Source: Elusimicrobiaceae bacterium (GTDB lineage: Bacteria > Elusimicrobiota > Elusimicrobia > Elusimicrobiales > Elusimicrobiaceae). Taken from it: a DNA stretch of 64,000 bases. The notes beneath the pieces were generated by a model. That model saw only the letters and a program-made list of their open reading frames with translations. It did not search any database and was not told the origin of the DNA. The DNA is taken from contig JAFXOI010000003.1 in assembly GCA_017528825.1 (NCBI GenBank), forward strand, positions 62,001 to 126,000. The letters are read 5' to 3'. Both the position numbers and the translations under genes were made by a program. Positions 1 through 64,000 of the stretch are shown piece by piece. Every line of letters starts with the position of its first letter. Within the stretch, counting starts at the first letter, position 1.

Positions 1-1007
1 GCCAACAAGGGTTGGTAAGCACACCGGATTTAGTAACCGCCTACATAGAAGCATTGGGGAAAATGGTAGATTTTGCCGCGATTAAAAAAGCAGGTTTGAA
101 GGCGGCGATTCACCCGTTAGGCGGCGCCAGTTTGGCTTATTACCGCGCCATTAAGGAAAAATATCAACTGGACAATTTGCACATTGTCAATGAGATCCAA
201 GACCCGACTTTCTATTTTATTCCCATTGATCACGACGGTAAAATCCGGATGGACCCGTCTTCTGTCTATCCCATGAAACCGCTGATTGAACTGGTAAAGA
301 ATGGAGCGTATGATTTTGCCGGCGCCAGCGACCCGGACGCCGACCGCTTTGGTTGTGCCACCAAATCCGGCGGATTAGTGCCACCCAATCATGCTTTGTG
401 CGTGTTGGCTAATTACTTGATTCAAACGCGCAGTCCGAAAGCCGGTATGCAAATCGGCCGTACGTTAGGCACCACCTCTTTGCTAGACCGCATTGCGGCA
501 GACAAAGGATACACAATAGATGAGGTAAATGTCGGATTTAAATATTTCGTGGACGGCATTGTGAACGGACGCTATATTTTGGCCGGAGAAGAAAGTGCCG
601 GGATGAGTTTGAGCGGATGGACGCCTGAAAAAGACGGCATTTTGGCAGTCTGTTTACTACTGGAAATTGCGTCTAAATGTGGCGATATTGCCGCGCTGTA
701 TGAGCAATTAACGCAAAAGTACGGCTTGCCTTATTATACGCGTGTGGACGTACCCACCAATGAAGAAGCCAAGAAAAAAGTGCAGTCTTTCAAAGCGGCA
801 GATTTGGCAGACTTAAAAGAGGTCGCCGGCGAGAAAGTGTTGCGCGTACGCGATACCGACGGGATTAAAGTATATTTGGAAAATTCGTGGTTCTTGGTGC
901 GCCCCAGCGGAACGGAAAATATTTTAAAGTTCTATGCAGAGACCTTTGTGGCCGAAAAGCATTTGCTGGAAATTATTGAAGCCGGCCGCCAGTATTTCGG
1001 CGTATAA
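1..1007 (+). CDS. pgm: Phosphoglucomutase (alpha-D-phosphohexomutase), C-terminal part
   Basis: The frame is open to the left edge, so the N-terminal part, including the catalytic phosphoserine domain, lies outside the window. Visible motifs are the metal-binding loop DPDADRFG (about 327-350), the sugar-binding GEESAG (about 585-602) and the phosphate-binding loop RPSGTEN near 900. In this family these belong to domains 2, 3 and 4. The stretch around RPSGTENILKFYAE resembles the Pgm subgroup interconverting glucose-1-P and glucose-6-P more than phosphoglucosamine mutase. It is a cytoplasmic enzyme feeding glycogen and nucleotide-sugar synthesis. A strong hairpin terminator follows directly. 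Assignment to the superfamily is certain; exact substrate is inferred. Confidence 0.9.
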   Translation, partial: QQGLVSTPDLVTAYIEALGKMVDFAAIKKAGLKAAIHPLGGASLAYYRAIKEKYQLDNLHIVNEIQDPTFYFIPIDHDGKIRMDPSSVYPMKPLIELVKNGAYDFAGASDPDADRFGCATKSGGLVPPNHALCVLANYLIQTRSPKAGMQIGRTLGTTSLLDRIAADKGYTIDEVNVGFKYFVDGIVNGRYILAGEESAGMSLSGWTPEKDGILAVCLLLEIASKCGDIAALYEQLTQKYGLPYYTRVDVPTNEEAKKKVQSFKAADLADLKEVAGEKVLRVRDTDGIKVYLENSWFLVRPSGTENILKFYAETFVAEKHLLEIIEAGRQYFGV

Positions 1008-1024
1008 ATAATAAGATATGTAAA

Positions 1025-1057
1025 AACCCTGCCTGATATAGAAGGCAGGGTTTTTTG
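1025..1057 (+). terminator. Intrinsic terminator after pgm
   Basis: A 10-bp stem (AACCCTGCCT with AGGCAGGGTT) and an 8-base loop are followed by a T-run. It closes the pgm transcript and isolates it from the pilin leader downstream. Confidence 0.85.
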
Positions 1058-1064
1058 TCATAAA

Positions 1065-1093
1065 TTTGTTATACTAATAGGGTAGTATACAAT
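1065..1093 (+). promoter_or_regulatory. Candidate sigma70-type promoter for the structured leader / pilin
   Basis: TTTGTT at 1065-1070 and TACAAT at 1088-1093 are separated by 17 bases. Transcription would begin near 1100, at the 5' edge of the folded leader. The -35 is weak; this is inference from spacing and position. Confidence 0.4.
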
Positions 1094-1099
1094 TTCATC

Positions 1100-1297
1100 T
1101 GTTTTTGGAACCGCATGCAGAATGCGGGTTTGCTTAATTAAGCACTCCGAAACGCCAAAAGCAGTCGTTTTAGGCACCGCATATCCGAGCTGATCCCTTG
1201 GATGTGAGGTGCCGAGTGTTTGTCACCTTTGGGTGGCAAACCACGGCTGTTTGTACAAGGGTAACGTTTCGGAGACTCGAGTATAGCAGCCGTTTTT
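1100..1297 (+). promoter_or_regulatory. Candidate structured leader RNA (riboswitch- or attenuator-like) upstream of a pilin
   Basis: About 200 bases hold nested helices. A 5' hairpin pairs CCGCAT (1111-1116) with ATGCGG (1122-1127). GCTTAATTAAGC (1132-1143) is a perfect palindrome. A closing 10-bp stem pairs CTCCGAAACG (1145-1154) with CGTTTCGGAG (1265-1274). Inside it are two hairpins: GGCACC/GGTGCC (1173-1178/1208-1213) extended by CATATCC/GGATGTG (1180-1186/1200-1206), and TTTGTCACC/GGTGGCAAA (1219-1227/1232-1240). A fifth helix, ACGGCTG (1243-1249) with CAGCCGT (1287-1293), crosses the closing stem and is followed by TTTTT, as in a terminator that competes with the main fold. I do not recognise the class; GEMM, T-box and cobalamin consensus elements are absent. 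A trans-acting small RNA is the alternative. Confidence 0.55.
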
Positions 1298-1330
1298 GTT
1301 GGGTTTCAAAACAGAAAAAAGGAGCCAGTT

Positions 1331-2131
1331 ATGAAACACAACAAACATAGTATATGTCATGGCCAATGTCACGTTCCCAGTCATTCCCGAATGTTTTTAT
1401 CGGGAATCTCAACCTTATTAAACAACACGAAAGAGGCCAAGGTCCTGAGCAACAACATCTCAGGACGACAGCATTGTAATTACCACAAAAAACACGTCAT
1501 GCTGAGATGTTTTTGCTCAGCATCTCAACAACTTAATAAGGCTGAGGCCCTGAACAAAGACACTTTCAGGGCGACACATTGTGTCGGTTTTACCCTCATT
1601 GAACTACTCGTCGTCGTCCTTATCATTGGCATTTTATCCGCCATTGCCCTGCCGCAATATACCAAAGCAGTACAAAAAGCTGATTTAGCTAAAATGCAAG
1701 TATTACTTAAATCTGTCGTTACCGCACAACAAGCGTATTATTTAGAGAATGGTAGTTATGCCACCACGTTAGACGAATTGGGTTTAGATTTGCCGGTTAC
1801 CGGTACCTGTAGCGCGCATCTATGGTCGACTGGTAACGGTTATAAAATCGGCCCGGAGGGATTTTGTTTGCAACTACTTACGTTAACCTATGGCTCGGCA
1901 ACTCATACCGTGGCGGTTTCTTTCGGAGCAAAGGCGCAAGGATATGGTCTGACAGGCGATGATGCTCAATACGGGGGTGTAGAATATTTGCTAGAAGACT
2001 GGGCTTCTGCTGGAAAAGGATCTGCTAATAAAATATATTGTAGAACAGCTACAAATAGTACAAAGGCCACTTATTGTAAAGGACTGTCTTTGAAAAAGGG
2101 AAATTGTATCGGAGATTGGTACGAAATGTAA
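1331..2131 (+). CDS. PilE-like type IV pilin with an 86-residue leader containing palindromic repeats
   Basis: The pilin motif [11 protein letters not shown] begins at base 1586 (residue 86), with Glu5 present, followed by the usual hydrophobic alpha1 helix and ALPQYTKAV. The C-terminal domain carries several Cys residues that could form pilin-type disulfides. The start at 1331 has a good Shine-Dalgarno (GGAG at 1321-1324). Between MKHNK and the prepilin cleavage Gly lie about 80 residues of low-quality sequence encoded by four palindromes, where other pilins have 3-10 residues. No ATG, GTG or TTG with a ribosome site lies just before GFTL; an in-frame ATG at 1502 lacks one. The gene is preceded by the structured leader at 1100-1297. 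Whether the long leader is processed is unknown. Confidence 0.8.
   Translation: MKHNKHSICHGQCHVPSHSRMFLSGISTLLNNTKEAKVLSNNISGRQHCNYHKKHVMLRCFCSASQQLNKAEALNKDTFRATHCVGFTLIELLVVVLIIGILSAIALPQYTKAVQKADLAKMQVLLKSVVTAQQAYYLENGSYATTLDELGLDLPVTGTCSAHLWSTGNGYKIGPEGFCLQLLTLTYGSATHTVAVSFGAKAQGYGLTGDDAQYGGVEYLLEDWASAGKGSANKIYCRTATNSTKATYCKGLSLKKGNCIGDWYEM
1380..1469 (+). repeat. Inverted pair of 25-base REP-like palindromes inside the pilin leader (copy 1)
   Basis: Forward unit: gtc followed by ATTCCCGA, 9-nt loop, TCGGGAAT (1383-1407). Reverse unit: GTCCTGAG, 9-nt loop, CTCAGGAC (1442-1466), followed by gac. Both are exactly 25 bases with perfect 8-bp stems. The two lie head to head with 34 bases between, like a BIME. 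Confidence 0.8.
1496..1575 (+). repeat. Inverted pair of REP-like palindromes inside the pilin leader (copy 2)
   Basis: Forward unit ATGCTGAG/CTCAGCAT (1499-1523) and reverse unit GCCCTGAA/TTCAGGGC (1547-1572, loop 10) are again flanked by gtc and gac. The layout repeats copy 1, including the linker ctcaac...ttaataa, so the two pairs look like a diverged tandem duplication. Confidence 0.8.
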
Positions 2132-2142
2132 TTTGTTTCTTC

Positions 2143-3227
2143 TTACAACTTCAGCCACTTAAATTCAAAAAAGACGACGGCGCCGAACACAAACACCGGT
2201 CCCCAACCGGCTAGGAACGGATTAATATAGCCGTTTTCGCCTACTGATGTGATCATGCTGATTAACCACCAGAAGGTAAATGCAATCACCATAGAGGCAA
2301 TAATGTTGAGGATTTTGCTTTTGCGTCGGGTACTAATGGCAAAGGGCATCCCCAGCAGACACATTAGTAGGGTGACAAACGGAGTAGCCAGTTTAGACTG
2401 GCGCTCCGTTTCTGCGGTGTATGGGCAAGGCCAGTTCTCTTAAAGAAGGCGATCCGTTTAGTTAGTTCCCGAATGCTTAATAATTTTCCTTCCGTTTTGC
2501 TCACGGACATATCTTGCGGCGGTAAAGTAATAGGGGAAGGCAATTGCTCAAAGTGCTCATCCTGCGTGGTAGTTTGCTTGGAAAAAGTGCGTTGCGTACC
2601 GTCGTATAAAATCCAGCGTTTTTGATCTTTATCCCATACCATGCGTTGGGCAACTAATTGGGAAGCGATGTCCCAATTTTGGTCATACGTATCAATGGAT
2701 ACTTGAACCATAAGACCTTTTCCCAAGTCTACCCATTTGGCAAAAAGCATTTGATCGGTGGATAATTTGATTGCCACATCCGCTTCCGTGTTGAGTTTAA
2801 AATCGGCGTCCGGTTTAATTTTGGTGTAGTACAAAATGTCTGCCTTCAGATTAAGCGGCGGTACGATAAATTCTTGCACAAACATGGTGGTTGCGGCTAC
2901 TAATATAATACACACAATAACCGGTTTGAACAACTGACGCGGAGCAAAACCGCCCGCCACGCAAGCCGTCCATTCCCCGCTAGCCACCATTTCAGACACC
3001 ACTGAAATAGAGGCCAGTAAACACGCCACCGGCATAATGGTGGTGAGCCAGTTAGGGAAACTAAGTAAAGAGTAAGTTAAAATAGAACCCAAAGTGGCCG
3101 AGCCGTTACTTAAAGTTTTTAATTTTTCAAATGTATCGCCCAATACCACCAAGGTGGCAAATACACCTAGAGCGAAGAAAAAAGGCCCCCAAAATTTCTT
3201 GGCAATATAGGCAAATAAGCGGCTCAT
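2143..3227 (-). pseudogene. lptG: LptG-like LPS export permease, interrupted by a frameshift
   Basis: A YjgP/YjgQ-family inner-membrane permease. The family works as an LptF-LptG pair with LptB to extract LPS for transport to the outer membrane. The start is MSRLFAYIAKKFWG at 3227, behind an AGAGG ribosome site. N-terminal membrane helices and the periplasmic beta domain read normally to about base 2440. The frame then runs into a stop at 2364. The expected C-terminal sequence (TAETERQSKLATPF, then VTLLMCLLGMPFA) continues in another frame to the stop at 2143 and includes the last membrane helices. One base appears to be missing near 2415-2440. Because the gene is normally essential with an LPS pathway, an assembly error or very recent mutation is more likely than old decay. 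It overlaps lptF by 4 bases (ATGA). Confidence 0.8.
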
Positions 3228-4330
3228 ATATTTAACCTCTTTTTCCACAAATATCGTGCCGCCGCTATGCCCACTGCGTAGGGTATCCACGGGGCAATAT
3301 AAGCCAGTACCCCATATTTTTTGCCTAAGCTGAGCCCTAAAGTCATCAGTAAGTAAAAGGCAAAAATGATAATGACACTAAACAACATTCCCCATCCTTT
3401 ATTAGAGCGTTTTCCTAAAGAAAACCCCAGCGGACAGCTGACAAATAATAGCAAAATAGGCGCCCACGCCAACACATTGCGCATGCTGATTTCCGAGCGA
3501 TATTCCGCTTTTTGTTCCGGTGTCAATAACCCCCGTCTTAGTATGCGCAGCATTTTGGTAGTGGTCAATTCTCCTACCCGCATACGTCGGCGATGATCTC
3601 GTATTAGCGAAATGCTCATGGTGTAGGAATCAAAGTCTGCCGCAATGATGGAGGTGGGATCTTTTGCATTGATGCGTTGCATCTGTCCGTCTTTGAGTTG
3701 CAGACCAATCGCACGGTCTGTGAGAATAATTTTACCGGTGCTGGCATTTACTTTAGTGCTTAGGGAAGCGGCATCTTTTTTCCTGATAAGGTGGATCTGT
3801 TTGGCAAGTTTCGTCAAATCATCCAGTTCTTCGAGGTATAAATCCCATTCGCCTAAATCTAAAAATGTTTTGGGTTCCAGGGTAACCTTGGTAATTTTTT
3901 GGCGGGCCTCATCGCGCCGGTCTAAAAAGCGTTTGTAACTGCGCGGGCTTAACCAGTTCCCTAAAAAGAAAAGTAATATGCTCAGCCCAATAGCGCAAAA
4001 CAACATGGGACGTACGATTTCCCGAAAAGAAAATCCGGCGGCACGCAGCGCAATCAATTCTCCATGTTCGCTCATATTAGTGAGCGTAAGTAAAATGGCA
4101 ATTTGAAATGCCATAGGCGCTGCCAAGGTGAACACATCCGGCAAAATATTGAGTAAAGAAGAAATAATCCAAGTCCAGCTGGTACCGTAAGTCATGGCCA
4201 TATTCATGATAGAAATGAATTGCTTCATGAATATAACAAAAGTCAAAATACCCACCACCCCTACAAAAAAAGTCAGCAGGCTTTTAGCAATATATACCGT
4301 AAAAATGGCCGGACGCTTTAGGTGTATCAT
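3224..4330 (-). CDS. lptF: LptF-like LPS export permease
   Basis: A YjgP/YjgQ-family membrane protein of about 368 residues: N-terminal helices (TVYIAKSLLTFFVGVVG), a GELIALRAAGFSF cytoplasmic loop typical of the family, a periplasmic beta-rich middle, and C-terminal helices (APILLLFVSCPLGFSLG). With LptB/LptG it drives LPS export from the inner membrane. The start MIHLKRP at 4330 fits the family length; an upstream in-frame start would add 17 residues. It is the first gene of a two-gene operon with lptG (ATGA overlap). The neighbouring waaA and GT9 genes also concern LPS. It is assigned LptF rather than LptG by gene order. Confidence 0.85.
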   Translation of the reverse strand: MIHLKRPAIFTVYIAKSLLTFFVGVVGILTFVIFMKQFISIMNMAMTYGTSWTWIISSLLNILPDVFTLAAPMAFQIAILLTLTNMSEHGELIALRAAGFSFREIVRPMLFCAIGLSILLFFLGNWLSPRSYKRFLDRRDEARQKITKVTLEPKTFLDLGEWDLYLEELDDLTKLAKQIHLIRKKDAASLSTKVNASTGKIILTDRAIGLQLKDGQMQRINAKDPTSIIAADFDSYTMSISLIRDHRRRMRVGELTTTKMLRILRRGLLTPEQKAEYRSEISMRNVLAWAPILLLFVSCPLGFSLGKRSNKGWGMLFSVIIIFAFYLLMTLGLSLGKKYGVLAYIAPWIPYAVGIAAARYLWKKRLNI

Positions 4331-4464
4331 TATGGTTATTCTAACAAATATCCGGCCCGTCCGACCGCAAAAACCGTTCAAAAGGCGGGCGGGTGCGGTT
4401 TTGTAAGCCAGTGCATATAGACAGAAATATTATAAAATGAAATTATGAGGTTTCATCGTTGCCT

Positions 4465-7400
4465 ATGAAAACCGCACGATCTGTTTTGTGCTTGGTTTTA
4501 GCTTGTCAGTTGCTCTTCGGCCCGTATTTGCAGGCCGAAGCACTTCCGTATCGGTTGGTTGATACCGATAAGTATGATATTTTTGAAGAAGAACAACGGG
4601 CCAAGCGGGAACAAGCCCTAAAGATAGAAGAAGCTCCCGATGATGCCCAGCTGCTTAAATATACCAACGAATTCTGGCGACAGGCCGTAACTGCCGTTGA
4701 CGGGGATTATGCGTTGGATAAAGAACCCGAACCCATTCCGGATTTGACCTTATTAAATCCTACCCTTTCCTTGCCGTTATACGGTACCAATGTAGCTTTG
4801 ACCGGTCGATATATGGTGGGCTTTAAGCTCGATGCCAAACGCTATTCCCAAGATGCCAATAATGATATTGAAGAACGCAATGTGCGTAACGTTGAAATGC
4901 AGCAAGAGATGAAACTGAAAATGCAGGGGAAAATTTTGGACCGCATTTTTGTAGATATTGACTATGACGATAAGAGAAAGGAAGAAAAAACAATTTCAGT
5001 GGCCTATCGCGGTAAACCCGGTGAACTAGTGCAACTGGCGGAATTTGGAGATATTAATTTGTCGTTACCCCAAACGGAATTTATTGCTTATGAAAAGCAA
5101 TTATTCGGGGCCAAAATGCATTTGCAACATAAAAATTTAGATTTACATATTATCGGCAGTCAAACAAAAGGTTCCAGTAAGCAAAAGCAATTTGTAGGGA
5201 GCAGTGTTTTCGAAAGGGTGTCCATTAAGGATATAAATTACATACGCCGTACTTATTATGATTTGACATTTGGCTCCAACACCCCGCCGGGGTCCAATCC
5301 ACAGTGGCAGAGCGATATGGGTAATATTGCTCCGGGCTCTGAAGAAATTTATGTGGATACAAACACTACCGGTGGGGATTATATCCCGGTTACTTTGACG
5401 CCTCGCGATTATGGTACCGGCACCTCATTCCCAACCTCTAAATTCAAATTATTATCCCGCGGAACAGACTATACGGTAGATTACAGCCGCGGAATTATTG
5501 AATTTGCCCGCCCGCAACAAGCAGCCAGCATGATTGCCGTCAACTACCGTAATATGAATGGTACTTGGCTCAGCCCAGACCAAAACCAACCCTATGTTAT
5601 TAAAACACCTAATGACCGTTCTGTTTATTCAGATACCGAATTAGGATATCGAATGGAAATCAAAAGATTTTATAGTGTGGGCGCTCAACAAATTACTCAT
5701 GATAACGGAAAAGGAAACTTTATTTTACAGTTGTTAGATGCCAACGGGCAGGAAGTTGGCTCTTATAGCACTCCCCCTCAAGTCTATCCAACTACGATTG
5801 ATATGGATTTTGAGAAAGGTATTTTTGAGCTACACGATATTATGAAGGATAATATGGGACTTTATAATCCTACGCCTACCTCCTCTAAAAACCGCACCTT
5901 CCAAGTGGAATATACTTCTAATGTGAAGACGTATTTTATTGAGGCCGGGATTGTAGTGGAGTCTGAGACAGTCAAATTAAACGGCCGGCGATTGCAACGC
6001 AATAACGACTACTACATAGATTATACTTCGGGTTATATCACTTTCTACAAAGGGGAAGAAATCACAGATAGTTCCGTTATTGATATTACGTATGATACAA
6101 CAGACGGTTCCAGTTCTAATAATTCCATTATGGGGGGACGTTTAGATTACAAACTGTTTGATAAAATCCGTTTGGGTACTACCGTACTGAAAGAAATGGG
6201 AGATAAGCCCGATACGGTGCCCCAAGTAGGCAATTATGGAAAGGATTTGTTAGTTTACGGGGCGGATGTGAACGCAAAGGACGTGCGTCTTACGCAAGAT
6301 TTGTCCGTTGATTTCGGAGCGGAAATCGCTAAAAGTGAGAAAAAGGAAAACGCATTTGGATATGCCATGGTAGATAGTATGAATGAAACCAATATCCAAA
6401 CCGGCGGCAGTATGATTTTCTATGATTGGACGGTGGCCGCCAACCCCAATGACAAACCTGCCTTTTTAGATTCCTTACAATGGGACACACAAGACTTGCC
6501 CTCTTTGGAAATCAATCCCAATGCTATCGGTACTTATAATGAAAAACAACAAGTATTGGTGATTAACTATGACTTTAGTAAGGCAATCAATGGCGGCTTT
6601 GCTGATCATGATGAAATTTCACTTGTCTATCCCTTAAGCACCAGCGGGGTGGACTTGTCTGATAAAACCTCTTTTGCCCTCACCATGTTAGGGGAAGGGG
6701 CGGAAAATACTGGTGCTCCTAAAATTGATATCACTTTTGGTAACATCAGCGAGCGTTCCGATAGCGTCAATCCGAGTCAAGTTCCGCAAGGTTTGGTGCC
6801 AAACGGTTACGGTATGTACACTGCGTGTAACCCCAGGACTCCATCCCCTAAAACGGAAGATGTCAATTGTTTGTCTACCTTAGCTCCGAATGAGGACGTA
6901 GGATGGTGGTTTTCTAACCCCGATGGAACCTTACAGCGTTTTAATCCGTTTGTACACAATCCATTTAACCCGCAGCGCCAGCCCAACGGACGTATTGACA
7001 GCCAAGATTTGAACGGAAACGGTAAATATGATGAGGAAGAAGCCGGTATCGGTGGGCATTTCGGCTACTATAATCCTTCTACTGATATTACCGGTGTAAA
7101 TAATACATTAGCTTATAACGGTTGGCAAACTTTTACCACACCGCTGATTATTTCCAAAGAAGATAAAAACAATGGCCGATGGACGGCGGTGCGGCATTTG
7201 CGTATTACCTTGAAATACAATGGCAAGATGAAAGGTACGGTAAAAATTGCCAATGTGTCTTTGGCAGGTACGGCGTGGCATCCGCAAGAAGGGATAGAGC
7301 CGTCACAATTTGCTGTGTCGGGCATTAATAACGTAGAAAATACCAATTATATTCCTATCTTCTCCCCGGGTAGCGGAGATGGGGTGCGCGTATTTAACTA

Positions 7401-9876
7401 TTTATACGGTTCCATGTCTAATTACCGGGAAAAGTATGACACGGCTAATGTAATGGACCAAGCGTTGAGTTTGACTTATAAAGATATAACAGCCAGCCAG
7501 ACAGATCAAATGTTTGCAAATCGTAATTTTAGCTCCATGGATTTTACGCAACATAAAGAATTTCGGTTTTTGTTATATAGTAAAAATACGGATACAGGCG
7601 AGTTTTTTATGAAGGTGGGTACGGATGACAATTATGACAAGATTATAGTGCCTTTAGGATATGGCGGTACGCGCGGAATGTGGCGTTTAATCTCACTTAA
7701 AATGAAAGATAGTGACGGAGACGGCGTTCCGGATTCATTTGAAAATATGTCAGATGCGTCGTACGGCGTGCGGGTAAGCCACCAACGCAGTGCAGGGGGG
7801 CTGATGAATTTTAAGAAAGTTAGTATGGTTATGGCTGGTGTTGAAGTTATTACTGATCCGGCAATTACTGATACAACAGATCCTACAGCCTATATTGGTG
7901 GTAATGCAAGTGGCGAAGTGTGGCTGAATATGATTCACTTGGCCGAGTCTGTCACAACCCGCGGAGAAGCCTACAAAGTAGACGGGGTAGTAAAACTGGA
8001 CCAATGGGGTAGTGTCGGAGCAAAGTATAAATATATGGACAAAAACTTTGAAACTCCTCTGACCGTAGCAAAAAACCAAGAAAGCACGGAAGAAGAGTAT
8101 TTCTTAAAGATGAATCGTATTAAATACTTCCCCATGCAGGCAAACTTAAACCGCAGCAAAATAGTAACACCCAATGTAACAGATACCAGTTCCTATAATA
8201 CGGTGAGTTCTTTAGACAAAGGAAAAGTGGAGCGCCAACAGGCCAACGTGCGCGGTGATTTCATTAAAGACAAGTTGCCGCAAGTGGGATTGGAATATTC
8301 TTTGGAGCAAGTAGATTATGAGGCACGCCGGCGTAAAGACCGAGCCCAAACCTATGCCGTAACAGTGCAACATAACACACGTACCGTCAAAAATTTAACT
8401 GCCGGTTATTCTTACACAGATACACAAATTCATTACGACAGAGAGCAGCATTTGGTTTCCGAAAATAATTATAACACGCAAGAAGAAACCCAGCGTATGA
8501 ACGTGAAGTTTAGTTATGAGCCACATCAGAATTTTAACATTACCCCCAGTTATAGTTTGAAACAAAGCAAGGAAGAGCGTCGCCAACATTTGGAACATAC
8601 GGACAATTTCCATCGTTATCCCAAAGCCATGAATCAAAGTGCCGGTTTTAACAGTACTTGGCGAATTACCAAATGGCTGGCCCCATCTGTCAGCTATACT
8701 ATAGCCACCACGGAAACCAATAATCTGACGGCCAAGACTTTCAACAAGGGTAAGGCTGACGAGAAAACTTTTGATATCGGCGAATTAAAAAGTGTAAACC
8801 GTAATGCCGACGGCGGCGTATCCTTAACATTAAACGGAAATGAAATTTTGCCTAATAGCAAGCTGTTTAAGAACTTCGTCATTTCTTCCAGTTATCGTTT
8901 GCAAGATGCGGACTCTTGGAATGATATGGACGCAGACTTTGATAGCCGTACAGAGTTGTGGATTCGTTCTTCTTTAAGCGGCACCGGCCGTTACGCTCAA
9001 CGCCAGAATATGGTACTGCGTGATACGGTTACCTCTTCCCAACGCTGGATGCCGCTGGCAGAGTATGAACTAACCGGGGTGTTAGCTCCTTTGAGCACCG
9101 TTTCCTTCATCAACAACTTTACACAAAGCCGCCAGCGCAATAACCGCACCGGTACGCAGTCTGAAACCAAAAGCCTCACTTTACCGGATATGGTATTTTC
9201 TATTTCTGATTTGGAGAAGGCCTTTTATGCCGGGAGCTGGCTGAGTTCCACTAATATCAAGTTGCGTTATAGTGCAATCGCCACTAATACCATAGACAGT
9301 TCTAAAGGAATGGAACGTAAATACGGCGGAGATTTGCGTTTTATGTTGTTTAATATGTTCGATACCGTGTTTATTTATGATAAAAAGACTTCCTGGCAAG
9401 ATGATTTGCAATGGAATAGAAGTTTGGAGAAATCTGACGGAGAAGATTTCTCTGCCCAAACTTCTTTTTATCTAGGAAATTGGCGTTTTACTCCCAAATT
9501 TGTATATAGTACTTATGAAAAACGACTCGTAGCTAATCAGCTCAGTCAAAGCAGTAAAGAATTAACACCCAGTTTAACCGTTCGTTTAGATTTTAATTTG
9601 CCGCGCGGAATAAAATTACCCCTTATCAATCGTATTTATAATGCCACAAACCGGGTAATCTGGAACACTACCTTTTCCTATAAAGAAAAGACCTCTCCAG
9701 TAGAAGTAAAAGACAATTATCACTCTTTTGACGTGTTATCTTCTTTGGATTACGAATTATCTCAAAATTTACGTTTCAACGTGGCCGGTGGTATTACCTG
9801 GCTCAATCATGATTATGTGGAAACAGAAGATTACATCGCTTATAACTTGGCGGCCAACCTCACTATTCAGTTCTAA
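4465..9876 (+). CDS. Giant SprA-like outer-membrane beta-barrel protein
   Basis: About 1,800 residues with a signal peptide ending near YLQAEA. The segment at about residues 190-270 (LPQTEFIAYEKQLFGAKM, then LDLHIIGSQTKGSSKQKQ and a RRTYYDLTFG stretch) resembles the repeated cassette of SprA/Sov, the outer-membrane translocon of the type IX secretion system. SprA proteins of Bacteroidota are usually about 2,300-2,500 residues, so this one is shorter. The C-terminal third is alternating amphipathic strands ending in TIQF with a terminal Phe, a typical BAM signal. Two Ca-binding-like loops occur: DLNGNGKYDEEE (about residue 850) and DSDGDGVPD (about residue 1085). Start: ATG 4465; an in-frame TTG at 4459 is better spaced from GAGG. 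It heads a probable operon with comF, waaA and the GT9 gene. Function as a translocon is inferred. Confidence 0.7.
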   Translation: MKTARSVLCLVLACQLLFGPYLQAEALPYRLVDTDKYDIFEEEQRAKREQALKIEEAPDDAQLLKYTNEFWRQAVTAVDGDYALDKEPEPIPDLTLLNPTLSLPLYGTNVALTGRYMVGFKLDAKRYSQDANNDIEERNVRNVEMQQEMKLKMQGKILDRIFVDIDYDDKRKEEKTISVAYRGKPGELVQLAEFGDINLSLPQTEFIAYEKQLFGAKMHLQHKNLDLHIIGSQTKGSSKQKQFVGSSVFERVSIKDINYIRRTYYDLTFGSNTPPGSNPQWQSDMGNIAPGSEEIYVDTNTTGGDYIPVTLTPRDYGTGTSFPTSKFKLLSRGTDYTVDYSRGIIEFARPQQAASMIAVNYRNMNGTWLSPDQNQPYVIKTPNDRSVYSDTELGYRMEIKRFYSVGAQQITHDNGKGNFILQLLDANGQEVGSYSTPPQVYPTTIDMDFEKGIFELHDIMKDNMGLYNPTPTSSKNRTFQVEYTSNVKTYFIEAGIVVESETVKLNGRRLQRNNDYYIDYTSGYITFYKGEEITDSSVIDITYDTTDGSSSNNSIMGGRLDYKLFDKIRLGTTVLKEMGDKPDTVPQVGNYGKDLLVYGADVNAKDVRLTQDLSVDFGAEIAKSEKKENAFGYAMVDSMNETNIQTGGSMIFYDWTVAANPNDKPAFLDSLQWDTQDLPSLEINPNAIGTYNEKQQVLVINYDFSKAINGGFADHDEISLVYPLSTSGVDLSDKTSFALTMLGEGAENTGAPKIDITFGNISERSDSVNPSQVPQGLVPNGYGMYTACNPRTPSPKTEDVNCLSTLAPNEDVGWWFSNPDGTLQRFNPFVHNPFNPQRQPNGRIDSQDLNGNGKYDEEEAGIGGHFGYYNPSTDITGVNNTLAYNGWQTFTTPLIISKEDKNNGRWTAVRHLRITLKYNGKMKGTVKIANVSLAGTAWHPQEGIEPSQFAVSGINNVENTNYIPIFSPGSGDGVRVFNYLYGSMSNYREKYDTANVMDQALSLTYKDITASQTDQMFANRNFSSMDFTQHKEFRFLLYSKNTDTGEFFMKVGTDDNYDKIIVPLGYGGTRGMWRLISLKMKDSDGDGVPDSFENMSDASYGVRVSHQRSAGGLMNFKKVSMVMAGVEVITDPAITDTTDPTAYIGGNASGEVWLNMIHLAESVTTRGEAYKVDGVVKLDQWGSVGAKYKYMDKNFETPLTVAKNQESTEEEYFLKMNRIKYFPMQANLNRSKIVTPNVTDTSSYNTVSSLDKGKVERQQANVRGDFIKDKLPQVGLEYSLEQVDYEARRRKDRAQTYAVTVQHNTRTVKNLTAGYSYTDTQIHYDREQHLVSENNYNTQEETQRMNVKFSYEPHQNFNITPSYSLKQSKEERRQHLEHTDNFHRYPKAMNQSAGFNSTWRITKWLAPSVSYTIATTETNNLTAKTFNKGKADEKTFDIGELKSVNRNADGGVSLTLNGNEILPNSKLFKNFVISSSYRLQDADSWNDMDADFDSRTELWIRSSLSGTGRYAQRQNMVLRDTVTSSQRWMPLAEYELTGVLAPLSTVSFINNFTQSRQRNNRTGTQSETKSLTLPDMVFSISDLEKAFYAGSWLSSTNIKLRYSAIATNTIDSSKGMERKYGGDLRFMLFNMFDTVFIYDKKTSWQDDLQWNRSLEKSDGEDFSAQTSFYLGNWRFTPKFVYSTYEKRLVANQLSQSSKELTPSLTVRLDFNLPRGIKLPLINRIYNATNRVIWNTTFSYKEKTSPVEVKDNYHSFDVLSSLDYELSQNLRFNVAGGITWLNHDYVETEDYIAYNLAANLTIQF

Positions 9877-9889
9877 GCCATGGCAGCGT

Positions 9890-10603
9890 GTGCGGGCTTT
9901 CTGTTTGCATATTCTGCTGCCTAATACTTGTTATCATTGCGCTTGTGATTTGTCATGGAACAATACGCATCCGTTATGTAAGGATTGTGAACAACAATTA
10001 CAACCCGTGGGCCCTTTGTATTGTTTGCGTTGTGGAAAACCTTTGCCGGATGGAGGGGCTCATTGTTATGATTGCCGCGGAACAAAAGGGAAACAGTATG
10101 CCTGTAAGGTCATCCGCTCGGCCTTAGTATTTAATCCGGTGCTTCGGCCGTTGGTGCATGCTTTCAAATATGCCGATAGACCCTACCTGGCGGATTATTT
10201 AGCGCAATGGATGAATGTATCTTGGCAAAAATATCCGGATTTAGCACAGGTGCAGGTGTTGGTCCCGGTGCCGCTACATCCTAAAAAGCAAAAACAGCGT
10301 CGGTATAATCAATCGGAACTGTTAGCGCGTGCCTTGGCACATTTGCAAGGCTTGCCGGTGGATAGCGCTTGTTTGATAAGGGTGCGTAATACTCCCAGCC
10401 AGACACAATTTGGCCGCGCGGGGCGTTTGGAAAATATGCGGGGTGCCTTTCGTTGTGAGCAGCCCGCTAATATAAAAGGGAAAATAGTACTGCTGATAGA
10501 TGATGTGGCCACCACAGGGGCTACTTTGGAAGGGTGTGCGGAAGCCTTAAAGGCGGCCGGCGCGAAAAAAGTAATCGCCTACACCTTGGCGCGAGAAGTA
10601 TAA
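9890..10603 (+). CDS. comF: ComF-family phosphoribosyltransferase-like protein
   Basis: The N-terminal part has two CxxC-type pairs (CYHC...CKDC, then CLRC...CYDC), as in ComF zinc ribbons, followed by VLVPVPLHPKKQKQRRYNQSELLA and the PRPP-binding loop LLIDDVATTGAT near the C-terminus. In naturally competent bacteria ComF helps single-stranded DNA uptake; many homologues sit in non-competent species with unknown roles. The frame is open upstream into the preceding gene, so the start is uncertain: GTG 9890, 13 bases after the previous stop, gives a normal length of about 237 residues; TTG 9905 is an alternative. The pilus locus elsewhere in this window makes a competence role possible but unproven. 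Confidence 0.85.
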   Translation: MRAFCLHILLPNTCYHCACDLSWNNTHPLCKDCEQQLQPVGPLYCLRCGKPLPDGGAHCYDCRGTKGKQYACKVIRSALVFNPVLRPLVHAFKYADRPYLADYLAQWMNVSWQKYPDLAQVQVLVPVPLHPKKQKQRRYNQSELLARALAHLQGLPVDSACLIRVRNTPSQTQFGRAGRLENMRGAFRCEQPANIKGKIVLLIDDVATTGATLEGCAEALKAAGAKKVIAYTLAREV

Positions 10604-10618
10604 AAAGGCCCTAAAAGG

Positions 10619-11935
10619 ATGCGTGTAGGCAAGACAAAATTATATAATACTCTTATGGGACAGTTTTTATTGCTGTTAACCAATTTGGCGTTTCCGTTTG
10701 CGGCGTTATGGGTACTACTCGGGTTTGTTTTTTCACCTCGGCGCCGCGTGCTTAAGACCTTAAAGCAAGAGCTTCGGGAACGTTTTGCATTGGAGCCGGT
10801 AGATATGATTCCGCAAGGCGCCTTGTGGATTCATTGCGCTAGCGTGGGAGAGGTGCGTTCGGTAGCCGGCTTGATTGATGAATTGAAAAATTTTTACCAA
10901 AAGGAAGTAATGGTCACCACCAGTACGGCCGCTGGGCGAGCAGAAGCGGCCAAAAATCCGGCTATTACCAAAGCATTGCTGGCACCCCTTGATTTTTATC
11001 CTTTTGTTCGGCGTTTTATTGCCCATGCTCAACCGTATCGGTTATTTGTAGTAGAGCGGGAGATTTGGCCCAATATGTTGGCGGCGGCTCATCGGGCACA
11101 GGTGCCGGTGATGTTGTTGAATGCCCGTATTTCCCGTAAAAGTACGCGGGCATACCGATGGGTGCGGCCCTTGTTTGCTAAGCTCTTTGGACAAGTGGTG
11201 CTGGCTACTATGCAAGAGCAGGATGCCGCTGAGCGTTACAGTAGTTTAGGATTGCCTGCCGACAGAATTGTCGTGTGCGGAAATGTAAAGTACGACACCT
11301 TACATGATCAGCCGGCTAAGTTAAAAGAAGCCCGCGCGCTTATCGAACAGTTAGGTTGGCAAAATAGCCCTGTTTTAGTGTGTGGCAGTACGCATCCGCT
11401 AGAAGAAGAAATTATCTTGCAATCTTTGCCGGACTGGAATAAACAAGGCGTAAAAGTGATTTTTGCTCCGCGTCATTTAGAGCGGAAAGAAGAAATTAAA
11501 GCCGCTTTACAGGCAAGGCCGTTTGCTTTTGGATTTGTCAGCGAGGGTAATTTCCCCGCTAATTGTGCCATCGTGTGCGCGGATACAATGGGGTTTTTGC
11601 AATCTTTGTATGCTTGTGCGACCCTGACCTTTGTGGGGGGAAGTATTGCTCCGCGCGGTGCGCATAATTTGTTAGAACCGGCCATTTTGAAAAAAGTGGT
11701 ATTATTTGGGAAGAGCTTTTATAATACGCCCGATACAGCACATGCCTTGCTGTCTTGTGGCGGGGGAATTTTAGTAGATAAAGAGAATTTGAAAGATACC
11801 GTACTGCGTTTGCTCAAAGATCCGGCCGCTTTGGACAATATGGCTACCAAAGCTCGTCAGACGGCCCTCGATTTTAAGGGAGCGACGCAAAAAATTATGG
11901 AGGCAGTAAAAAATTATGAGCGAAAATCAGCCTAA
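10619..11935 (+). CDS. waaA: 3-deoxy-D-manno-octulosonic acid (Kdo) transferase
   Basis: A GT30-family enzyme that adds Kdo to lipid IVA at the cytoplasmic face of the inner membrane. An N-terminal membrane anchor (LLLLTNLAFPFAALWVLLGF) is followed by WIHCASVGEVRS and TTSTAAGR, hallmark WaaA motifs. FVVEREIWPNM and the C-terminal GGSIAPRGAHNLLEPA donor-binding segment are present. Length (about 438) matches the family. The start could be 10619 or ATG 10655, which removes 12 residues; neither has a well-spaced Shine-Dalgarno. The stop overlaps the start of the next glycosyltransferase by 20 bases, indicating coupled translation and a shared LPS core role. Confidence 0.93.
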   Translation: MRVGKTKLYNTLMGQFLLLLTNLAFPFAALWVLLGFVFSPRRRVLKTLKQELRERFALEPVDMIPQGALWIHCASVGEVRSVAGLIDELKNFYQKEVMVTTSTAAGRAEAAKNPAITKALLAPLDFYPFVRRFIAHAQPYRLFVVEREIWPNMLAAAHRAQVPVMLLNARISRKSTRAYRWVRPLFAKLFGQVVLATMQEQDAAERYSSLGLPADRIVVCGNVKYDTLHDQPAKLKEARALIEQLGWQNSPVLVCGSTHPLEEEIILQSLPDWNKQGVKVIFAPRHLERKEEIKAALQARPFAFGFVSEGNFPANCAIVCADTMGFLQSLYACATLTFVGGSIAPRGAHNLLEPAILKKVVLFGKSFYNTPDTAHALLSCGGGILVDKENLKDTVLRLLKDPAALDNMATKARQTALDFKGATQKIMEAVKNYERKSA

Positions 11936-13448
11936 AATTTTAGTAGTTCGTTTGTCTTCGTTAGGAGATATTGTTTTATCTTCTGCTGTGTTCAAAAACT
12001 TGAAAGCCAAATGGCCTAAGAGCCATATCACATTGTTAGTCAAACCCCAGTTTGCTCAAGTGCTGGCGGGGCACCCCGATATTGACGAAATTATGGTCGC
12101 CAAGAAGGGTTTATGGGGTAATGTCCGTCAGGTGCGGGCCGGCCATTTTACCCACTTTTTGGATTTGCACTCTACGTTCAAAACCATGTTAATCGGAGCG
12201 TTTAGCCAAATTCCGAACCGTTTGCGTTACAGCAAAAACCCAATTGCTCGTCGTCTATATGTGAAATTTCGCAAAAATTCGCCGGTACTGGAAAAACATA
12301 CCTTGCAACGCTACTTAGAGGTGTTAGCAGGGTGGGATGTACCTATAAAATACACGGCGCCGGAACTGGGAGACTGGGCTTATAAAAATGTGGAGCTGGA
12401 AGGAAAGAAAGTAAATAAAATCGGTATTTTCCAAACTTCCTTTATTGGCGATAGCGTACTTACCACTCCGCTGATCCAAAAAACGGCCAAATTATTCCCG
12501 GAAGCTAAAATTGTGGTCATCACTCGTCCGCAAACGGAAGATATTTTCCGTCCGATGCCGGAAGTGGACGAAATTATCCTAAATGATAAAAAGGGACTTA
12601 ATAAAATCTTCGGTGTATGGAAAACGGCTCAAGCCATTAAAGCTAGCGGTATTGATATTTTGCTGGTACCGCATCGCAGTTTTAGAAGTGCGTTTATTGC
12701 GTGGCTGAGTGAAGTGCCTATCCGGATTGGTTTTACCTCCAGCGAAGGATGGTTCCTGTACACAAAAACAGTTCCGTTTAGCTGGATGATTCACGATGCG
12801 GAGCGCAATTTATCTTTGTTGCATGGAATTGTGAAAGAGAATTTCAAAGCTGAAAAATTAAACATGCAATATGCGCCCAGTGCCGAAGAGAACGTGGCGC
12901 GTTTGATGAAAGATTTTAATTTGGAAGGCAAAACATTAATTGGTATTCACCCGGGGTCTGCTTGGGCTACCAAATGCTGGCCGTTTGAAAATTTTGTCGA
13001 ACTGATTAGCCGTATTGAAACGGAATTGCACTTGCAAACGGTTATTATCGGCGGTGGCCAAAAAGATGCGGACTTGGGCGAAAAGTTATGCCAGCTTTCC
13101 CAAGGTCATGCCGCTAACCTGTGCGGTAAGACCAGCTTGGCCGATTTGATGGCACTGATGGGCCATTTCAAATTATTTATTACCAATGATTCCGGTCCGA
13201 TGCATATTGCTACTGCTTTTAATGTGCCCACGCTGGCTATTTTCGGCCCGACCACTAAGGAATTAGGCTTTTTCCCGTATGGGCATGGGCATCGCGTGCT
13301 AGAGGTGAAAGGTTTGGATTGCCGGCCTTGCGCCTTACATGGCGGCAACAAATGTCCGCAAGGTCATTTCAAATGCATGCGTTTAATTACGGTAGATAAC
13401 GTATTTAACAATGTAAAAGAAATGTTGCATGAAAACAAAGTAATTTAA
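11916..13448 (+). CDS. Two-headed GT9 (heptosyltransferase-family) glycosyltransferase
   Basis: 510 residues against about 330-350 for ordinary WaaC/WaaF/WaaQ. The GT9 N-terminal Rossmann half appears twice: ILVVRLSSLGDIVLSSAV at residues 8-25, with DLHSTFKT later, and IGIFQTSFIGDSVLTTPL near residue 171, with VPHRSFRS. Only one C-terminal donor-binding half follows, with GIHPGSAWATKCWP, TNDSGPMHIA and a Cys-rich CRPCALHGGNKCPQGHFKCM end. It probably adds a heptose or related sugar to the Kdo-lipid A made by the preceding waaA gene, which it overlaps. The first half may be a remnant or a second acceptor module. The terminator at 13468 ends the operon. Confidence 0.85.
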   Translation: MSENQPKILVVRLSSLGDIVLSSAVFKNLKAKWPKSHITLLVKPQFAQVLAGHPDIDEIMVAKKGLWGNVRQVRAGHFTHFLDLHSTFKTMLIGAFSQIPNRLRYSKNPIARRLYVKFRKNSPVLEKHTLQRYLEVLAGWDVPIKYTAPELGDWAYKNVELEGKKVNKIGIFQTSFIGDSVLTTPLIQKTAKLFPEAKIVVITRPQTEDIFRPMPEVDEIILNDKKGLNKIFGVWKTAQAIKASGIDILLVPHRSFRSAFIAWLSEVPIRIGFTSSEGWFLYTKTVPFSWMIHDAERNLSLLHGIVKENFKAEKLNMQYAPSAEENVARLMKDFNLEGKTLIGIHPGSAWATKCWPFENFVELISRIETELHLQTVIIGGGQKDADLGEKLCQLSQGHAANLCGKTSLADLMALMGHFKLFITNDSGPMHIATAFNVPTLAIFGPTTKELGFFPYGHGHRVLEVKGLDCRPCALHGGNKCPQGHFKCMRLITVDNVFNNVKEMLHENKVI

Positions 13449-13467
13449 CGTTTGGATAGAAAACACG

Positions 13468-13502
13468 ATCCCCCAGCTATTGAGGCCGGGGGATTTTTTT
13501 GT
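13468..13502 (+). terminator. Intrinsic terminator after the comF-waaA-GT9 operon
   Basis: ATCCCCC (13468-13474) pairs with GGGGGAT (13488-13494) and is followed by a T-run. Confidence 0.8.
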
Positions 13503-13542
13503 TTTCTTTTTGGCCGTTTTTTCGTCATCCCTGCCCTCCGTC

Positions 13543-13567
13543 ATCCCCGAGATTTGTAGTCGGGGAT
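13543..13567 (+). repeat. Single REP-like palindrome, 25 bases
   Basis: cgtc flank, ATCCCCGA, 9-nt loop, TCGGGGAT. Same architecture as the units at 1383 and 1499 but with a different stem sequence, so the fold rather than the sequence is conserved. Confidence 0.75.
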
Positions 13568-13609
13568 CTATTTCCTTTGGCTGTTTTGTCGTCGAGAAAT
13601 AAAAAAGAC

Positions 13610-13637
13610 TTGACATCGTTTTTTTTTTTAGTATAAT
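13610..13637 (+). promoter_or_regulatory. Promoter of pilin gene at 13788
   Basis: TTGACA (13610-13615) and TATAAT (13632-13637) are separated by a 16-base, almost pure T spacer. It is preceded by CGTCGAGAAAT 20 bases upstream of the -35. The same arrangement occurs at 17647-17694 before another pilin. Confidence 0.85.
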
Positions 13638-13685
13638 TTAAAAAATTAATTCCCGGCCGTGCGTTATTTTGCAGAAAACACACAC

Positions 13686-13766
13686 GTCATCTTGCAGTGT
13701 TGTAATGCGGGATATAAGTAGTTTTGCAACAACATTATACCCCGCACAGAAACCTTGCGGGGTGAC
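13686..13766 (+). repeat. Inverted pair of REP-like palindromes in the 5' UTR of a pilin
   Basis: Forward unit ATCTTGCA/TGCGGGAT (13689-13713, two G-U pairs) and reverse unit ACCCCGCA/TGCGGGGT (13739-13763) are each 25 bases with 9-nt loops, flanked by gtc and gac. They lie between the promoter and the ribosome site, so they will be transcribed as RNA hairpins. Confidence 0.8.
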
Positions 13767-13787
13767 GGCAGGGAAAAAGGAGGTTGT

Positions 13788-14270
13788 ATGAAAAAAGGAT
13801 TCACGCTTATTGAGTTATTAGTAGTTGTATTAATTATCGGTATTTTATCGGCTATTGCGTTGCCGCAGTATCAGAAAGCAGTAGAAAAATCACGCATTTC
13901 CGAAGCTCGTATTATGCTTAATTCTCTATATAAAAACTATCAATTGTGTGTATTACAAAACGGAATGGATGATAATTCTTGTACGTATGAAGATGAAACA
14001 ACAAATTTATTTACTCAAATGGACATTGGTTTTCCCGGACCTATAACTACAAATTGTATGTTGGATGAAGATGTTATATGTTATAACACAAAAGATTGGA
14101 GTTTTGGACTTGATGATGACCATAGTTATATATTTGCGGAACGTATCAAAAGCGAAAGTATTCCGTATTGGTTGCTTTTACAACTTTCATCGGGAGAGAT
14201 AACCTGTGGAAACAATGATGAAAGTGTCTGTGAAAGTATTTGTGGTGGCGATCAGTGTGTATTAAACTAG
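13788..14270 (+). CDS. PilE-like type IV pilin
   Basis: 160 residues. A short leader MKKG is followed by [14 protein letters not shown] with Glu5, then [12 protein letters not shown], which closely matches the pilins at 1331 and 17798. The variable C-terminal domain has eight Cys residues, including C-x3-C and C-x4-C clusters at the end. The start at 13788 follows AAGGAGG; an in-frame start 33 bases upstream would give an unnatural leader. Such subunits are inserted in the inner membrane, trimmed by a prepilin peptidase (not encoded here) and assembled into pili or pseudopili. It is monocistronic, with its own promoter and terminator. Its specific role is unknown. Confidence 0.9.
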
Positions 14271-14327
14271 TTTGACTTCTGCAAACAAAATATATCGATG
14301 GCGATTTATAATTGAATTATCTAACAA

Positions 14328-14358
14328 AACACCCCGCAGAAATCTGCGGGGTGTTTTT
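14328..14358. terminator. Bidirectional terminator between pilin and MFS permease
   Basis: AACACCCCGCAG (14328-14339) pairs perfectly with CTGCGGGGTGTT (14344-14355). The runs of A before and T after make it active on both strands for the two convergent genes. Confidence 0.85.
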
Positions 14359-14372
14359 ACAGAGCTTAAACC

Positions 14373-15680
14373 TTAATTTTGTTGCGGTTTGTGTTCGTAC
14401 TTAAACATAAACGCAAACAAAATAGCTACCACTAAAGCAAATCCCGCAAAAATGAACCAGGATTCACTCCACCCGTCTTTAATCATTTGAGACAAGTACA
14501 TCGGATAAACACCGTCAACCTTAAGAGCGGGATTGGCGTGCACATAGACCAAGTTGTTGATAACCTTTTGGGCCGCTAAAGAGCCGATAGCCGCGCCAAA
14601 ACCGTTGGTCATCAGCATAAATACACCCTGTGCGCTAGAGCGGATGGAAGCATCAGTTTCTTGGTCCACATACAAAGAGCCGGAAATGTTGAAGAAGTCA
14701 AACGCCACGCCGTACACAATCATAGAGGCGATTAATAACAACATACCTACCGCGGTGGTCGGATTCCCTAAACCCAAAAAGCCAAAGCGCAGTACCCAAG
14801 CAAACATACTGATCAGCATTACTTTTTTAATACCGTAGCGTTGGAGGAAGAACGGAATGAGCAAAATACACAAGGTTTCGGAAATCTGTGATAAAGAGAC
14901 CAAAGCCGTGGCATTGTTGGCTCCCCAAGAGCCCGTAAAACCGGCCAGTTCGTTAAATCCGGTAATAAAGGGGCCGGCAAAACCGTTGGTCACTTGCAAA
15001 GACATTCCCAGTAACATAGAAAAGATGAAGAAAATTGCCATCTTTTTTTCTTTGAACAGAGCAAATGCTTTGAGACCCAAGGCTTCTGCCAAAGATTTGG
15101 CAGCGGTAGCACAGGTGGGGCAGTTCGGCATGGTAAAACAATAGAGTGCCAATACTACGCCTAAAATTGCGGAGAAATACCATTGCGCGTAGCTGAGTTG
15201 GAACTGGGCAAAGTTGGTAATCCACATGGCGGCGATAAAACCGACCGTACCAAATACGCGGATGGGAGGAAATACTTTTACAGTATCTAAATTTTGTTGG
15301 CGAAGTACCGTATAAGCTACAGAGTTGGACAACGCAATAGTGGGCATATAAAAGGCCACGCTGATGGTGTAGCAAGTAAATAAAGCGGTGAAATTAATCG
15401 TGCTTTGCGCACCGAAATAAGCGGCTCCGGCCATAAATATAGCGGCCAGTAAATGGCACAAGCCCAATAATTTTTGAGCCGGTACCCAGCGGTCCGCCAC
15501 GATGCCGATCACGGCCGGCATAAAAAGAGACACAAAACCTTGTGTCGCATAAAACCAACCAATCTTATCACCGAGTCCAGCTCCCGCCAAAAAGATGCCC
15601 ATAGAGGTTAGGTAGGCACCCCAAACGGCAAACTGGAGAAAGTTCATCACAGTCAGACGAGTTTTGATATACATAAGCAT
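14373..15680 (-). CDS. MFS transporter of the nucleoside:H+ symporter family (NupG/XapB-like)
   Basis: 435 residues with about 12 predicted membrane helices. The N-terminus (TVMNFLQFAVWGAYLTSMG) matches the NupG pattern, and IGIVADRWVPAQK is the MFS loop 2-3 motif. NupG-type permeases import nucleosides with protons across the inner membrane. Two start codons (15680 and 15674) are two residues apart; both give the same first helix. It stands alone between a pilin and the divergent yajQ. Substrate is inferred from the family only. Confidence 0.82.
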   Translation of the reverse strand: MLMYIKTRLTVMNFLQFAVWGAYLTSMGIFLAGAGLGDKIGWFYATQGFVSLFMPAVIGIVADRWVPAQKLLGLCHLLAAIFMAGAAYFGAQSTINFTALFTCYTISVAFYMPTIALSNSVAYTVLRQQNLDTVKVFPPIRVFGTVGFIAAMWITNFAQFQLSYAQWYFSAILGVVLALYCFTMPNCPTCATAAKSLAEALGLKAFALFKEKKMAIFFIFSMLLGMSLQVTNGFAGPFITGFNELAGFTGSWGANNATALVSLSQISETLCILLIPFFLQRYGIKKVMLISMFAWVLRFGFLGLGNPTTAVGMLLLIASMIVYGVAFDFFNISGSLYVDQETDASIRSSAQGVFMLMTNGFGAAIGSLAAQKVINNLVYVHANPALKVDGVYPMYLSQMIKDGWSESWFIFAGFALVVAILFAFMFKYEHKPQQN

Positions 15681-15826
15681 TTATCGGGCGGTACGGCTGC
15701 CCATACGACTAGTATTTCTCCTGTTTAGATTTCAGCGGAGGCACACACCCGCTGCTAACCTCATTGTACAAAAAATATATAATATATGTAATCCATTGAT
15801 TTTTCGATAACCCGTAGGAGGTAATC

Positions 15827-16321
15827 ATGGCAGATTATAGCTTTGATGTGGTCAGTAAAGTAGATTTGAACGTAATCGCGGAAGCCGTTAGTGCCGCCGA
15901 TAAAGAAATTGCCAACCGATACGATTTTAAAGGTACTAATTCGAGCATTGAACTCAATCAAAAAGACAATGAGTTAAATTTGCGTTCCAGTGACGAATAT
16001 AAGGTAGGCGCGTTACGGGACGTTTTGTTCACGCGTTTGGCCAAACGCGGCGTAGCTTTGAAAAACTTAACCCAAGGCAAAGTGGAAGCGGCTTTGGGCG
16101 GTACGGCCAAACAAAGCATTAAAATCCAACAAGGGATTCCGTCCGATAAAGCCAAAGAGATCTCCAAAACCATCAAAGATGCCAAATTAAAGGTGGCGGC
16201 CTCTATTCAGGGAGATCAACTGAGGGTGTCTTCTAAATCCAAAGATGAATTACAGGCCACGCAGGCTTTATTGCGGGAAAAAGATTTCGGATTAGACTTA
16301 CAATTCACCAATTACAGATAG
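15827..16321 (+). CDS. yajQ: YajQ-family nucleotide-binding protein
   Basis: 164 residues, full length, with the conserved MADYSFDVVSKVDLNVIAEA start and ending LDLQFTNYR. Two ferredoxin-like domains are expected. Homologues bind nucleic acids, and in some proteobacteria bind c-di-GMP to modulate transcription factors. An unusually strong ribosome site (AGGAGG at 15815-15820) precedes the start. The TPR gene downstream starts 8 bases after the stop, so they are likely co-transcribed. Its role here is unknown. Confidence 0.93.
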   Translation: MADYSFDVVSKVDLNVIAEAVSAADKEIANRYDFKGTNSSIELNQKDNELNLRSSDEYKVGALRDVLFTRLAKRGVALKNLTQGKVEAALGGTAKQSIKIQQGIPSDKAKEISKTIKDAKLKVAASIQGDQLRVSSKSKDELQATQALLREKDFGLDLQFTNYR

Positions 16322-16329
16322 GAGCAGAC

Positions 16330-17580
16330 ATGAAAAAAGTTCTTTTAGCCTGTGTGTGCTGTTTGGGATGCGTACCGTTGTTGTCCGCGCAGGATGCGGC
16401 ATTGTCGTTTTATCAGCAGGAAGCGCTAACCAAAGGGAAAACGACTCGTCAGGACCGTGCGTATGCCGGAGCCTTAGCGCAGGATTTGGACCAGTGGCTA
16501 CAGGCCCATCCGGGGCATCAAGAAACCAAACAGGCCATGATGATGAAAGCCGATTATGCCCAGCGGGCAAATTGGTTGGATATGGCGTTGATCACATGGT
16601 ATCAGGTGCGTTTTTATTTTCCTTCACCGCAAGAAGTGGCGTTACTGTCTGCTAACGTAGAACAAGCAATGGATGAATTAAACCACCGCCAAAAAGGCCA
16701 AGCCTTGCAGCTTTTGACGCAAGATACTTCTGCTCTAAAGACCTTGCAAGCCCGACAAGCGGCCTTGTTGACCCAGTTGGTGCAAACGAATTTGGAGAAA
16801 GTGTATCAACCGGTCAATGTGCTGTTTGAAGAATATTTTACCCAAAATCCGAAAGACGAACAATTGGACAAAATGACGCTCTTATATGGGGATTGGCACC
16901 GCCAAAATAAAAACTACTATGCGGCCATCCTCGAATATAACAAAGTGTATAAATTATTCCCCAACACGGCGTATAAAGCCGCCAGCTTGCGTATGATTGC
17001 AGATGTGTACGCGGCTGATTTAAGAGAATATGACACTGCCGCGGCTCTGTATGACCAAGTATTAAAGCAATATCCGGACTCGGCCGAAATCGGGATTGTA
17101 TACAAACATTTGGCCGTCATGGAAGAAAACCGAAAAAATTACGACGAGGCCTTGGTGTATTATGACAAAGCCATTGCGGACTTGGGAGGCAAACCGAGCG
17201 CTTACGACGCTTGGCGCGGTAAAGCCGATGTGTTAATTAAAACCAAATCATATCAAGCCGCTTACGAAACGCTGATGCAGGGAGCAAATGCTTTTGCGGG
17301 AGATGAAAAAAAGCAGGTGGCTCTGTGGACGGAAGCGGCGCAAGTGGCGCAACGCCGTTTGAAAAATCCGGCTTTGGAAACGGCTGCTTTGGACAAAGCC
17401 TTGCTGACCTATCCGCAAACCCAACAGGCCCCCGAACTTATGTATGAAGCGGCCTATGCCTATGAGCAACAAGGCAGACCTAGCCAAGCCGCCGAAATAT
17501 ACCAACGTTTAATTATCCATTATCCTACCGATAAATGGGCCTCGCGCGCGCAAGGCAGATTAAATAAGTTGCTGAAATAA
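16330..17580 (+). CDS. Secreted TPR-repeat protein
   Basis: 416 residues. A signal peptide MKKVLLACVCCLGCVPLLSA|QD suggests periplasmic export; the lipobox is weak, so lipidation is uncertain. The rest is helical with TPR/BamD-like repeats: DWHRQNKNYYAAILEYNKV, a unit with AALYDQVLKQYPDS, NYDEALVYYDKAI and QQGRPSQAAEIYQRLI, mostly in the C-terminal two thirds. Such proteins are scaffolds for envelope complexes (cf. BamD, YbgF/CpoB), but no partner can be named. It lies in a two-gene operon with yajQ. Confidence 0.8.
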   Translation: MKKVLLACVCCLGCVPLLSAQDAALSFYQQEALTKGKTTRQDRAYAGALAQDLDQWLQAHPGHQETKQAMMMKADYAQRANWLDMALITWYQVRFYFPSPQEVALLSANVEQAMDELNHRQKGQALQLLTQDTSALKTLQARQAALLTQLVQTNLEKVYQPVNVLFEEYFTQNPKDEQLDKMTLLYGDWHRQNKNYYAAILEYNKVYKLFPNTAYKAASLRMIADVYAADLREYDTAAALYDQVLKQYPDSAEIGIVYKHLAVMEENRKNYDEALVYYDKAIADLGGKPSAYDAWRGKADVLIKTKSYQAAYETLMQGANAFAGDEKKQVALWTEAAQVAQRRLKNPALETAALDKALLTYPQTQQAPELMYEAAYAYEQQGRPSQAAEIYQRLIIHYPTDKWASRAQGRLNKLLK

Positions 17581-17602
17581 ATTTACATAACCCCAACTTG
17601 CA

Positions 17603-17635
17603 AACATCCTCCTCTACCAAGGAGGATGTTTTTTT
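17603..17635 (+). terminator. Intrinsic terminator after yajQ-TPR operon
   Basis: AACATCCTCCT (17603-17613) pairs with AGGAGGATGTT (17620-17630), followed by a T-run. Confidence 0.85.
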
Positions 17636-17666
17636 GGTCGTTTTCTCGTCGGGAAATAAAAAAGGC

Positions 17667-17694
17667 TTGACTTGTTTTTTTTTTTTGCTACGAT
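17667..17694 (+). promoter_or_regulatory. Promoter of Cys-ladder pilin gene
   Basis: TTGACT (17667-17672) and TACGAT (17689-17694) are separated by a 16-base T-rich spacer and preceded at -20 by CGTCGGGAAAT (17647-17657). This near-duplicates the promoter at 13590-13637, suggesting common control of dispersed pilin genes. Confidence 0.75.
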
Positions 17695-17797
17695 TTTCTT
17701 ATGCGCTGAAGTGTTTGTGACACTTTTGTCGTTTACGTTGTTTCTAACTGTGTTTTTGAAGGAAAAAACAGTTGTTTATTTTTAGTTGGGAGGAATT

Positions 17798-18796
17798 ATG
17801 AAAAGAGGTTTTACCCTAGTTGAATTGCTAGTTGTTGTACTGATTATTGGTATTTTATCAGCCATTGCTATCCCTATGTATCAAGGGGCAGTGGATAAGA
17901 GCCATTGGAGCACAATGCTCCCGGGAGCTAAAGCGATAAAAGATGCGGAAGAAGCTATCAAAATGAGCAATGGACTATATACTGCTAATATGGAAAATTT
18001 AGATGTTCGTATGCCAGACGGTGACGTGCAATATACCATAGAAACCATTAATGACGACGGCAGTGTCAATGTTGTTCGAGCGACAAACAGCAAACTACCT
18101 AATGTGCGATTATCTAGTTATTTAGATGAAAATGTAAATTTTGCAGGACAGTTACATTGTGAAGCAAACGACGGCCCGGAAGGCCGCGGCACCCGTCTAT
18201 GTGAAAAACTACTGGGCGGGCAATATGTGATGTCAGTAGACGGTGGTTATACCGCCTATTTATTAGACCAAGAAATAGACGAAGGTACCTGTAAACATGC
18301 AGAGCAAAGTTGGAGTTCTAGTAAAACAAAATGCTACCGGACTAATGCGGCCCGGTGTGAGGCATTAGGTAGTGATGATTTAGGTAATAAACAATGCGGT
18401 TATACCAATCAACATGGTAAAGAAATCGGAGCAGAATCCGTTTGTAGAGCTACTTCTGGTGGATATGCTAATAATTATGATGTGGGGTGCAATAGTAGTA
18501 TCGTTAGTAATGGCGGAGAATGTATTGCAGATGCGTTTGGCGGATGTCATCATGCTGAAATTAATCAGGGAGGAAAGTGTGTTGGTAATCATCAAGACGG
18601 GTGTAATTATATCACAGTTAATGCCGGCGGCATCTGCGAGGCCAGTGTAATGGCAGGGTGTTCTCATATGACGGTAAATAGTGGTGGAAAGTGTATTTCA
18701 AACGCATATTATGGTTGTTATGATGTGACGTATGTTGGAACGGGTTGTTGTGAAGGACAGAATTGTCCCTCCGACCACAAATGTCCGCAAAATTAG
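17798..18796 (+). CDS. PilE-like pilin with a C-terminal 19-residue cysteine-ladder repeat domain
   Basis: 332 residues, about twice a normal pilin. MKRG^[14 protein letters not shown] gives a standard class III signal with Glu5, behind a GGGAGG ribosome site. A middle domain is followed by at least four tandem 19-residue units: GCNSSIVSNGGECIADAFG, GCHHAEINQGGKCVGNHQD, GCNYITVNAGGICEASVMA and GCSHMTVNSGGKCISNAYY, then a partial GCYDVTYVGTG. Cys recur at unit positions 2 and 13 and GG at 10-11, a layout expected to coil into a disulfide-braced solenoid. The protein ends with more Cys (CCEGQNCPSDHKCP). This looks like an adhesive or spacer tip; its function is unknown. Confidence 0.85.
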   Translation: MKRGFTLVELLVVVLIIGILSAIAIPMYQGAVDKSHWSTMLPGAKAIKDAEEAIKMSNGLYTANMENLDVRMPDGDVQYTIETINDDGSVNVVRATNSKLPNVRLSSYLDENVNFAGQLHCEANDGPEGRGTRLCEKLLGGQYVMSVDGGYTAYLLDQEIDEGTCKHAEQSWSSSKTKCYRTNAARCEALGSDDLGNKQCGYTNQHGKEIGAESVCRATSGGYANNYDVGCNSSIVSNGGECIADAFGGCHHAEINQGGKCVGNHQDGCNYITVNAGGICEASVMAGCSHMTVNSGGKCISNAYYGCYDVTYVGTGCCEGQNCPSDHKCPQN

Positions 18797-20124
18797 TTCT
18801 TATGCCCTTCATTAGACAGCGCGGCTTTGTTGCGCAGTTTGCGGTGATAGGTGATGGCAAAGCGGTGCACTTCGTCGCGTATTTCCATGAGTAAATTAAG
18901 CGCCGGATCTCCCAGCGGCAGTTTAATACTCTCTTCTTGGCCGGGTACATAAATTCCTTCGTGCGTTTCCGCTAGCGAAATCATGGGGATATATAGCCCG
19001 GCCTTATCACAAGCGTTTAGCGCGGCGGTAATTTGCGCTTTGCCGCCGTCTAACAAAAATAAATCCGGCTTTTGACTGGGGTCTTTCTTGATTTGGCGTA
19101 GCCGGCGGAATACGCTCTCTTGCATCATGGTAAAATCACTGCCGCCGCGCGCGGGCAATTTAGATTTAATTTTGAATCGTCTGTAATGTTCGTGATTTTT
19201 CTCTCCGTTGATATAGCACACCATACAACCCACCGCCTCACGCCCAAATAAATGGGAATTATCAAAAGCTTCGATATGTGCCGGTAAGCGCGTCAAGCCC
19301 ACAATGTGGGCCAAGCGTTTGAGTTTATCGGAATTGGCAATGGCGTCGGTAATTTTTTCGTCCTTATATTCGGCCACAATCACGCGCTCGCGCATGTGAT
19401 CCAGCGCGCGTAAAAAATTGCGAAATACGGCGGCTTGTTCGTATTGCAATTTATCAGAGCAAGCCTTCATTTGGGTGGTGATTTGTTGGGTAATTTCCGT
19501 AAAATCCCCTTCTAAAAACAAAGTCATACGTCGAACAATAGCTTGATAGTCCTCGTAGGAAATTTTTCCGGCACACGGAGCCGGGCATAAACCGGTATGA
19601 TAATAAATGCACGATTTAAAACGTTTCGGATCTAAGGGTTTTTGGCGGGAGAAACTCCACTTGCACGGACGTAGCGGCGCGTATTTGCTTTTCCATAAAA
19701 AGCGCATTAAACTGCGCACGATACTAGACTTGGGATAAGGCCCAAAATATAAATCCTTTCCCGGTAGTTTCTTGCGTGCAATCGAAAGCCGCGGAAAGTC
19801 TTCTGAAAGAGACAATTTTAAGTAAGGATACTGTTTGCCGTCTTTACCCAAGGAGTTAAAAAAGGGCTGGTATTTTTTAATTAATTTTTCTTCCAGCACC
19901 AGCGCATCTCTTTCCGAAGCGGCGGTGACATAGTCTATTTTCCATATTAGCGGCAGAAGGCTGGGCAATTTCCACCCGCGCGAATAGAGGTTGCTGTCTT
20001 GAAAGTATTGTTTGACACGGTCCGACAAATTTTTCGCTTTTCCGACGTAAATCACCGCTCCCTCGCGGGAACGCATGATATACACACCGGGTTTCTTAGG
20101 CAATAATTCAATACGCGGATCCAT
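18793..20124 (-). CDS. uvrC: UvrC excinuclease subunit lacking the C-terminal HhH domain
   Basis: 443 residues against about 600 usually. In order: GIY-YIG nuclease domain (GVYIMRSREGAVIYVGKAKN), a Cys cluster typical of UvrC (CIYYHTGLCPAPC), a UVR/UvrB-interaction segment (LQYEQAAVFRNFLRAL) and the RNase H-like nuclease with its Asp-Asp-His residues (FDNSHL, LLDGGKAQ, DEVHRFAITYHR). The protein stops about ten residues after that His, where others continue into a (HhH)2 DNA-binding domain. UvrABC makes dual incisions around bulky lesions. The start MDPRIELL at 20124 is set by homology; the frame is open further upstream but into promoter sequence of rpsT. The stop overlaps the 3' end of the convergent pilin gene. 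Confidence 0.9.
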   Translation of the reverse strand: MDPRIELLPKKPGVYIMRSREGAVIYVGKAKNLSDRVKQYFQDSNLYSRGWKLPSLLPLIWKIDYVTAASERDALVLEEKLIKKYQPFFNSLGKDGKQYPYLKLSLSEDFPRLSIARKKLPGKDLYFGPYPKSSIVRSLMRFLWKSKYAPLRPCKWSFSRQKPLDPKRFKSCIYYHTGLCPAPCAGKISYEDYQAIVRRMTLFLEGDFTEITQQITTQMKACSDKLQYEQAAVFRNFLRALDHMRERVIVAEYKDEKITDAIANSDKLKRLAHIVGLTRLPAHIEAFDNSHLFGREAVGCMVCYINGEKNHEHYRRFKIKSKLPARGGSDFTMMQESVFRRLRQIKKDPSQKPDLFLLDGGKAQITAALNACDKAGLYIPMISLAETHEGIYVPGQEESIKLPLGDPALNLLMEIRDEVHRFAITYHRKLRNKAALSNEGHKN

Positions 20125-20168
20125 GGCGCTATTGTAGCATTTCTGGGTAGCGCGTAGGAAAAAGAAAG

Positions 20169-20198
20169 TTGACCCTTGGCTTTCAAATAGAGTAAAAT
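20169..20198 (+). promoter_or_regulatory. Candidate promoter of rpsT
   Basis: TTGACC (20169-20174), 18-base spacer, TAAAAT (20193-20198), about 40 bases before the rpsT start. Confidence 0.6.
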
Positions 20199-20238
20199 AT
20201 ATAGCAAGAGAGATTTCTCGTGAGGAAAAATAATTAAT

Positions 20239-20577
20239 ATGGCAAAATTGAAAACTGGTAGACATACCGGCGCTTTGAAAGCGCAAAGACAAGCTGAGAA
20301 GAGAACTTCTCAAAATAAAGGCCTGATGAAAAAAGTACGCGTGGCTACTAAAAAAGTGCTCGCCGCTGTAAAGGCCGAAGCCGCCACCGTGGCTGAAGAT
20401 TTGAAAAAAGCAGCTTCTAGCATTGATAAAGCTGCCAAAAAGAAAACTATCCACTGGAAAACGGCTGCTCGCAAAAAATCCCGCTTGGCTAAAGCTGTAA
20501 ATAAAGGGACAAAAGCCCCGGCCAAAAAAACGGTTGCGAAAAAACCGGCCGTCAAAAAAACGGCCAAAGCCAAATAA
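20239..20577 (+). CDS. rpsT: 30S ribosomal protein S20 with Lys/Ala-rich tail
   Basis: The first ~88 residues match S20: basic N-terminus, QRQAEKRTSQNKGLMKKV, a helical AEDLKKAASSIDKAAKKKTIHWKTAARKKSRLAKA core. S20 binds 16S rRNA at the base of the 30S body. Here it is extended to 112 residues by an AKK/PAKK tail like histone H1 C-termini (TKAPAKKTVAKKPAVKK). Start ATG 20239. It is monocistronic between its own promoter and a terminator at 20593. Confidence 0.93.
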   Translation: MAKLKTGRHTGALKAQRQAEKRTSQNKGLMKKVRVATKKVLAAVKAEAATVAEDLKKAASSIDKAAKKKTIHWKTAARKKSRLAKAVNKGTKAPAKKTVAKKPAVKKTAKAK

Positions 20578-20592
20578 CTATTTAGTTAGTGA

Positions 20593-20625
20593 AACACCCC
20601 GCTCTTTCGAGCGGGGTGTTTTTTG
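20593..20625 (+). terminator. Intrinsic terminator after rpsT
   Basis: AACACCCCGCTC/GAGCGGGGTGTT, 12-bp stem with a 4-base loop, then T6. Confidence 0.85.
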
Positions 20626-20641
20626 TATATTAGAATAGAAT

Positions 20642-20672
20642 AAAAAACCTCCGGTTGGGCCGGAGGTTTTTT
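20642..20672. terminator. Terminator of glyQS (minus), possibly bidirectional
   Basis: AAAAAACCTCCGG/CCGGAGGTTTTTT with a 5-base loop lies 16 bases beyond the glyS stop. Confidence 0.8.
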
Positions 20673-20687
20673 ATTGCAATTTATTTC

Positions 20688-22766
20688 CTATATCTTACTG
20701 ATATCTACTAAGCCTTGCGTGAGTAGTTGGCGTACGCGCCATAATAGCGCGAGGCGGTTGTTGCGCACGGCTTTATCTTCCACATTGACCATGACGTCAG
20801 CAAAGAATTTTTCCAGCGGTCTGGCAAATTTGCCAAACGCGCTCAGTGTCCATAAGCAATCCTGCTCGCTTTGGCAACCGGCTGACAGAGCGGCAATCCT
20901 GTTTTCGGTCATGGTAATCACGGAGAATAATTCTTTTTCCGCATCCATTTTGAGCAAATCTTCTTTGACTTGTCCGTCGGAAGGTTCGGCCTTTTTCAAG
21001 ATATTGCATACACGTTTGGCAGAATTGGCCGCGGCCAAAAAAGCCTCGCTATTGCGTTCTTTTTGCAGTACGCCAAGCAGTAACTCAATGTTCGGTAACG
21101 GCATTTTGTACCACGGATTGACCGCTTCCAACAAACCGGCTTCGTGACCGCGTTGTTGCATGAGCAATGCCAGACGTTGAAATAAAAAGTCTTTCAAAGC
21201 AGCTTCTGCTTGTTTGGTTTCTTTACCTTTATAAAGAGAAAATGCTTTTTGGAGCAATTGTTCTAAGGAAAGATCCAATCCCTTTTCCAATAAAATGCGT
21301 ACTGCGCCAAACGCTTGACGGCGCAAAGCATAGGGGTCCTCACTACCGGTGGGGATTTGACCGATGATAAAATTGCCGGCCAGCGTATCTATTTTGCCGG
21401 CTAAAGATACAAAGGCTCCGGTCAAAGTTTCGGGCAGTTCCGACGAGGCGGATAGCGGCCAATAGGCTTGTGCCATGGCGTGGCCTTCTTCGGCGTGGCC
21501 TTCCAGTTCAGCATAGCGCCCGCCCATATACCCCTGCAATTCCGGAAATTCATAAACCACGCTGCTGGCTAAATCTGCATAGACGTAGCCGGCCGCATAA
21601 GTTACGGAATCTTTAATGGAATCTTCATGCAAGCGGTCGCATAGCCACATGGCCAGTTCTCGCGTGCGTTCGGATTTGTCCAGCAAAGTGCCGCATCCTT
21701 CTAAGAAAGTGCGGTCTGCCAATTTGTTTTTGAAATAGTCCAAGCTCTCTTTTTTATCATTCTCATAAAAGAAAACCGCATCGGACAAACGAGCAGACAT
21801 TACCTTTTTAAATCCATCGCGTACTTCAGGCTGATTGACGGAAATGCCATCGCGTACCGCAATAAAATACGGCTGAATATCATTGTGCCCGTCAACTACC
21901 GGAAACATCTTGAGCTGCGTTTTGAACACGGTAGTGATCAAAAGTTTGGGCAACGTTAAAAATTGCAAATCAAAATCACCGGCTACTGCTACCGGATGCT
22001 CGGTAAAATAGACAATTTCTTCCACCAATTCCGGGTCTAAGTCCGCATGATAGCCGCGGGCTTTAGCTTCTGCCATTACTCCGCGTACCAGTGCTTCGCG
22101 GCGATCTTCGGGTAAAGCAAAAATGGGCTGCGGTTGATTTCTAAGCAGTTCTACATAATAATCTTTATCTGCTTTTTCCACACGGATAGGTTTGCGCCCA
22201 AAGGCAGTCAGCGGATAGGTGTAGCGGTTAGACTTCACGCCTGCTACAGTGAACGGAACTACCTTTGTGCCGTATAAACCGATTAAACTGCGTATCGGAC
22301 GGCCCCATTTCAGTCCGCTTTCTTCCCACACCATATTTTTTGCAAATTCCATACCGGTAATAATATGGGTAAAAATTTCCGGTAAGAGCTTGGCGGTTTG
22401 TTCTCCTTTGATTTTAACATCCGCAAAAATGAAGGGGCCTTTGTCGGTTTCTTTAATCACCAGTTTTTCCGGTTTAAGGCCATTTTTTTGGGCAAACCCG
22501 GCACTTTGCGGTGTAAAGTTACCGTTGGCATCTTTTAATAGTTTGGCCGGAGGTCCTTTGACTTCTTTTTGAATATCGGCAGACTTTTCGGCAATTCCTT
22601 CAATGATCAAGCACAGACGGCGGTAGGTACCAAATGCGCTGACCGATTGATAAGTAATGCGATGTTCGTCGAGTAAATTTTTGGCCAACGTTTCCATTTG
22701 TTGCATGGCCGGTTTAACAAAGCGGGACGGCAAATGTTCACATCCGATTTCTAAAAAAGCGTTCAT
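20688..22766 (-). CDS. glyS: Glycyl-tRNA synthetase beta subunit
   Basis: 692 residues, full length for bacterial GlyS. N-terminus [20 protein letters not shown] (canonical: EIGTEELP), [20 protein letters not shown], an HD-like region, and [31 protein letters not shown] all match the family. The C-terminal anticodon-binding part contains [18 protein letters not shown]. With GlyQ it forms the alpha2beta2 enzyme that charges tRNA-Gly. It overlaps glyQ by 4 bases (ATGA). Confidence 0.97.
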
Positions 22767-23638
22767 TGGGCGGTCTCCTCTTTCTTTTCTTCTTTGGACT
22801 CTACACTTTCCACATATACTTTAGCGCAGGCTTTGGCTAAATTGCGGATTTTGGTAATGATATTGGTGCGGTCCGATACAGAAATGGCGCCGCGTGCTTC
22901 CAACATATTAAAGAAGTGAGATACACGCATGGCGCATTCATAGGCGGGCAAGTAAAGCCCTTTTTTGCACAAGGCATGACACTCGGCTTCATTTTCCTCA
23001 ATATCACGGCGCAGACGTTCTACGCTGGACTCTTCAAAATAATAATGGGAAAACTGCCGTTCTTGTTCCCAATGTACATCGCGATAGGTAACATCGTCAT
23101 TCCATCGCAAATCAAATACATTATCTACTTTCTGGCAATACATGGCAATACGTTCCAATCCGTAGGTAATTTCTACGGTAATGGGATTTAGACTATAACC
23201 GGCCATGTTTTGAAAGTATGTAAATTGCGTGATTTCCATGCCGTCTAACCAAATTTCCCAGCCGACGCCGGATGCACCCAAGGTGGGGGATTGCCAGTCA
23301 TCTTCAATAAAGCGCACGTCGTGCTGTTTGGGGTCCAAACCAATAGCTTTTAAAGAATTGAGATAAATTTCCTGAATGTTGGCCGGGGCAGGTTTCATGA
23401 TGACCTGATATTGATAGTATTTGCCCAAGCGATTGGGGTTTTCGCCGTAGCGGCCATCGGCAGGCCGGCGGCAAGGTTCCACGTAAGCGCGGTTCACCGG
23501 TGTCTTGGTCAGAGCGCCCAGTACAGTAGCGGGGTTAAAAGTACCCGCTCCTTTTTCCATATCATAAGGTTGCACTAAAATACAACCTTGTTTCTTCCAA
23601 TAGTCATTTAAAGAAGAAATAATATCTTGAAAATTCAT
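22763..23638 (-). CDS. glyQ: Glycyl-tRNA synthetase alpha subunit
   Basis: About 291 residues starting [19 protein letters not shown], as in other GlyQ proteins (MTFQDLI...YWAQQGC); in-frame starts at 23650 and 23665 lie upstream without better ribosome sites. Class II motifs are visible: [30 protein letters not shown] and [12 protein letters not shown]. It holds the glycine- and ATP-binding active site. First gene of glyQ-glyS, divergent from the HAD gene. Confidence 0.96.
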
Positions 23639-23701
23639 ACCTTGTTTCATATAAGTATTATACAAAACCCAGTGGGTGGCTGTATTTGGTAAAATACAAA
23701 T

Positions 23702-24358
23702 ATGATTACAACGGCTATTTTTGATATGGACGGTACTTTGTTTAGCACAGAGCCCTTGTATTTCCAGTGCTATCAGGCGGCCGCACGGGAAATGGGGTTG
23801 GATTTTCCGTTTGAGTTGTTTGTGCGTTGTGTGGGAATAAGTCTAGAAGAAGCTTCTAAAATCATTAGAAATTACTACGGCAAAGAAGTAGATGTGCCGT
23901 ATTTGTACGAAGCATGTGGCCGTAAGTTTGAACAATATATGGACAGTCATTTGATTGCTCCGAGGGCGGGGGTGGTAGAAATGTTGGAAGCCTTGCATAA
24001 ACGCGGACTGAAAATAGGCATGGCTACTTCCAATGGCAGAGCGTGGGCGGAGCGCCTGCTTAGACAAGCAAATTTATTCCAGTATTTTAAATCCATTGTA
24101 ACGGCGCAGGATGTTTCTAAACCTAAGCCGGACCCGGAAGTATATTTGCGTGCCGCTGCTCAGCTAAACAGTGGGGTGAGGGAATGTTTGGCTTTTGATG
24201 ATTCGGTAGCCGGAGCTACGGCAGCTATTTCGGCTGGTATGCGAACCGTAGTGATTCCGGATTTGAAACAACCGGATTCATTTGTGCGCCAACATGCTTT
24301 TCGTATTTATGACGCTATGCCTCAAGCGTACGAGGAATTAGAAGAATTATTGTCTTAA
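23702..24358 (+). CDS. HAD-superfamily phosphatase (phosphoglycolate phosphatase / beta-PGM-like)
   Basis: 218 residues. Motif [12 protein letters not shown], motif II ATSNG, motif III Lys in KPKPDPEVY and motif [13 protein letters not shown] are all present with the catalytic Asp pair, and a helical cap follows motif I. It is a cytoplasmic phosphohydrolase or mutase of subfamily IA. Substrate cannot be assigned; phosphoglycolate, hexose phosphate or nucleotide are possible. It is convergent with recO, with only 4 bases between stops and no terminator visible. Confidence 0.88.
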
Positions 24359-24362
24359 CCGG

Positions 24363-25088
24363 TTAATGTGCCGGTGCAGGTACCAGCTCTGTCTGCGTAG
24401 CCGCGTTCTCTTCTGTGGTCTCGAGATTTGTTGAGTGAAAAGCAAAAGTTTCTTCGGCTAGGCCGAACGGTTTGACGGTTTGCAACGGATAAGTTAAATA
24501 CTGATTTAAAAAGCGGCGGCACACTTCTTGGCATTTGGCAAGAGACAGCAAATCTTCCGGTTCTGTAAATTCCAACTGATTAAAAGGCTCTTCATGTATG
24601 CGTTGCCAGAAAGTGGAAGTAATTTTCAAAACAGGATGATCCAGTCCAAAGCCGGCCGCTGTCATCAAGCGCAGTGTAAAAGCCGGTGCAAAAGCAGGGA
24701 GCGGATCGGCCGTTTCTAAAGATAACAAGGCTTGCAATAGTAAGTGGTATTTTTCCTCACTGGGCTGTCGTAAAGGCGTTAAGCGCATCATTAGTTCACA
24801 ACAATGCAGAGCCAAGATTTGACGTTTAATGTTTTGCCGTATGGAAGGGAAAATATGCTGGATTTGCCCACCGGTAATAGTACCCAACGCATTCATACTG
24901 CGCTGATAAATGCGGTAATCGGCACAAGCAAAGGGTTCGCTAAAAGCTTTTAATTTTCCTTTGGCACGATTGACTCCCGGTATGCGCACATGCAAACGAC
25001 CGTGCTGCAGCGTATAAAGCGCCACGACACGGTCCGCTTCCCGAAAATCTTGGCGGAAAAGTACAATACCGGTATCGGAAAATATCAT
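24363..25088 (-). CDS. recO: DNA repair protein RecO
   Basis: About 241 residues. An N-terminal OB fold (DTGIVLFRQDFREADRVVALYT...GRLHVRIPGVNRAKGKLKAFSEPF) is followed by a helical C-terminal domain with AGFGLDHPVL. The Cys4 zinc motif of many RecO proteins is missing here. RecO loads RecA on SSB-coated DNA with RecR in gap repair. Start: MIFSDTG at 25088; another Met lies 3 codons upstream. The protein ends in a short acidic/Pro tail. Confidence 0.9.
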   Translation of the reverse strand: MIFSDTGIVLFRQDFREADRVVALYTLQHGRLHVRIPGVNRAKGKLKAFSEPFACADYRIYQRSMNALGTITGGQIQHIFPSIRQNIKRQILALHCCELMMRLTPLRQPSEEKYHLLLQALLSLETADPLPAFAPAFTLRLMTAAGFGLDHPVLKITSTFWQRIHEEPFNQLEFTEPEDLLSLAKCQEVCRRFLNQYLTYPLQTVKPFGLAEETFAFHSTNLETTEENAATQTELVPAPAH

Positions 25089-25141
25089 ATATATCAATGT
25101 AGCAAATTTGAAGACTTTTTGATAGAAAAAGAATATTTTTT

Positions 25142-25171
25142 TGGACAGAACTTTCTAGATTAAGCTATAAT
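25142..25171 (+). promoter_or_regulatory. Promoter of the rpmH-rnpA-yidD-yidC-jag operon
   Basis: TATAAT at 25166-25171 with TGGACA at 25142-25147, 18 bases apart. About 100 bases of leader follow before rpmH. No DnaA-box cluster or dnaA is visible, unlike the common oriC-adjacent arrangement. Confidence 0.65.
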
Positions 25172-25272
25172 ATATAAGTCCCTTTGGGGTGTAATACCCA
25201 ACACAGGAAAATTTAACTTAATAATAGGAGATACGGGCCTGAGTTTTCTCCGCCCGTATAAATAGAAGCAAC

Positions 25273-25410
25273 ATGTTACCGACATATAGACCAAACAAAG
25301 CAAAAAGAGCTAAACACATTGGATTCCGTGCCCGCATGGCTACTGCCGGCGGCCGCAAAGTGCTCAGTTCCAGAAGAGCAAAAGGCCGTCACGAATTAAT
25401 CCGGGCCTAA
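25273..25410 (+). CDS. rpmH: 50S ribosomal protein L34
   Basis: A 45-residue basic protein, [20 protein letters not shown], continuing [20 protein letters not shown]. It matches L34 over its full length (canonical RTYQPS...[19 protein letters not shown]). First gene of the conserved rpmH-rnpA-yidD-yidC-jag block; rnpA starts one base after its stop. Confidence 0.97.
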
Positions 25411-25411
25411 T

Positions 25412-25774
25412 ATGACTGCTCAGGGCTTGCCCAGAGACCGCCGCTTGCATTTGAAAAATGATTTTCAACAAATTATTCACGGCGGCGTTCGTGTGCAAGG
25501 CAAAGGCCTTGTTTTATGGTACAAGCCCGCTCCCTTTACCGGTGCAGACCGGCGGATGGGTTTAGTAGTATCCAAAAAGATAGGTAATGCGGTCGTACGT
25601 AACCGCATCAAACGGCTTCTTCGGGAAGCATTCAGATTAAACCGGGAAAATTTAGCAAGAGGAGTGGACTATATCTTTAGTCCCCGTTGTGGCGAACAAT
25701 TAGTTTCCCTGCCGCAGGTACAACAAGCATTACAAGAAGTGTGTTACCGCGGTGGATTGTGGCAACCTAAATAG
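25412..25774 (+). CDS. rnpA: Ribonuclease P protein component
   Basis: 120 residues. [26 protein letters not shown] and the RNR signature ([22 protein letters not shown]) are diagnostic. It is the protein cofactor of RNase P for tRNA 5' maturation. Position between rpmH and yidD is the conserved order. Confidence 0.97.
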
Positions 25775-25800
25775 TTCTCCGCTGCCGCTATAAGCCAGAA

Positions 25801-26037
25801 ATGCATAAGATTTCATTGTCGTTTCGAAAGTCTGTTTTGTATATGCTGCGTTTTGCAATAGCGCTGATTCGTCCTTTATTGGGTCCGCGCGGGGTGTGTC
25901 GTTTTACCCCTACTTGCAGCCAATATGCTTATGAGGCAATTGCCAAACATGGCGTGTGTAAAGGCACGTGGCTTGCTGTACGGCGTGTAAGTAAATGCCA
26001 TCCGTTGCATGCGGGTGGATATGACCCAGTTCCTTAA
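25801..26037 (+). CDS. yidD: Membrane protein insertion efficiency factor YidD
   Basis: 78 residues: amphipathic N-terminus, YRRV-like region, and the diagnostic [19 protein letters not shown] and [13 protein letters not shown] motifs. It associates with the inner membrane and assists YidC-dependent insertion. It sits between rnpA and yidC as usual. Confidence 0.95.
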
Positions 26038-26105
26038 TTTCCGGACTGAAACTTCTCTGATTAGAGGCCTGCCGTTTTAGAACGGCCGTCTAAGCAGAGG
26101 TTTTT

Positions 26106-27683
26106 ATGGACAGAAAGTTCCTAATGGCAGCCTTATGTTTTATGCTGCTGTTGACGGGGTATAATCAGTTTGTTTTGTTGCCCCGCGCTCAAAAACAGAA
26201 ACAAGCCGCCGAGCAGCAATTGGCGGAAACCAAGAAAGAAATGGCCGCTTCGTTACCGGTGTCTAAGGTACAAGAAACGGCCCGCCCGGAAGAATTCATT
26301 TCCTTCCAGGCTCCCACCGCTCAAATTACCTTCTCTTCCAAAGGAGCGGGTATTAAGCACTTCTTATATCAAGATACTTTAGGAGAGGTAGATTTAACTC
26401 CCTATGCCGGGGAAGGATATTTTGCCACTCTGCCACAGTTGGATTTCCAGGAAGTAGAAAGAACCCAGCAATCTATTACATTTGTTGCTTCTGTGGTACC
26501 CGGGGTGGAACTGAGAAAGACTTATCAGTTTCTGGAAAATTCCCTTAGCCAACTAACATTGGTATTAGAAAATCAAACCAGTAAAGAAGTGACTTTGCCG
26601 GACTTTGCGGTAAATTTTGGTCCGGGCTTAGCTACGGTAAAAAGTGAATTAAACGATAATGAACGGGAATCAAAGGCGGTTTATTTGATTCAAGAATCGG
26701 GCAAGCGTAATCCTACTTTAGTGAAATTTACACAAAAAGATAAATCTCCGGTTTCTGGCAAAGACTGGATATGGGCCGGTTTAGAAAACCGTTATTTTTT
26801 AAGTGTTCTTATTCCTCAAAATTGGACGGCCGGCTCTTTGGAAACGCATAAAGAACCGGTTACCACACGAAAAAGAATGTGGGGACTCTTTGGAGAATCG
26901 GTGGTGGAAGGCCCTCAATTGTCTATTCAAGTGCCCTCTATCACATTGGCCGCCCATACTACGCAGGATTTGAAATCCGATTTCTATTTTGGGCCGAAGG
27001 ATTATCAGTTATTCGAAACGTTGCCGTATCACTTGAGCCGCAGTATTGAGTTTGGCTTTTTTGGGGCCCTGGGGCGTCTGGCACGCAATGTGTTGGAACT
27101 ATTCTATAGTTGGACGGGCAATTATGGGGTAGCCATTATCATGCTGACGGTGTTGTTGCAGTTGATTCTGTTCAAATTTACCCAAATGTCGCTCAAATCC
27201 AGTGCACAAATGAAAAAAGTGCAACCGGAAATGAAACGTTTGCAGGAAAAGTATAAAGGTAATCCGGAGATGTTGAACCGTGAAATGTTGGCTCTGTATC
27301 AAAAACATAAAATTAATCCGTTGGCCGGTTGTTTGCCGCTTTTGATTCAGTTGCCTATTTTCTTAGCATTATTTAATGCGTTGCGGACCTCCTGGTCCTT
27401 GCATGGTGCCAAATTTATTTGGTGGATTACCGATTTGTCATCCAAGGATCCGTATTATATCTTGCCGGTTTTGATGGGTGGAGTCATGTTCTTTCAACAA
27501 CGTTCCACCATGCCTGGAGGAATGGATCCGGCACAGGCGGCCATGTTTAAGTATATGCCGCTTATTTTTACACTGCTGTTTATGAATTTCCCGTCCGGGC
27601 TGGTTTTGTATTGGTTAACCAACAGCCTGATTACCTTTGGTATTCAAACCTGGGTAAATAAAAAAATTGCTAACGCAAATTAA
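26106..27683 (+). CDS. yidC: Membrane protein insertase YidC
   Basis: 525 residues of the Gram-negative type. An N-terminal membrane anchor (FLMAALCFMLLLTGYNQF) is followed by a coiled segment, a large periplasmic beta domain (residues ~60-320), and the Oxa1 core with five helices, including YGVAIIMLTVLLQLILFKFTQ, INPLAGCLPLLIQLPIFLALF and FMNFPSGLVLYWLTN. It inserts inner-membrane proteins with or without SecYEG. Start ATG 26106 behind AGAGG. jag follows after 14 bases. Confidence 0.96.
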   Translation: MDRKFLMAALCFMLLLTGYNQFVLLPRAQKQKQAAEQQLAETKKEMAASLPVSKVQETARPEEFISFQAPTAQITFSSKGAGIKHFLYQDTLGEVDLTPYAGEGYFATLPQLDFQEVERTQQSITFVASVVPGVELRKTYQFLENSLSQLTLVLENQTSKEVTLPDFAVNFGPGLATVKSELNDNERESKAVYLIQESGKRNPTLVKFTQKDKSPVSGKDWIWAGLENRYFLSVLIPQNWTAGSLETHKEPVTTRKRMWGLFGESVVEGPQLSIQVPSITLAAHTTQDLKSDFYFGPKDYQLFETLPYHLSRSIEFGFFGALGRLARNVLELFYSWTGNYGVAIIMLTVLLQLILFKFTQMSLKSSAQMKKVQPEMKRLQEKYKGNPEMLNREMLALYQKHKINPLAGCLPLLIQLPIFLALFNALRTSWSLHGAKFIWWITDLSSKDPYYILPVLMGGVMFFQQRSTMPGGMDPAQAAMFKYMPLIFTLLFMNFPSGLVLYWLTNSLITFGIQTWVNKKIANAN

Positions 27684-27697
27684 GGAGAAGAGATTTT

Positions 27698-28843
27698 ATG
27701 CCTCACAAAATTAGAGTAGAAGCCAAAGAAGTATCCTTAGCTATTGAAAAAGGACTAAAAGATTTGGGTTTACGCCGTGATCAAGTGGAAATCAAGGTGC
27801 TGGAAAATCCGCGTAAGGGTTTTTTGGGTATCGGCTCGAAACCGGCTGTTGTGGAATTGCAAAAAAAACGATGGGCATCCGGTAATTTGGACGCGCAAAT
27901 TTATATGGACGTGCCAAAGAAAAAACGTTCGTCTGGTAAAAAAGGAAATAACCGCAGGGGCCGTCGCCATGAAGGAGTGGCGGAATTTAAGCATGGGGGT
28001 CGACGTTCTTATAGCGCCCGGCATACTACCGAAAAAGCTCCGCGTGAAAATGAAGCTCAATTGTTGCCCTCTTTAGAGATCCAACAAGCGGTCATTCCGG
28101 ACTTCTTAAAAGAGCCCTTGCAACAAGCCAAAAACTATTTAGAAGATGTACTGACACACATGGGAGTAAAAGTAGAAAACTTAAACGCCTGGTGGGATGA
28201 AAAACAAAATCGTATCTTACTGACTTTTGATTGTGATCATCCGGCAATCGTAATTGGCAAAGACGGGAAAACTTTGGAGGCCTTGCAGTATTTAGCTACG
28301 TTAAGTATTAGCCGCCATTTTGATAAACCTATTTCCGTGATTGCCGATACGCAGAATTATTGGCGCAAAGCAGAAGATAAAATCAATGCCGAACTGCAAA
28401 CGGGAATTGAAAAAATTAAAAATGGATACAGCGTGTACCGCTTCCGCCCTATGAGCGCGCAACTGCGTCGTTATATTCACCGGGCAGCGGAAAATAATGA
28501 ATTTGCTATCACTGTGTCTGAAGGGGAAGGACAATGGCGTAAAGTAACGTTGCGTCCTCGCCCGGCCGATAAACCGGTTCAAAAAACGGCTACACCCGCT
28601 ACCGCGGAAGCAGTTGCCCCGGCTCAACCCGCACCGGCTACGACCCAGGCAGATCTGCCCTCCCAAACGGTTGCAGATAATGCACCCGCTGCCGTGGAAG
28701 AAATTCATGTAACAACGAGTTCTGTTACTGAAACGGTGACGGAAGGAGAAAAGCAGATGGTACAAACACAAGTGGAAGAAGTAACGGCTGTCACCGTATC
28801 GCAAGAACCTGTAACAGCAGTCGTTACCACAGAAGAAAAGTAA
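27698..28843 (+). CDS. jag: Jag/KhpB-family RNA-binding protein with long C-terminal tail
   Basis: 381 residues. A Jag_N domain (VEAKEVSLAIEKGLKDLG...KGFLGIG) is followed by a basic low-complexity linker, a KH-like domain with IVIGKDGKTLEALQYL, and an R3H domain with YRFRPMSAQLRRYIHRAAE. A tail of about 100 residues rich in Ala, Pro, Thr and Val, absent from typical family members (~200-250 residues), closes the protein. Jag/KhpB proteins bind RNA and affect cell-wall growth in Firmicutes. Last gene of the rpmH operon; terminator at 28869. Confidence 0.92.
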   Translation: MPHKIRVEAKEVSLAIEKGLKDLGLRRDQVEIKVLENPRKGFLGIGSKPAVVELQKKRWASGNLDAQIYMDVPKKKRSSGKKGNNRRGRRHEGVAEFKHGGRRSYSARHTTEKAPRENEAQLLPSLEIQQAVIPDFLKEPLQQAKNYLEDVLTHMGVKVENLNAWWDEKQNRILLTFDCDHPAIVIGKDGKTLEALQYLATLSISRHFDKPISVIADTQNYWRKAEDKINAELQTGIEKIKNGYSVYRFRPMSAQLRRYIHRAAENNEFAITVSEGEGQWRKVTLRPRPADKPVQKTATPATAEAVAPAQPAPATTQADLPSQTVADNAPAAVEEIHVTTSSVTETVTEGEKQMVQTQVEEVTAVTVSQEPVTAVVTTEEK

Positions 28844-28868
28844 CTGCTTGATAGAACTTTTTATTTAC

Positions 28869-28898
28869 AAAACCCCGCTCGTAATGAGCGGGGTTTTT
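28869..28898. terminator. Terminator between jag and the convergent MORN gene
   Basis: AAAACCCCGCTC/GAGCGGGGTTTTT with a 5-base loop; A and T runs on both sides allow use by both strands. Confidence 0.85.
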
Positions 28899-28916
28899 AA
28901 TGGGTACAGCTGAAAA

Positions 28917-29984
28917 TTACGATTTGCGTTTGCGCTCTGTATTTTGTAACAAGCTACCCCAGTGATATTCTTCACTGAGGAGCAAATTCCCGTTTTCTGC
29001 ATATACTTTACGCGGTCCCTCTAACAGGCCTTCTGCATAAAATTCTTCCAGATATTTTTGCCCGTTTGGGAAAAAGCAAAAACGGTTCCCTTCTAAACGA
29101 CCATTGTTGTAATTCTCTTGGTACCATAATTGTCCCTGTGGAAAATAAATCAAGCGTTGGCCCTGGAGTCTTCCGTTGAGAAAAGATTCTTGTATGTGAA
29201 TGGTCCCATCTTGGAAAAACAGCGTGCGTTCTCCCTGTAGTTGGCCTTGTTGATAAGAAGCTGATATATACGCCTGCCCATTAGGGGAAGAGGCAACCCA
29301 TTTTCCGTTGAGCTGGCCATGTGTATAGTTGGCAGAGATCGTGTTTTTGCCATGCATGTGGTAACTGTAATACATGGCTGGACCGTGCAATTGCCCTTTC
29401 ACATACGTTTCATTAGAGATTAAATCTCCTTTCTCATTGTAACGTAACAGCGACCCTTCAATTTGATTATTTAGGTACGTTGTTTCTAAACGCAGCGTAC
29501 CGTTTTCATCAAATTCTTTGACAGGGCCGTTAGGAATTTCTCCTAATTGTTCCAGTACGGATCCTTGGGGGGATAGAGTCTGCTCGGCGATTTCTTTGCC
29601 GTTCAGGTAGAAGGATAGGGTTCCTTTAGTGGTTTTCAAAGTAGTTCCCTTATAAGCATTGGCCGAGGCTGAAATAACTGAAATGGGAGTACCGTGCAGT
29701 GTATGATCGGACAGGTCAATAAGCACCCCATTTTTGTATTGTTCGGAGAAGGTGACTTCTCCGCTGTTTAGATCAATAATCTCCAAACTTCCGTCCAACT
29801 TTCCGTCCTTATAGTGTTTTGTAGTCTTGGTAGAGACCTTGAATTCATCTATTTCTCCGTCGGGCACTTCTCCAACAGAGTTGATGATATTTTGATCTTT
29901 ATCCAAAAATTCTTTTGCTACCGGTTGGGCCCAGTAATAAAAGCGTCCTTCCGGTGTAACAATACAAATGAGTTTATCGTGCAT
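28917..29984 (-). CDS. MORN_2-type repeat protein
   Basis: 355 residues without signal peptide or membrane helix. The C-terminal two thirds are tandem beta-hairpin repeats of about 22-24 residues, e.g. NGQAYISASYQQGQLQGERT, DGTIHIQESFLNGRLQGQR, GQLWYQENYNNGRLEGNR and GQKYLEEFYAEGLLEGPR. This pattern (NG..YLE..Y.NG.L.G) is that of the YwqK/MORN_2 family, some of which are annotated as antitoxins. No toxin-like neighbour is present; trxA is divergent. Function unknown; a binding scaffold is the safest reading. Confidence 0.78.
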   Translation of the reverse strand: MHDKLICIVTPEGRFYYWAQPVAKEFLDKDQNIINSVGEVPDGEIDEFKVSTKTTKHYKDGKLDGSLEIIDLNSGEVTFSEQYKNGVLIDLSDHTLHGTPISVISASANAYKGTTLKTTKGTLSFYLNGKEIAEQTLSPQGSVLEQLGEIPNGPVKEFDENGTLRLETTYLNNQIEGSLLRYNEKGDLISNETYVKGQLHGPAMYYSYHMHGKNTISANYTHGQLNGKWVASSPNGQAYISASYQQGQLQGERTLFFQDGTIHIQESFLNGRLQGQRLIYFPQGQLWYQENYNNGRLEGNRFCFFPNGQKYLEEFYAEGLLEGPRKVYAENGNLLLSEEYHWGSLLQNTERKRKS

Positions 29985-30042
29985 AGACGTCTCCTTGCTT
30001 TATTGTACTATACTTTTTCTTTACTGTACACGGAAAAAACGC

Positions 30043-30071
30043 TTGACAGAGAGCTTTTTGGTTGGTAATCT
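30043..30071 (+). promoter_or_regulatory. Promoter of trxA
   Basis: TTGACA (30043-30048), 17-base spacer, TAATCT (30066-30071), 32 bases before the trxA start. Confidence 0.75.
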
Positions 30072-30103
30072 GTAAGTATATATGTTGTTTACAAGGGGGC
30101 TGT

Positions 30104-30424
30104 ATGAGCGAAGTAGTATTGACTGATGCAAATTTTGAGCAAGAAGTATTAAAAGACGAAGGGGTCGTTTTGGTGGATTTTTGGGCACCGTGGTGCGGTC
30201 CGTGTAAAATGTTGGGGCCGGTCGTGGAAGAATTGGCCAAAGAGTATGAAGGAAAAGTAAAAGTTTGTAAGTTAAATACTGACGATGGAGCTACCACCAG
30301 TTCCAGATACCGCATTACCTCTATCCCTACGTTAATTTTCTTCAAAAAAGGCGAAGTGGTAGCGCAATTATCCGGTTTACAAGCTAAGGCAGCATTGCAA
30401 GAAAAACTGAACTCTTTGTTATAA
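30104..30424 (+). CDS. trxA: Thioredoxin
   Basis: 106 residues with the WCGPC active site in VLVDFWAPWCGPCKML and the cis-Pro in SIPTLIFFKKG. Full-length cytoplasmic thioredoxin. The start at 30104 follows AAGGGGG; an in-frame codon 14 residues upstream is inside the promoter region. Confidence 0.96.
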   Translation: MSEVVLTDANFEQEVLKDEGVVLVDFWAPWCGPCKMLGPVVEELAKEYEGKVKVCKLNTDDGATTSSRYRITSIPTLIFFKKGEVVAQLSGLQAKAALQEKLNSLL

Positions 30425-30652
30425 GACGGAAGATTTTATAAAACGCACCTTCCTTATGGGTCGCAGGAACACAAGCCACTCAAGACGCGCGGTTTTGGTT
30501 TAACAGAAGACCAGCAGGAAGCGTTACAGAAATATCGGCAAGAAACAAAGCAGTAAAGGTAGTATTAGTTGTTTACACGACGTGTGAGTCTTAAAAGCAA
30601 ATCGGATGAGGTCGTGCAGGTCCTAAAAGAGCAAATTGCACGGACTAGATAA
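30425..30652 (+). pseudogene. Possible degraded coding remnant
   Basis: The 245-base gap between trxA and polA contains two open stretches in the same frame: 30425-30556 (no start codon, ends QEALQKYRQETKQ) and 30569-30652 (ends VVQVLKEQIARTR), separated by two stops. Both look protein-like and hydrophilic, with coding-like composition. I do not recognise the family. It may be a decayed gene or chance; no promoter or terminator is evident. Confidence 0.3.
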
Positions 30653-30669
30653 TCATTGTAAACTGTTTT

Positions 30670-33261
30670 ATGTCCTCGGAAAGCTCTCATACATTCTTTC
30701 TGATTGATGCACATGGTTTTTTACATCGTAATTACCATGCGTTGCCTAAATTGTCTACGTCCACCGGCCAAGAGGTGGGGGCGTTGTATGGTTTTGCGCG
30801 GTGGCTGGCTAAATTACTACAGGAAAAAAAACCGGCTTACGTAGCCGTTTGCTTTGATTCAAAAGGCGGTTGTGCTCGTAGAAAAATGTTACTCCCTACC
30901 TATAAAGCAAATCGTAAAAAACCGGAAGATGCACTGCTCAGCCAACTAAGTCTAGCTCGTGACATGGTGCGTGATATGGGGCTTGCGGTGGTGGCACAAG
31001 AAGGAATTGAGGCCGATGATTTAATGGCTTTCTTGGCTTTACAAGCCCAACAACAACATATTCCGAGTGTATTGGTTACTTCCGATAAAGATGTTTATCA
31101 ATTTTTAAGTCCGCTGATTTCGGTTTGGCCTTCCGGCGGGAAAGAAGGAATTAAAGGACCGGAAGCGGCCGAAGAAAGATTTGGCGTGGCACAAACATTT
31201 TTGCCCGATTATTTTTCCATTGTAGGAGATAGCGCCGATAATGTGCCCGGTGTGGCAGGGGTAGGGCCTAAGACCACCGTGGAGTTAATTCGAACATTTG
31301 GCCATCTGGAAGATATTTTAAGAGCCGCTCAAAACGATGACCCTCGTATCAAACCGGCTTTGGCCAAAAAACTGCGCGAACAAGAAGGCAATGCCTTGTT
31401 GTCTAAACAATTAGTGGTGTTGGATCCTTCGTTACAAATGCCCTTTAACTTGGCTGACTACCAAGTACAACCGCCCGATCCGGCCCGCCTGGAAGCCATG
31501 TGTGCGCGCTATGAATTCAAAAATTTATTGCCGGCTTTTAAGTCTTCCGATGTTGCGGTTTCACAAATGCCGACAGACTTGTTTGCGGAGAAACATCCTT
31601 CTTCTCTTTCGCTTAAAGAAATCTTGGAATTGGCGCAGACTTCGACCAAAATAGGTTTGTATGTAGAAGATGAACATCTCTTGCTCTCTATTTCTGCTAG
31701 TCAATATACGGTACTTCCGGTGGCTGAGATACAACCGTGGGAACTAAATGACTTGCAACGCTTAGTATTTAATGATGCTATCTTAAAAGTAGGATATGAC
31801 TTAAAGTTTACGCTGCGGGAATTGCAACTTTCATTAGAGGGACGAAGGATTCATTGTTTTGATGAGCGTTTGGCGCGTTATATGTTGGACCCGTCGGGAG
31901 ATTTAAGCCCGGCCGGTACTATTGCCCATTATTTTTCAGCTTTAGTCAATCAAGAAGATCCCACGGTACGTTTGGCTGGATATAATGCCTATTTATTTGC
32001 TTTACACGAAAAATTGGAAGCAGAACTAAAAGCAAAGCAAATGTGGGATCTATACCAAACCTTAGAGCTGCCTCTGATGACGGTGCTGGCCGAGATGGAA
32101 CATACCGGTATGAAGGTAGATTGCTCTTGGCTGGAAAGTTTCAAAATTCTGTTAGAACAGGAAATGGGGCAGTTACAAGACAGTATTAACAAAACAGCCG
32201 GCACTCCCATTAACATTCACTCCACGCGCCAATTAGGACAGCTTTTGTTTGAACAGTTAGCTCTTCCTCCCGTAAAGAAAACAAAAACAGGATATTCTAC
32301 CGATGAAGAAGTGTTACAGCAAATCGCTTCTCTACATCCGGTAGTGCAACAGATTTTAGAATATCGGACCGATGCAAAATTGAAAGGGACGTACGTGGAT
32401 AATTTATTATTGATGGCCGATGAGCAAGAGCGGGTGCATTCCTATTTAGACCAAACAGGTACGGTGACGGGACGGCTTTCCAGTTCTGCCCCTAATTTGC
32501 AGAACATTCCGGTACGAACGGAAAAAGGACGGCAATTGCGCCGGGCTTTTTGTGCCAGCCCAGGGAATGTACTGCTTAGTATTGACTACTCTCAGATTGA
32601 TTTGCGTGTACTGGCCCATGAAAGTAAAGATCCTGTTTTAGTGCAGGCGTTCTTAGATGGGGGGGATATCCATACACAAACGGCTGCCCAAATTTTTAAT
32701 GTGATGCCGCTGATGGTAACAGATCAAATGCGCTCTAGCGCGAAAGCGGTTAATTTTGGTATCATTTATGGGCAGGGACCTTTAGGTCTCTCTCAAGCCT
32801 TGCATATCCCCATGCGGCAAGCCAAAGAATATATCGATCAATATTTCCACCATTTTCAAGGAGTGCGTCGTTGGATAGATGAAAATGTGGCATTAGCAAG
32901 GCAAAATGGTTTTGTTAAAACGATGTTTGGCCATATTCGATATTTACCGGAGTTTAATATGGGCGTGGCAAGTATGGCTTCTTTTGCACAACGCGCCGCC
33001 ATTAACACCATCGTACAAGGCGGATCGGCCGATATCATTAAAAAGGCCATGGTAAATATTTTTGAAGTATTGCGTAATACCCCGGTCAAAATGATTATGC
33101 AGGTGCACGATGAGTTAATTTTTGAAGTGCCGGAAAAAGAATTAGACGCATACGTTTCCGTTTTGAAAACACATATGCAGCAAGCAGTAACGCTGCGTGT
33201 ACCATTGGTAGTGAGTGCGAAGGCAGGAGCCAATTGGTACGAACTTAAAAAGATATCATAA
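30670..33261 (+). CDS. polA: DNA polymerase I with inactive 3'-5' exonuclease domain
   Basis: 863 residues. 5'-3' exonuclease domain (LIDAHGFLHRNYHALP, YKANRKKPED, GIEADDLMA, VTSDKDVYQFL) at residues ~1-290. The middle domain keeps the fold (KVGYDLKFTL...FDERLARYML), but the acidic residues of the Klenow proofreading site (FDTETDS, NLKYD) are replaced (GLYVEDEHLL, YDLKFT). The polymerase domain has motif A SIDYSQIDLRVLAHES, motif B RSSAKAVNFGIIYG and motif C MQVHDELIFEV. It fills gaps and removes primers; proofreading is probably lost, as in Taq-type Pol I. coaE follows after 4 bases. Confidence 0.95.
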   Translation: MSSESSHTFFLIDAHGFLHRNYHALPKLSTSTGQEVGALYGFARWLAKLLQEKKPAYVAVCFDSKGGCARRKMLLPTYKANRKKPEDALLSQLSLARDMVRDMGLAVVAQEGIEADDLMAFLALQAQQQHIPSVLVTSDKDVYQFLSPLISVWPSGGKEGIKGPEAAEERFGVAQTFLPDYFSIVGDSADNVPGVAGVGPKTTVELIRTFGHLEDILRAAQNDDPRIKPALAKKLREQEGNALLSKQLVVLDPSLQMPFNLADYQVQPPDPARLEAMCARYEFKNLLPAFKSSDVAVSQMPTDLFAEKHPSSLSLKEILELAQTSTKIGLYVEDEHLLLSISASQYTVLPVAEIQPWELNDLQRLVFNDAILKVGYDLKFTLRELQLSLEGRRIHCFDERLARYMLDPSGDLSPAGTIAHYFSALVNQEDPTVRLAGYNAYLFALHEKLEAELKAKQMWDLYQTLELPLMTVLAEMEHTGMKVDCSWLESFKILLEQEMGQLQDSINKTAGTPINIHSTRQLGQLLFEQLALPPVKKTKTGYSTDEEVLQQIASLHPVVQQILEYRTDAKLKGTYVDNLLLMADEQERVHSYLDQTGTVTGRLSSSAPNLQNIPVRTEKGRQLRRAFCASPGNVLLSIDYSQIDLRVLAHESKDPVLVQAFLDGGDIHTQTAAQIFNVMPLMVTDQMRSSAKAVNFGIIYGQGPLGLSQALHIPMRQAKEYIDQYFHHFQGVRRWIDENVALARQNGFVKTMFGHIRYLPEFNMGVASMASFAQRAAINTIVQGGSADIIKKAMVNIFEVLRNTPVKMIMQVHDELIFEVPEKELDAYVSVLKTHMQQAVTLRVPLVVSAKAGANWYELKKIS

Positions 33262-33265
33262 CTTC

Positions 33266-33850
33266 ATGCAAGTAAAACCAATCCCTTATTTAACGATAGG
33301 ACTAACCGGCGGTATTGCCGGCGGCAAAAGTACTGCGTTGCAAGTATGGAAGAAAGCGGGCGCTTTCGTGCTGAGTTGTGATGAACTTGTACGGGAAATA
33401 TCAGCCCGTCCCATTGTGCGACGTCAGTTGCAGACTTGGTGGGGCCGGTTAGACAAAACAGCTTTGGCAAAAATGATTTTTCAGCAACCTACCCAACGGG
33501 AAAAATTAGAACGTTTGATACATCCTTTGGTCAAAAAAGAAATGACTGCCCGTTTGAAAAAAGCATCTGCGCCGGTGCGAGTGGTAGAAGTTCCCTTATT
33601 GTTTGAAGCCGGATGGGAAAATCTTTTTGATATGACGGTAGCCGTGATCATGCCGGAAAAATTACGTACCAAGTGTGCCTGTCAACGCGGGTTAAGCAAA
33701 AGCGATTTTGTAAAGAGAAATAAAGCCCAGTGGCCGCAGTTGAAAAAAGCGGCACAGGCGGATGTTTGTATTATCAATGACGGCTCTGTAAAAGAGTTGG
33801 AACAGAAAGTATGTGCCTTAAATAATGCCTTAAAAAAATTTATTTTATAG
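33266..33850 (+). CDS. coaE: Dephospho-CoA kinase
   Basis: 194 residues. The P-loop GLTGGIAGGKST, DELVRE, the HPLV segment and VVEVPLLFEAGW are CoaE hallmarks. It makes CoA from dephospho-CoA and ATP. Start ATG 33266, five bases after the polA stop; 12 bases later rho begins, so polA-coaE-rho look like one transcription unit. Confidence 0.95.
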   Translation: MQVKPIPYLTIGLTGGIAGGKSTALQVWKKAGAFVLSCDELVREISARPIVRRQLQTWWGRLDKTALAKMIFQQPTQREKLERLIHPLVKKEMTARLKKASAPVRVVEVPLLFEAGWENLFDMTVAVIMPEKLRTKCACQRGLSKSDFVKRNKAQWPQLKKAAQADVCIINDGSVKELEQKVCALNNALKKFIL

Positions 33851-33862
33851 TAAGGAGTCAGC

Positions 33863-35332
33863 ATGTCAGAAAATACGCAGGAAAAGGCGGCCAAAACCGC
33901 TGCCACTAAGGTAGAAACTAAATCTGAAGGGAAAGAGGAAACAAAAGCGGCCTCTTCGCAAGAAAAGGGGCGCACAGGATACCGTCCGCAACGTCGTGTG
34001 ATGCAAAAAACGGGCAATTCTTCTGCTCCCTATGCACCGCAACCGGCTACGCGCCAACCTAACGGTGCTAAACCCATGGACGCGCGCGAACTCAATAAGT
34101 TGAGTATTGCTGAACTGACTAAACTGGCCGTCAATTACAATATCGAAGATATTTCAGGATTGCGCAAAGCCGCTTTGATTGGAAAAATTGTCGCCATTCA
34201 GGCCAAACAAAATGGCTCCGTATACGGCGGGGGGGTATTGGAAATCTTGCCGGACGGGTTTGGGTTTTTGCGCTCGGTTGAAAATAATTATTTAGCGGGC
34301 CCGGAAGATATTTATGTATCTCCTTCTCAAATTAAACGTTTTGGTTTGCGCAAAGGGGACACCATTGAAGGACTAATTCGCCCACCCAAAGAAGGGGAAC
34401 GGTTTTTTGCTATGTTGCAAGTGCAAAAAGTAAATGGTTTAGAATCGGCCAATGTATATAATCGTCCGTTGTTTGAAAATTTGACTCCTTTACATCCTAA
34501 CGAACGTTTTACTTTGGAAATTGACAAAAATTCACTGACTCAGCGTGTAATTGATTTGATGTCGCCTATCGGAAAGGGACAGCGTGCCTTAATTGTGGCG
34601 GCGCCAAAGACCGGTAAAACGATGGTTATGCAAGCAATCGCCCATTCGTTAGAAGCCAATCACAAAGATGTTGTGTTGATGGTACTGCTCATAGATGAGC
34701 GACCTGAAGAAGTAACCGACATGGCGCGTAGCGTTAAGGGAGAAGTAGTGGCTTCTACCTTTGATGAACCGGCCGAACGCCATGTGCAAGTGGCCGAAAT
34801 GGTGATTGAAAAAGCCAAACGCTTGGCGGAAATGGGGAAAGATGTAGTGATTTTATTGGATTCTATCACTCGTTTGGCCCGTGCATATAATACGGTAGCA
34901 CCTTCTTCCGGGCGTGTGTTAACCGGTGGTTTAGAGGCAACTTCTTTACACAAACCCAAACGTTTCTTAGGAGCGGCCCGCAAATTGGAAGAGGGAGGTT
35001 CCTTGACCATTATTGCCAGTGCGCTGGTAGAAACGGGAAGCCGAATGGACGAAGTAATTTTCGAAGAATTTAAGGGAACCGGTAACAGCGAATTGTGCTT
35101 GGACCGCAAGTTATCCGAGCGGCGTATTTTCCCAGCGGTAGATATTAACCGCAGTTCTACACGTAAAGAAAATTTATTGCTTACGGAAGATGAACTCAAT
35201 AAGATGTGGATTATCCGTAAGGTATTAGCTCCGTTAAGCAGTGTGGATGCCATGACCTTGCTACTGGATAAGTTATCTTCCACGAAATCTAATAAAGACT
35301 TTCTAAAGCAGATGGAAGGGAATGCTTTTTAA
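33863..35332 (+). CDS. rho: Transcription termination factor Rho
   Basis: 489 residues. A basic, low-complexity N-terminal extension of ~70 residues precedes the Rho_N helix ([20 protein letters not shown]), the cold-shock-like RNA-binding domain ([21 protein letters not shown]...[13 protein letters not shown]) and the ATPase core with Walker [21 protein letters not shown] and [13 protein letters not shown]. Hexameric RNA translocase ending transcription. Start behind AAGGAG. The intrinsic terminator at 35351 follows. Confidence 0.97.
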
Positions 35333-35350
35333 GTGCTAAATAGATTCATA

Positions 35351-35380
35351 AACTCCGGTCTAATCAGGCCGGAGTTTTTT
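35351..35380 (+). terminator. Intrinsic terminator after rho
   Basis: AACTCCGG/CCGGAGTT stem followed by T6. Confidence 0.8.
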
Positions 35381-35401
35381 GTAGAAGAAATTTGTAGAAA
35401 G

Positions 35402-35475
35402 TGCCCCCGGCGGGAGTCGAACTCGCAACTTTCTCCTTAGGACGGAGCTACTCTATCCAATTGAGTTACGGGGGC
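35402..35475 (-). tRNA. tRNA-Arg(CCT)
   Basis: Read on the minus strand: acceptor GCCCCCG/CGGGGGC, D-arm with TTGGATAGAG, anticodon loop GTCCTAA giving CCT, TTCGACT T-loop. CCA is not encoded. One anticodon-stem end pair (G-A) is mismatched. Confidence 0.9.
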
Positions 35476-35519
35476 GTATCTTTATTTTACCAAGTTTATA
35501 CGTTGGCTCCAAACAGTAA

Positions 35520-35699
35520 TTAAAAATTGGAGCATCTTTGCAACATTATAATCCGCTGATTGACACTACCGTGGCCGCGTTATTTCAGGTCGCGTCGGAA
35601 TGGAAATTAATTGCGCAAATGCCGTTTGGTCGGCCCACTGCTCCCGCCGATGAAAAAAGCTATGCTCCGTTATCTTCGCGCTTGCGTATAGAATCATAA
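35520..35699 (+). pseudogene. C-terminal remnant of a nitroreductase-family protein
   Basis: An open stretch of 60 codons without a start reads SLQHYNPLID, then WKLIAQMPFGRPTAPADEKS and LSSRLRIES before the stop. This matches the C-terminus of the small nitroreductase family (HYNPLID...W.LIAQMPFG.PTAPAG.K...PLEER). In-frame stops lie just upstream and the N-terminal ~140 residues are missing. It is a decayed gene downstream of tRNA-Arg; the missing part is not elsewhere in the window. Confidence 0.7.
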
Positions 35700-35718
35700 A
35701 AGTTATGCCTATCAACAA

Positions 35719-35747
35719 GCACCCCGCCTATTTTGTAGGCGGGGTGC
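35719..35747 (-). terminator. Terminator-like hairpin after the coiled-coil gene
   Basis: GCACCCCGCCTA/TAGGCGGGGTGC, 12-bp perfect stem, loop of 5. On the minus strand only a weak T-rich tail (TTGTTGAT) follows. Confidence 0.6.
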
Positions 35748-35775
35748 AATGCTTAAATCCAATCGGTTTTACGAC

Positions 35776-36948
35776 TTATCTGGCTACTTTTTTCTGCGGC
35801 ACGGTCGGACGAGTCGCACCGGCATTTTTCAGGTTCTGGCACATGACTTGCAGATCTTCTATGTGCATCATGTCTTTCTCTTTAGTGTCTTCTGACAGAT
35901 AATGCAAATGTGCCATATTGTACAAGGCAGCCGCATTGCGCATAATAGTTTCACGTACGAGCTTGTCGTCTTGTATTTTCTCCAATTGTTGCGAACTCGC
36001 GCTCAAGAATGAATTGAAATCGGTATCAATGCGCGCGGCCATTAGCATGCTTTTCATATTGCTGGATTTGGCGGCGTGTGCAACATCTAAGCCGGTGAAT
36101 AACACTAATGCGAAGGCCATCGGCTTGGCGGCTCCTTTATAAGCTATTTCATGCAAGAGCTGGTGGAGCGGCTTTAAGCCCGGGCGAACGGCTTTTGGGG
36201 TGACAAGAGTCTGCTCAAAAGTATAGACAGCCGTAGACTCTATTTCTTTTTCAATGCCCTTATGACGGAACACTTCCATTAAATAATGCAATTCCGTGTC
36301 AAAAAATTTCTTTTCTTCGGCAGATAAACTCTTATACCACGGTTCCGTTTTGATTTGCTTGAGCAATGCCTCGCGTGCTTCGGGGTTGGTGCTTCTTTCG
36401 AGCAAAGGACGATAGGCCTGCATATCAAATTCTTTGCTACCCGTTTTTAACATTATATTAGCCGGTCTGACATTGAACTGATGTTGCATTTTGGCCAGTT
36501 TTGCATTCAACTCGGCAATTTCTTTTTCATACGCTTCTTTTAACTCTTTACTGGCCACTTGTGTATTTTTCAGTTCTGTTTTTACAGTTTGGGTGCGTTG
36601 TTTGCTAACATGATGTCCACCTTTCAAGGTTTTATTTTGGGTTCTCAACGCTTTATTTTGAGCTTTTAAGGATTCATTCTCTTCTAAAGATTTTGCCAGT
36701 TTTTGCTCTGCTCTTTTGGTTCTTTCATTCATAGCAGTAGCATAGAGAGTAAAGAACATGGCTCCCACACTGGTCACTCCTGCCACGGTCAATAGGCCAT
36801 AATGGTCGTTCAAAAAGGAAGCATCTTGGCGGGCTTGCCGTTGTACATCAACCAAAGAGACAAAAGAGTCAGCTTGGGCGAAAGCCATCGGTTGACTGAG
36901 TAAACCGACGGTTACGATAAGAGCTACGACTTTAATTAGTTTACGCAT
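35776..36948 (-). CDS. Secreted coiled-coil protein with internal signal-peptide-like segment (paralog A)
   Basis: 390 residues. Signal peptide MRKLIKVVALIVTVGLLSQ ending AFA|QA; a membrane-like stretch at ~49-70 (YGLLTVAGVTSVGAMFFTLY); a long coiled coil at ~73-160; a helical middle; then, near residue 285, a second hydrophobic stretch AKPMAFALVLFTGLDVAHA|AK that looks like a signal peptide with an AxA cleavage site, followed by a ~90-residue helical tail. The gene upstream encodes a protein with the same layout. The start at 36948 follows AAGAGG; an in-frame GTG lies two codons earlier. I do not recognise a family. An envelope-anchored structural or polyprotein-like role can be imagined, without evidence. 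Confidence 0.75.
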   Translation of the reverse strand: MRKLIKVVALIVTVGLLSQPMAFAQADSFVSLVDVQRQARQDASFLNDHYGLLTVAGVTSVGAMFFTLYATAMNERTKRAEQKLAKSLEENESLKAQNKALRTQNKTLKGGHHVSKQRTQTVKTELKNTQVASKELKEAYEKEIAELNAKLAKMQHQFNVRPANIMLKTGSKEFDMQAYRPLLERSTNPEAREALLKQIKTEPWYKSLSAEEKKFFDTELHYLMEVFRHKGIEKEIESTAVYTFEQTLVTPKAVRPGLKPLHQLLHEIAYKGAAKPMAFALVLFTGLDVAHAAKSSNMKSMLMAARIDTDFNSFLSASSQQLEKIQDDKLVRETIMRNAAALYNMAHLHYLSEDTKEKDMMHIEDLQVMCQNLKNAGATRPTVPQKKVAR

Positions 36949-36976
36949 ATACACCTCTTGGATTTAAGATACTTAT

Positions 36977-37037
36977 ATTGTAGAAAGCTGTTAGATTTGT
37001 CACAAGAGTCTTTAGACCCAGCAAGCATTAGGTCTTT
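36977..37037 (-). promoter_or_regulatory. Promoter with paired AAAGAC direct repeats upstream of paralog A
   Basis: On the minus strand: AAAGAC (37037-37032), AAAGAC (37013-37008) exactly 24 bases apart, then -35 TTGTGA (37005-37000), 17-base spacer, -10 TACAAT (36982-36977). The proximal repeat abuts the -35, the usual place of a class II activator site. The same arrangement is found before paralog B. Confidence 0.6.
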
Positions 37038-37063
37038 TGGCCCTCACGTTCAAACATAAAAAA

Positions 37064-37084
37064 ACCCCGCTTTGAAAGCGGGGT
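37064..37084 (-). terminator. Intrinsic terminator of paralog B
   Basis: ACCCCGCTT/AAGCGGGGT with a 3-base loop; on the minus strand it is followed by T7. It separates the two paralogous genes. Confidence 0.8.
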
Positions 37085-37103
37085 AAGTGATTTTATATTT
37101 AGT

Positions 37104-38246
37104 TTAACGCGCTGGCTTTTGTTTTACCTGTAAACTGGCGCGAATTCGTTGACGGGTAAGCTCTTCTTGAATAAGGGGAAGTGTTTCTTCGGAGGCATCG
37201 TCCAAAGTTTGTAAGACACTGGCCGCCATGATGGCTGCTTGCAATGCTTTCGGATTTTCTTGCATTTGCTGTAGTTGTTCCGGCGTGGCATTTATCAAGA
37301 AATTAACGTCGTTCAAAATACGGTTGGCTTGTTCTGCGTCGTGCTGTTGTGCGCGGGCGTTTTGTGTAGGTATCATAATAAACACTAGTAAAGCAATAGG
37401 TAATGCGGCCTTGGAACTTTTTTGAACCATTGCTTCTCCGATTCCGCGCAGGAAACGTTGTGTAGTAGGGATATTGTGATCCAACAAAATCATCCGCCCT
37501 AACGTTTTATAGGTTTCCGCTCCTAAAGGTTGATGTGCACGTACGGCGCGGAGTAGCTCGTCCAAATTAGCGCGAAAGCGAGCTTGGTCCGCCGGGGACA
37601 TACGTGTAAATACTCTGTCGCTAAAAATAGCGTCTTTGTAGATGGCCTGCTCTTTAGGAGAAGTTTCTAATAATAAATCTGCGCATTTTTCTATAAATTT
37701 TGATTCTCTTTCGCTCAGGGATACGCTCCCGGCAAGATATTGTTGCGCGGCGGTGTTTCGTTTGGCTAATAATGTGTTTGCTTCTCCCAAGGCATTTTCT
37801 TTTCTTTCAATGAGGTACTCATAATATTCACGCTGGCTTTTGAAAGACTTAATTGTTTTTTCGGCAGAAGTAAGAGACTTCTGGGCTTGTTCGGCGGCGG
37901 CTTGTGCCTCAACGGCCTTGGCTTCGGCTTCGGCGATTCGCACTTCGGCGCTAGTGGCGTTCCCTCCCTGAGCCATTACTGTTTGGAAAGCATTAATTAT
38001 GGCATTTTGATTTTTCAAAATGATTTTATATCGCGCGATGCGTTGTACAGAAACCAGTAAAGCAACAGAGGTAGCAACTCCGCCTATAATCAGTCCTTTT
38101 TCTCTCAAAGAGAGAGAGCTTTTTGCAGCCTGTTCTTGTAAGGCTTCTAAAGAAACAGCAGGGCCTTGAATCTGCGCGTATAAACTAGTTTGGCCTAGCA
38201 AGGCGACGACGAGTGTAATGGCAATGGTTTTGGTAGCAAAATGCAT
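37104..38246 (-). CDS. Secreted coiled-coil protein with internal signal-peptide-like segment (paralog B)
   Basis: 380 residues, same plan as paralog A: signal peptide MHFATKTIAITLVVALLGQ ending LYA|QI, a membrane-like stretch (GLIIGGVATSVALLVSV), a coiled coil rich in Ala, Glu and Lys (~80-150), a helical middle, and an internal hydrophobic segment AALPIALLVFIMIPTQNARA|QQ near residue 290 with an AxA site, followed by a helical tail. Sequence identity to A is low but the order and spacing of parts are the same. Strong ribosome site (AGGAGG) before 38246. Own promoter and terminator. Function unknown. Confidence 0.75.
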   Translation of the reverse strand: MHFATKTIAITLVVALLGQTSLYAQIQGPAVSLEALQEQAAKSSLSLREKGLIIGGVATSVALLVSVQRIARYKIILKNQNAIINAFQTVMAQGGNATSAEVRIAEAEAKAVEAQAAAEQAQKSLTSAEKTIKSFKSQREYYEYLIERKENALGEANTLLAKRNTAAQQYLAGSVSLSERESKFIEKCADLLLETSPKEQAIYKDAIFSDRVFTRMSPADQARFRANLDELLRAVRAHQPLGAETYKTLGRMILLDHNIPTTQRFLRGIGEAMVQKSSKAALPIALLVFIMIPTQNARAQQHDAEQANRILNDVNFLINATPEQLQQMQENPKALQAAIMAASVLQTLDDASEETLPLIQEELTRQRIRASLQVKQKPAR

Positions 38247-38270
38247 GAGTTCCTCCTGTGTGCTGAGTAT

Positions 38271-38332
38271 ATTATAAGAAGGTTGTGGTAAGAATAGCAA
38301 GAGTCTTTGGCTCTAGATGGGGGTGGGTCTTT
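38271..38332 (-). promoter_or_regulatory. Promoter with paired AAAGAC direct repeats upstream of paralog B
   Basis: AAAGAC at 38332-38327 and 38308-38303 (24 bases apart), -35 TTGCTA (38300-38295), 18-base spacer, -10 TATAAT (38276-38271). Both repeats and the sequence AAAGACTCTTG next to the -35 are shared with the promoter at 36977-37037. Confidence 0.6.
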
Positions 38333-38384
38333 AGTCCTAGGTATGCAACGAGAAATGAGGAGAATAAAAAGAGTATCTAAGGAC

Positions 38385-38443
38385 AAAAAAATAAAGAGGC
38401 ATTCTTGCGAATGTCTCTTTATATGGTTTCCGGACTAGGACTC
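38385..38443 (-). repeat. 59-bp direct repeat, copy 1: tRNA-Gln 3' end plus terminator
   Basis: Identical to 38600-38658, offset 215 bases. It contains the last 20 bases of tRNA-Gln including CCA, the A+T linker and the 12-bp terminator hairpin with its T-run, but no rest of a tRNA. Confidence 0.9.
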
Positions 38444-38599
38444 TCCTTCCGGTCATTTTCCTGACAGAAAATGCCTGCAGTCCGGCCTCGCGGTTTTTGT
38501 CTTTCGCGACCCGGTACAACGGTCGCTCAAACAAAAACATCGCTCCGGCTTTCTCGTCCTAACACGCACCCAGCAGAGGGTGCATTTTCCGAAAACCCT
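38444..38599 (-). other. Spacer between the tRNA-Gln repeats, rich in hairpins
   Basis: This 156-base spacer contains several inverted repeats: CATTTTC/GAAAATG, CGCG/CGCG around a T-rich loop, GCACCC/GGGTGC, and CCGGACT in the flanking repeat with AGTCCGG. A minus-strand frame with a GGAG ribosome-like site could encode a ~67-residue basic peptide from 38540 but runs through the tRNA fragment and terminator, so I do not call it a gene. Confidence 0.4.
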
Positions 38600-38635
38600 A
38601 AAAAAATAAAGAGGCATTCTTGCGAATGTCTCTTT
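38600..38635 (-). terminator. Intrinsic terminator of tRNA-Gln transcript
   Basis: AAAGAGACATTC/GAATGCCTCTTT on the minus strand (one G-U pair), 4-base loop, followed by TTTATTTTTTT. It lies within the 59-bp repeat (38600-38658). Confidence 0.85.
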
Positions 38636-38638
38636 ATA

Positions 38639-38712
38639 TGGTTTCCGGACTAGGACTCGAACCTAGAATGACTGGACCAAAACCAGTAGTGATACCATTT
38701 CACCATCCGGAA
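38639..38712 (-). tRNA. tRNA-Gln(TTG)
   Basis: Minus strand: acceptor TTCCGGA/TCCGGAA, anticodon loop TTTTGGT within ACTGG/CCAGT giving TTG, T-loop GTTCGAGTC, encoded CCA. It follows spoVG by 9 bases, the order ispE-spoVG-tRNA seen in several diderm lineages. Confidence 0.95.
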
Positions 38713-38721
38713 TTAAAACTC

Positions 38722-39030
38722 TTACTCTTGTGCCTCTTGCTGTGGGGCTGATTGTAAATTCTCGGAGGCCGGATGTTTGGCCAACTCATCAGCATAGGCT
38801 TTTAATACATTTTCTTCTAGATACTGCCGAAACTCTTGATGGATCGGATGCACCATATCTTTGTGAGTTCCATCGGGTAATTTACGAGACGGCATACACA
38901 AAAATACGCCTTTTGCACCGGATACTACTTTCATGTTGCGCACGACAAAACAGTCATCAAATGTTACACTAGCGAAAGCTTTCAATCTTTCTTCACCCAT
39001 CAAGTGTATCCGAATTTCAGTTATTTTCAT
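38722..39030 (-). CDS. spoVG: SpoVG family regulator
   Basis: 102 residues: MKITEIRIHLMGEERLKAFA, FDDCFVVRNMKVV and GVFLCMPSRKLPDGTHKDMVHPI are conserved SpoVG signatures. It is a small nucleic-acid-binding protein with global regulatory roles in Firmicutes and spirochaetes. The start at 39030 has a good GGAGG site; an upstream in-frame codon is inside ispE. It overlaps the ispE end by 14 bases, so the two are co-translated. Confidence 0.95.
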   Translation of the reverse strand: MKITEIRIHLMGEERLKAFASVTFDDCFVVRNMKVVSGAKGVFLCMPSRKLPDGTHKDMVHPIHQEFRQYLEENVLKAYADELAKHPASENLQSAPQQEAQE

Positions 39031-39922
39031 CCTTAGTCCCTCCGAAATGTACCACAAATACTTTTCGTCCCTTTTTGTATATTTTCCCTGCTAAATCATC
39101 AGCACATTTCCGGTCCGGTGCTAAAGCAAAAACGGTAGAGCCGGATCCTGACATCAATGGGCATGCGCCCAGGGCCGAAAAGTCTTCTTTTACATCTCGT
39201 ACGGACTGCACATACGGCAGCACTGCACTTTCTAAACGATTGAACAAATGGGGTTGCCATTGTTCGACCGGCCTTGCTTGCCGCAAGTACTCTATTATTG
39301 TATCTAACTTAGAAAGGTTTGTCAACACCTCTTCTTGCGAAGGGAGTGTTAATCGACGGAAAACAGAGGAGGTAGGTACTGCTGTATCAGGATACACCAG
39401 CACGGCCCAAGGTAATGGGTGGCTGTGCGAAACGGGAGTTAATTTTTCTCCGATACCCTCTCCTTTTAGAAATGTATCTGCGTATAAAAACAGCGGTACA
39501 TCAGCGCCTAGTTGGGCGGCCGGTAAAATGAGTTCTTGAGGGTCTTGGTCAAATAAGCGGCACAGTCCTAGCAAGACCGTTCCCGCATCGGAAGAGCCTC
39601 CGCCCAGTCCGGCTCCCATGGGACTGTTTTTTTCTAAAGAGATATTAATTTGTAAAGGAAGATGAAAGTGTTGGGTAAATAATTGGGCCGCACGCACGGC
39701 TAAATTATTGGGCTGATTTTCCAGTACCGGTGCCAGCGGGCCCGTTAAAGCAAGCGTAAAAGAAGAGGTCTCCGCTTCCCGCACGGATAAACGAACAGTA
39801 TCGGCCAGCGATACTTTGGCAAATAAAGTGGCCAGCTCGTGGTATCCGTCCGGACGTTTGCCGGTGACTTCTAAAAACAAATTAATTTTGGCCGGAGCCT
39901 GTAAAGTGATTTCTTGGCACAT
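39017..39922 (-). CDS. ispE: 4-diphosphocytidyl-2-C-methyl-D-erythritol kinase
   Basis: 301 residues of the GHMP kinase fold: APAKINLFLEVTGKRPDGYHEL, the ATP loop PMGAGLGGGSSDAG, GADVPLFLY and the C-terminal LMSGSGSTVFAL. It phosphorylates CDP-ME in the MEP isoprenoid pathway. First gene of ispE-spoVG-tRNA-Gln. Confidence 0.96.
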   Translation of the reverse strand: MCQEITLQAPAKINLFLEVTGKRPDGYHELATLFAKVSLADTVRLSVREAETSSFTLALTGPLAPVLENQPNNLAVRAAQLFTQHFHLPLQINISLEKNSPMGAGLGGGSSDAGTVLLGLCRLFDQDPQELILPAAQLGADVPLFLYADTFLKGEGIGEKLTPVSHSHPLPWAVLVYPDTAVPTSSVFRRLTLPSQEEVLTNLSKLDTIIEYLRQARPVEQWQPHLFNRLESAVLPYVQSVRDVKEDFSALGACPLMSGSGSTVFALAPDRKCADDLAGKIYKKGRKVFVVHFGGTKDENN

Positions 39923-39981
39923 ACGCTACCTAATACATACCGGATTATTGTAGCATATTAGAAGGAAAACAAAAAATACAC

Positions 39982-40010
39982 TTGATTTTTTTTACTTGTT
40001 TTAGTAAATT
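39982..40010 (+). promoter_or_regulatory. Candidate promoter of the secreted Cys-rich protein
   Basis: TTGATT (39982-39987), 17-base spacer, TAAATT (40005-40010). The T-rich spacer recalls the pilin promoters at 13610 and 17667. Confidence 0.45.
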
Positions 40011-40046
40011 TCTAATATAAGGACTTATTTAACCCAAGGAGCCTAT

Positions 40047-41117
40047 ATGAAAAAACAAATTGCATTTTTAGCGATTTTGTTATTCTGTGCCGCAGTTGTG
40101 CAGGCAGAAGAACAAATTAGTAGTATTTCGTTCAATCCGTCCCGTTTGGGGTTGTTTGAACAGTTGCGCCTTACGGAGGGGATAACTTCTCGCGGAAACG
40201 TAAACGTAAGCGATGTGTTTACGGTGCGCCAAAGTTCCACGCTTACAACGACAGATGGGCTAAGTGTTACTCAGGATATTGATGCCCGAACAGGTCGTGT
40301 GAATATCCCTGCTACGGATTTACAGATTAATAGTGGGGGTAGTCCTTCGTTAGAGGTAACAGGCGGCTATGCTTTGTTCTTAAACGATTCTAAAATCGGT
40401 AGTTTGCCAACCCATACTTGGATTCGATCCCCTAAGATTAATTTGGGTACACTGACGATTACAGGTGGACCAAGCATACTGTTTAACGCTGAAGATAGTG
40501 CCAACGGGTTGGTGTTGGGGGGCAATGATATTCCGTTAGCTCCATCCGATTGTACGGGTAGCTTGGCTTGGGTAAGCCGGAAGGAAGCAGGCGGTTCTAC
40601 ATATCAAGTACTGGCGGCTCAGGGATGTCCGGAATCAACAACTGAATGTCCGAACAAGGGAACATTTTATATCGGGCAACGCTGTTATGGGCAGGATTAT
40701 TTTACGATAACGTCAGGAAGTCTCGCAGGTCAAAAGTACTATTTTGATTCTGAAGGAACAATTGCGACCTACGGTGGTAGCGCAAGCTGTATGTTTGACA
40801 ACGAGAGTTGTTCCTACAGATCACTCCGTTGTAGCACCACGAACCAGCATTGGGTTCAAATTCAGGGACCGTCGTCAGAAAAAGTTCCATGTGGTTCACT
40901 CGGAGAAGACATTCGTCTTGCTGCTTACTGTACTTATGAACAGGCACAAAATGGAACGACTGTGAAGGTAGAATATGGAGACTGCATACAAGGAAAAAAG
41001 CGTTACACAATATGGCAATGTCAGACGTTAAATCCATGGAGCATAAGACATTTTTGTGTGGCAGACGGTGTCTGTAGTGATGAAATACCATATTCAGGGC
41101 CTACGTATTGCAACTAA
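40047..41117 (+). CDS. Secreted protein of unknown function with Cys-rich C-terminal half
   Basis: 356 residues. Signal peptide MKKQIAFLAILLFCAAVVQA|EE. The N-terminal half (residues ~20-180) is Gly/Ser/Thr-rich and beta-like with repeated short strands (TSRGNVNVSDVFTVRQSS, TTTDGLSVTQDID), as in phage-fibre or adhesin stalks. The C-terminal half has about 17 Cys with aromatic residues (GQRCYGQDYFTITSG, CMFDNESCSYRSLRC), suggesting a disulfide-rich cap. Start ATG 40047 behind AAGGAG. Monocistronic. It shares Cys richness and a T-rich promoter with the pilins but lacks a pilin signal. No family recognised. Confidence 0.75.
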   Translation: MKKQIAFLAILLFCAAVVQAEEQISSISFNPSRLGLFEQLRLTEGITSRGNVNVSDVFTVRQSSTLTTTDGLSVTQDIDARTGRVNIPATDLQINSGGSPSLEVTGGYALFLNDSKIGSLPTHTWIRSPKINLGTLTITGGPSILFNAEDSANGLVLGGNDIPLAPSDCTGSLAWVSRKEAGGSTYQVLAAQGCPESTTECPNKGTFYIGQRCYGQDYFTITSGSLAGQKYYFDSEGTIATYGGSASCMFDNESCSYRSLRCSTTNQHWVQIQGPSSEKVPCGSLGEDIRLAAYCTYEQAQNGTTVKVEYGDCIQGKKRYTIWQCQTLNPWSIRHFCVADGVCSDEIPYSGPTYCN

Positions 41118-41152
41118 CTTTTTATATCAGAATGTTGTTGAAAAGTAGGCAG

Positions 41153-41180
41153 AGTAGGTCGGGTGTGAACCCGACCTACT
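41153..41180 (+). terminator. Strong hairpin after the Cys-rich secreted protein
   Basis: AGTAGGTCGGGT/ACCCGACCTACT, perfect 12-bp stem with a 4-base loop. No T-run follows, so it may act in RNA stability or be a repeat rather than a true terminator. Confidence 0.5.
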
Positions 41181-41238
41181 TGCTAGTATCGCTCCGCCCC
41201 TCTTCTTGCGTTATTTCTCATTGTCTTTTCTCCACGTC

Positions 41239-41263
41239 ATCCAGAGGGGTAGTAACCTAGGAT
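41239..41263 (+). repeat. Degenerate REP-like palindrome
   Basis: cgtc flank, then ATCC...GGAT at the ends of a 25-base unit and a ctc flank, as in the other copies, but the middle of the stem is mismatched. Confidence 0.5.
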
Positions 41264-41361
41264 CTCCTCTTTATTTCCGTCTTGTTCTTTTTTTCTTAAA
41301 AAACTACAATATATACAATCAAAAATCTGTACAGTGTAGAAAATTCTCGCAGGGGGAAAAT

Positions 41362-43962
41362 ATGTTGCCTTTAGTGAATGCTGCATCTGAAACATGGTAT
41401 TTTAAAACACTGCGCTTTTTATTATCTGCTTGTTTTTTGATGGTCCCTTTATTGTTTTTTACGGATTTAACTACCAATCCTTTTACCATTCAAAGTGTGT
41501 TATTATATGTTTTGCTGGCCGCCATGTACGGAATCTCTGCGGTACGTTTTTTGCGGGAAGGCGTGCTACATTTTACCCATACTTTTTTTGATTTAGCTTT
41601 TTTGCTCTACGTGTTGGCGTGCATTGTCAGCTGGCTTTCTGCCGTGTCAGCTGCGCCGCAATATATGCGCCAGACATTATTTTTTAATTTGTTAAATTTT
41701 GGTACTTTGCTTTTGGTGGTGGCTTTGGGTGCGTACATGCTGAGTAAAAATATTATATTCAGCGGAGTGATTGAAAGCAAAACTAACTACATCATGTTGT
41801 TTATTGTGTGGGGCGCGATGTGGTTATTACTGCCGTGGTTGAAGTCTACTCCTGCCGGAAGTGGTTTGTGGTCGCACATGTTTGATGTGTATGGGCTTGT
41901 GTTATGGGCGACTGGCATTTGGTTGGGTAGTCGTATTTTGCGCAAACTCACTCAAGAAAATGTACTGGTGCTGAGTTTTATTGCTTGTGCTCTTGCGTGC
42001 ATGTACGGTGTTTTTCAAGGATTTGGACTCGATATTTTATGGCCGTTTGATATGCAACAGTTTGCCAGCAAAGCATTTTCCACGTTCGGAAATCCTAACT
42101 TTTTATCTTCTTTTGTGGTGATGTTACTGCCGGCGCTACTGGTGTATTACATGCGCACCGAAAGTCGCAAAGATATTTGCGTGTATGGTTTTTTGGTGTT
42201 GGTGTATTTGTTTTATTTATCTTTCGGATTATGCCGTTCCTGCTGGATAGCCGCCGGAGCGGGGCTACTGATGATGTGGATGTTTGGCACACTGCGTACG
42301 CTCATTTGGCAACGGAAAGGACGCGTGTTTTGGTTAGTTGTGTTAGGCATAGCAGTTACCTATTTGCCTGTCTTTGTACAAAGTACGCGTGAAGCGGTGG
42401 TCAATCGTGTATCCGAAGTGGCGCAAGTAACGCCGGCTTCTTTCACTCTCAATGTAGCGCGGGAAAATATTTTTCCTTCCTTACATCAACGGTTATACAT
42501 GTGGAATGTATCGAAAGATATTTTTCTGCACCGTCCGGTCATGGGTGCGGGGCTGGGAAATTTTCAGACGGCTTTTGCTCGCACACAACCGCATACCCTT
42601 TTGATATATCCGAATTTGCGTGAATTAAAAACAACCACCCAATCTCCTCATAACGAATTATTTTTTCAATTAGCTCAAGGCGGCATTGTGGGGCTAGGGT
42701 TATTTGTGTTTATGTTTATGGTACTGTTTTTGGAAGTGCATGATTTTGCGGCGCATAAAAAAGAAGGAGATAAAAAGCAATTATTGCAGGCCTTGTTCTG
42801 CGGCATCTTGGCGATGCTGGTGGATAATATGCTCAACATTTCTTTACATGCGGTTGTGCCGGCGTTTATCTTTTGGTGGTTGGTCGGAGCGGAAGTGAGC
42901 GGTGTCGGTCGGGCCGAAAAAAATGTAGAAATTTCGTCTAACCCGGTAACCAAAACAGTGGCCTTTGCTATTTTAGCAGGGACTATTTTAATCGTCATAT
43001 GGCAGAGCTTAATCTTGCGCAGTGAGTTTGTGTCTTTCCGCGGTCAAAAATCTTTAGCGATGCAAAATATACCCGCCGCCCAACAAGATTTGGCGACAGC
43101 CCTTGGATTGTATCGGGCGAATAGTGAAGCGGGTTACCTACTGGGGCAATTATTTTTGAAAGAAGGAAAATATGCGCAAGCCTTGGAAGCCTTTGAAAAA
43201 ACAATCTCTGCGGCAGCATACCATGACGAAGTATATTTTCAGGCGGCTTTGGCGGCTCTTGGGCAAAACGATCGTGCCAAAACAGTGCGTTATTTGCGAG
43301 AGTCCTTGCGTTTGTCGCCGTTTAATTTAATGGGATATGATATGCTGGCCGCACTGGTGCAGGAAGATATTATTTACGCCGATGCCGATACATTGACTAT
43401 CTTAGAGCGCGGATTAAAATTATTTCCGTACGATACGCAATTGTGGCACGATGTGGGATTTATTTATCTCAAACGCGGCGAAAAAGAATATGCTAAAACG
43501 ATTTATAAAAACGCGTTAGAAACAGACACATTAGATAAATCTTTGCTGAGCAGTTTGAAAAAATTATACGACTCGAAAGAGGAATTACCTGCTGTTTTGG
43601 AGCAAGCTACACAGTTGCAGGGATATTATGATAAAGTCCAAAACTTGCGCGGTACTTCGAAAAATAATTTTAAGAAACTGCGTGAACAACTGGAAAAATA
43701 TATAGAAGACTATCCGCAAGATGCTAACGGAGTTATTTTGTTGGCGCGGTTTTTTAGTTTGACAGGAAATGATATTAAGTCAAAAGAATTATTAGAACAA
43801 GTACTGGCCGTACACCCGGATAATTTGTCGGCTAATTTGGCTTTGGCATCTCTGTTACAAAAAGCAGAAGACATCCCAGATGCCCGCCGTTACTTGAACA
43901 ACGTGCTGTTTTATTATCCGCGAAATCAAATTGCTTTACGGCGGTTAGAGCAACTGCAATGA
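41362..43962 (+). CDS. O-antigen ligase/polymerase-like membrane protein with C-terminal TPRs
   Basis: 866 residues. About a dozen membrane helices fill residues 1-560. They include the Wzy_C/O-antigen-ligase signatures FSTFGNPNFLSSFVVMLLPAL and SPHNELFFQLAQGGIVGLGL around a periplasmic loop (SLHQRLYMWNVSKDIFLHRPVMGAGLGNF). The remaining ~280 residues are TPR-like helices (LGQLFLKEGKYAQALEAFEK, YLKRGEKEYAKTIYKNAL, LARFFSLTGNDIKSKELLEQ). Members transfer polymerised glycans to lipid A core or, in PglL/PilO types, to pilins. The pilus operon directly downstream makes pilin glycosylation a plausible alternative. The start at 41362 is fixed by AGGGGG. Confidence 0.85.
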   Translation: MLPLVNAASETWYFKTLRFLLSACFLMVPLLFFTDLTTNPFTIQSVLLYVLLAAMYGISAVRFLREGVLHFTHTFFDLAFLLYVLACIVSWLSAVSAAPQYMRQTLFFNLLNFGTLLLVVALGAYMLSKNIIFSGVIESKTNYIMLFIVWGAMWLLLPWLKSTPAGSGLWSHMFDVYGLVLWATGIWLGSRILRKLTQENVLVLSFIACALACMYGVFQGFGLDILWPFDMQQFASKAFSTFGNPNFLSSFVVMLLPALLVYYMRTESRKDICVYGFLVLVYLFYLSFGLCRSCWIAAGAGLLMMWMFGTLRTLIWQRKGRVFWLVVLGIAVTYLPVFVQSTREAVVNRVSEVAQVTPASFTLNVARENIFPSLHQRLYMWNVSKDIFLHRPVMGAGLGNFQTAFARTQPHTLLIYPNLRELKTTTQSPHNELFFQLAQGGIVGLGLFVFMFMVLFLEVHDFAAHKKEGDKKQLLQALFCGILAMLVDNMLNISLHAVVPAFIFWWLVGAEVSGVGRAEKNVEISSNPVTKTVAFAILAGTILIVIWQSLILRSEFVSFRGQKSLAMQNIPAAQQDLATALGLYRANSEAGYLLGQLFLKEGKYAQALEAFEKTISAAAYHDEVYFQAALAALGQNDRAKTVRYLRESLRLSPFNLMGYDMLAALVQEDIIYADADTLTILERGLKLFPYDTQLWHDVGFIYLKRGEKEYAKTIYKNALETDTLDKSLLSSLKKLYDSKEELPAVLEQATQLQGYYDKVQNLRGTSKNNFKKLREQLEKYIEDYPQDANGVILLARFFSLTGNDIKSKELLEQVLAVHPDNLSANLALASLLQKAEDIPDARRYLNNVLFYYPRNQIALRRLEQLQ

Positions 43963-44028
43963 GGGGTTGCTAACGAGGATATTTTTTGCTTGAATGAATT
44001 AAAATAGATAAAAAGTTTTGAAAAATGC

Positions 44029-44056
44029 TTTACAAACGAAATGAAATTGCTATAAT
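44029..44056 (+). promoter_or_regulatory. Promoter of the pilus/secretion operon
   Basis: TTTACA (44029-44034), 16-base spacer, TATAAT (44051-44056), 46 bases before the first gene. No further strong promoter is visible until 58.5 kb, fitting one long transcript. Confidence 0.75.
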
Positions 44057-44101
44057 GGTAGAAGGAGTGTTTGCTTGATAGGAAGAGTAAATAAAAATCT
44101 T

Positions 44102-45904
44102 ATGAAAATAATTACTATTACAAAAGAAAAAATTTTGGTTACGCTGTTGGCTTTTGCTTTGGCCGGCGGCTCTGTGTTTGCGGCAGTTTCCCCGGCGAAA
44201 CAACTTGAAAAAGGGAAACAGCTTTATGCTCAAAATAAAGATGACGAAGCTATGGATGCTTTCATCGATGTTTTGGTGAACGGTTCCCGCGCTGAAGTGG
44301 AAGAAGCAAACAAGTACGTGAATTTGATTCATAGCCGAATCGGCGGTATTCAAGACCCGATCGAAGTAGATGTGAATTTTAAAGAAGGGGAAGCAAAACG
44401 CTTGGAAGCTGCCAAAGATCCTGCAGTGTTAGAAGAGCAGTTAAATGCAGAAACTGCTGCCATAGAGGAAGAAGTAAAAGAAGCCGCAGCACCGGCAACC
44501 GCTCAAGCTGATGCCGCTGCTTTGGCTGCTCAAAAAGCACAAGAAGAAGCCGCCGCACAAGCTGCTTTGGCTGCTCAAAAAGCACAAGAAGAAGCCGCCG
44601 CACAAGCTGCTTTGGCCCAAAAGGAACAAGAATTATTAAAAGAGCAAGCCCGTGAGCAAGCACTCAAAATGCAAGGGGTGGCTGATCAAGAAACAGAAGA
44701 AGCCAAATTGGAACAACAACAAACCAATTCTACCTTTGTAGATTTAACCACGCCGGCTGCCTTAAAAGCGCGTCAAATTTATACCAGCCAGAAATTAGAA
44801 AATATGAAAGCGGCCGCTATCGCTAAGTTGGAAAAAACAAAAGGCGTACGCGTGTATTTCCGCAACGGATTGCCGGATGCCATTGATATAGACAGTGAAA
44901 TCTTATTCAACGGATACAAATTCCGTCCGGAAGCCTTGCCAGTACTGGATCAAGTATATACGTTGATGGCCTTAACACAAGGTGCCGGATACATTATTTT
45001 ACCGCCGGGATCTTATACGGATAACATCACGCTCTCGGGCATCCGCCAGGCCATGGCCTTAAATTCTTTCTTGGTACATAAAGGTTTGTCTTCCGGAAAA
45101 ATCAGCTACAATATGGGACTATTTGACCAAGAACCTCCGGCCAAATTTGCCAATTTAGAAGGCGTTTCTATCGTATTTGATTTTGATGCAGATTTGCCTT
45201 CCGCATTGCCTGATGCCACTTCTGTAAGCAAATTGCCGATGCTCAGCATGGCTGTTGTGCCGGTGAGCAATAAAATTGATCCTTCTGCCGGAGAAGCATT
45301 TGCTATAGATTTCTCTGTAATTGAAACCCAAAATCCGTTGGATAATTGGGTGTTCCAAGTGGTACAACATGCGGCAGACGGTTCCTATTATGTAGTGCGC
45401 CAATTAGAAGGTTTTTCACCTGTCTACCATCAAATAGTATGGAATGGACGCAAAGGAATTATCGGTCCTGAGCTGGCCTGCGGTACCTACACTTTGGCTT
45501 TAACTGCCGCTGACGTGCAAGGTGGCAAGCGTACGATACGCCGCCAAGTGGAAGTAGCTTGCAAAGGAGCTGCTGCTGACAAAGCTAAAGCAGCCGCAAA
45601 GGATACGGAAAACGCAGATGCTGCAAAGTTGGATTACAAAACGGCTCGTTTGTGGACCAAACCTAACCGTGTAATGAAGGGTGCGGCAGTTGCAGAACCG
45701 GAAGCTGAACCGGCCGCAGAACCGGAAGCGGTAGATCCGTTTGCAACCGATAATGCGCAAGCCGCTCCTGCTGCTGTGGATTATAATAACTATGGTGGAA
45801 CTAATAACGCGGCTCAACCGGCGCCTGCCAACACGCAGGCAAATGTTCCTGCTCAAGGGGTCGCTAACCCATATGATATGCCGTATGATGAATATGGCAA
45901 CTAA
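44102..45904 (+). CDS. Secreted protein with TPR-like, OmpA-like and FlgD-like domains, head of the pilus operon
   Basis: 600 residues. Signal peptide ending GSVFA|AV; a TPR-like pair (KQLEKGKQLYAQNKDDEAMDAF); an Ala/Gln/Glu coiled coil (residues ~110-210) with a 15-residue tandem repeat; a divergent OmpA-like domain (~240-340; SEILFNGYKFRPEALPVLDQ, then SGIRQAMALNSFLVHKGL); a FlgD-like Ig domain (~400-490; VWNGRKGIIGPELACGTYTL); and a Pro/Ala/Glu tail. The OmpA part would bind peptidoglycan, so a periplasmic anchor for the pilus machine is a reasonable guess. Start ATG 44102; TTG 44075 is an alternative. The FlgD and OmpA calls rest on pattern only. Confidence 0.7.
   Translation: MKIITITKEKILVTLLAFALAGGSVFAAVSPAKQLEKGKQLYAQNKDDEAMDAFIDVLVNGSRAEVEEANKYVNLIHSRIGGIQDPIEVDVNFKEGEAKRLEAAKDPAVLEEQLNAETAAIEEEVKEAAAPATAQADAAALAAQKAQEEAAAQAALAAQKAQEEAAAQAALAQKEQELLKEQAREQALKMQGVADQETEEAKLEQQQTNSTFVDLTTPAALKARQIYTSQKLENMKAAAIAKLEKTKGVRVYFRNGLPDAIDIDSEILFNGYKFRPEALPVLDQVYTLMALTQGAGYIILPPGSYTDNITLSGIRQAMALNSFLVHKGLSSGKISYNMGLFDQEPPAKFANLEGVSIVFDFDADLPSALPDATSVSKLPMLSMAVVPVSNKIDPSAGEAFAIDFSVIETQNPLDNWVFQVVQHAADGSYYVVRQLEGFSPVYHQIVWNGRKGIIGPELACGTYTLALTAADVQGGKRTIRRQVEVACKGAAADKAKAAAKDTENADAAKLDYKTARLWTKPNRVMKGAAVAEPEAEPAAEPEAVDPFATDNAQAAPAAVDYNNYGGTNNAAQPAPANTQANVPAQGVANPYDMPYDEYGN
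44516..44616 (+). repeat. 45-bp tandem repeat within the coiled-coil region
   Basis: Two exact 45-bp units (44516-44560, 44561-44605) plus 11 bases of a third, coding AALAAQKAQEEAAAQ. DNA identity suggests recent slippage or unequal exchange; copy number may vary between strains. Confidence 0.9.
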
Positions 45905-45923
45905 ATAAGTAAGGATTTTGCTT

Positions 45924-47522
45924 ATGAATTTTGCAGAAATGCTGATAGGAAAAAATATGAAGGCTCATCCCGAAGCCTTGGGATTGTACATAGGCTTGGA
46001 TGAAATGTATCTGGCACAGACCGCTCAGAAAGAGGGAGGAGCTGTGCTGGAGTCGTTGTTGCGTATTCCTATACCGGAAGTAGACCGTAGCAAATTGAAA
46101 CCGTTGGAACTTAATGACGGATTCTTTGCTGAAAAAAATTGGTTAGAACCACTGACTAAAGTGGCTGCCAAAAAACGATGGAATAATACAAAAGTAGTGG
46201 TCTCGTTATCAGCTTCTTTTGCTTTGTTGCGGCACTTTGTGGTTCCCGCCGTGATTGAGCGAAAACATTGGAAAGAAGCAATTCCCTTGCAAGCTCGTAA
46301 GTACATCCATTTTCCGTTTGAAAAAACCTTATATTCTTACCATGTTTATGAGCTGGAAACCGCAGCTAGTAAACAAAAACGTTTAGGAGTTATTTTTACA
46401 ATGACTCCGAAATCTACCATTGAAAAATTGGAGAAAGGTTTGCGCAGTGTGGGACTGGATCCTATTGCTATCGAACCGGCTCCTTTGTCATTGAGTCGTG
46501 CTTTTGCAGAGAATGATAAGGAAGCGGTGGATGATTCAGGTCGTATTTATTCGTTTTTCGGCACCGATATGGCCAGTTTTGTCTTTACCAACCAACATGC
46601 ACCCGTCCTATTCCGTGAAGTGGAAATAGGAGGAATGTCACCGGTAGAACGGCGTCGTTTTGAAATTACTAACTGTACAGAATTTATTAGCAAGCAACTA
46701 GAGAAGGATCCCTTTGACGAAGCAGTTATCATGGGGGCGGATATTGATAACTGGGTGGCTTTGTTGGAGGCGGATTCTAAAAAACCGGTTCGGCGGTGGG
46801 ATTTGCGTGAAGTATATGGCGTAGAAACAAAATCTGCCGGAGAGATGGCTGCAATCGGGGCCAGTACCAAGTTTTACTACTCCAAAGAGCCTGATTTGGA
46901 TTTCATCAAACGCAATCGTTTGAGTGACTATGAATTCAGCGCATCCTTGACTTTTTGGAAAATTACAGTACTTGTGGCCTTGGTTTTATTGGGGTTGTTG
47001 GGAAAAACCTGGTGGGAAGTGCATTCCGAAAACAATAAATTGGCTGATTTGAAAAAACAGAATAAAGTAGCCATTGCGGATTTCCAAGGATTAACGGCGC
47101 AACAAATTCAAAGCAATTTGTCTCGCATCAAGACACAAAATTCCAACTTGGAAGGCGTGCTTCCTCAGAAGTATTTAACGCCGATTTTGTCTGATGTCGC
47201 CTCGTCCATTCCTAATGCGGTATGGATTACCAAATTGACCTATAAAGAAGAATTTCCAGCCAAAAAGGGAGATGGCCGTTCTCTTGTAATAGAAGGCGGT
47301 ATCCAGACCGGAAATTCGGAACAAGATTTAACGGTAGGAAAACAGTTTTATGATCGTTTGATGCAGAAATCTTCCATTAAAGATATCTGCGGAACGCAGG
47401 GAGAGATCAAGTATCGTGATTTAGCATTGACAGGTGATAAACCGGCCGGAAAGCATGTTGAATCTGCTAAAAAAGAAACCTCCTATATATTTACCTGTGA
47501 TAAAAAAGGAGCTTCCAGATGA
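45924..47522 (+). CDS. PilM-PilN fusion protein
   Basis: 532 residues. Residues 1-~350 resemble the actin-like PilM/GspL cytoplasmic domain (LGLYIGLDEMYLAQTAQ, SLSASFALLRHFVVPAVIER, AIPLQARKYIHFPFEKTLYSY). Then comes one membrane helix (FWKITVLVALVLLGLLGKTWW), a coiled coil and a PilN/GspL-like periplasmic ferredoxin fold (PILSDVASSIPNAVWITKL). In most type IV pilus systems PilM and PilN are separate and interact. Start ATG 45924 (AAGGA upstream). The stop overlaps the pilO start (ATGA). Confidence 0.82.
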   Translation: MNFAEMLIGKNMKAHPEALGLYIGLDEMYLAQTAQKEGGAVLESLLRIPIPEVDRSKLKPLELNDGFFAEKNWLEPLTKVAAKKRWNNTKVVVSLSASFALLRHFVVPAVIERKHWKEAIPLQARKYIHFPFEKTLYSYHVYELETAASKQKRLGVIFTMTPKSTIEKLEKGLRSVGLDPIAIEPAPLSLSRAFAENDKEAVDDSGRIYSFFGTDMASFVFTNQHAPVLFREVEIGGMSPVERRRFEITNCTEFISKQLEKDPFDEAVIMGADIDNWVALLEADSKKPVRRWDLREVYGVETKSAGEMAAIGASTKFYYSKEPDLDFIKRNRLSDYEFSASLTFWKITVLVALVLLGLLGKTWWEVHSENNKLADLKKQNKVAIADFQGLTAQQIQSNLSRIKTQNSNLEGVLPQKYLTPILSDVASSIPNAVWITKLTYKEEFPAKKGDGRSLVIEGGIQTGNSEQDLTVGKQFYDRLMQKSSIKDICGTQGEIKYRDLALTGDKPAGKHVESAKKETSYIFTCDKKGASR

Positions 47523-48151
47523 AAAAGGGTAAAAAATCAGTAAAACTACTGGACTCTGTAAAAAAAGGGTTAAAAGATATTAAGCTGGTATTAGAGGAAG
47601 GAAATTATAAGTTATTCCTCAAACAGCTGGTTGTGATTATTGTGCTAATTTTTGCCTATCGTTACGTGAATACAATGTTTCACGAACAGCAGAACGGAAT
47701 TGCCAGCCAAATTGAAGCAGTCCATGCCCAACAAAATAATGAACAAGCTTATTTGACAAACAAGAAAAAATTGTTGGAATTGGAACCTCGCTTTCCGGAT
47801 TTGGAAACAAAAAACGATTGGTTATTGCGCCAAGTGGTGGCTATTTTTAAGGACTCTCCTATTCAGCCGTCTATTGGCTCTTCCCAATCGGAAAATACCA
47901 GTAACAATGGATATACGGTTGTTTCTTTGCCGGTGAGCATTGAGGCTTCTTATCACGATTTTGGCAAGTTGTTAGCCAGTATTGAAAATAAAGATGAAAT
48001 GTTACGTGTCTCTGAATTTTTCATTGACAAGCAAGAAAATTCGTTGGGTTCTAATAATATTAAAATGCAAATTAACACCATTTTCCCAAAGGAAAAGATT
48101 GCTAAGACCATGTTTAAGGAAGAGACCAAAAAAGCGGAGGGTAAAAAATGA
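47519..48151 (+). CDS. pilO: PilO-like pilus assembly protein
   Basis: 210 residues: a short cytoplasmic part, one membrane helix (LKQLVVIIVLIFAYRYV), a coiled coil with LETKNDWLLRQV, and a ferredoxin-like periplasmic domain (VVSLPVSIEASYHDFGKLLA; SEFFIDKQ). This is the PilO plan; PilO pairs with PilN to align the inner-membrane platform with the secretin. ATGA overlaps on both sides show tight coupling with the PilM-PilN fusion and the next gene. Confidence 0.82.
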   Translation: MKKGKKSVKLLDSVKKGLKDIKLVLEEGNYKLFLKQLVVIIVLIFAYRYVNTMFHEQQNGIASQIEAVHAQQNNEQAYLTNKKKLLELEPRFPDLETKNDWLLRQVVAIFKDSPIQPSIGSSQSENTSNNGYTVVSLPVSIEASYHDFGKLLASIENKDEMLRVSEFFIDKQENSLGSNNIKMQINTIFPKEKIAKTMFKEETKKAEGKK

Positions 48152-48954
48152 TATACCGCCGATTTTATGTGATTTTAAGTCTTTGTTTGAGTGGAGCGGT
48201 TATGGGCTGGGCGGCCGATTTCGCCCCAGCAGTACCTGATTTAAATTTACCCAGCGAGGAGACTGCTGCTCCTCTGCCGCCAGAAGAGCCCGTAGCGGTG
48301 GAAGAAATTCCTGCGCCGCCTCCGGTTGCTGCGCCTAAAAAAGCACCGGCTAAAAAAGCGGCTCGTCCGTCTCAAGCAGCAAAGAAAACTTTTGCTGACA
48401 AACTGAAAGAAAATGCTCCTGCAAAGCCCATTGAGGCCCCTGCGAAAGTGGTTGCACCAAAGGAAGAAGCAGCACCGGTTGCGGAAGGAGCAGACGCTGT
48501 AGTACCGGAAACTGCAAAAGAAGATTTGGTACCTGCACCTGAAACCACAACGCCTGCAGTTGCCAAAAAGGCCGTGAAAGTGACGTATGCTCCGTCTACA
48601 GACAGAGATCCGACGCTCTCTCCTGCCGATATCGCCACTATTAAACGCCGCGAAGCAGATCGCTTGCGTGCTATCGAAATGGAAAAACAACGTAAGTCGG
48701 AAGCAGAGAGACAACGCTTAGCGGAAATAGAAAGATTGCGCCAACTGGAATTGGAACGGTTGCGAGATCCTTCTAAGGAAATTCGCGGAAAAATCCGAAT
48801 TAATGGTATTATCGGAGAAGAAGTTTTTATTGGTAATAAGGTGTACTCGGTAGGTGGTACGGTGTTAGGTGCTAAAATTATCAGCGTACAGCCTGATGGA
48901 GTAGTGTTCTTGTATAAAGGACAAAAATTTACTAAGAAAGTGCAGTTGAAGTAA
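48148..48954 (+). CDS. PilP/GspC-like periplasmic linker protein
   Basis: 268 residues: signal peptide ending GWAA|DF, a long Pro/Ala/Lys region (~25-150), a charged helix (RREADRLRAIEMEKQRKS, then AERQRLAEIERLRQ), and a compact beta domain at the end (IRGKIRINGIIGEEVFIGNK...GTVLGAKIISVQPDGVVFLY) like the HR domain of GspC/PilP that contacts the secretin. Position between pilO and the secretin is exactly that of pilP. Low-complexity regions blur homology, so the call depends on context. Confidence 0.72.
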   Translation: MIYRRFYVILSLCLSGAVMGWAADFAPAVPDLNLPSEETAAPLPPEEPVAVEEIPAPPPVAAPKKAPAKKAARPSQAAKKTFADKLKENAPAKPIEAPAKVVAPKEEAAPVAEGADAVVPETAKEDLVPAPETTTPAVAKKAVKVTYAPSTDRDPTLSPADIATIKRREADRLRAIEMEKQRKSEAERQRLAEIERLRQLELERLRDPSKEIRGKIRINGIIGEEVFIGNKVYSVGGTVLGAKIISVQPDGVVFLYKGQKFTKKVQLK

Positions 48955-48984
48955 AATTATTTGTAAAAAATTATAGGAGGATAG

Positions 48985-50574
48985 ATGAAAAATCGCTTAG
49001 GAGTTCTTTTGGCTTTATTGTTTGCAGCCGGTATGTATCCGGTTAGCGTTGCAGCACAAACCGCTGCCGATGAAGCCACCGCTGTATCCGCTGAGGAAAC
49101 GGTAAAGTTATCCGGAGAATCTGATTTGTATAAAGAAGCAGAAGTCGGATCTCCGTTAGACCGCAAGGTCTCTATTCGGGTGTCTAATGTACCTATTTCA
49201 GCATTTCTTAATAGTATTACCACCCAAGCCCAGATTAACTTTATCATGAGCGAAGAGTTCGCTAATAAAAAAGTAACGGCTTCGTTGACAAAAGTAACGG
49301 TGCGTGAAGCGCTTGATACTTTGTTGCGTGTTCATGGGTTAACCTATCAACGTATTGGAAAAAGTGATAGCTACGTAGTTACCAAACGTTCCAGTGATGC
49401 CCCGGATACAATTACCAAGATTTATACTCTGAGCTATATTTCTTTACAGTCTATCGGCTCTCCGTCTAGCGAATTGTCTAGCATTATGCCGCAGGATGTG
49501 TCCAGCTCAAGCATTTATGGATCTTCCACCTCTTCCGGTGACATGGGAGGCGGAATGTCTGTAGGAGGCGGGAGCTCCCAAGGAGGAGACGCTTATAGCG
49601 GTTCTGCTGAGATTATTGGTATTGTTAAGAGTATGCTTTCTCCGGTGGGACGTATTGCCATTGATGCCCGCACCAATAAATTAATTATTACGGACGTGGC
49701 CGAAGTATTCCCGCAAGTGGAAAACATTTTGGCTGAATTGGATATTAAACCGCCCCAAATTTTAATTGAAGCGCAAATTGTAGAAGTAAGCAAAACCAGC
49801 GGTTTAACCTTAGGTTTCGAATATGGTGGTTCCGATGGTACCTTAGTTTCCTTCAAAGGTCCTAAACGCACTGTTGACTCCAATTACATGCGCGGTAAAA
49901 TGGAAGACAAAGACGGAAACTTAGTTAAAATGCACGGATGGGACTGGATTTTCCCGCTTACGAACAACAACTCTTCCTCCGGTGGCAGTTCCAGTAGCAG
50001 TAGTAGCGGATCCGGTACGGGTAGTGAAAGCCAAGGTGGTGTATTAGATTTCTCCTCCTTCCAAATTGTGTTGAGAACATTGCTGACCCGCGGTGAAGCA
50101 AAATATTTAGGAAAACCGAAAGTGGTAACCTTGAACAATAAAACAGCTACCATTACCACTTCTACCGATGCGACGGTTGGTTTTACCACAACGGGTGGTT
50201 ATCAATCCGATGTGGCGACCACATCCTCTGCCGAAAGAAAACGGGTCGGTTTGACTTTACAAGTTACACCGCAAGTGAACCGCGAAGGCTATGTAACCTT
50301 ATACGTACAACCTTCTTATTCCGATTTAGTCAGCTCTGGATTTGACGGAACGAAGGATACCACTACCCGCGCAGCTTCTACGCTGGTGCGTGTAAAGAAT
50401 GGTCAGACGGTAGTAATCGGTGGGTTGTTAACATCCCGTGAAACGGATCAAACCCGCAAAGTGCCCTTGCTCGGTGATATTCCCATATTGGGATGGTTGT
50501 TCACCAGTCGCAGTACTTCTAAGAGCACTACTGATTTGGTCATCTTTATTACTCCGACTATTTTGGCTGAATAA
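48985..50574 (+). CDS. Type IV pilus / type II secretion secretin (PilQ/GspD family)
   Basis: 529 residues. Signal peptide ending SVAA|QT; an STN-like N domain (VSIRVSNVPISAFLNSITTQ); an N1/N3-type domain (IAIDARTNKLIITDVAEVFPQ), interrupted by a Ser/Gly-rich insert (~170-205); and the secretin C domain with PPQILIEAQIVEVSKTSG and TSRETDQTRKVPLLGDIPIL plus VIFITPTILAE at the end. A second Ser-rich run lies at ~330-350 in the gate-proximal region. No AMIN or LysM domain, so it is shorter than typical PilQ. It forms the outer-membrane channel. Start behind AGGAGG. Confidence 0.93.
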   Translation: MKNRLGVLLALLFAAGMYPVSVAAQTAADEATAVSAEETVKLSGESDLYKEAEVGSPLDRKVSIRVSNVPISAFLNSITTQAQINFIMSEEFANKKVTASLTKVTVREALDTLLRVHGLTYQRIGKSDSYVVTKRSSDAPDTITKIYTLSYISLQSIGSPSSELSSIMPQDVSSSSIYGSSTSSGDMGGGMSVGGGSSQGGDAYSGSAEIIGIVKSMLSPVGRIAIDARTNKLIITDVAEVFPQVENILAELDIKPPQILIEAQIVEVSKTSGLTLGFEYGGSDGTLVSFKGPKRTVDSNYMRGKMEDKDGNLVKMHGWDWIFPLTNNNSSSGGSSSSSSSGSGTGSESQGGVLDFSSFQIVLRTLLTRGEAKYLGKPKVVTLNNKTATITTSTDATVGFTTTGGYQSDVATTSSAERKRVGLTLQVTPQVNREGYVTLYVQPSYSDLVSSGFDGTKDTTTRAASTLVRVKNGQTVVIGGLLTSRETDQTRKVPLLGDIPILGWLFTSRSTSKSTTDLVIFITPTILAE

Positions 50575-50597
50575 GCGAGTAATCGGTCTATTTCATT

Positions 50598-50632
50598 CGC
50601 TTGCCCTCTGTTGCTTGCAAAGGGGGCAAGCG
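50598..50632 (+). promoter_or_regulatory. Stem-loop between secretin and PilB genes
   Basis: CGCTTGCCC (50598-50606) pairs with GGGCAAGCG (50624-50632) with no T-run after it. It could stabilise or process the operon mRNA between the secretin and ATPase cistrons. Confidence 0.5.
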
Positions 50633-50674
50633 GTTACCATAAGTAGGGTGATTTTTTGATAAAGGGAAGATAAA

Positions 50675-52402
50675 ATGGCAAATGAATTAAGTGATATTTT
50701 AATTGGACAAGGATTGATTGACGCCGAACAGCTCAAACGTTCCCAGTTGTATGCCAAGCAGAATAATACGACCGTACAGGAAGCGATTATCCGTTTCGGA
50801 TTTGCTACCGAGGAACAGGTGACCGCTGCGCTGGCCAAACATTTTTCTCTTCCCTATGCAAGCAAAGAGAATGGTATTTTAATTCCGGAACGGGATCAAG
50901 ATTTGCAAAAATTGATTCCCGAAAAGTTCGCCCGGGAAAACTTAGTAGTTCCTTTATTTATCGAAGATAATGAGTTGGCAGCTGCGTTTTTTGATCCTTC
51001 TAACTTGTTCTTAGTAGACAATATCCGCATGATGGCGGGAAAAGAAGTACAGCCTTTTATTGCCAGTAAAAGCCAGATTTTAGCAGTCATCGATTCTTTT
51101 TACGGACATAAAAATTTATTAGAAGAAGTGGTTAATGAGTCCGAAGGAGGCACTGCCTCTACGGCCTCTGACGAAGACGTGCAAATCGATGCCGGATACT
51201 TGGATTTGGATAAAGATTCGGCAAATTCCTCTCAGTACATTAAATTAGTAAACGCGATGCTCAAACAAGCCATCACGGAACGCACTTCAGATATTCATTT
51301 GGAATTGTTTGATGAACGGGTTAGTTTGCGTTTCCGTATTGACGGTTCCTTGTACGAACGTACGCCGCCAACCAAAGATTCTGTAGCAGCTATTATTTCC
51401 CGTATTAAAATTTTATCTAAACTGGATATCGCGGAAAAACGTTTGCCTCAGGACGGTAGTTTCGGAATAAGATTTCAGAACCGTACCATTGAGGTCCGTG
51501 TCTCTGTGTGTCCGGCAGTGTATGGAGAAAAACTCGTGCTTCGTATCTTAGACCGTGGTACGAGTGAGATGAACGTAGATCGCTTGGGCTTTGAACCGGA
51601 GCAGAAAAAAGCCTTCTTGGAAGCTGCTAACTTGCCACACGGACTAATTTTCTTGACCGGTCCTACCGGTTCTGGTAAATCTACCACGTTAAATGCAGTA
51701 TTGACGACCATTCGTACGCCGGAACTAAACTTTATGACGTTGGAAGACCCGGTGGAATATAAACTGGCCGGTATCAGCCAGGTGCAGGTAAAGCCGCAAA
51801 TCGGATTAACATTTGCCGCGGGGCTGCGTTCTTTCTTGCGTCAGGACCCGGACGTAATTCTGGTAGGGGAGGTCCGCGATAATGAAACGGCTGAGGCTTG
51901 TCTGAAAGCCGCTTTGACAGGTCACTTGGTGCTGTCTACTTTGCACACCAATGATGCTTTGGGAGCTATTCCCCGTTTGATTGATATGGGAATGGAACCA
52001 TTCTTATTGTCAAGTTCTTTGGAATTGGTGGCTGCTCAGCGCTTGGTGCGTATGTTGTGCCCACATTGTAAAATGCAGTATCAACCGGATCCATCTACCA
52101 TTGCCAAGATTATTAATGAAGGACATTTTAATCCGACGGAAGTAAATACGTGGACTTTTTATAAAGCAGTCGGATGCCCCAAATGCGTTGGCACCGGGTA
52201 TCTGGGTCGACGTGCTATTTACGAAGTGTACCGTATCACGGAACAGTTACGCAACATTATTTACAAGACGCAAGATTTAATTGAAATGCGTAAAGTAATA
52301 AAAGAAAGCGGTGTGTTAAACTTGCGCGGAAACGGTTGGCGCAAAGTGGTAAGAGGACTAACCACAGTAGAAGAAATTTTGAATATCACTACGGAGGAAT
52401 AA
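50675..52402 (+). CDS. pilB: Pilus assembly / secretion ATPase PilB (GspE)
   Basis: 575 residues. N1-type domain (LIGQGLIDAEQLKRSQ...LPYAS), then N2 (TSDIHLELFDERVSLRFRID) and the ATPase core: Walker A GPTGSGKST, Asp box TLEDPVEY, Walker B DPDVILVGEVRDNETAE, His box GHLVLSTLHTND, and a Cys4 zinc motif (CPHC/CPKC). It powers pilin extrusion at the inner membrane. No PilT retraction ATPase is in the window, so this could be a pseudopilus (type II) or a non-retracting pilus. Confidence 0.95.
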   Translation: MANELSDILIGQGLIDAEQLKRSQLYAKQNNTTVQEAIIRFGFATEEQVTAALAKHFSLPYASKENGILIPERDQDLQKLIPEKFARENLVVPLFIEDNELAAAFFDPSNLFLVDNIRMMAGKEVQPFIASKSQILAVIDSFYGHKNLLEEVVNESEGGTASTASDEDVQIDAGYLDLDKDSANSSQYIKLVNAMLKQAITERTSDIHLELFDERVSLRFRIDGSLYERTPPTKDSVAAIISRIKILSKLDIAEKRLPQDGSFGIRFQNRTIEVRVSVCPAVYGEKLVLRILDRGTSEMNVDRLGFEPEQKKAFLEAANLPHGLIFLTGPTGSGKSTTLNAVLTTIRTPELNFMTLEDPVEYKLAGISQVQVKPQIGLTFAAGLRSFLRQDPDVILVGEVRDNETAEACLKAALTGHLVLSTLHTNDALGAIPRLIDMGMEPFLLSSSLELVAAQRLVRMLCPHCKMQYQPDPSTIAKIINEGHFNPTEVNTWTFYKAVGCPKCVGTGYLGRRAIYEVYRITEQLRNIIYKTQDLIEMRKVIKESGVLNLRGNGWRKVVRGLTTVEEILNITTEE

Positions 52403-52407
52403 GCCGT

Positions 52408-53631
52408 ATGCAAAAGTATAGTTACGTGGTGAAGGACAGTACTGGTAAAACTCGCAAAGGGAGCATCAATGCAGAGAGCCGGGACCGTGTCATCTTCGCC
52501 TTGCAAAACAAAGGTTTTATTATTTTGGAAGTTAAAGAAGGATCTGCTCCTTTATTCGGCAAAACGGCGGGTGCCAAGAAAGTCGGTGGAAAAGTATCCG
52601 GGCACGTATTAGCCTTCTTTGCAGAGCAGTTGTCTACCCTGATTGCCGGCGGTGTGCCGTTGGCTCGTGCCATTGCACTACTGAGTGAATATTCTTCCAG
52701 TCCGAAACTGGGAATGGTATTAAATCAAGTGGCCAAAGACATCGTGGGCGGAAACTCTTTGCATACAGCTTTATCACGACACCCGAAAACATTTAACAAC
52801 ATTTGGTTGTCGTTGGTGGAAGCCGGGGAAGTAGGCGGAAATTTGGCAGATACTTTGTATCAAATTTCCCAATATATTAAGACGCAAGAAACGATGAAAA
52901 GTAAAATTATTACCGCTATTACGTATCCGGCCATTCTGTGTGTGGCCTCCGTGGGCGTATTAATTTACTTTATTTTGGGTATCGTTCCGACGTTTGCGCA
53001 AATCTTTAAAGATTTTAATATTGATTTGCCTATGTTGACAGTGACGGTGCTGGCGGTATCCAGCTTTTTGATTAATCACGGTATTTTAATTATCGTGGTG
53101 CTGATTATGCTAGCGCTGGGTTTCCGTTTCTATATCAAAACACCGCAGGGCAAAAAACGCTGGCATACGTTTATGATTACGATGCCTATTTTCGGCGGGT
53201 TTGTGCGGAATATTTACTATTCGCGTATGTTGACCACGCTTTCTACCCTTTTGCGAAGCGGTGTCACCATTTTGAACGCTATTGTAGTATTGGAAGAATC
53301 ATTTAATACGAACGTAATTATTCAAAATGCTTTGCGTCTGGCCAAGACGGAAGTGGCGGCTGGTCGTTCTATTTCAGATTCTTTTAGAGCAGCGGGTGTG
53401 TTCCCGGGACTTATGACAGAAATGATGATGATGGGTGAAGAATCTGGTAAATTGCCTAGCATTATTGGTACCTTATCTAAGTTTTACTCCGATAATGTGG
53501 ACCAATTTATCGCCCGATTCTCAGCGGTAATCGATCCTATTCTAATCGTAGGCGTAGGTTCTTTGATTGGTATCGTGGTAGCCTCTATTTTCTTACCTAT
53601 CTTCAAATTGTCCCAGATCGGCGGTCAATAA
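52408..53631 (+). CDS. pilC: Pilus inner-membrane platform protein PilC (GspF)
   Basis: 407 residues starting MQKYSYVVKDSTGKTRKGSI. Two GspF domains each with FAEQLSTLIAGGVPLARAI / MLTTLSTLLRSGVTILNAI and three membrane helices overall (ILCVASVGVLIYFILGIVPT; GILIIVVLIMLALGF; LIVGVGSLIGIVVASIFLPI). Start 52408, right after the pilB stop, with GGAGG. It connects PilB to pilin assembly. Confidence 0.95.
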   Translation: MQKYSYVVKDSTGKTRKGSINAESRDRVIFALQNKGFIILEVKEGSAPLFGKTAGAKKVGGKVSGHVLAFFAEQLSTLIAGGVPLARAIALLSEYSSSPKLGMVLNQVAKDIVGGNSLHTALSRHPKTFNNIWLSLVEAGEVGGNLADTLYQISQYIKTQETMKSKIITAITYPAILCVASVGVLIYFILGIVPTFAQIFKDFNIDLPMLTVTVLAVSSFLINHGILIIVVLIMLALGFRFYIKTPQGKKRWHTFMITMPIFGGFVRNIYYSRMLTTLSTLLRSGVTILNAIVVLEESFNTNVIIQNALRLAKTEVAAGRSISDSFRAAGVFPGLMTEMMMMGEESGKLPSIIGTLSKFYSDNVDQFIARFSAVIDPILIVGVGSLIGIVVASIFLPIFKLSQIGGQ

Positions 53632-53646
53632 ACAGAGGAGAGATCT

Positions 53647-54156
53647 ATGTATATTCAAGAGAGAAAAGGTTTTACGCTGATTGAAGTGTTAACGGTCGTG
53701 TTAATTGGGGCATTGGTTGTGCTTTTTGCCATTCCGAATTATCGCAAAAGCCAAGATAAAAACCGGTATTTGACGGCTAGCGGTGTGTTAATGGAACTGG
53801 GAAATGGCGTGAATATTGTGCGAGAAGATTTCCCGGGAGTTGATTTAACGTCTGGTAGCGTAACGCGAGGAGCAGTTTTTTATAGTGGGACATCACCTTC
53901 TTTTGAAGTTGGCTCTGGTGAAAGCGTAACAGGGACCACCGTCATTTCATGGCTGGTGTATAATAATTATTTGACCTCATTTCCCATTGATAATTCCGGG
54001 CAGTATTTAGGATATCGTTTCGCCATCAGCACAACCGGAGCTGCCAATTGTTCTTGTAATACGGGAGAAGCGGTCGCTTGTATGACAGGTTCCAACGCTA
54101 ACAGTTCCTATACTTGTGCATGGGTTGACAAATCCGGTATTTTGCACCATAATTAA
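53647..54156 (+). CDS. Pilin-like subunit 1 of the operon
   Basis: 169 residues. MYIQERKG^FTLIEVLTVV with Glu5, hydrophobic helix to AIPNYRKSQ, then a beta domain with four Cys (CSC, C, C). Major-pilin-like in signal and in position just after pilC. Which of the subunits is the major one cannot be told from sequence. Confidence 0.88.
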   Translation: MYIQERKGFTLIEVLTVVLIGALVVLFAIPNYRKSQDKNRYLTASGVLMELGNGVNIVREDFPGVDLTSGSVTRGAVFYSGTSPSFEVGSGESVTGTTVISWLVYNNYLTSFPIDNSGQYLGYRFAISTTGAANCSCNTGEAVACMTGSNANSSYTCAWVDKSGILHHN

Positions 54157-54169
54157 AAGAGGAGACATT

Positions 54170-54643
54170 ATGCGCAACGATAAGGGTTTTACATTAGTTG
54201 AATTGCTGGTAGCCGCAACGATTGTGGGTATTTTGGCTGTGTTTGTAACCATTCAGCTCCGCAATAGTGCTGCAGAAACTCGTTGGACGCAGGCCAAAGC
54301 TAAAGCGGATGCGTTGGCTTTTGCGGCGCATAGAGCCAAAGTAGATTATCCTTCTTTATCTTTTAGCGATACGCCGCTTGGAGGTTATGTAAAAGCAAGT
54401 TGTGGGTATCGTCCGCGCATGAATAGTACAGTACAAGCTACCACGCTGATTGATTGTGGATACTTGGAAAATTCTGGTTGGACAGATCGCTATTTTACAT
54501 ACTATGTTTGTAATAATGGGTGTGGTCCGGATGATGCCTATTTGGCATTAGTACAAGTGAATAGTGCAGCCCCATTGCCCAGTCAATATAAGACGTATAA
54601 ATACTATGCACACCCCAGCCGTGACGGGTTTGAGCAACATTGA
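54170..54643 (+). CDS. Pilin-like subunit 2 of the operon
   Basis: 157 residues. MRNDKG^FTLVELLVAATIVG with Glu5; the C-terminal domain has Cys in CGYRPRMN, DCGYLENSGW and CNNGCGPDD. Start 54170 behind GGAG. Type IV pilin or GspH-like pseudopilin; role not resolved. Confidence 0.86.
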   Translation: MRNDKGFTLVELLVAATIVGILAVFVTIQLRNSAAETRWTQAKAKADALAFAAHRAKVDYPSLSFSDTPLGGYVKASCGYRPRMNSTVQATTLIDCGYLENSGWTDRYFTYYVCNNGCGPDDAYLALVQVNSAAPLPSQYKTYKYYAHPSRDGFEQH

Positions 54644-54653
54644 GGAAAAATAT

Positions 54654-55226
54654 ATGAGAAGAAATACTATTTATCCGTGCGATAAGGGTTTCACATTGAT
54701 GGAAATCCTGTTTGTGGTGTTGGTGATCGCTTTGGTAATTAGTTTTGCGATGCCGGCTATCCGTTCCGTGCGGTTTGATATCAAAAATGCGCGGGCGAAA
54801 GCGGCTTTGCGCAAAGTGGCTGAGGCTCGTCGTTCGTATTATGAATATAGCCGCGGTGGAAATTTTCCAACCACTTCTTTTGAAATTGGTTCGGCTCAAA
54901 GCTGGAGCAGCGATACTTGTACAAATCCGGCGGCATCGGGCGTTCCGGGGACTTCTATATCGCCGGAAGATGCCAGCCAGTTGTTTGCGTGTGGCTTTTT
55001 AAATTGGAAAGATTTTGCGGGGTTACCGTATCGATTCTATATTTGCAATGCTAATGATACGAGCGAATCCTCCTGTCAGCTGGCTGGTCAAACGCTTTCT
55101 GTCAGTGCTACGGCCGCCGGCGATAGCAGTGCTTTTGCCAAGCAGGTGGGTTCTAAATATATGAGCCCATATAAGATGTATATTTTAAAAGACAGCATGG
55201 AAGTGCACGATACAGAAGAGGAATAA
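54654..55226 (+). CDS. Pilin-like subunit 3 of the operon
   Basis: 190 residues. An 11-residue leader before KG^FTLMEILFVVLVIAL with Glu5; C-terminal domain with Cys pairs (DTCTNPAA, FACGFL, ICNAND, SSCQLAG). The start at 54654 (after GAGG) is chosen over in-frame codons within the previous gene. Minor pilin candidate. Confidence 0.86.
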   Translation: MRRNTIYPCDKGFTLMEILFVVLVIALVISFAMPAIRSVRFDIKNARAKAALRKVAEARRSYYEYSRGGNFPTTSFEIGSAQSWSSDTCTNPAASGVPGTSISPEDASQLFACGFLNWKDFAGLPYRFYICNANDTSESSCQLAGQTLSVSATAAGDSSAFAKQVGSKYMSPYKMYILKDSMEVHDTEEE

Positions 55227-55233
55227 GAGACAT

Positions 55234-55719
55234 ATGAAGAAATATTTTTTACAAAATAAGAAAGGGGTAACCCTATTGGAAGGATTGATTGCTTTGTTGT
55301 TACTTGCGCTGATTGCCACGGGTACTTTTGGTGTACTGCTGTCTACTTCTCGGCGCAGTACGCAGCCGGATATTCGAGAAGAAATGATTTTGGCGGTAGA
55401 GCGTGCGATGGATAAAATGCAGGTATATGTGTACCCAACCGATTATGCATACGGAAGTCTTCCGGCTGATGTGAAAGGGGGATTATGCGGCGATTCTAAT
55501 CCGTTGGCAGATCAGGAGCATGACATCGCTTGCTTGTTACCTCCCATTTGTAACGCAAGTAATTCTTATTTTCATTATACGATAACACAAGTACCTGGAG
55601 AGAATATGCCGCATGAAAAAATACGTTTTGAAGATTTAGGATCAGGAACGTTGTATTATCCGGTTCGCTCTCCTTATTCTATTAAGTTTGACATACAGTG
55701 TAACGGGTTTAAACTATGA
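55234..55719 (+). CDS. Pilin-like subunit 4 (PilV/GspI-like)
   Basis: 161 residues. KKG^VTLLEGLIALLLLALIA with Glu5 at the fifth mature position; the LLEGLIAL variant is typical of PilV/GspI minor pilins. Cys in GLCGDSN, IACLL and ICNAS. It overlaps the next gene by 4 bases. Confidence 0.84.
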   Translation: MKKYFLQNKKGVTLLEGLIALLLLALIATGTFGVLLSTSRRSTQPDIREEMILAVERAMDKMQVYVYPTDYAYGSLPADVKGGLCGDSNPLADQEHDIACLLPPICNASNSYFHYTITQVPGENMPHEKIRFEDLGSGTLYYPVRSPYSIKFDIQCNGFKL

Positions 55720-56399
55720 AAAAAAATAGTAACTCTTTTTTAATTAGTGGGCGTCGCGGTTTTACACTAACAGAGGTGCTGTTAGCCGTGATGATAGTTG
55801 GGCTAATCGGAGTGGCTTTGGCCTCTTTGACTCGTTCTGCCGCGCGGGAAGGGGGCGTCGGTCGCAGTAAAATATTGTTGCGTAATAACTTAGCCTCTTT
55901 TGTGCGTACCTTGCGTAAGGACTTGGCTTCTGCCACGGTGGTAAATGCGACGGGAATTATAACGGCCAGCAATTCCACTCCTATCAAACTCTTAGAAATT
56001 GGACAAAATGTGCAAGCTGACGGAGTAACTCCGGTGGCGATGGATCCAAATGCCCCGGGAGCCAAAAAAATTACCTACTGCTTTGTGCGTGGGAATAATA
56101 ATACCAATATTGTACCTTCCTCAGCTTATCGCGGAGGAGCTATTTATCGCGTAAAGGGAGATACTTATTCCTGCCCTGACTCAGCCATGACATCATCCAA
56201 TTTGGTATTGAATAATGTGAAATATATTCCGCAGGGGACTACTACTCCCAATTATCCGGTACCGTTGTTTGTACGGGATAATTTCAGTCGAGCAGATTCT
56301 CCGAATTTGTTAACCGTACGCTTGATTACGGAACTAGATAGTACCCCTATCATTAATGATGTGATTAACGAAACATTTTCTGCCCCGATGGGCTATTAA
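55716..56399 (+). CDS. Pilin-like subunit 5 (PilW/GspJ-like)
   Basis: 227 residues, the largest pilin of the operon. RRG^FTLTEVLLAVMIVGLIG with Glu5, then a larger C-terminal domain, as in GspJ/PilW minor pilins. ATGA overlap with the preceding gene. It probably forms part of a priming tip complex with its neighbours; this is by analogy. Confidence 0.84.
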   Translation: MKKNSNSFLISGRRGFTLTEVLLAVMIVGLIGVALASLTRSAAREGGVGRSKILLRNNLASFVRTLRKDLASATVVNATGIITASNSTPIKLLEIGQNVQADGVTPVAMDPNAPGAKKITYCFVRGNNNTNIVPSSAYRGGAIYRVKGDTYSCPDSAMTSSNLVLNNVKYIPQGTTTPNYPVPLFVRDNFSRADSPNLLTVRLITELDSTPIINDVINETFSAPMGY

Positions 56400-56408
56400 G
56401 GAGGAGTT

Positions 56409-56813
56409 ATGATTAAGAATAAACGAGGGGCTGCTTTAATGCAAGTTTTATTGATTACGATAATCTTGGCCGGTATGGCTACGATGTTGTTGAGAGCCAG
56501 TCTGTCTCGTACGTCATCGGCTCGCAAAACACGCCGAGCGGTAACTGCCGAGATGTTGATAGAATCGTGTATGGCGGAAGTAAATGCCTTGTGGGCTTCT
56601 AAAAGCGATGAGGCCTTTCTAAACGATTTGTCTACGAAAGGAGTTCATGCTTCTCCTATTATGTATGTAGACAGAGAAGGAGAACAACCCCAATCGGAGT
56701 ATGTATGCCACATCGCCGATCCCTACGGCGGAGCTGATTATACAGTTACAGCGCGCTTTGTTTCTAAAAACGACAAATGGCTGGTTGAGTATGAGGCAGA
56801 CGGAATAGAGTGA
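56409..56813 (+). CDS. Pilin-like subunit 6 lacking Glu5 (PilX/GspK-like)
   Basis: 134 residues. KRG^AALMQVLLITIILAGMA: a prepilin site with Gln where Glu5 is expected. Absence of Glu5 is the hallmark of GspK-type tip subunits, though GspK itself is larger. Last of six consecutive pilin-like genes; its stop overlaps the GTG alternative start of the next gene. Confidence 0.78.
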   Translation: MIKNKRGAALMQVLLITIILAGMATMLLRASLSRTSSARKTRRAVTAEMLIESCMAEVNALWASKSDEAFLNDLSTKGVHASPIMYVDREGEQPQSEYVCHIADPYGGADYTVTARFVSKNDKWLVEYEADGIE

Positions 56814-56818
56814 TTTGC

Positions 56819-58423
56819 ATGCATAAGACAGGGTGGGTATTGTTACTGATTTTCTTGAGTGGACTGGCGGGATTGCAAGCGCAATCCTATCCTACCTCTG
56901 TAGATGCTAGTAATGCTGTAGAAGCTCCTCCTTCCAGTATTGATTTATTAAAACGTTCAGCCGGTGCTTCCAGCGTAAAAGCGGTCGCTCCTGTCGCTGC
57001 GACTTCGCAATCTTCTTCCGGTACGAGTACTGATACGACGGCTGCCAAGCCCGCCCCAACGAAGAGTACCGGGTCCTATTTAGAAATGCCCTTATCTTCG
57101 GGAACGGTTGTAAAAACGCAAGTTCAACCTACTATCAAGCCTGCGCCTCGTCCGGCTAAGGTGACAACTCCCGCTCCGGATCCGGCGCCTACAGCCGTGG
57201 AAAAAGATATTGAACAGAATAATGCTTTGGCAGAAGGGGAAAAAACAGGAGTACCGGTTACATCTGTAGCTACTCCTGCGGATACGCCTGCAGAGCCAAC
57301 GGTTTCGGGAGAAACAAACTCGGAAGCCATTGCACAGGAAGAGTTGGATTATGCCGCCCGTATGTTGCGTCAAGCTAAACAAGAAAATTCCTCCGGCCGG
57401 TTTATTCCGCCCCCTGCGGCTATCTCTGCGCAAGAAGTACCTCCTACGCCGACTACAACCGCACGCCGACCCTATGATCCCAATGAATATCGCCCGGGTG
57501 TAGAATGGATTAAAAGTAACAGCACTAATTTTGTGATTTATACCCAAAAACGCGAAGGCGGAATTGGCTCTTCCAATATGGGCATGACCTTTGAATCTGC
57601 CTATGCTACGTTGCGCCGAAACATTCCGTGGATGATGTCAGATAAAGTGCGGGTATTTGTGTATCAGGACCATAATAGCTATTTGAAATATGAGCCAAAT
57701 GCCAAAGCGTGGGCGCGTGCACTAGCGTATCCGACCCGCGGAGAAATTGTAGTGTATGATGAGCCCGGCAAACAACAAGAACTCAAAGAGGTATTTACGC
57801 ATGAGTTGGTGCACATCTTCACACAGAAATTTTTTGATAAATATAAAACAGGCAAGCTTATGACACCTACGTGGCTGGATGAGGGCTTGGCTGTGTATAT
57901 GGAAGATCAAGCATATAACGGGTCAAAAGGCGGGCCGTGGAATCATGATTTGAAAACGTTGAATATTCAGCGGTCCGAACAAAGTCAAGTCAATACGTTT
58001 TCTTCTACAGCCATGTTTGGCTCTTCTTCCAATATGGGAAGTGGCCCGTTCAGAGCTAAAAAAGGCAGACCCGTCTACTTGATGCCGTTTGACCAATTTA
58101 TGCAAGAAGGTTCTCTGTCTTATATGGAAGGACGCGGAAAGACCCAAGATTGGTATTTCCAAGCCTACGCCATGGTGCGTTTTCTATTAAATCCGGCGGG
58201 AGGTTCTTCTCCTTCCAATCGTATGCAATTTGAGCAATTTACCCGTTTGATTGCCCAAGGGGAACAAGTGCGTGATCCAAAGACCGGATTTCCAATGCGC
58301 GGTCCCGATGGTAAGCCTGTCTATCAGCCCTATTCTGTAGAAAAAGCGATGGGCCGCTCGTATCACTACAACAATGCCAGCAATTTCGAAGATAATTTCT
58401 GGCGCTGGGTTAAAAAACAATAA
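56819..58423 (+). CDS. Secreted gluzincin-type metallopeptidase
   Basis: About 534 residues. Signal peptide ending AGLQA|QS; a long Pro/Thr/Ser/Ala linker (residues ~25-220); then a peptidase-MA-like domain with zinc motif HELVHIFTQ and a downstream WLDEGLAVYME whose Glu is the third ligand. The preceding NFVIYTQKREGG and VRVFVYQDHNSYLKY pattern is typical of this superfamily. It closes the pilus operon (overlap with the pilX-like gene at the alternative GTG start 56810), so it may be exported by, or process parts of, the machine. The substrate is unknown. Confidence 0.8.
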   Translation: MHKTGWVLLLIFLSGLAGLQAQSYPTSVDASNAVEAPPSSIDLLKRSAGASSVKAVAPVAATSQSSSGTSTDTTAAKPAPTKSTGSYLEMPLSSGTVVKTQVQPTIKPAPRPAKVTTPAPDPAPTAVEKDIEQNNALAEGEKTGVPVTSVATPADTPAEPTVSGETNSEAIAQEELDYAARMLRQAKQENSSGRFIPPPAAISAQEVPPTPTTTARRPYDPNEYRPGVEWIKSNSTNFVIYTQKREGGIGSSNMGMTFESAYATLRRNIPWMMSDKVRVFVYQDHNSYLKYEPNAKAWARALAYPTRGEIVVYDEPGKQQELKEVFTHELVHIFTQKFFDKYKTGKLMTPTWLDEGLAVYMEDQAYNGSKGGPWNHDLKTLNIQRSEQSQVNTFSSTAMFGSSSNMGSGPFRAKKGRPVYLMPFDQFMQEGSLSYMEGRGKTQDWYFQAYAMVRFLLNPAGGSSPSNRMQFEQFTRLIAQGEQVRDPKTGFPMRGPDGKPVYQPYSVEKAMGRSYHYNNASNFEDNFWRWVKKQ

Positions 58424-58560
58424 TCATACCTTTGACTACCCCCCCTAGAGATAACAACTGCCATGATATTTTAACTGCAATTTAAGCAGTTAAGATGCCT
58501 CGCATATTTCTTGTCAGTACTGTGGCCATTTGTCTAGTTGTAAACTGCTATAATATAAAC

Positions 58561-59538
58561 ATGGCTGTGCAGGAAGATACCGTATTAAGCGTAGAAAATC
58601 TACAAGTATCCTTAGGAAAAGGCGACCACTCCGTGCCGGTGGTGCGAGGCTTGTCCTACCAATTGAAAAAAGGCCAAGTACTTGCGGTAGTAGGGGAATC
58701 CGGTTGCGGAAAAACCTTACATGCCCTATCTTTACTGAGATTGTTGCCCCCCGGAGTGTATATCACCGGCGGCAAAATCATCTATCGCGGGAAAGATATT
58801 TGTACGCTACCCAATGAAGAGCTTCGTCACTTGCGCGGTCATAAAATAGCCATGGTGTTCCAAGATCCCATGACTAGTTTGAATCCTATCCGCACCATTG
58901 GTAAACAGTTAACTGAAACTATCCTGGCTCACCGGTCCGTTAGCCTGTTGAAGGCACGTGCTATAGCGGTGCGATTGCTTAAAAAAGTAGGTATTGCACA
59001 AGCCAAAGAACGTTTGAACGAATATCCTTTTCAGTTTTCCGGCGGACAACGGCAGCGAATTATGATTGCTATGGCTTTATGTTTGCATCCCGAAGTATTA
59101 ATTGCCGATGAGCCGACCACTGCTTTAGATGTAACCATTCAGGCACAAATTTTGAAACTGATTAAACAACTACAACGACAAAGCGGAATGTCTGCGGTAT
59201 TTATTACTCATAACCTGGCACTGGTGGCGGATATTGCCGATGAAGTGTTGGTGTTGTATAGTGGACATTGTGTAGAAAAAGCGTCCGTACAAGAGTTATT
59301 TTCAAAGCCCTTGCACCCGTACACAAAAGGTTTGTTAGGGTCTTTGGTTAGTTTAACTCATAAAATGGATCATTTGCCCGCAATAGAAGGATATCCTCCA
59401 GCCCCCGGTTTTCCAAAACAAGGATGTCCGTTTGCCCCGCGCTGTCCGTATGTGACAGAAAAATGTCGCCAAGAATTGCCGCCTTTAGACTCGGTGCGAA
59501 ATCACCAAGTGCGGTGTTGGCGAGCGGAGGAATTATGA
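58561..59538 (+). CDS. Dipeptide/oligopeptide ABC transporter ATP-binding protein (OppD/DppD-like)
   Basis: 325 residues. Walker A GESGCGKT, signature FSGGQRQRI, Walker [13 protein letters not shown], and the C-terminal oligopeptide-family extension with [14 protein letters not shown] (Fe-S-type Cys). A TATAAT lies at 58549-58554, giving a nearly leaderless mRNA, unless transcription comes from further up. ATGA overlap with the next ATPase gene. Couples ATP hydrolysis to import of peptides. Confidence 0.92.
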
Positions 59539-60548
59539 CGCTACCTATCGAAGTAAAACAAGTAGTCAAAACATATCGCCGCGGGGGGTGGTTAGGTGGC
59601 AAGGCGGAAGAAAATACAGTGCTTCACGGAGTAAGTGTATCCGTGGGAGAACAGGAAATCTTGGGCTTAGTGGGAGAATCCGGTTGCGGTAAAACAACTT
59701 TAGCTAAGATTATATTGGGCTTGGAATCTTATCAAGCCGGTTCGGTCAAAATAAACGGACAGGAACTTAATACCTTAAGCAAAGCCGGCTTTAAAAATTT
59801 AAGGCGTTCTTTACAGGTCATCTTTCAGGATCCTTATTCCAGTTTAGATCCGCGTATGAATGTGGCTCAAATTATTAGTGAACCGTGGGATATTCATCAC
59901 TTATATCCCAATCGTCAAGAACGGAAAGAAAAATTGGAAGAATTGCTTTTGTCTGTAGGATTGTCTGCGGAAATGGCCCCGCGTTATCCGCATGAATTTT
60001 CCGGCGGGCAACGGCAACGGGTAGCTATCGCGCGGGCACTGGCTTTGGAGCCGCGCATTTTGGTGGCCGATGAGCCCGTGTCGGCTTTAGACGTATCTGT
60101 ACAGGCGCAAATACTCAATTTACTTAAAGACATCAGCCGCCGGCGTAAATTAAGCGTATTGTTTATTTCGCATGATTTTGCGGTGGCACGTTTTTTGTGT
60201 GACCGAATTGCGGTTATGTACCAAGGACGTTTGGTGGAGAGTGCTCCTGCGGAAGAACTGTTTAGCAATCCGCAACATCCCTATACGGAAACCTTGTTGT
60301 CAGCGGTGCCGGTGCCCAATCCTGCGTTGCAGAAAAATCGTCAAGTATTAGAAGCCTCTGCGGTGGTATCAGGCGCTGAAAAAAGCCCCTGTCCGTTTGC
60401 CTCGCGTTGTGCTTATTTTGAGAAGGATATTTGTATGCGTCCTTGCTCGTGGACGGTAGGTAAAAACGAGCATGGTTGTGCGTGTAACCGCTTACCTTTT
60501 GCCAAACAAAAAAGTCGGTATGCCCTTGAAGAAGGAGCCATAAAATGA
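59535..60548 (+). CDS. Oligopeptide ABC transporter ATP-binding protein (OppF/DppF-like)
   Basis: 337 residues. Walker [36 protein letters not shown], and the C-terminal CPFASRCAYFEKDIC. Partner of the preceding ATPase; overlaps both neighbours by 4 bases. Start [11 protein letters not shown] at 59535 behind GGAGG. Confidence 0.92.
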   Translation: MTLPIEVKQVVKTYRRGGWLGGKAEENTVLHGVSVSVGEQEILGLVGESGCGKTTLAKIILGLESYQAGSVKINGQELNTLSKAGFKNLRRSLQVIFQDPYSSLDPRMNVAQIISEPWDIHHLYPNRQERKEKLEELLLSVGLSAEMAPRYPHEFSGGQRQRVAIARALALEPRILVADEPVSALDVSVQAQILNLLKDISRRRKLSVLFISHDFAVARFLCDRIAVMYQGRLVESAPAEELFSNPQHPYTETLLSAVPVPNPALQKNRQVLEASAVVSGAEKSPCPFASRCAYFEKDICMRPCSWTVGKNEHGCACNRLPFAKQKSRYALEEGAIK

Positions 60549-61573
60549 TTCGGTATATTGCCAGAAGACTTCTTTTATTGCCACTGGTGGTATTAGGCGT
60601 CACCTTTCTGTTGTTTTTCCTAACGCAACGGCTCAGCCCGGAAATGCGCGCTTCTCTGTATATCAAAGATCCGCGTCAAATGGGTTCCATGGAAGAAATA
60701 ATTCAAAAATATGGCTTGCGCGATAATTTGTTTAAGCAATACGGCCGCTGGCTAACCGGTGTCATAAGCGGTGATTTGGGTTATAGCCAAAGCGCCAATA
60801 TGCCGGTGAAACAAGCTATTAAAGAGTATTTACCGGCGACGGTACAACTAGCATTTGTAACGATTGTGTTGGTGGTGTTTTTCGGCGTCTGGTTTGGCAC
60901 CGTGTCAGCGGTGAAGAAAGATAAGTGGCAAGATCAGTTGGCGCGTTTGATCAGCGTGGGGGGATTTTCTTTACCTATTTTTGTGTTGGGGCTTTTACTA
61001 CTGATGTTGTTTTACGGCAAGTTAGGTTGGTTCCCACCGGGCGGATATTCTTTATCAACGGACGTAACGATCCACTTGCCCTCTTTTCATCACTATACCG
61101 GATTTTTATTGATAGATTCTTTGCTAAACGGTAACTTGCGTGTATTTGTAGATGTGCTACGGCATTTGTTTTTACCGGCATTAACGCTATGTTTGGGTTC
61201 TTTTGCCTTAATGGTGCGCGTTATGCGCTCCTCTATGTTAGAGGAATTAAATAAAGATTATGTGCGTACCGCACGTGCTAAAGGCCTGCCCGAACGAACG
61301 GTTATTTATCGTCACGCCGGTAAAAATGCCATCATTCCGGTTATTACGTTAGCGGGGATTCAATTTATCCGTTTGCTAGGGGGCACGGTGATTGTGGAAA
61401 CGATTTTTGATTATCCGGGCATTGGCCGCTTCGGAGTAACAGCGGCACAACAGTTGGATATCGCGGGAATTCTGGGTTTTTCACTCATGGTGGCCGTGCT
61501 CTTTGTGGTAGGTAATTTATTATCTGATATTTTATACACAGCGGTGGACCCGAGGATTAAACTGCATGACTAA
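60545..61573 (+). CDS. Oligopeptide ABC transporter permease (OppB/DppB-like)
   Basis: 342 residues, six membrane helices. N-terminus MIRYIARRLLLLPLVVLGVT and the EAA loop (RTARAKGLPERTVIYRHAGKN) are typical. C-terminus ends VDPRIKL. It overlaps the next permease gene by 8 bases. Confidence 0.92.
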   Translation: MIRYIARRLLLLPLVVLGVTFLLFFLTQRLSPEMRASLYIKDPRQMGSMEEIIQKYGLRDNLFKQYGRWLTGVISGDLGYSQSANMPVKQAIKEYLPATVQLAFVTIVLVVFFGVWFGTVSAVKKDKWQDQLARLISVGGFSLPIFVLGLLLLMLFYGKLGWFPPGGYSLSTDVTIHLPSFHHYTGFLLIDSLLNGNLRVFVDVLRHLFLPALTLCLGSFALMVRVMRSSMLEELNKDYVRTARAKGLPERTVIYRHAGKNAIIPVITLAGIQFIRLLGGTVIVETIFDYPGIGRFGVTAAQQLDIAGILGFSLMVAVLFVVGNLLSDILYTAVDPRIKLHD

Positions 61574-62435
61574 ACGTATTTGGAAACGCATTTTGCAAAA
61601 CAAATCCTCCTTGTGCGGATTTGTATTAGTGGCTTTTTTTGCCGGGGTGGCTCTGTTTGCTCCGGTGCTGGCTCCCGCTCATGGCAAGGACGTGTATCAA
61701 ATGCCACAAAGCAGCTATGACATTGCGCCTCAACCGCCGTCTGCACAACATTGGTTTGGAACAACCGAACAACAATATGATCTGTATTACGGAGTCGTTT
61801 GGGGAACGCGGCTAGCTTTTAAGATTGGCATTTCGGTTACATTTTTTGCCTTTTTAATCGGACTTTTTTTGGGAAGTGCCGCGGCGTATTTCGGCGGAAA
61901 GATAGACGAGATTATTATGCGCTGTACGGATGTCGTGTTTGCGGTTCCTTCGCTGGTACTGGCTATGGTAATTGCCGCCATGTTGGGGCCTGATATTAAA
62001 AATATGATGATTGCTTTAACGGCGGTAGCATGGCCTTCGTATGCGCGGTTAGTGCGGGGAGATGTATTGTCTGTTAAAGAACGGGATTTTGTCACAGCCT
62101 CCAAGGCATTAGGGGCAAGAGGGCCACGGTTACTACTACGACATATTCTGCCCAATTCCATTTACCCGTCTATTGTGGTGGCCAGCTTGGATATTGGCTA
62201 TATTGTATTGACTGCCGCCTCTTTGTCCTTCTTGGGCTTGGGAGCCCAACCGGGCACAGCCGATTGGGGGCAATTAATTGCCTTAGCGCGTAACTGGGTA
62301 TTAGGTAGTGGCAGTAACACGTTTGCGTATTGGTACACCGTCGTAGTACCGGGGGGAGCAATTTTCTTATTTGTACTAGGTTGGAATTTGCTGGGAGATG
62401 GGTTTCGCGATATTTTAGACCCGCGCCAGGGCTAA
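61566..62435 (+). CDS. Oligopeptide ABC transporter permease (OppC/DppC-like)
   Basis: 289 residues, N-terminal OppC_N segment (WKRILQNKSSLCGFVLVAFF), then six-helix permease with EAA loop (TASKALGARGPRLLLRHILPN) and ILDPRQG end. Last gene of the four-gene importer; no solute-binding protein gene is adjacent. Confidence 0.92.
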   Translation: MTKRIWKRILQNKSSLCGFVLVAFFAGVALFAPVLAPAHGKDVYQMPQSSYDIAPQPPSAQHWFGTTEQQYDLYYGVVWGTRLAFKIGISVTFFAFLIGLFLGSAAAYFGGKIDEIIMRCTDVVFAVPSLVLAMVIAAMLGPDIKNMMIALTAVAWPSYARLVRGDVLSVKERDFVTASKALGARGPRLLLRHILPNSIYPSIVVASLDIGYIVLTAASLSFLGLGAQPGTADWGQLIALARNWVLGSGSNTFAYWYTVVVPGGAIFLFVLGWNLLGDGFRDILDPRQG

Positions 62436-62482
62436 TTTAAGCTACAATAAGATAAAGGGATTTTTTTATGTGAGGTTATAAC

Positions 62483-64000
62483 ATGATTAGAAGGAAGGAT
62501 CTGTATACATCTTTAAGTGATAGTGCATTTCGCCAACCGGAAAAGGTGGCCTTAGTGGAAGCATCCACCGGAAAGAAAGTTACTTATGCAGAATTATTGA
62601 TGAAAGTGGATCGCGCGGCCGATATGTTTTGGGAACACGGCATTCGTAAGGGGGACCGCGTGGCGGTAGTACATCGCAACTCTATTGAAGTGGTGGTGGC
62701 GAACTACGGTTTGTATAAGATTGGTGCTATTTGTATTCCCATGAACTTTATGGTGACCAAGCAAGAAGAGATCCAATTCATTTTGAATAATGCCGGTGCC
62801 AAAGCAGTAGTAACACAACAAGAATTTATCCGCCATTATTTGAAAGCACAACCGTCACTACCGGATTTGAGATATATTTTCTCTACAGATACCATTCCGG
62901 AATCTGCCCAAGATAAACCGTTTGTGCAATTATTTTGGGATCAGATTGAAAAATCTACTTTCCACGATGAAACTGCCGGAGCCTGCGCTCGTACGGAAGA
63001 CGATGCTTTTATCTTGTATACTTCCGGTACTACGGGCCAACCCAAAGGAGCTATGGTCACGCACGGCAATTTGGCCAGTAACGTTATTTCTTGTGCCCAA
63101 ATTTTTAAGATTAACGATGATGATGTGTTCTTGTGTTTATTGCCTATGTTCCACTCGTTTGCATGGACAACGTGTGTCGTTATTCCTTTGTATCTGAATT
63201 TGAAAGTAGTCATTGTGGCCAACGTCATGCCGGCCAAAACATGGCTTTCTGCGATGGGTAGTGAAAACGTAACACTCATTTTGGCAGTGCCACAAATTTT
63301 GGCGGTGCTGTCCAAAGAAGCCAAAGGGCTCAAACAGCTCTACTTGCGTTTCTGGCCGTTTAAGCATGTGCGCTTTGCCGTATCCGGTGCGGCTCCTTTA
63401 ACACAAGAAATTAAAGATCGGTTCGAGCAGAAAATCGGTGTGAAAATTTTGGAAGGTTACGGCCTAACCGAAACCAGCCCCGTGGTGAGCGTGAACACGG
63501 AAGAATTGCAAAAAATTAAATCTGTCGGCCCTGCTATTCCGGCCGTTAGTACGATTGTATTAGATGAAGAGGGCAAAGAAGTTCCGCGCAACTGTGAAGG
63601 GGAATTATGTGTAAAAGGTCCCAACGTATTCCGCGGATATTTTGGCAATCCGCAAGCTACCAAAGATGCTTTTACGCAGGATGGTTGGTTTAAGACAGGC
63701 GATATTGTGGCTATTGATGACGACGGATTTATCTTCATTAAAGACCGCAAGAAAGACATGATTATCATTAAAGGGCTCAAAGTATTTTCTGCCCAAGTGG
63801 AGGCAATCATTAATTCTTGTGAGGGTATTGAAGAATCTGCTATTATTGGCGTGCCGGATGGAAAAGGTGGCGAGTTTATTAAATGTTACGCCGTCAAAAC
63901 GGAAGGCGCTACCCTGACCGATAATGATTTCCGCAAATTCTTAAAATTGAATTTGGACAATTATAAACGTCCGCGTGATTTTGAATTTGTCGATAAACTC
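62483..64000 (+). CDS. Long-chain fatty-acid--CoA ligase / AMP-binding enzyme, 3' end outside the window
   Basis: 506 codons are visible without a stop. Core motifs: A3 YTSGTTGQPKGAMVTHGN, LPMFHSFAW, A5 EGYGLTETSP, A7 GWFKTGD and A8 KDRKKDMIIIKG. The mix fits class I acyl-CoA synthetases, which activate fatty acids as acyl-AMP then acyl-CoA. The last catalytic Lys region near the C-terminus is beyond the edge. Start ATG 62483 with a TGAGG-like site. Substrate length is not certain. Confidence 0.9.
   Translation, partial: MIRRKDLYTSLSDSAFRQPEKVALVEASTGKKVTYAELLMKVDRAADMFWEHGIRKGDRVAVVHRNSIEVVVANYGLYKIGAICIPMNFMVTKQEEIQFILNNAGAKAVVTQQEFIRHYLKAQPSLPDLRYIFSTDTIPESAQDKPFVQLFWDQIEKSTFHDETAGACARTEDDAFILYTSGTTGQPKGAMVTHGNLASNVISCAQIFKINDDDVFLCLLPMFHSFAWTTCVVIPLYLNLKVVIVANVMPAKTWLSAMGSENVTLILAVPQILAVLSKEAKGLKQLYLRFWPFKHVRFAVSGAAPLTQEIKDRFEQKIGVKILEGYGLTETSPVVSVNTEELQKIKSVGPAIPAVSTIVLDEEGKEVPRNCEGELCVKGPNVFRGYFGNPQATKDAFTQDGWFKTGDIVAIDDDGFIFIKDRKKDMIIIKGLKVFSAQVEAIINSCEGIEESAIIGVPDGKGGEFIKCYAVKTEGATLTDNDFRKFLKLNLDNYKRPRDFEFVDKL

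What the first reader, a model, noticed from the sequence alone, without database searches (positions are those of the whole stretch)
4465..9876. SprA/Sov-like giant outer-membrane protein outside the Bacteroidota setting
The cassette around residues 190-270 and the C-terminal barrel resemble SprA, the type IX secretion translocon. The gene is fused operonically to comF and LPS genes rather than to gld/por genes, and is about a quarter shorter. It may be a stand-alone translocon or a divergent secretion system. The two Ca-binding-like loops are notable.
Basis: partly seen in the sequence, partly recalled or inferred. Interest (0 to 1): 0.68.

Follow-up and report, generated by a model that had tools for sequence, protein, structure and literature searches.

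The report
Type IX translocon outside its usual phyla
This gene encodes a true relative of SprA, the giant outer-membrane pore of the Bacteroidota type IX secretion system, and it is found with matching carrier and cargo genes across nearly the whole phylum Elusimicrobiota, where papers say the system is absent and where its known motor and sortase were not detected.

Summary
Window 4465-9876 (1803 aa) is a real, intact gene and a genuine SprA homologue. A profile of 57 relatives hits only F. johnsoniae SprA in the whole PDB (E 1.1e-36, three collinear stretches). AlphaFold models of two overlapping fragments match only the four SprA entries at high significance (E 1e-26 to 1e-45; next best 1e-5 to 1e-6). 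The organism is Elusimicrobiota (Elusimicrobiaceae, gut). The gene is near-universal there: 168 of 177 high-quality genomes. It is not stand-alone. PorV/PorQ-family carriers occur in 59 of 60 sampled genomes and type-A CTD cargo in 47 of 60. Among the best-scoring places, all 28 CTD-PorV neighbours have the CTD directly upstream on the same strand. The window's own genome has one such pair: a 1658-aa cargo with a YPNPF...GVY...KILIP-type CTD, then PorV. In one Endomicrobia-like genus SprA and PorV are lost together. GldL and GldN (60 genomes), GldM (own genome) and the PorU catalytic part were not found. Best reading: a reduced T9SS-like exporter with cargo-dedicated PorV carriers and an unidentified energy source. 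Papers restrict T9SS to the FCB phyla. Function is inferred; nothing was tested experimentally.

The parts
4465..9876 (+). sprA-like gene, 1803 aa, outer-membrane translocon protein
   Evidence: ORF; TIGR04189 E 3.8e-31; family profile hits only SprA in the PDB, E 1.1e-36; Foldseek top four hits all SprA
4465..4545 (+). N-terminal signal sequence, about residues 1-27 (MKTARSVLCLVLACQLLFGPYLQAEA)
   Evidence: read from the sequence; hydrophobic start conserved in the genus
   Evidence: TIGR04189 positions 58-254; aligned to 6h3j SprA 150-286; dense in invariant columns
6985..7041 (+). acidic loop 1, residues 841-859 (NGRIDSQDLNGNGKYDEEE), conserved; corresponds to EDINRDNT in SprA
   Evidence: alignment; calcium binding is inference only
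7708..7734 (+). acidic loop 2, residues 1082-1090 (DSDGDGVPD), conserved
   Evidence: calcium binding is inference only
7819..9873 (+). C-terminal barrel half, residues 1119-1803, with 28 long predicted strands from residue 1148
   Evidence: AlphaFold model, mean pLDDT 86.3 over residues 604-1803; strand count
9890..10603 (+). comF, next gene; an in-frame GTG lies 13 nt after the sprA stop
   Evidence: Pfam DZR_2 and Pribosyltran; sequence; adjacency conserved across the phylum
3224..4381 (-). lptF, divergent neighbour conserved across the phylum
   Evidence: PF03739; synteny
2364..3290 (-). lptG, divergent neighbour conserved across the phylum
   Evidence: PF03739; synteny

Best explanation
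The gene encodes the outer-membrane translocon (SprA/Sov homologue) of a reduced, T9SS-like export system of Elusimicrobiota. Inferred mechanism, by homology to the F. johnsoniae translocon: cargo crosses the inner membrane by Sec, enters the SprA-like barrel from the periplasm, its C-terminal Ig-like domain (type-A CTD) binds the loops of a PorV-family carrier docked at the lateral opening, and the carrier leaves with the cargo to the cell surface. Unlike the Bacteroidota arrangement of one general PorV, most Elusimicrobiota encode many PorV-family carriers, often directly downstream of their own CTD cargo gene. The gut genus of this window has been cut down to about one recognisable cargo-carrier pair. 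Shown by computation: homology, fold, near-universal conservation, co-occurrence, gene pairing, co-loss. Inferred: transport itself, direction, partner specificity, and the energy source, which is unknown because no GldL, GldM or GldN was found.
For: SprA homology: TIGR04189 3.8e-31; profiles significantly hit only SprA in 177,635 PDB sequences, 1.1e-36 and 4.2e-16; Foldseek top four all SprA; next hit at least 20 orders weaker. Ubiquity: (213/248 genomes, 168/177 high-quality, mostly one match each). Carrier: (PorV family in 59/60). Cargo: (type-A CTD in 47/60, up to 72 in a genome). Pairing: (28 close pairs in 16 genomes, all with the CTD directly upstream on the same strand, none in any other arrangement). 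Own genome: (1658-aa cargo, CTD with YPNPF, then PorV 22 nt on). Pair conserved in genus and order. Co-loss with SprA in genus g41: (PorV at E<1e-7 in 15/15 SprA-bearing and 0/12 SprA-less genomes). Mechanism model: PMC10994853.
Against: SprA, PorV and CTD scores in the own genome are below the curated cut-offs (107 of 200, 83.7 of 90 and 21.2 of 23 bits). In Bacteroidota, release of cargo needs the GldLM motor, and GldL, GldM and GldN were not found here. One 99%-complete genome (G048) has PorV-family hits but no SprA. The gene sits beside lptFG rather than gld/por genes. Pairing counts come from the best-scoring printed places only. Genomes are mostly MAGs. No experiment.
Confidence: 0.85

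Rival explanations
1. A complete, ordinary T9SS with GldKLMN, PorU and the other parts, too diverged for the profiles used.
For: SprA, PorV and CTD themselves score below curated cut-offs in the own genome, so other parts could be below detection. The control genomes included no confirmed T9SS bacterium, so sensitivity for GldL/M/N was not calibrated. GldK, SprE/PorW, PorD, SkpA, Plug and PPI were not searched.
Against: GldN gives at most one hit at E 0.08 and GldL none over cut-off in 60 genomes, while PorV is detected in 59 of 60 with the same method. The PorU profile matches almost only in its C-terminal CTD part and never reaches the cut-off. No gld/por cluster was recognised among the tested neighbours of sprA.
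Confidence: 0.3
2. The barrel serves LPS or lipid assembly (an LptD-like role), as suggested by its fixed place beside lptF and lptG.
For: lptG-lptF/sprA/comF order is conserved across the phylum; kdtA and a heptosyltransferase follow in the own genus.
Against: Fold match to SprA is more than 20 orders of magnitude stronger than to LptD. Co-occurrence, pairing and co-loss track PorV and CTD cargo. Presence of a separate LptD was not checked.
Confidence: 0.04
3. An orphan SprA relic kept for some other outer-membrane role (adhesin or scaffold) and not for export.
For: In the gut genus only about one cargo-carrier pair remains.
Against: Intact and strongly conserved in nearly all genomes; the single cargo-carrier pair is conserved too; PorV is lost where SprA is lost.
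Confidence: 0.05

Closest known systems
SprA (F. johnsoniae) / Sov (P. gingivalis), T9SS outer-membrane translocon; TIGR04189; PDB 6h3i, 6h3j, 8gl6, 8gl8
   Same: Collinear sequence homology in three stretches, same fold class by Foldseek, N-terminal signal, long barrel, D-rich loop near SprA 1157-1170
   Different: About 22% shorter than the family profile, below the equivalog cut-off, next to lptFG and comF, phylum Elusimicrobiota
PorV, general type-A carrier of the T9SS
   Same: PorV/PorQ family proteins throughout the phylum, in pairs with type-A CTD cargo
   Different: Up to 30 or more family matches per genome, often encoded directly after the cargo; in Bacteroidota one PorV serves all type-A CTDs (PMC12618676)
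SprF/PorP cognate carriers of type-B cargo in Bacteroidota
   Same: Carrier gene immediately downstream of its cargo gene (PMC12618676)
   Different: Here the CTD is type A and the carrier is PorV family, not PorP/SprF
Canonical T9SS energy chain (GldLM motor, GldKN hub) and PorU attachment complex
   Same: Would occupy the same pathway
   Different: GldL, GldN (60 genomes), GldM (own genome) and the PorU catalytic part not detected

Membership tests
SprA/Sov translocon | Sequence homology along the length of SprA | tested here: met
   Three significant collinear stretches with 6h3j_A SprA, E 1.1e-36; TIGR04189 E 3.8e-31 but below the curated cut-off
SprA/Sov translocon | SprA fold | tested here: met
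   Foldseek top four hits SprA for both overlapping fragments; low TM-scores (0.36-0.43), presumably because fragments were folded
SprA/Sov translocon | 36-strand single barrel with lateral opening and cap | tested here: inconclusive
   28 long strands from residue 1148 and 13 before residue 640; the full barrel could not be modelled
Type IX secretion system | PorV-type carrier | tested here: met
   59 of 60 genomes, 39 over cut-off; own PorV 83.7 bits against a cut-off of 90
Type IX secretion system | Cargo with a T9SS C-terminal domain | tested here: met
   47 of 60 genomes, 42 over cut-off; own cargo E 1.8e-18 with a phylum CTD profile, next ORF E 0.5
Type IX secretion system | GldL/GldM motor | tested here: not met
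   GldL none over cut-off in 60 genomes; GldM none, own genome only; sensitivity not calibrated on a T9SS-positive control
Type IX secretion system | GldN (and GldK) hub | tested here: not met
   GldN none over cut-off in 60 genomes; GldK not searched
Type IX secretion system | PorU sortase | tested here: not met
   No hit over cut-off; matches lie almost only in the C-terminal CTD part
Type IX secretion system | SprE/PorW, PorD, SkpA, Plug, PPI | not tested
LptD | LptD-type barrel as closest fold | tested here: not met
   LptD best E 2.1e-5 against SprA 1.9e-30

The most novel reading that the evidence does not exclude
A type IX-like protein exporter that works without the GldLM motor, GldKN hub and PorU sortase, using cargo-dedicated PorV carriers, and present in the ancestor of the whole phylum Elusimicrobiota; in this gut genus it serves essentially a single giant surface protein. 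It would show that translocon, carrier and CTD form a self-sufficient core, energised in some other way.
Probability: 0.45. Interest if true: 0.85.

Novelty: new variant of a known kind. Interest (0 to 1): 0.72.

Why it matters
A 2024 paper states that T9SS genes are absent outside the FCB phyla (PMC11285876), and a 2016 survey found T9SS only in Bacteroidetes (PMC4793230). The core of that system here spans a whole further phylum, with carriers paired to cargo and no detected motor. That bears directly on what the minimal type IX machine is and on what the energy input does, which in F. johnsoniae is thought to be release of the carrier-cargo complex.

Tried and rejected
Pfam gave no hit to the protein, and single-sequence phmmer and the 13-row profile found nothing convincing in the PDB; only the 57-row profiles did. 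The match to a phage tail tube protein (E 5e-4, residues 497-560) was set aside as chance: weak, local, not supported by fold. Two other PorV-family hits in the own genome are FadL (L186) and TraF_2 (L187) proteins and were rejected as carriers. PorU hits across the phylum were rejected as sortases because they cover almost only the CTD part. GldL hits (best 1.8e-5 in one genome) are sub-threshold, and sub-threshold hits also ring in Bacillus and archaeal controls. A literature search for SprA with Elusimicrobi returned only unrelated papers, apparently matching words such as 'spray' and 'Sprague'.

Full report
What is there. The ORF at 4465-9876 is intact and starts with a Sec-type signal. 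The window lies in a 1.53 Mb, 95% complete genome. Named relatives place it in Elusimicrobiota, family Elusimicrobiaceae, gut lineage (Candidatus Avelusimicrobium / uncultured Elusimicrobium).

Homology to SprA. NCBIfam TIGR04189 (T9SS translocon Sov/SprA) matches with E 3.8e-31 and 107 bits in five stretches, below the equivalog cut-off of 200. A profile of 57 relatives (residues 28-1227) searched against all PDB sequences hits only SprA of F. johnsoniae, E 1.1e-36, in three significant collinear stretches (SprA 150-286, 699-780, 1157-1571). The C-terminal profile gives SprA at 4.2e-16 and nothing else significant. AlphaFold models of two overlapping 1200-residue fragments (mean pLDDT 80.7 and 86.3) give the four SprA entries as the top hits (6.6e-45 to 2.3e-33 and 1.9e-30 to 1.5e-26). 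The next hits are at 6.6e-5 and 3.2e-6. The full barrel and its strand number could not be modelled because the protein exceeds the size limit; 28 long strands are predicted from residue 1148 on.

Distribution. The protein is found in 41/41 relatives and in 213 of 248 genomes across the phylum, 168 of 177 of the high-quality ones, mostly as one match (two where a contig break or an insertion splits it). Most listed absences are in family f12, chiefly one genus (g41) with small genomes, which I take to be Endomicrobia-like (inference). The gene order lptG-lptF (divergent), sprA, comF is conserved to the most distant families sampled; kdtA and the heptosyltransferase were found beside it only in the own genus.

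Partners. PorV/PorQ family proteins are in 59 of 60 genomes, with about 30 in several environmental lineages. T9SS type-A CTDs are in 47 of 60, up to 72 per genome. Comparing the 150 best PorV places with 146 of the best CTD places, 28 pairs lie within 800 nt, in 16 genomes. All 28 have the CTD directly upstream on the same strand; no pair shows any other arrangement. This is a lower bound, since only the printed lists were compared. One such cargo is an M6-type metalloprotease with a CTD (L191).

Own genome. The one convincing PorV (L185:7661-8620, 83.7 bits, cut-off 90) starts about 22 nt after a 1658-aa protein (L185:2665-7638) with a Sec-type signal, FlgD-Ig domains and a CTD-like end: FFYPNPF...LEITKLPVPGKMSIKMYNLAGDLVREG ... 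GKRVARGVYFGLVDF...CQKVVKILIPR. A CTD profile built from ten CTD proteins of other Elusimicrobiota gives this protein E 1.8e-18, the next of 290 own ORFs E 0.5. The CTD carries an insertion, so its two halves score separately, and internal Ig domains also contribute. The carrier is found in 24 of 25 genomes of the genus including the own, and the upstream ORF ends in the same CTD motif wherever enough sequence is held, with one locus (L206) not resolved; order-level relatives at about 42% identity show it too, with one (L224) masked.

Co-loss. In genus g41, PorV with E<1e-7 is present in 15/15 genomes with a clear SprA and in 0/12 without. Three genomes with only a SprA remnant have only weak PorV remnants. 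The chance of such a split is 5.8e-8 if genomes were independent; they are related, so this overstates it. Some SprA-less genomes are as large (1.3-1.4 Mb) as those that keep both. Outside g41, several SprA-less genomes still have PorV; most are fragmented assemblies, but G048 is not.

What was not found. GldN and GldL have no hit over cut-off in 60 genomes. GldM was not found in the own genome, the only one searched. The PorU profile matches almost only in its CTD part. The controls contained no confirmed T9SS bacterium, so the sensitivity of these negatives is not calibrated; PorV is detected over the same distance. GldK, SprE, PorD, SkpA, Plug, PPI and LptD were not searched.

Mechanism and comparison. 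In F. johnsoniae, PorV docks at the side opening of SprA, the cargo CTD binds PorV loops inside the pore, and energy from GldLM releases the carrier-cargo complex (PMC10994853). In Bacteroidota all type-A CTDs use one PorV, while type-B cargo has cognate SprF-like carriers encoded directly downstream (PMC12618676). Elusimicrobiota combine type-A CTDs with downstream PorV-family carriers. I conclude that this works like a type IX exporter and that the protein is a SprA homologue. I do not file the system as a canonical T9SS, because motor, hub and sortase features were tested and not met. PMC11285876 states that T9SS genes are absent outside FCB phyla, and PMC4793230 found T9SS only in Bacteroidetes; I found no paper describing this in Elusimicrobiota, within the open library searched.

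Noticed in passing
window 2364-10603 and loci L031-L110, L160-L179: lptG-lptF / sprA / comF order is conserved over nearly the whole phylum; why an LPS permease pair, a secretion translocon and comF stay together is unexplained.
   Followed up: partly
G074:C6:90200-90490, G044:C3:110811-111176, G026:C6:189653-189958: CTD-like ends on extremely long open frames (17343, 14455 and 13077 aa) in other Elusimicrobiota: possible giant surface proteins.
   Followed up: no
L185:9130-15997: Genes after the own cargo-PorV pair read like a Tad-type pilus locus (by eye from the sequences; no family search run).
   Followed up: no
window 44075-47522: Two adjacent ORFs of 609 and 534 aa without any Pfam match, after an O-antigen ligase/TPR protein at 41206-43962.
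   Followed up: no
G048 (handle): A 99%-complete genome with two PorV-family hits (2.5e-25) but no SprA match.
   Followed up: no
L178: The single-contig genome G071 is 1,643,562 bases long, which from memory equals Elusimicrobium minutum Pei191; it carries the gene in the same lptFG/comF setting.
   Followed up: no
window 4465-9876, residues 497-560: Weak match to a phage tail tube family (E 5e-4), judged chance.
   Followed up: partly

Follow-up and report, generated by a model that had tools for sequence, protein, structure and literature searches.

The window, by which we mean the whole stretch of 64,000 nucleotides that was analysed, lies in contig 3 of a draft Elusimicrobiaceae genome of 1.53 Mb (41 contigs, 95.2% complete). 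Two of its type IV pilin-like genes are accompanied by small hairpin repeats resembling repetitive extragenic palindromes (REPs), several of which form inverted pairs (REPINs). The first gene (1331–2131, + strand) has its N_methyl match, marking the pilin N-terminus, at about 1586–1651, and GGAG at 1321–1324. One REP copy with a D-type stem, ATTCCCGA, lies inside the leader ORF (1380–1407, +) and makes a first REPIN with a copy of stem GTCCTGAG (1442–1469, −). An A-type copy in the leader, ATGCTGAG (1496–1523, +), makes a second REPIN with a copy that has stem GCCCTGAA and a 10-nt loop (1547–1575, −). This second REPIN is common to the pilin paralogs at C4:9250 and C5:79946 (contig and position). 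Because the start codon and its GGAG are located 5′ of all four copies, the REPs would be read in frame and contribute to a leader of 86 residues.

The second gene (13788–14270, +) has a short leader and lies 3′ of a conserved gene at 11916–13448. By inspection, it has a promoter-like TTGACA-N16-TATAAT motif at 13610–13637 (+). A promoter-upstream module occurs twice, as a 5′ copy, TTTGGCCGTTTTTTCGTC (13502–13526, +), which ends at a CGTC where the REP block starts, and as a second copy, CTTTGGCTGTTTTGTCGTCGAG (13575–13596, +). A REP with an E-type stem, ATCCCCGA, is found 5′ of the promoter (13540–13567, +), with a half-unit in front of it. A further REPIN occupies the 5′ UTR and consists of a copy whose stem, ATCTTGCA/TGCGGGAT, contains two wobbles (13686–13713, +) and a copy with stem ACCCCGCA (13739–13766, −). 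Paralogs at C25:9811 and C22:9997 have this REPIN in common. The eighth copy is degenerate and intergenic, with no adjoining pilin (41236–41263, +).

Additional pilin-like genes and palindromes occur in the window. Five tandem pilin-like genes at 53647–56399 (N_methyl matches at about 53662–55820) belong to a small homology group of their own that has no REPs. An imperfect palindrome, AGGTCGGGTGTGAACCCGACCT, occupies 41157–41180, and locus L162 has a similar one. Tandem half-units, which have the 5′ GTCATYCC and lack the 3′ arm, precede some full REPs, both in the window (13502–13540) and at loci L039, L017 and L034.

A hairpin family with changing stems

A mechanical scan of the window found six perfect Watson-Crick stems of 8 bp beside GTC (1380+, 1469−, 1496+, 1575−, 13540+ and 13766−). 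The loop is 9 nt long in five of them and 10 nt in one (1575−). The five compare with 0.07 per dinucleotide shuffle, and the one with 0.03. The copy at 13686 was missed by a scan allowing one mismatch because of its two T-G wobbles. The copy at 41236 was accepted by a covariance model, yet it forms no such hairpin by energy. The initial annotation of the window had listed eight hairpins with an 8-bp stem, a 9- to 10-nt loop and a GTC foot. These are indeed present, six of them perfect and two weaker, and they are enriched over shuffled sequence, as its reading implied. Its statement that the stem sequences differ by compensating changes also holds: both sides change in seven of the eight stem pairs, and 96.9% of cells are paired versus 72.6% in shuffles, with none of 500 shuffles reaching as high a value.

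With the covariance model built from the window copies, we found at least 51 copies in the genome at E ≤ 1, a count that includes the eight window copies used for training and is a lower bound because 150 of 275 candidates were scored. A second model, based on 52 genome matches, has 97.6% of cells paired versus 73.5% in shuffles. Covariation is thus seen both in the window and genome-wide, in agreement with the proposal that a REP-like element is kept in its folded form.

The foot is NGTC in 48 of the 51 copies (TGTC 26, CGTC 13, GGTC 7, AGTC 2), which upholds the reported gtc/gac flanks, and YGTC in 39. The model stem has 8 bp and starts with AT in 38 copies and with AC in eight. The loop has the consensus RNGTYKTWR and measures 9 nt in 47 copies, 10 nt in three and 8 nt in one. 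The tail is CTC in 30 of 51 copies and ATA in 12. Stem subtypes include ATGCTGAG, ATCCTGAR, ATCCCGCA/ACCCCGCA, ATTCCCGA and ATCCCCGA. The D-type unit is ATTCCCGA-N9-TCGGGAAT, and six of 51 copies have that 5′ stem. Copies had been described as single or as inverted pairs, and among 21 neighbouring pairs within 120 nt we counted 16 in +− arrangement, so that the feet point outward, four in −+ and one in ++. The window hairpins are REP-like elements that often occur as REPINs.

Among 60 genomes of the family, 27 have a match at E ≤ 0.001, with at least one to at least 110 copies, and 33 have no match. These counts are lower bounds, because filtering was stricter here and no more than 113 candidates per genome were scored. 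Such patchy spread suggests mobile DNA.

Distribution around pilin genes

The genome has 115 N_methyl matches in its 1.53 Mb, 113 of them over the cut-off. Pilin expansion is extreme in a relative of about 1.5 Mb (G012) as well, with 238 candidates, all 150 scored of which match. A location near pilin genes had been suspected from the window, and it is strongly marked: 22 of 26 REP clusters in the genome occur at most 600 bp 5′ of a pilin N-terminus, and none is in the 3′ control zone. Even if intergenic DNA, with its share of 17%, is taken as the baseline, the bias has p of about 1e-13. Both this share and the roughly 15 independent insertions are hand tallies, and two of the binomials rest on them. 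Insertions are fewer than clusters because several of the pilins with REPs arose from one another by duplication. A 23rd cluster, at the end of contig 39, occupies a promoter region of pilin type, and the contig probably ends before its gene is reached. The clusters away from pilins are at C20:20952, C41:103728 and window position 41236.

Relatives exhibit a similar association. In genome G042, 38 of 65 clusters are 5′ of a pilin, versus four of 65 in the 3′ control. In G012, the figure is at least 36 of 105, from a pilin list that is incomplete since 150 of 238 candidates were scored. We therefore sampled 20 regions from the other 69 clusters of G012, and 14 have a pilin directly 3′ of the REP, two end at a contig edge and four have no pilin 3′ of the REP. 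When the best loci of other genomes were inspected, a pilin directly followed the REP on its 3′ side in 13 of 28. In this genome, 74 loci around the remaining pilins gave one weak match to the repeat model.

At pilins, REPs are found 5′ of the promoter, in the interval from promoter to Shine-Dalgarno sequence or inside the leader. Another, longer palindrome, MITE-like and about 90 nt in length (GTCTGCAAA...GTCTGTTTGATA...TATCAAACAG...TTTGCAGA), also occurs upstream of the promoters in one set of pilins (C1:147746, C9:294, C17:38471, C35:11441 and the end of C39; loci L032, L033, L046, L039 and L022).

Six pilins in this genome have REPs in the leader: C3:63586 (window 1331), C3:17324, C4:9250, C5:79946, C5:82795 and C35:67374. 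In these, a ribosome site was found only 5′ of the REPs. In all six leaders, the REP run stays open in the frame of the pilin, and four of nine non-coding multi-REP runs have one open frame of three. Among pilins of relatives with a REP at most 500 nt upstream, 12 of 24 have an in-frame REP after a start with a Shine-Dalgarno sequence. Leader insertions are few in G042 (three of 20 sampled regions). We infer from the reading frames that the in-frame REPs would be translated into extra leader residues. The leader of type IV prepilins is expected to be removed by prepilin peptidase. Among open-licence papers, we found no description of this repeat or of REPs in prepilin leaders.

The repeats could be regulatory hairpins in pilin promoters and 5′ UTRs, selected for expression control at the RNA or DNA level. 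Their UTR and promoter-proximal positions, their covarying stems and a near-identical module beside 14 promoters in G012 are consistent with such a role. However, position and orientation vary widely, some copies are in coding leaders or far 5′ of promoters, and a REP is missing at 91 of the 113 pilins. Moreover, a search for Rfam families in the window matched two tRNAs and no other family. We regard regulatory hairpins as quite improbable.

Candidate movers and related repeats

The initial annotation had combined a reading of the hairpins as REP elements with the proposal that RAYT (TnpA-REP) transposases move them. The first part stands, as the repeats are REP-like, spread over the genome and close to pilins, but our results do not support the second. 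Pairing as in REPINs and the hairpin geometry do suit RAYT-mobilised elements. However, the foot is NGTC rather than GTAG, and the expected Y1/HUH gene was not found: Y1_Tnp (PF01797) has no match in this 95.2%-complete draft, while five of 14 control genomes match. Y1_Tnp occurs in 17 of 60 family genomes and in seven of 36 genus members surveyed (this genome included). The Y1 genes of the genus are open frames of IS200 size, at most 182 aa, and occur in three of the 10 genus genomes with at least 10 copies of the repeat. Conversely, the genomes with Y1 frames of 220–288 aa (G001, G003 and G039) have no repeat match, and no repeat copy was found in the surroundings of Y1 genes in relatives (18 regions). 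Movement by RAYT is therefore very improbable.

Since REPs and dRS3 elements can serve as targets of IS110/Piv-type enzymes, a transposase of this type was also tried as the mover. The corresponding domain (PF01548) has weak matches in five of 60 genomes, none over the cut-off, and the candidate was rejected. A phage link was likewise dropped, as the leader array has no DNA match and viral contigs contain no relative of the pilin. Open-licence literature since 2013 yielded no named mover for CGTC-tagged REPs.

The closest resemblance is to the CGTC-tagged REP superfamily, which is defined by a CGTC-like foot (TGTC and CCTC variants are allowed) and a stem of 8–9 bp with AT at positions 1 and 2 (PMC3733652). 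In both the superfamily and our repeat, the 8-bp stem starts with AT, one end carries a (C/T)GTC foot that is not paired, inverted dimers of two unequal partners are frequent, and some copies lie inside ORFs. Head-to-head dimers are also common in the superfamily, and outward feet, as in 16 of the 21 close pairs here, may be a comparable arrangement. Di Nocera 2013 reported no transposase associated with CGTC repeats (PMC3733652), and our searches of the Y1 and IS110 families agree with the lack of a dedicated enzyme. Thus, the new repeat has the foot (YGTC in 39 of 51 copies), the 8-bp stem with AT first (38 of 51) and the lack of an associated transposase that characterise the superfamily. 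By contrast, families CGTC-1 to CGTC-4 have loops of 4–5 nt (some other lengths are noted) and mostly CCA tails (PMC3733652), whereas our repeat has a 9-nt loop and a CTC or ATA tail. Because loop length and tail differ from those of the four named families, we do not file the repeat under any of them, and view it as a new family within or beside the superfamily. The host phylum is also outside the five listed in that work, and the bias to one gene family is a further difference. Although the superfamily is already known, the host-gene bias of this repeat is striking.

Several better-studied repeats offer partial parallels. dRS3 is a member of CGTC-1 (PMC3733652), its ATTCCC...GGGAAT resembles our D-type stem, and its NIME arrays surround pilin cassettes (pilS) and pilC (PMC3898611). 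However, dRS3 comprises about 700 copies of 20 bp with 6-bp terminal repeats and an 8-nt centre, it forms intergenic arrays with RS elements, and it is a target of the Nf1 phage integrase (PMC3898611). The unit ATTCCC(N8)GGGAAT does not occur in our repeat, as the D-type has a 9-nt centre. RPE-4 and RPE-6 of Rickettsia are CGTC-type repeats that occur in frame inside coding genes, although RPE elements enter many unrelated genes (PMC3733652), whereas the in-frame copies seen here are in prepilin leaders. RAYT REPINs of Pseudomonas and others also consist of two inverted REPs as a unit, but have a GTAG/GTGG foot and a RAYT gene flanked by REPs (PMC3116915), both of which are absent here. Judged by analogy, dRS3/NIME around pilS would be the best functional parallel and the RPE elements the best coding parallel.

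The silent pilS loci of Neisseria meningitidis lie within NIME arrays, and dRS3-mediated recombination has been suggested there (PMC3898611). By extension, our REPs might be shared sequences that promote exchange between pilin loci. In line with this idea, REPs that are 5′ of promoters sit at the 5′ edge of cassette homology. In G012 the promoter/REP region and the N-terminus are conserved, and the pilin bodies hardly exceed what shuffling gives (57% versus 55%). However, REPs are missing from most pilins of this genome and from 33 of 60 family genomes, and no recombinant pair was demonstrated. We consider a recombination module improbable.

Probable mobility and a possible CGTC address

We assign a probability of roughly 0.6 to the reading that the repeats are non-autonomous mobile REPINs, moved by something other than RAYT, and that they build up where a rapidly duplicating pilin family can spare sequence, at the 5′ ends of its genes. 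Pilin paralogs without a REP can be aligned to both flanks of single REPs, and thus represent empty sites. Examples are C1:93438 and C5:7263, with inserts of about 50 nt. In G042, a REPIN and its inner flanks are enclosed by inverted GGTTTGGCGGC ends (loci L260–L268). Among six sampled copies with both ends, this REPIN has either orientation at different pilins (four versus two). We view it as a candidate for a longer mobile unit. No clear target-site duplication was found at REP insertions, nor was REPIN insertion polymorphism seen between strains.

It is also possible, if unlikely, that hitchhiking alone explains the pattern. In this scenario, a few old REP insertions in pilin promoters were multiplied by cassette duplication, and the REPs are now immobile. 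One homology group does hold 74 of the 113 pilin upstream regions, including 21 of the 22 REP-bearing ones, and there are three sets of pilins that share one REPIN by descent. Pilin genes also come and go at one orthologous place. The genome collection contains 56 loci related to the conserved gene 5′ of the second window pilin, and the neighbouring pilin (window 13449–14270, compared with L169–L224) is absent in most relatives. A same-orientation pilin within 300 nt of the conserved gene is found only at L180 and L192. We had looked there for orthologous empty REP sites across species, but because the pilin itself is mostly absent, this comparison reveals pilin turnover rather than REP turnover.

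The G012 loci bear on both readings. Sixteen loci, which were selected because they scored equally, agree in both their REP and its promoter context, as hitchhiking would predict, although the identity of the REP itself reflects this choice. Two of these were set aside (L243, which stops short of the gene, and L244, which lacks a pilin motif within 450 nt). Across the other 14, identity of the REP module is 96%, whereas third codon positions at the same N-terminal residue agree at 58%. Therefore, even with loci chosen for equal REP scores, either the module arose after these genes diverged or it is under tight constraint, which is unexpected if REPs were simply duplicated along with their genes. 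Many G012 copies look like a fixed promoter module rather than fresh insertions. Hitchhiking alone also does not account for the G042 REPIN in both orientations, for the stem types that differ between paralogs at a given position, or for the intact flanks of REP-free paralogs.

For mobile REPINs, what is recognised would be the hairpin in its folded state, with a GTC foot and the conserved loop. The stem sequence could then drift freely as long as pairing holds, which is the pattern of covariation observed. Movement would depend on an enzyme acting in trans, presumably other than RAYT. REPs would collect at pilin 5′ ends because insertions are tolerated in the promoter or UTR and in a removable leader, and because duplicating, spreading pilin cassettes copy their REPs. 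In-frame copies would become extra leader residues, given the open frame and the Shine-Dalgarno sequence found only 5′ of the REPs.

A more speculative idea concerns the choice of site. REP-free pilin promoters, in this and related species, have TTTTYTCGTCG just 5′ of the −35 box, and the REP block starts at the promoter-element CGTC in C3:75791 (window 13502–13596), C9:5820 and most of the G012 group. At C3:75791 and C9:5820, a copy of the promoter-upstream module flanks the REP block on each side. The foot could conceivably be an address, such that an HUH-like enzyme guides CGTC-footed hairpins to the CGTC of pilin promoters, but we hold this idea to be doubtful. A general CGTC target rule was rejected, as the junction is at the promoter CGTC in only two loci of this genome and the aligned UTR and leader insertions do not fit it.

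If the address idea were true, pilin promoters would be a self-made landing field and the removable leader a safe harbour, mobile DNA would have supplied part of the prepilin leaders, and the CGTC REPs, which have no known mover, would gain a testable target rule. Regardless, the genus allows closely related species to be compared in one gene context, since their copy numbers run from zero to over 100 and many paralogs that lack REPs provide empty sites. The repeat would be a case of small mobile palindromes that lengthen leader peptides within a protein family. Since a tie between dRS3, a CGTC-1 element, and pilin cassettes was noted in meningococci, a general link between this class of repeats and pilin variation may now be tested.
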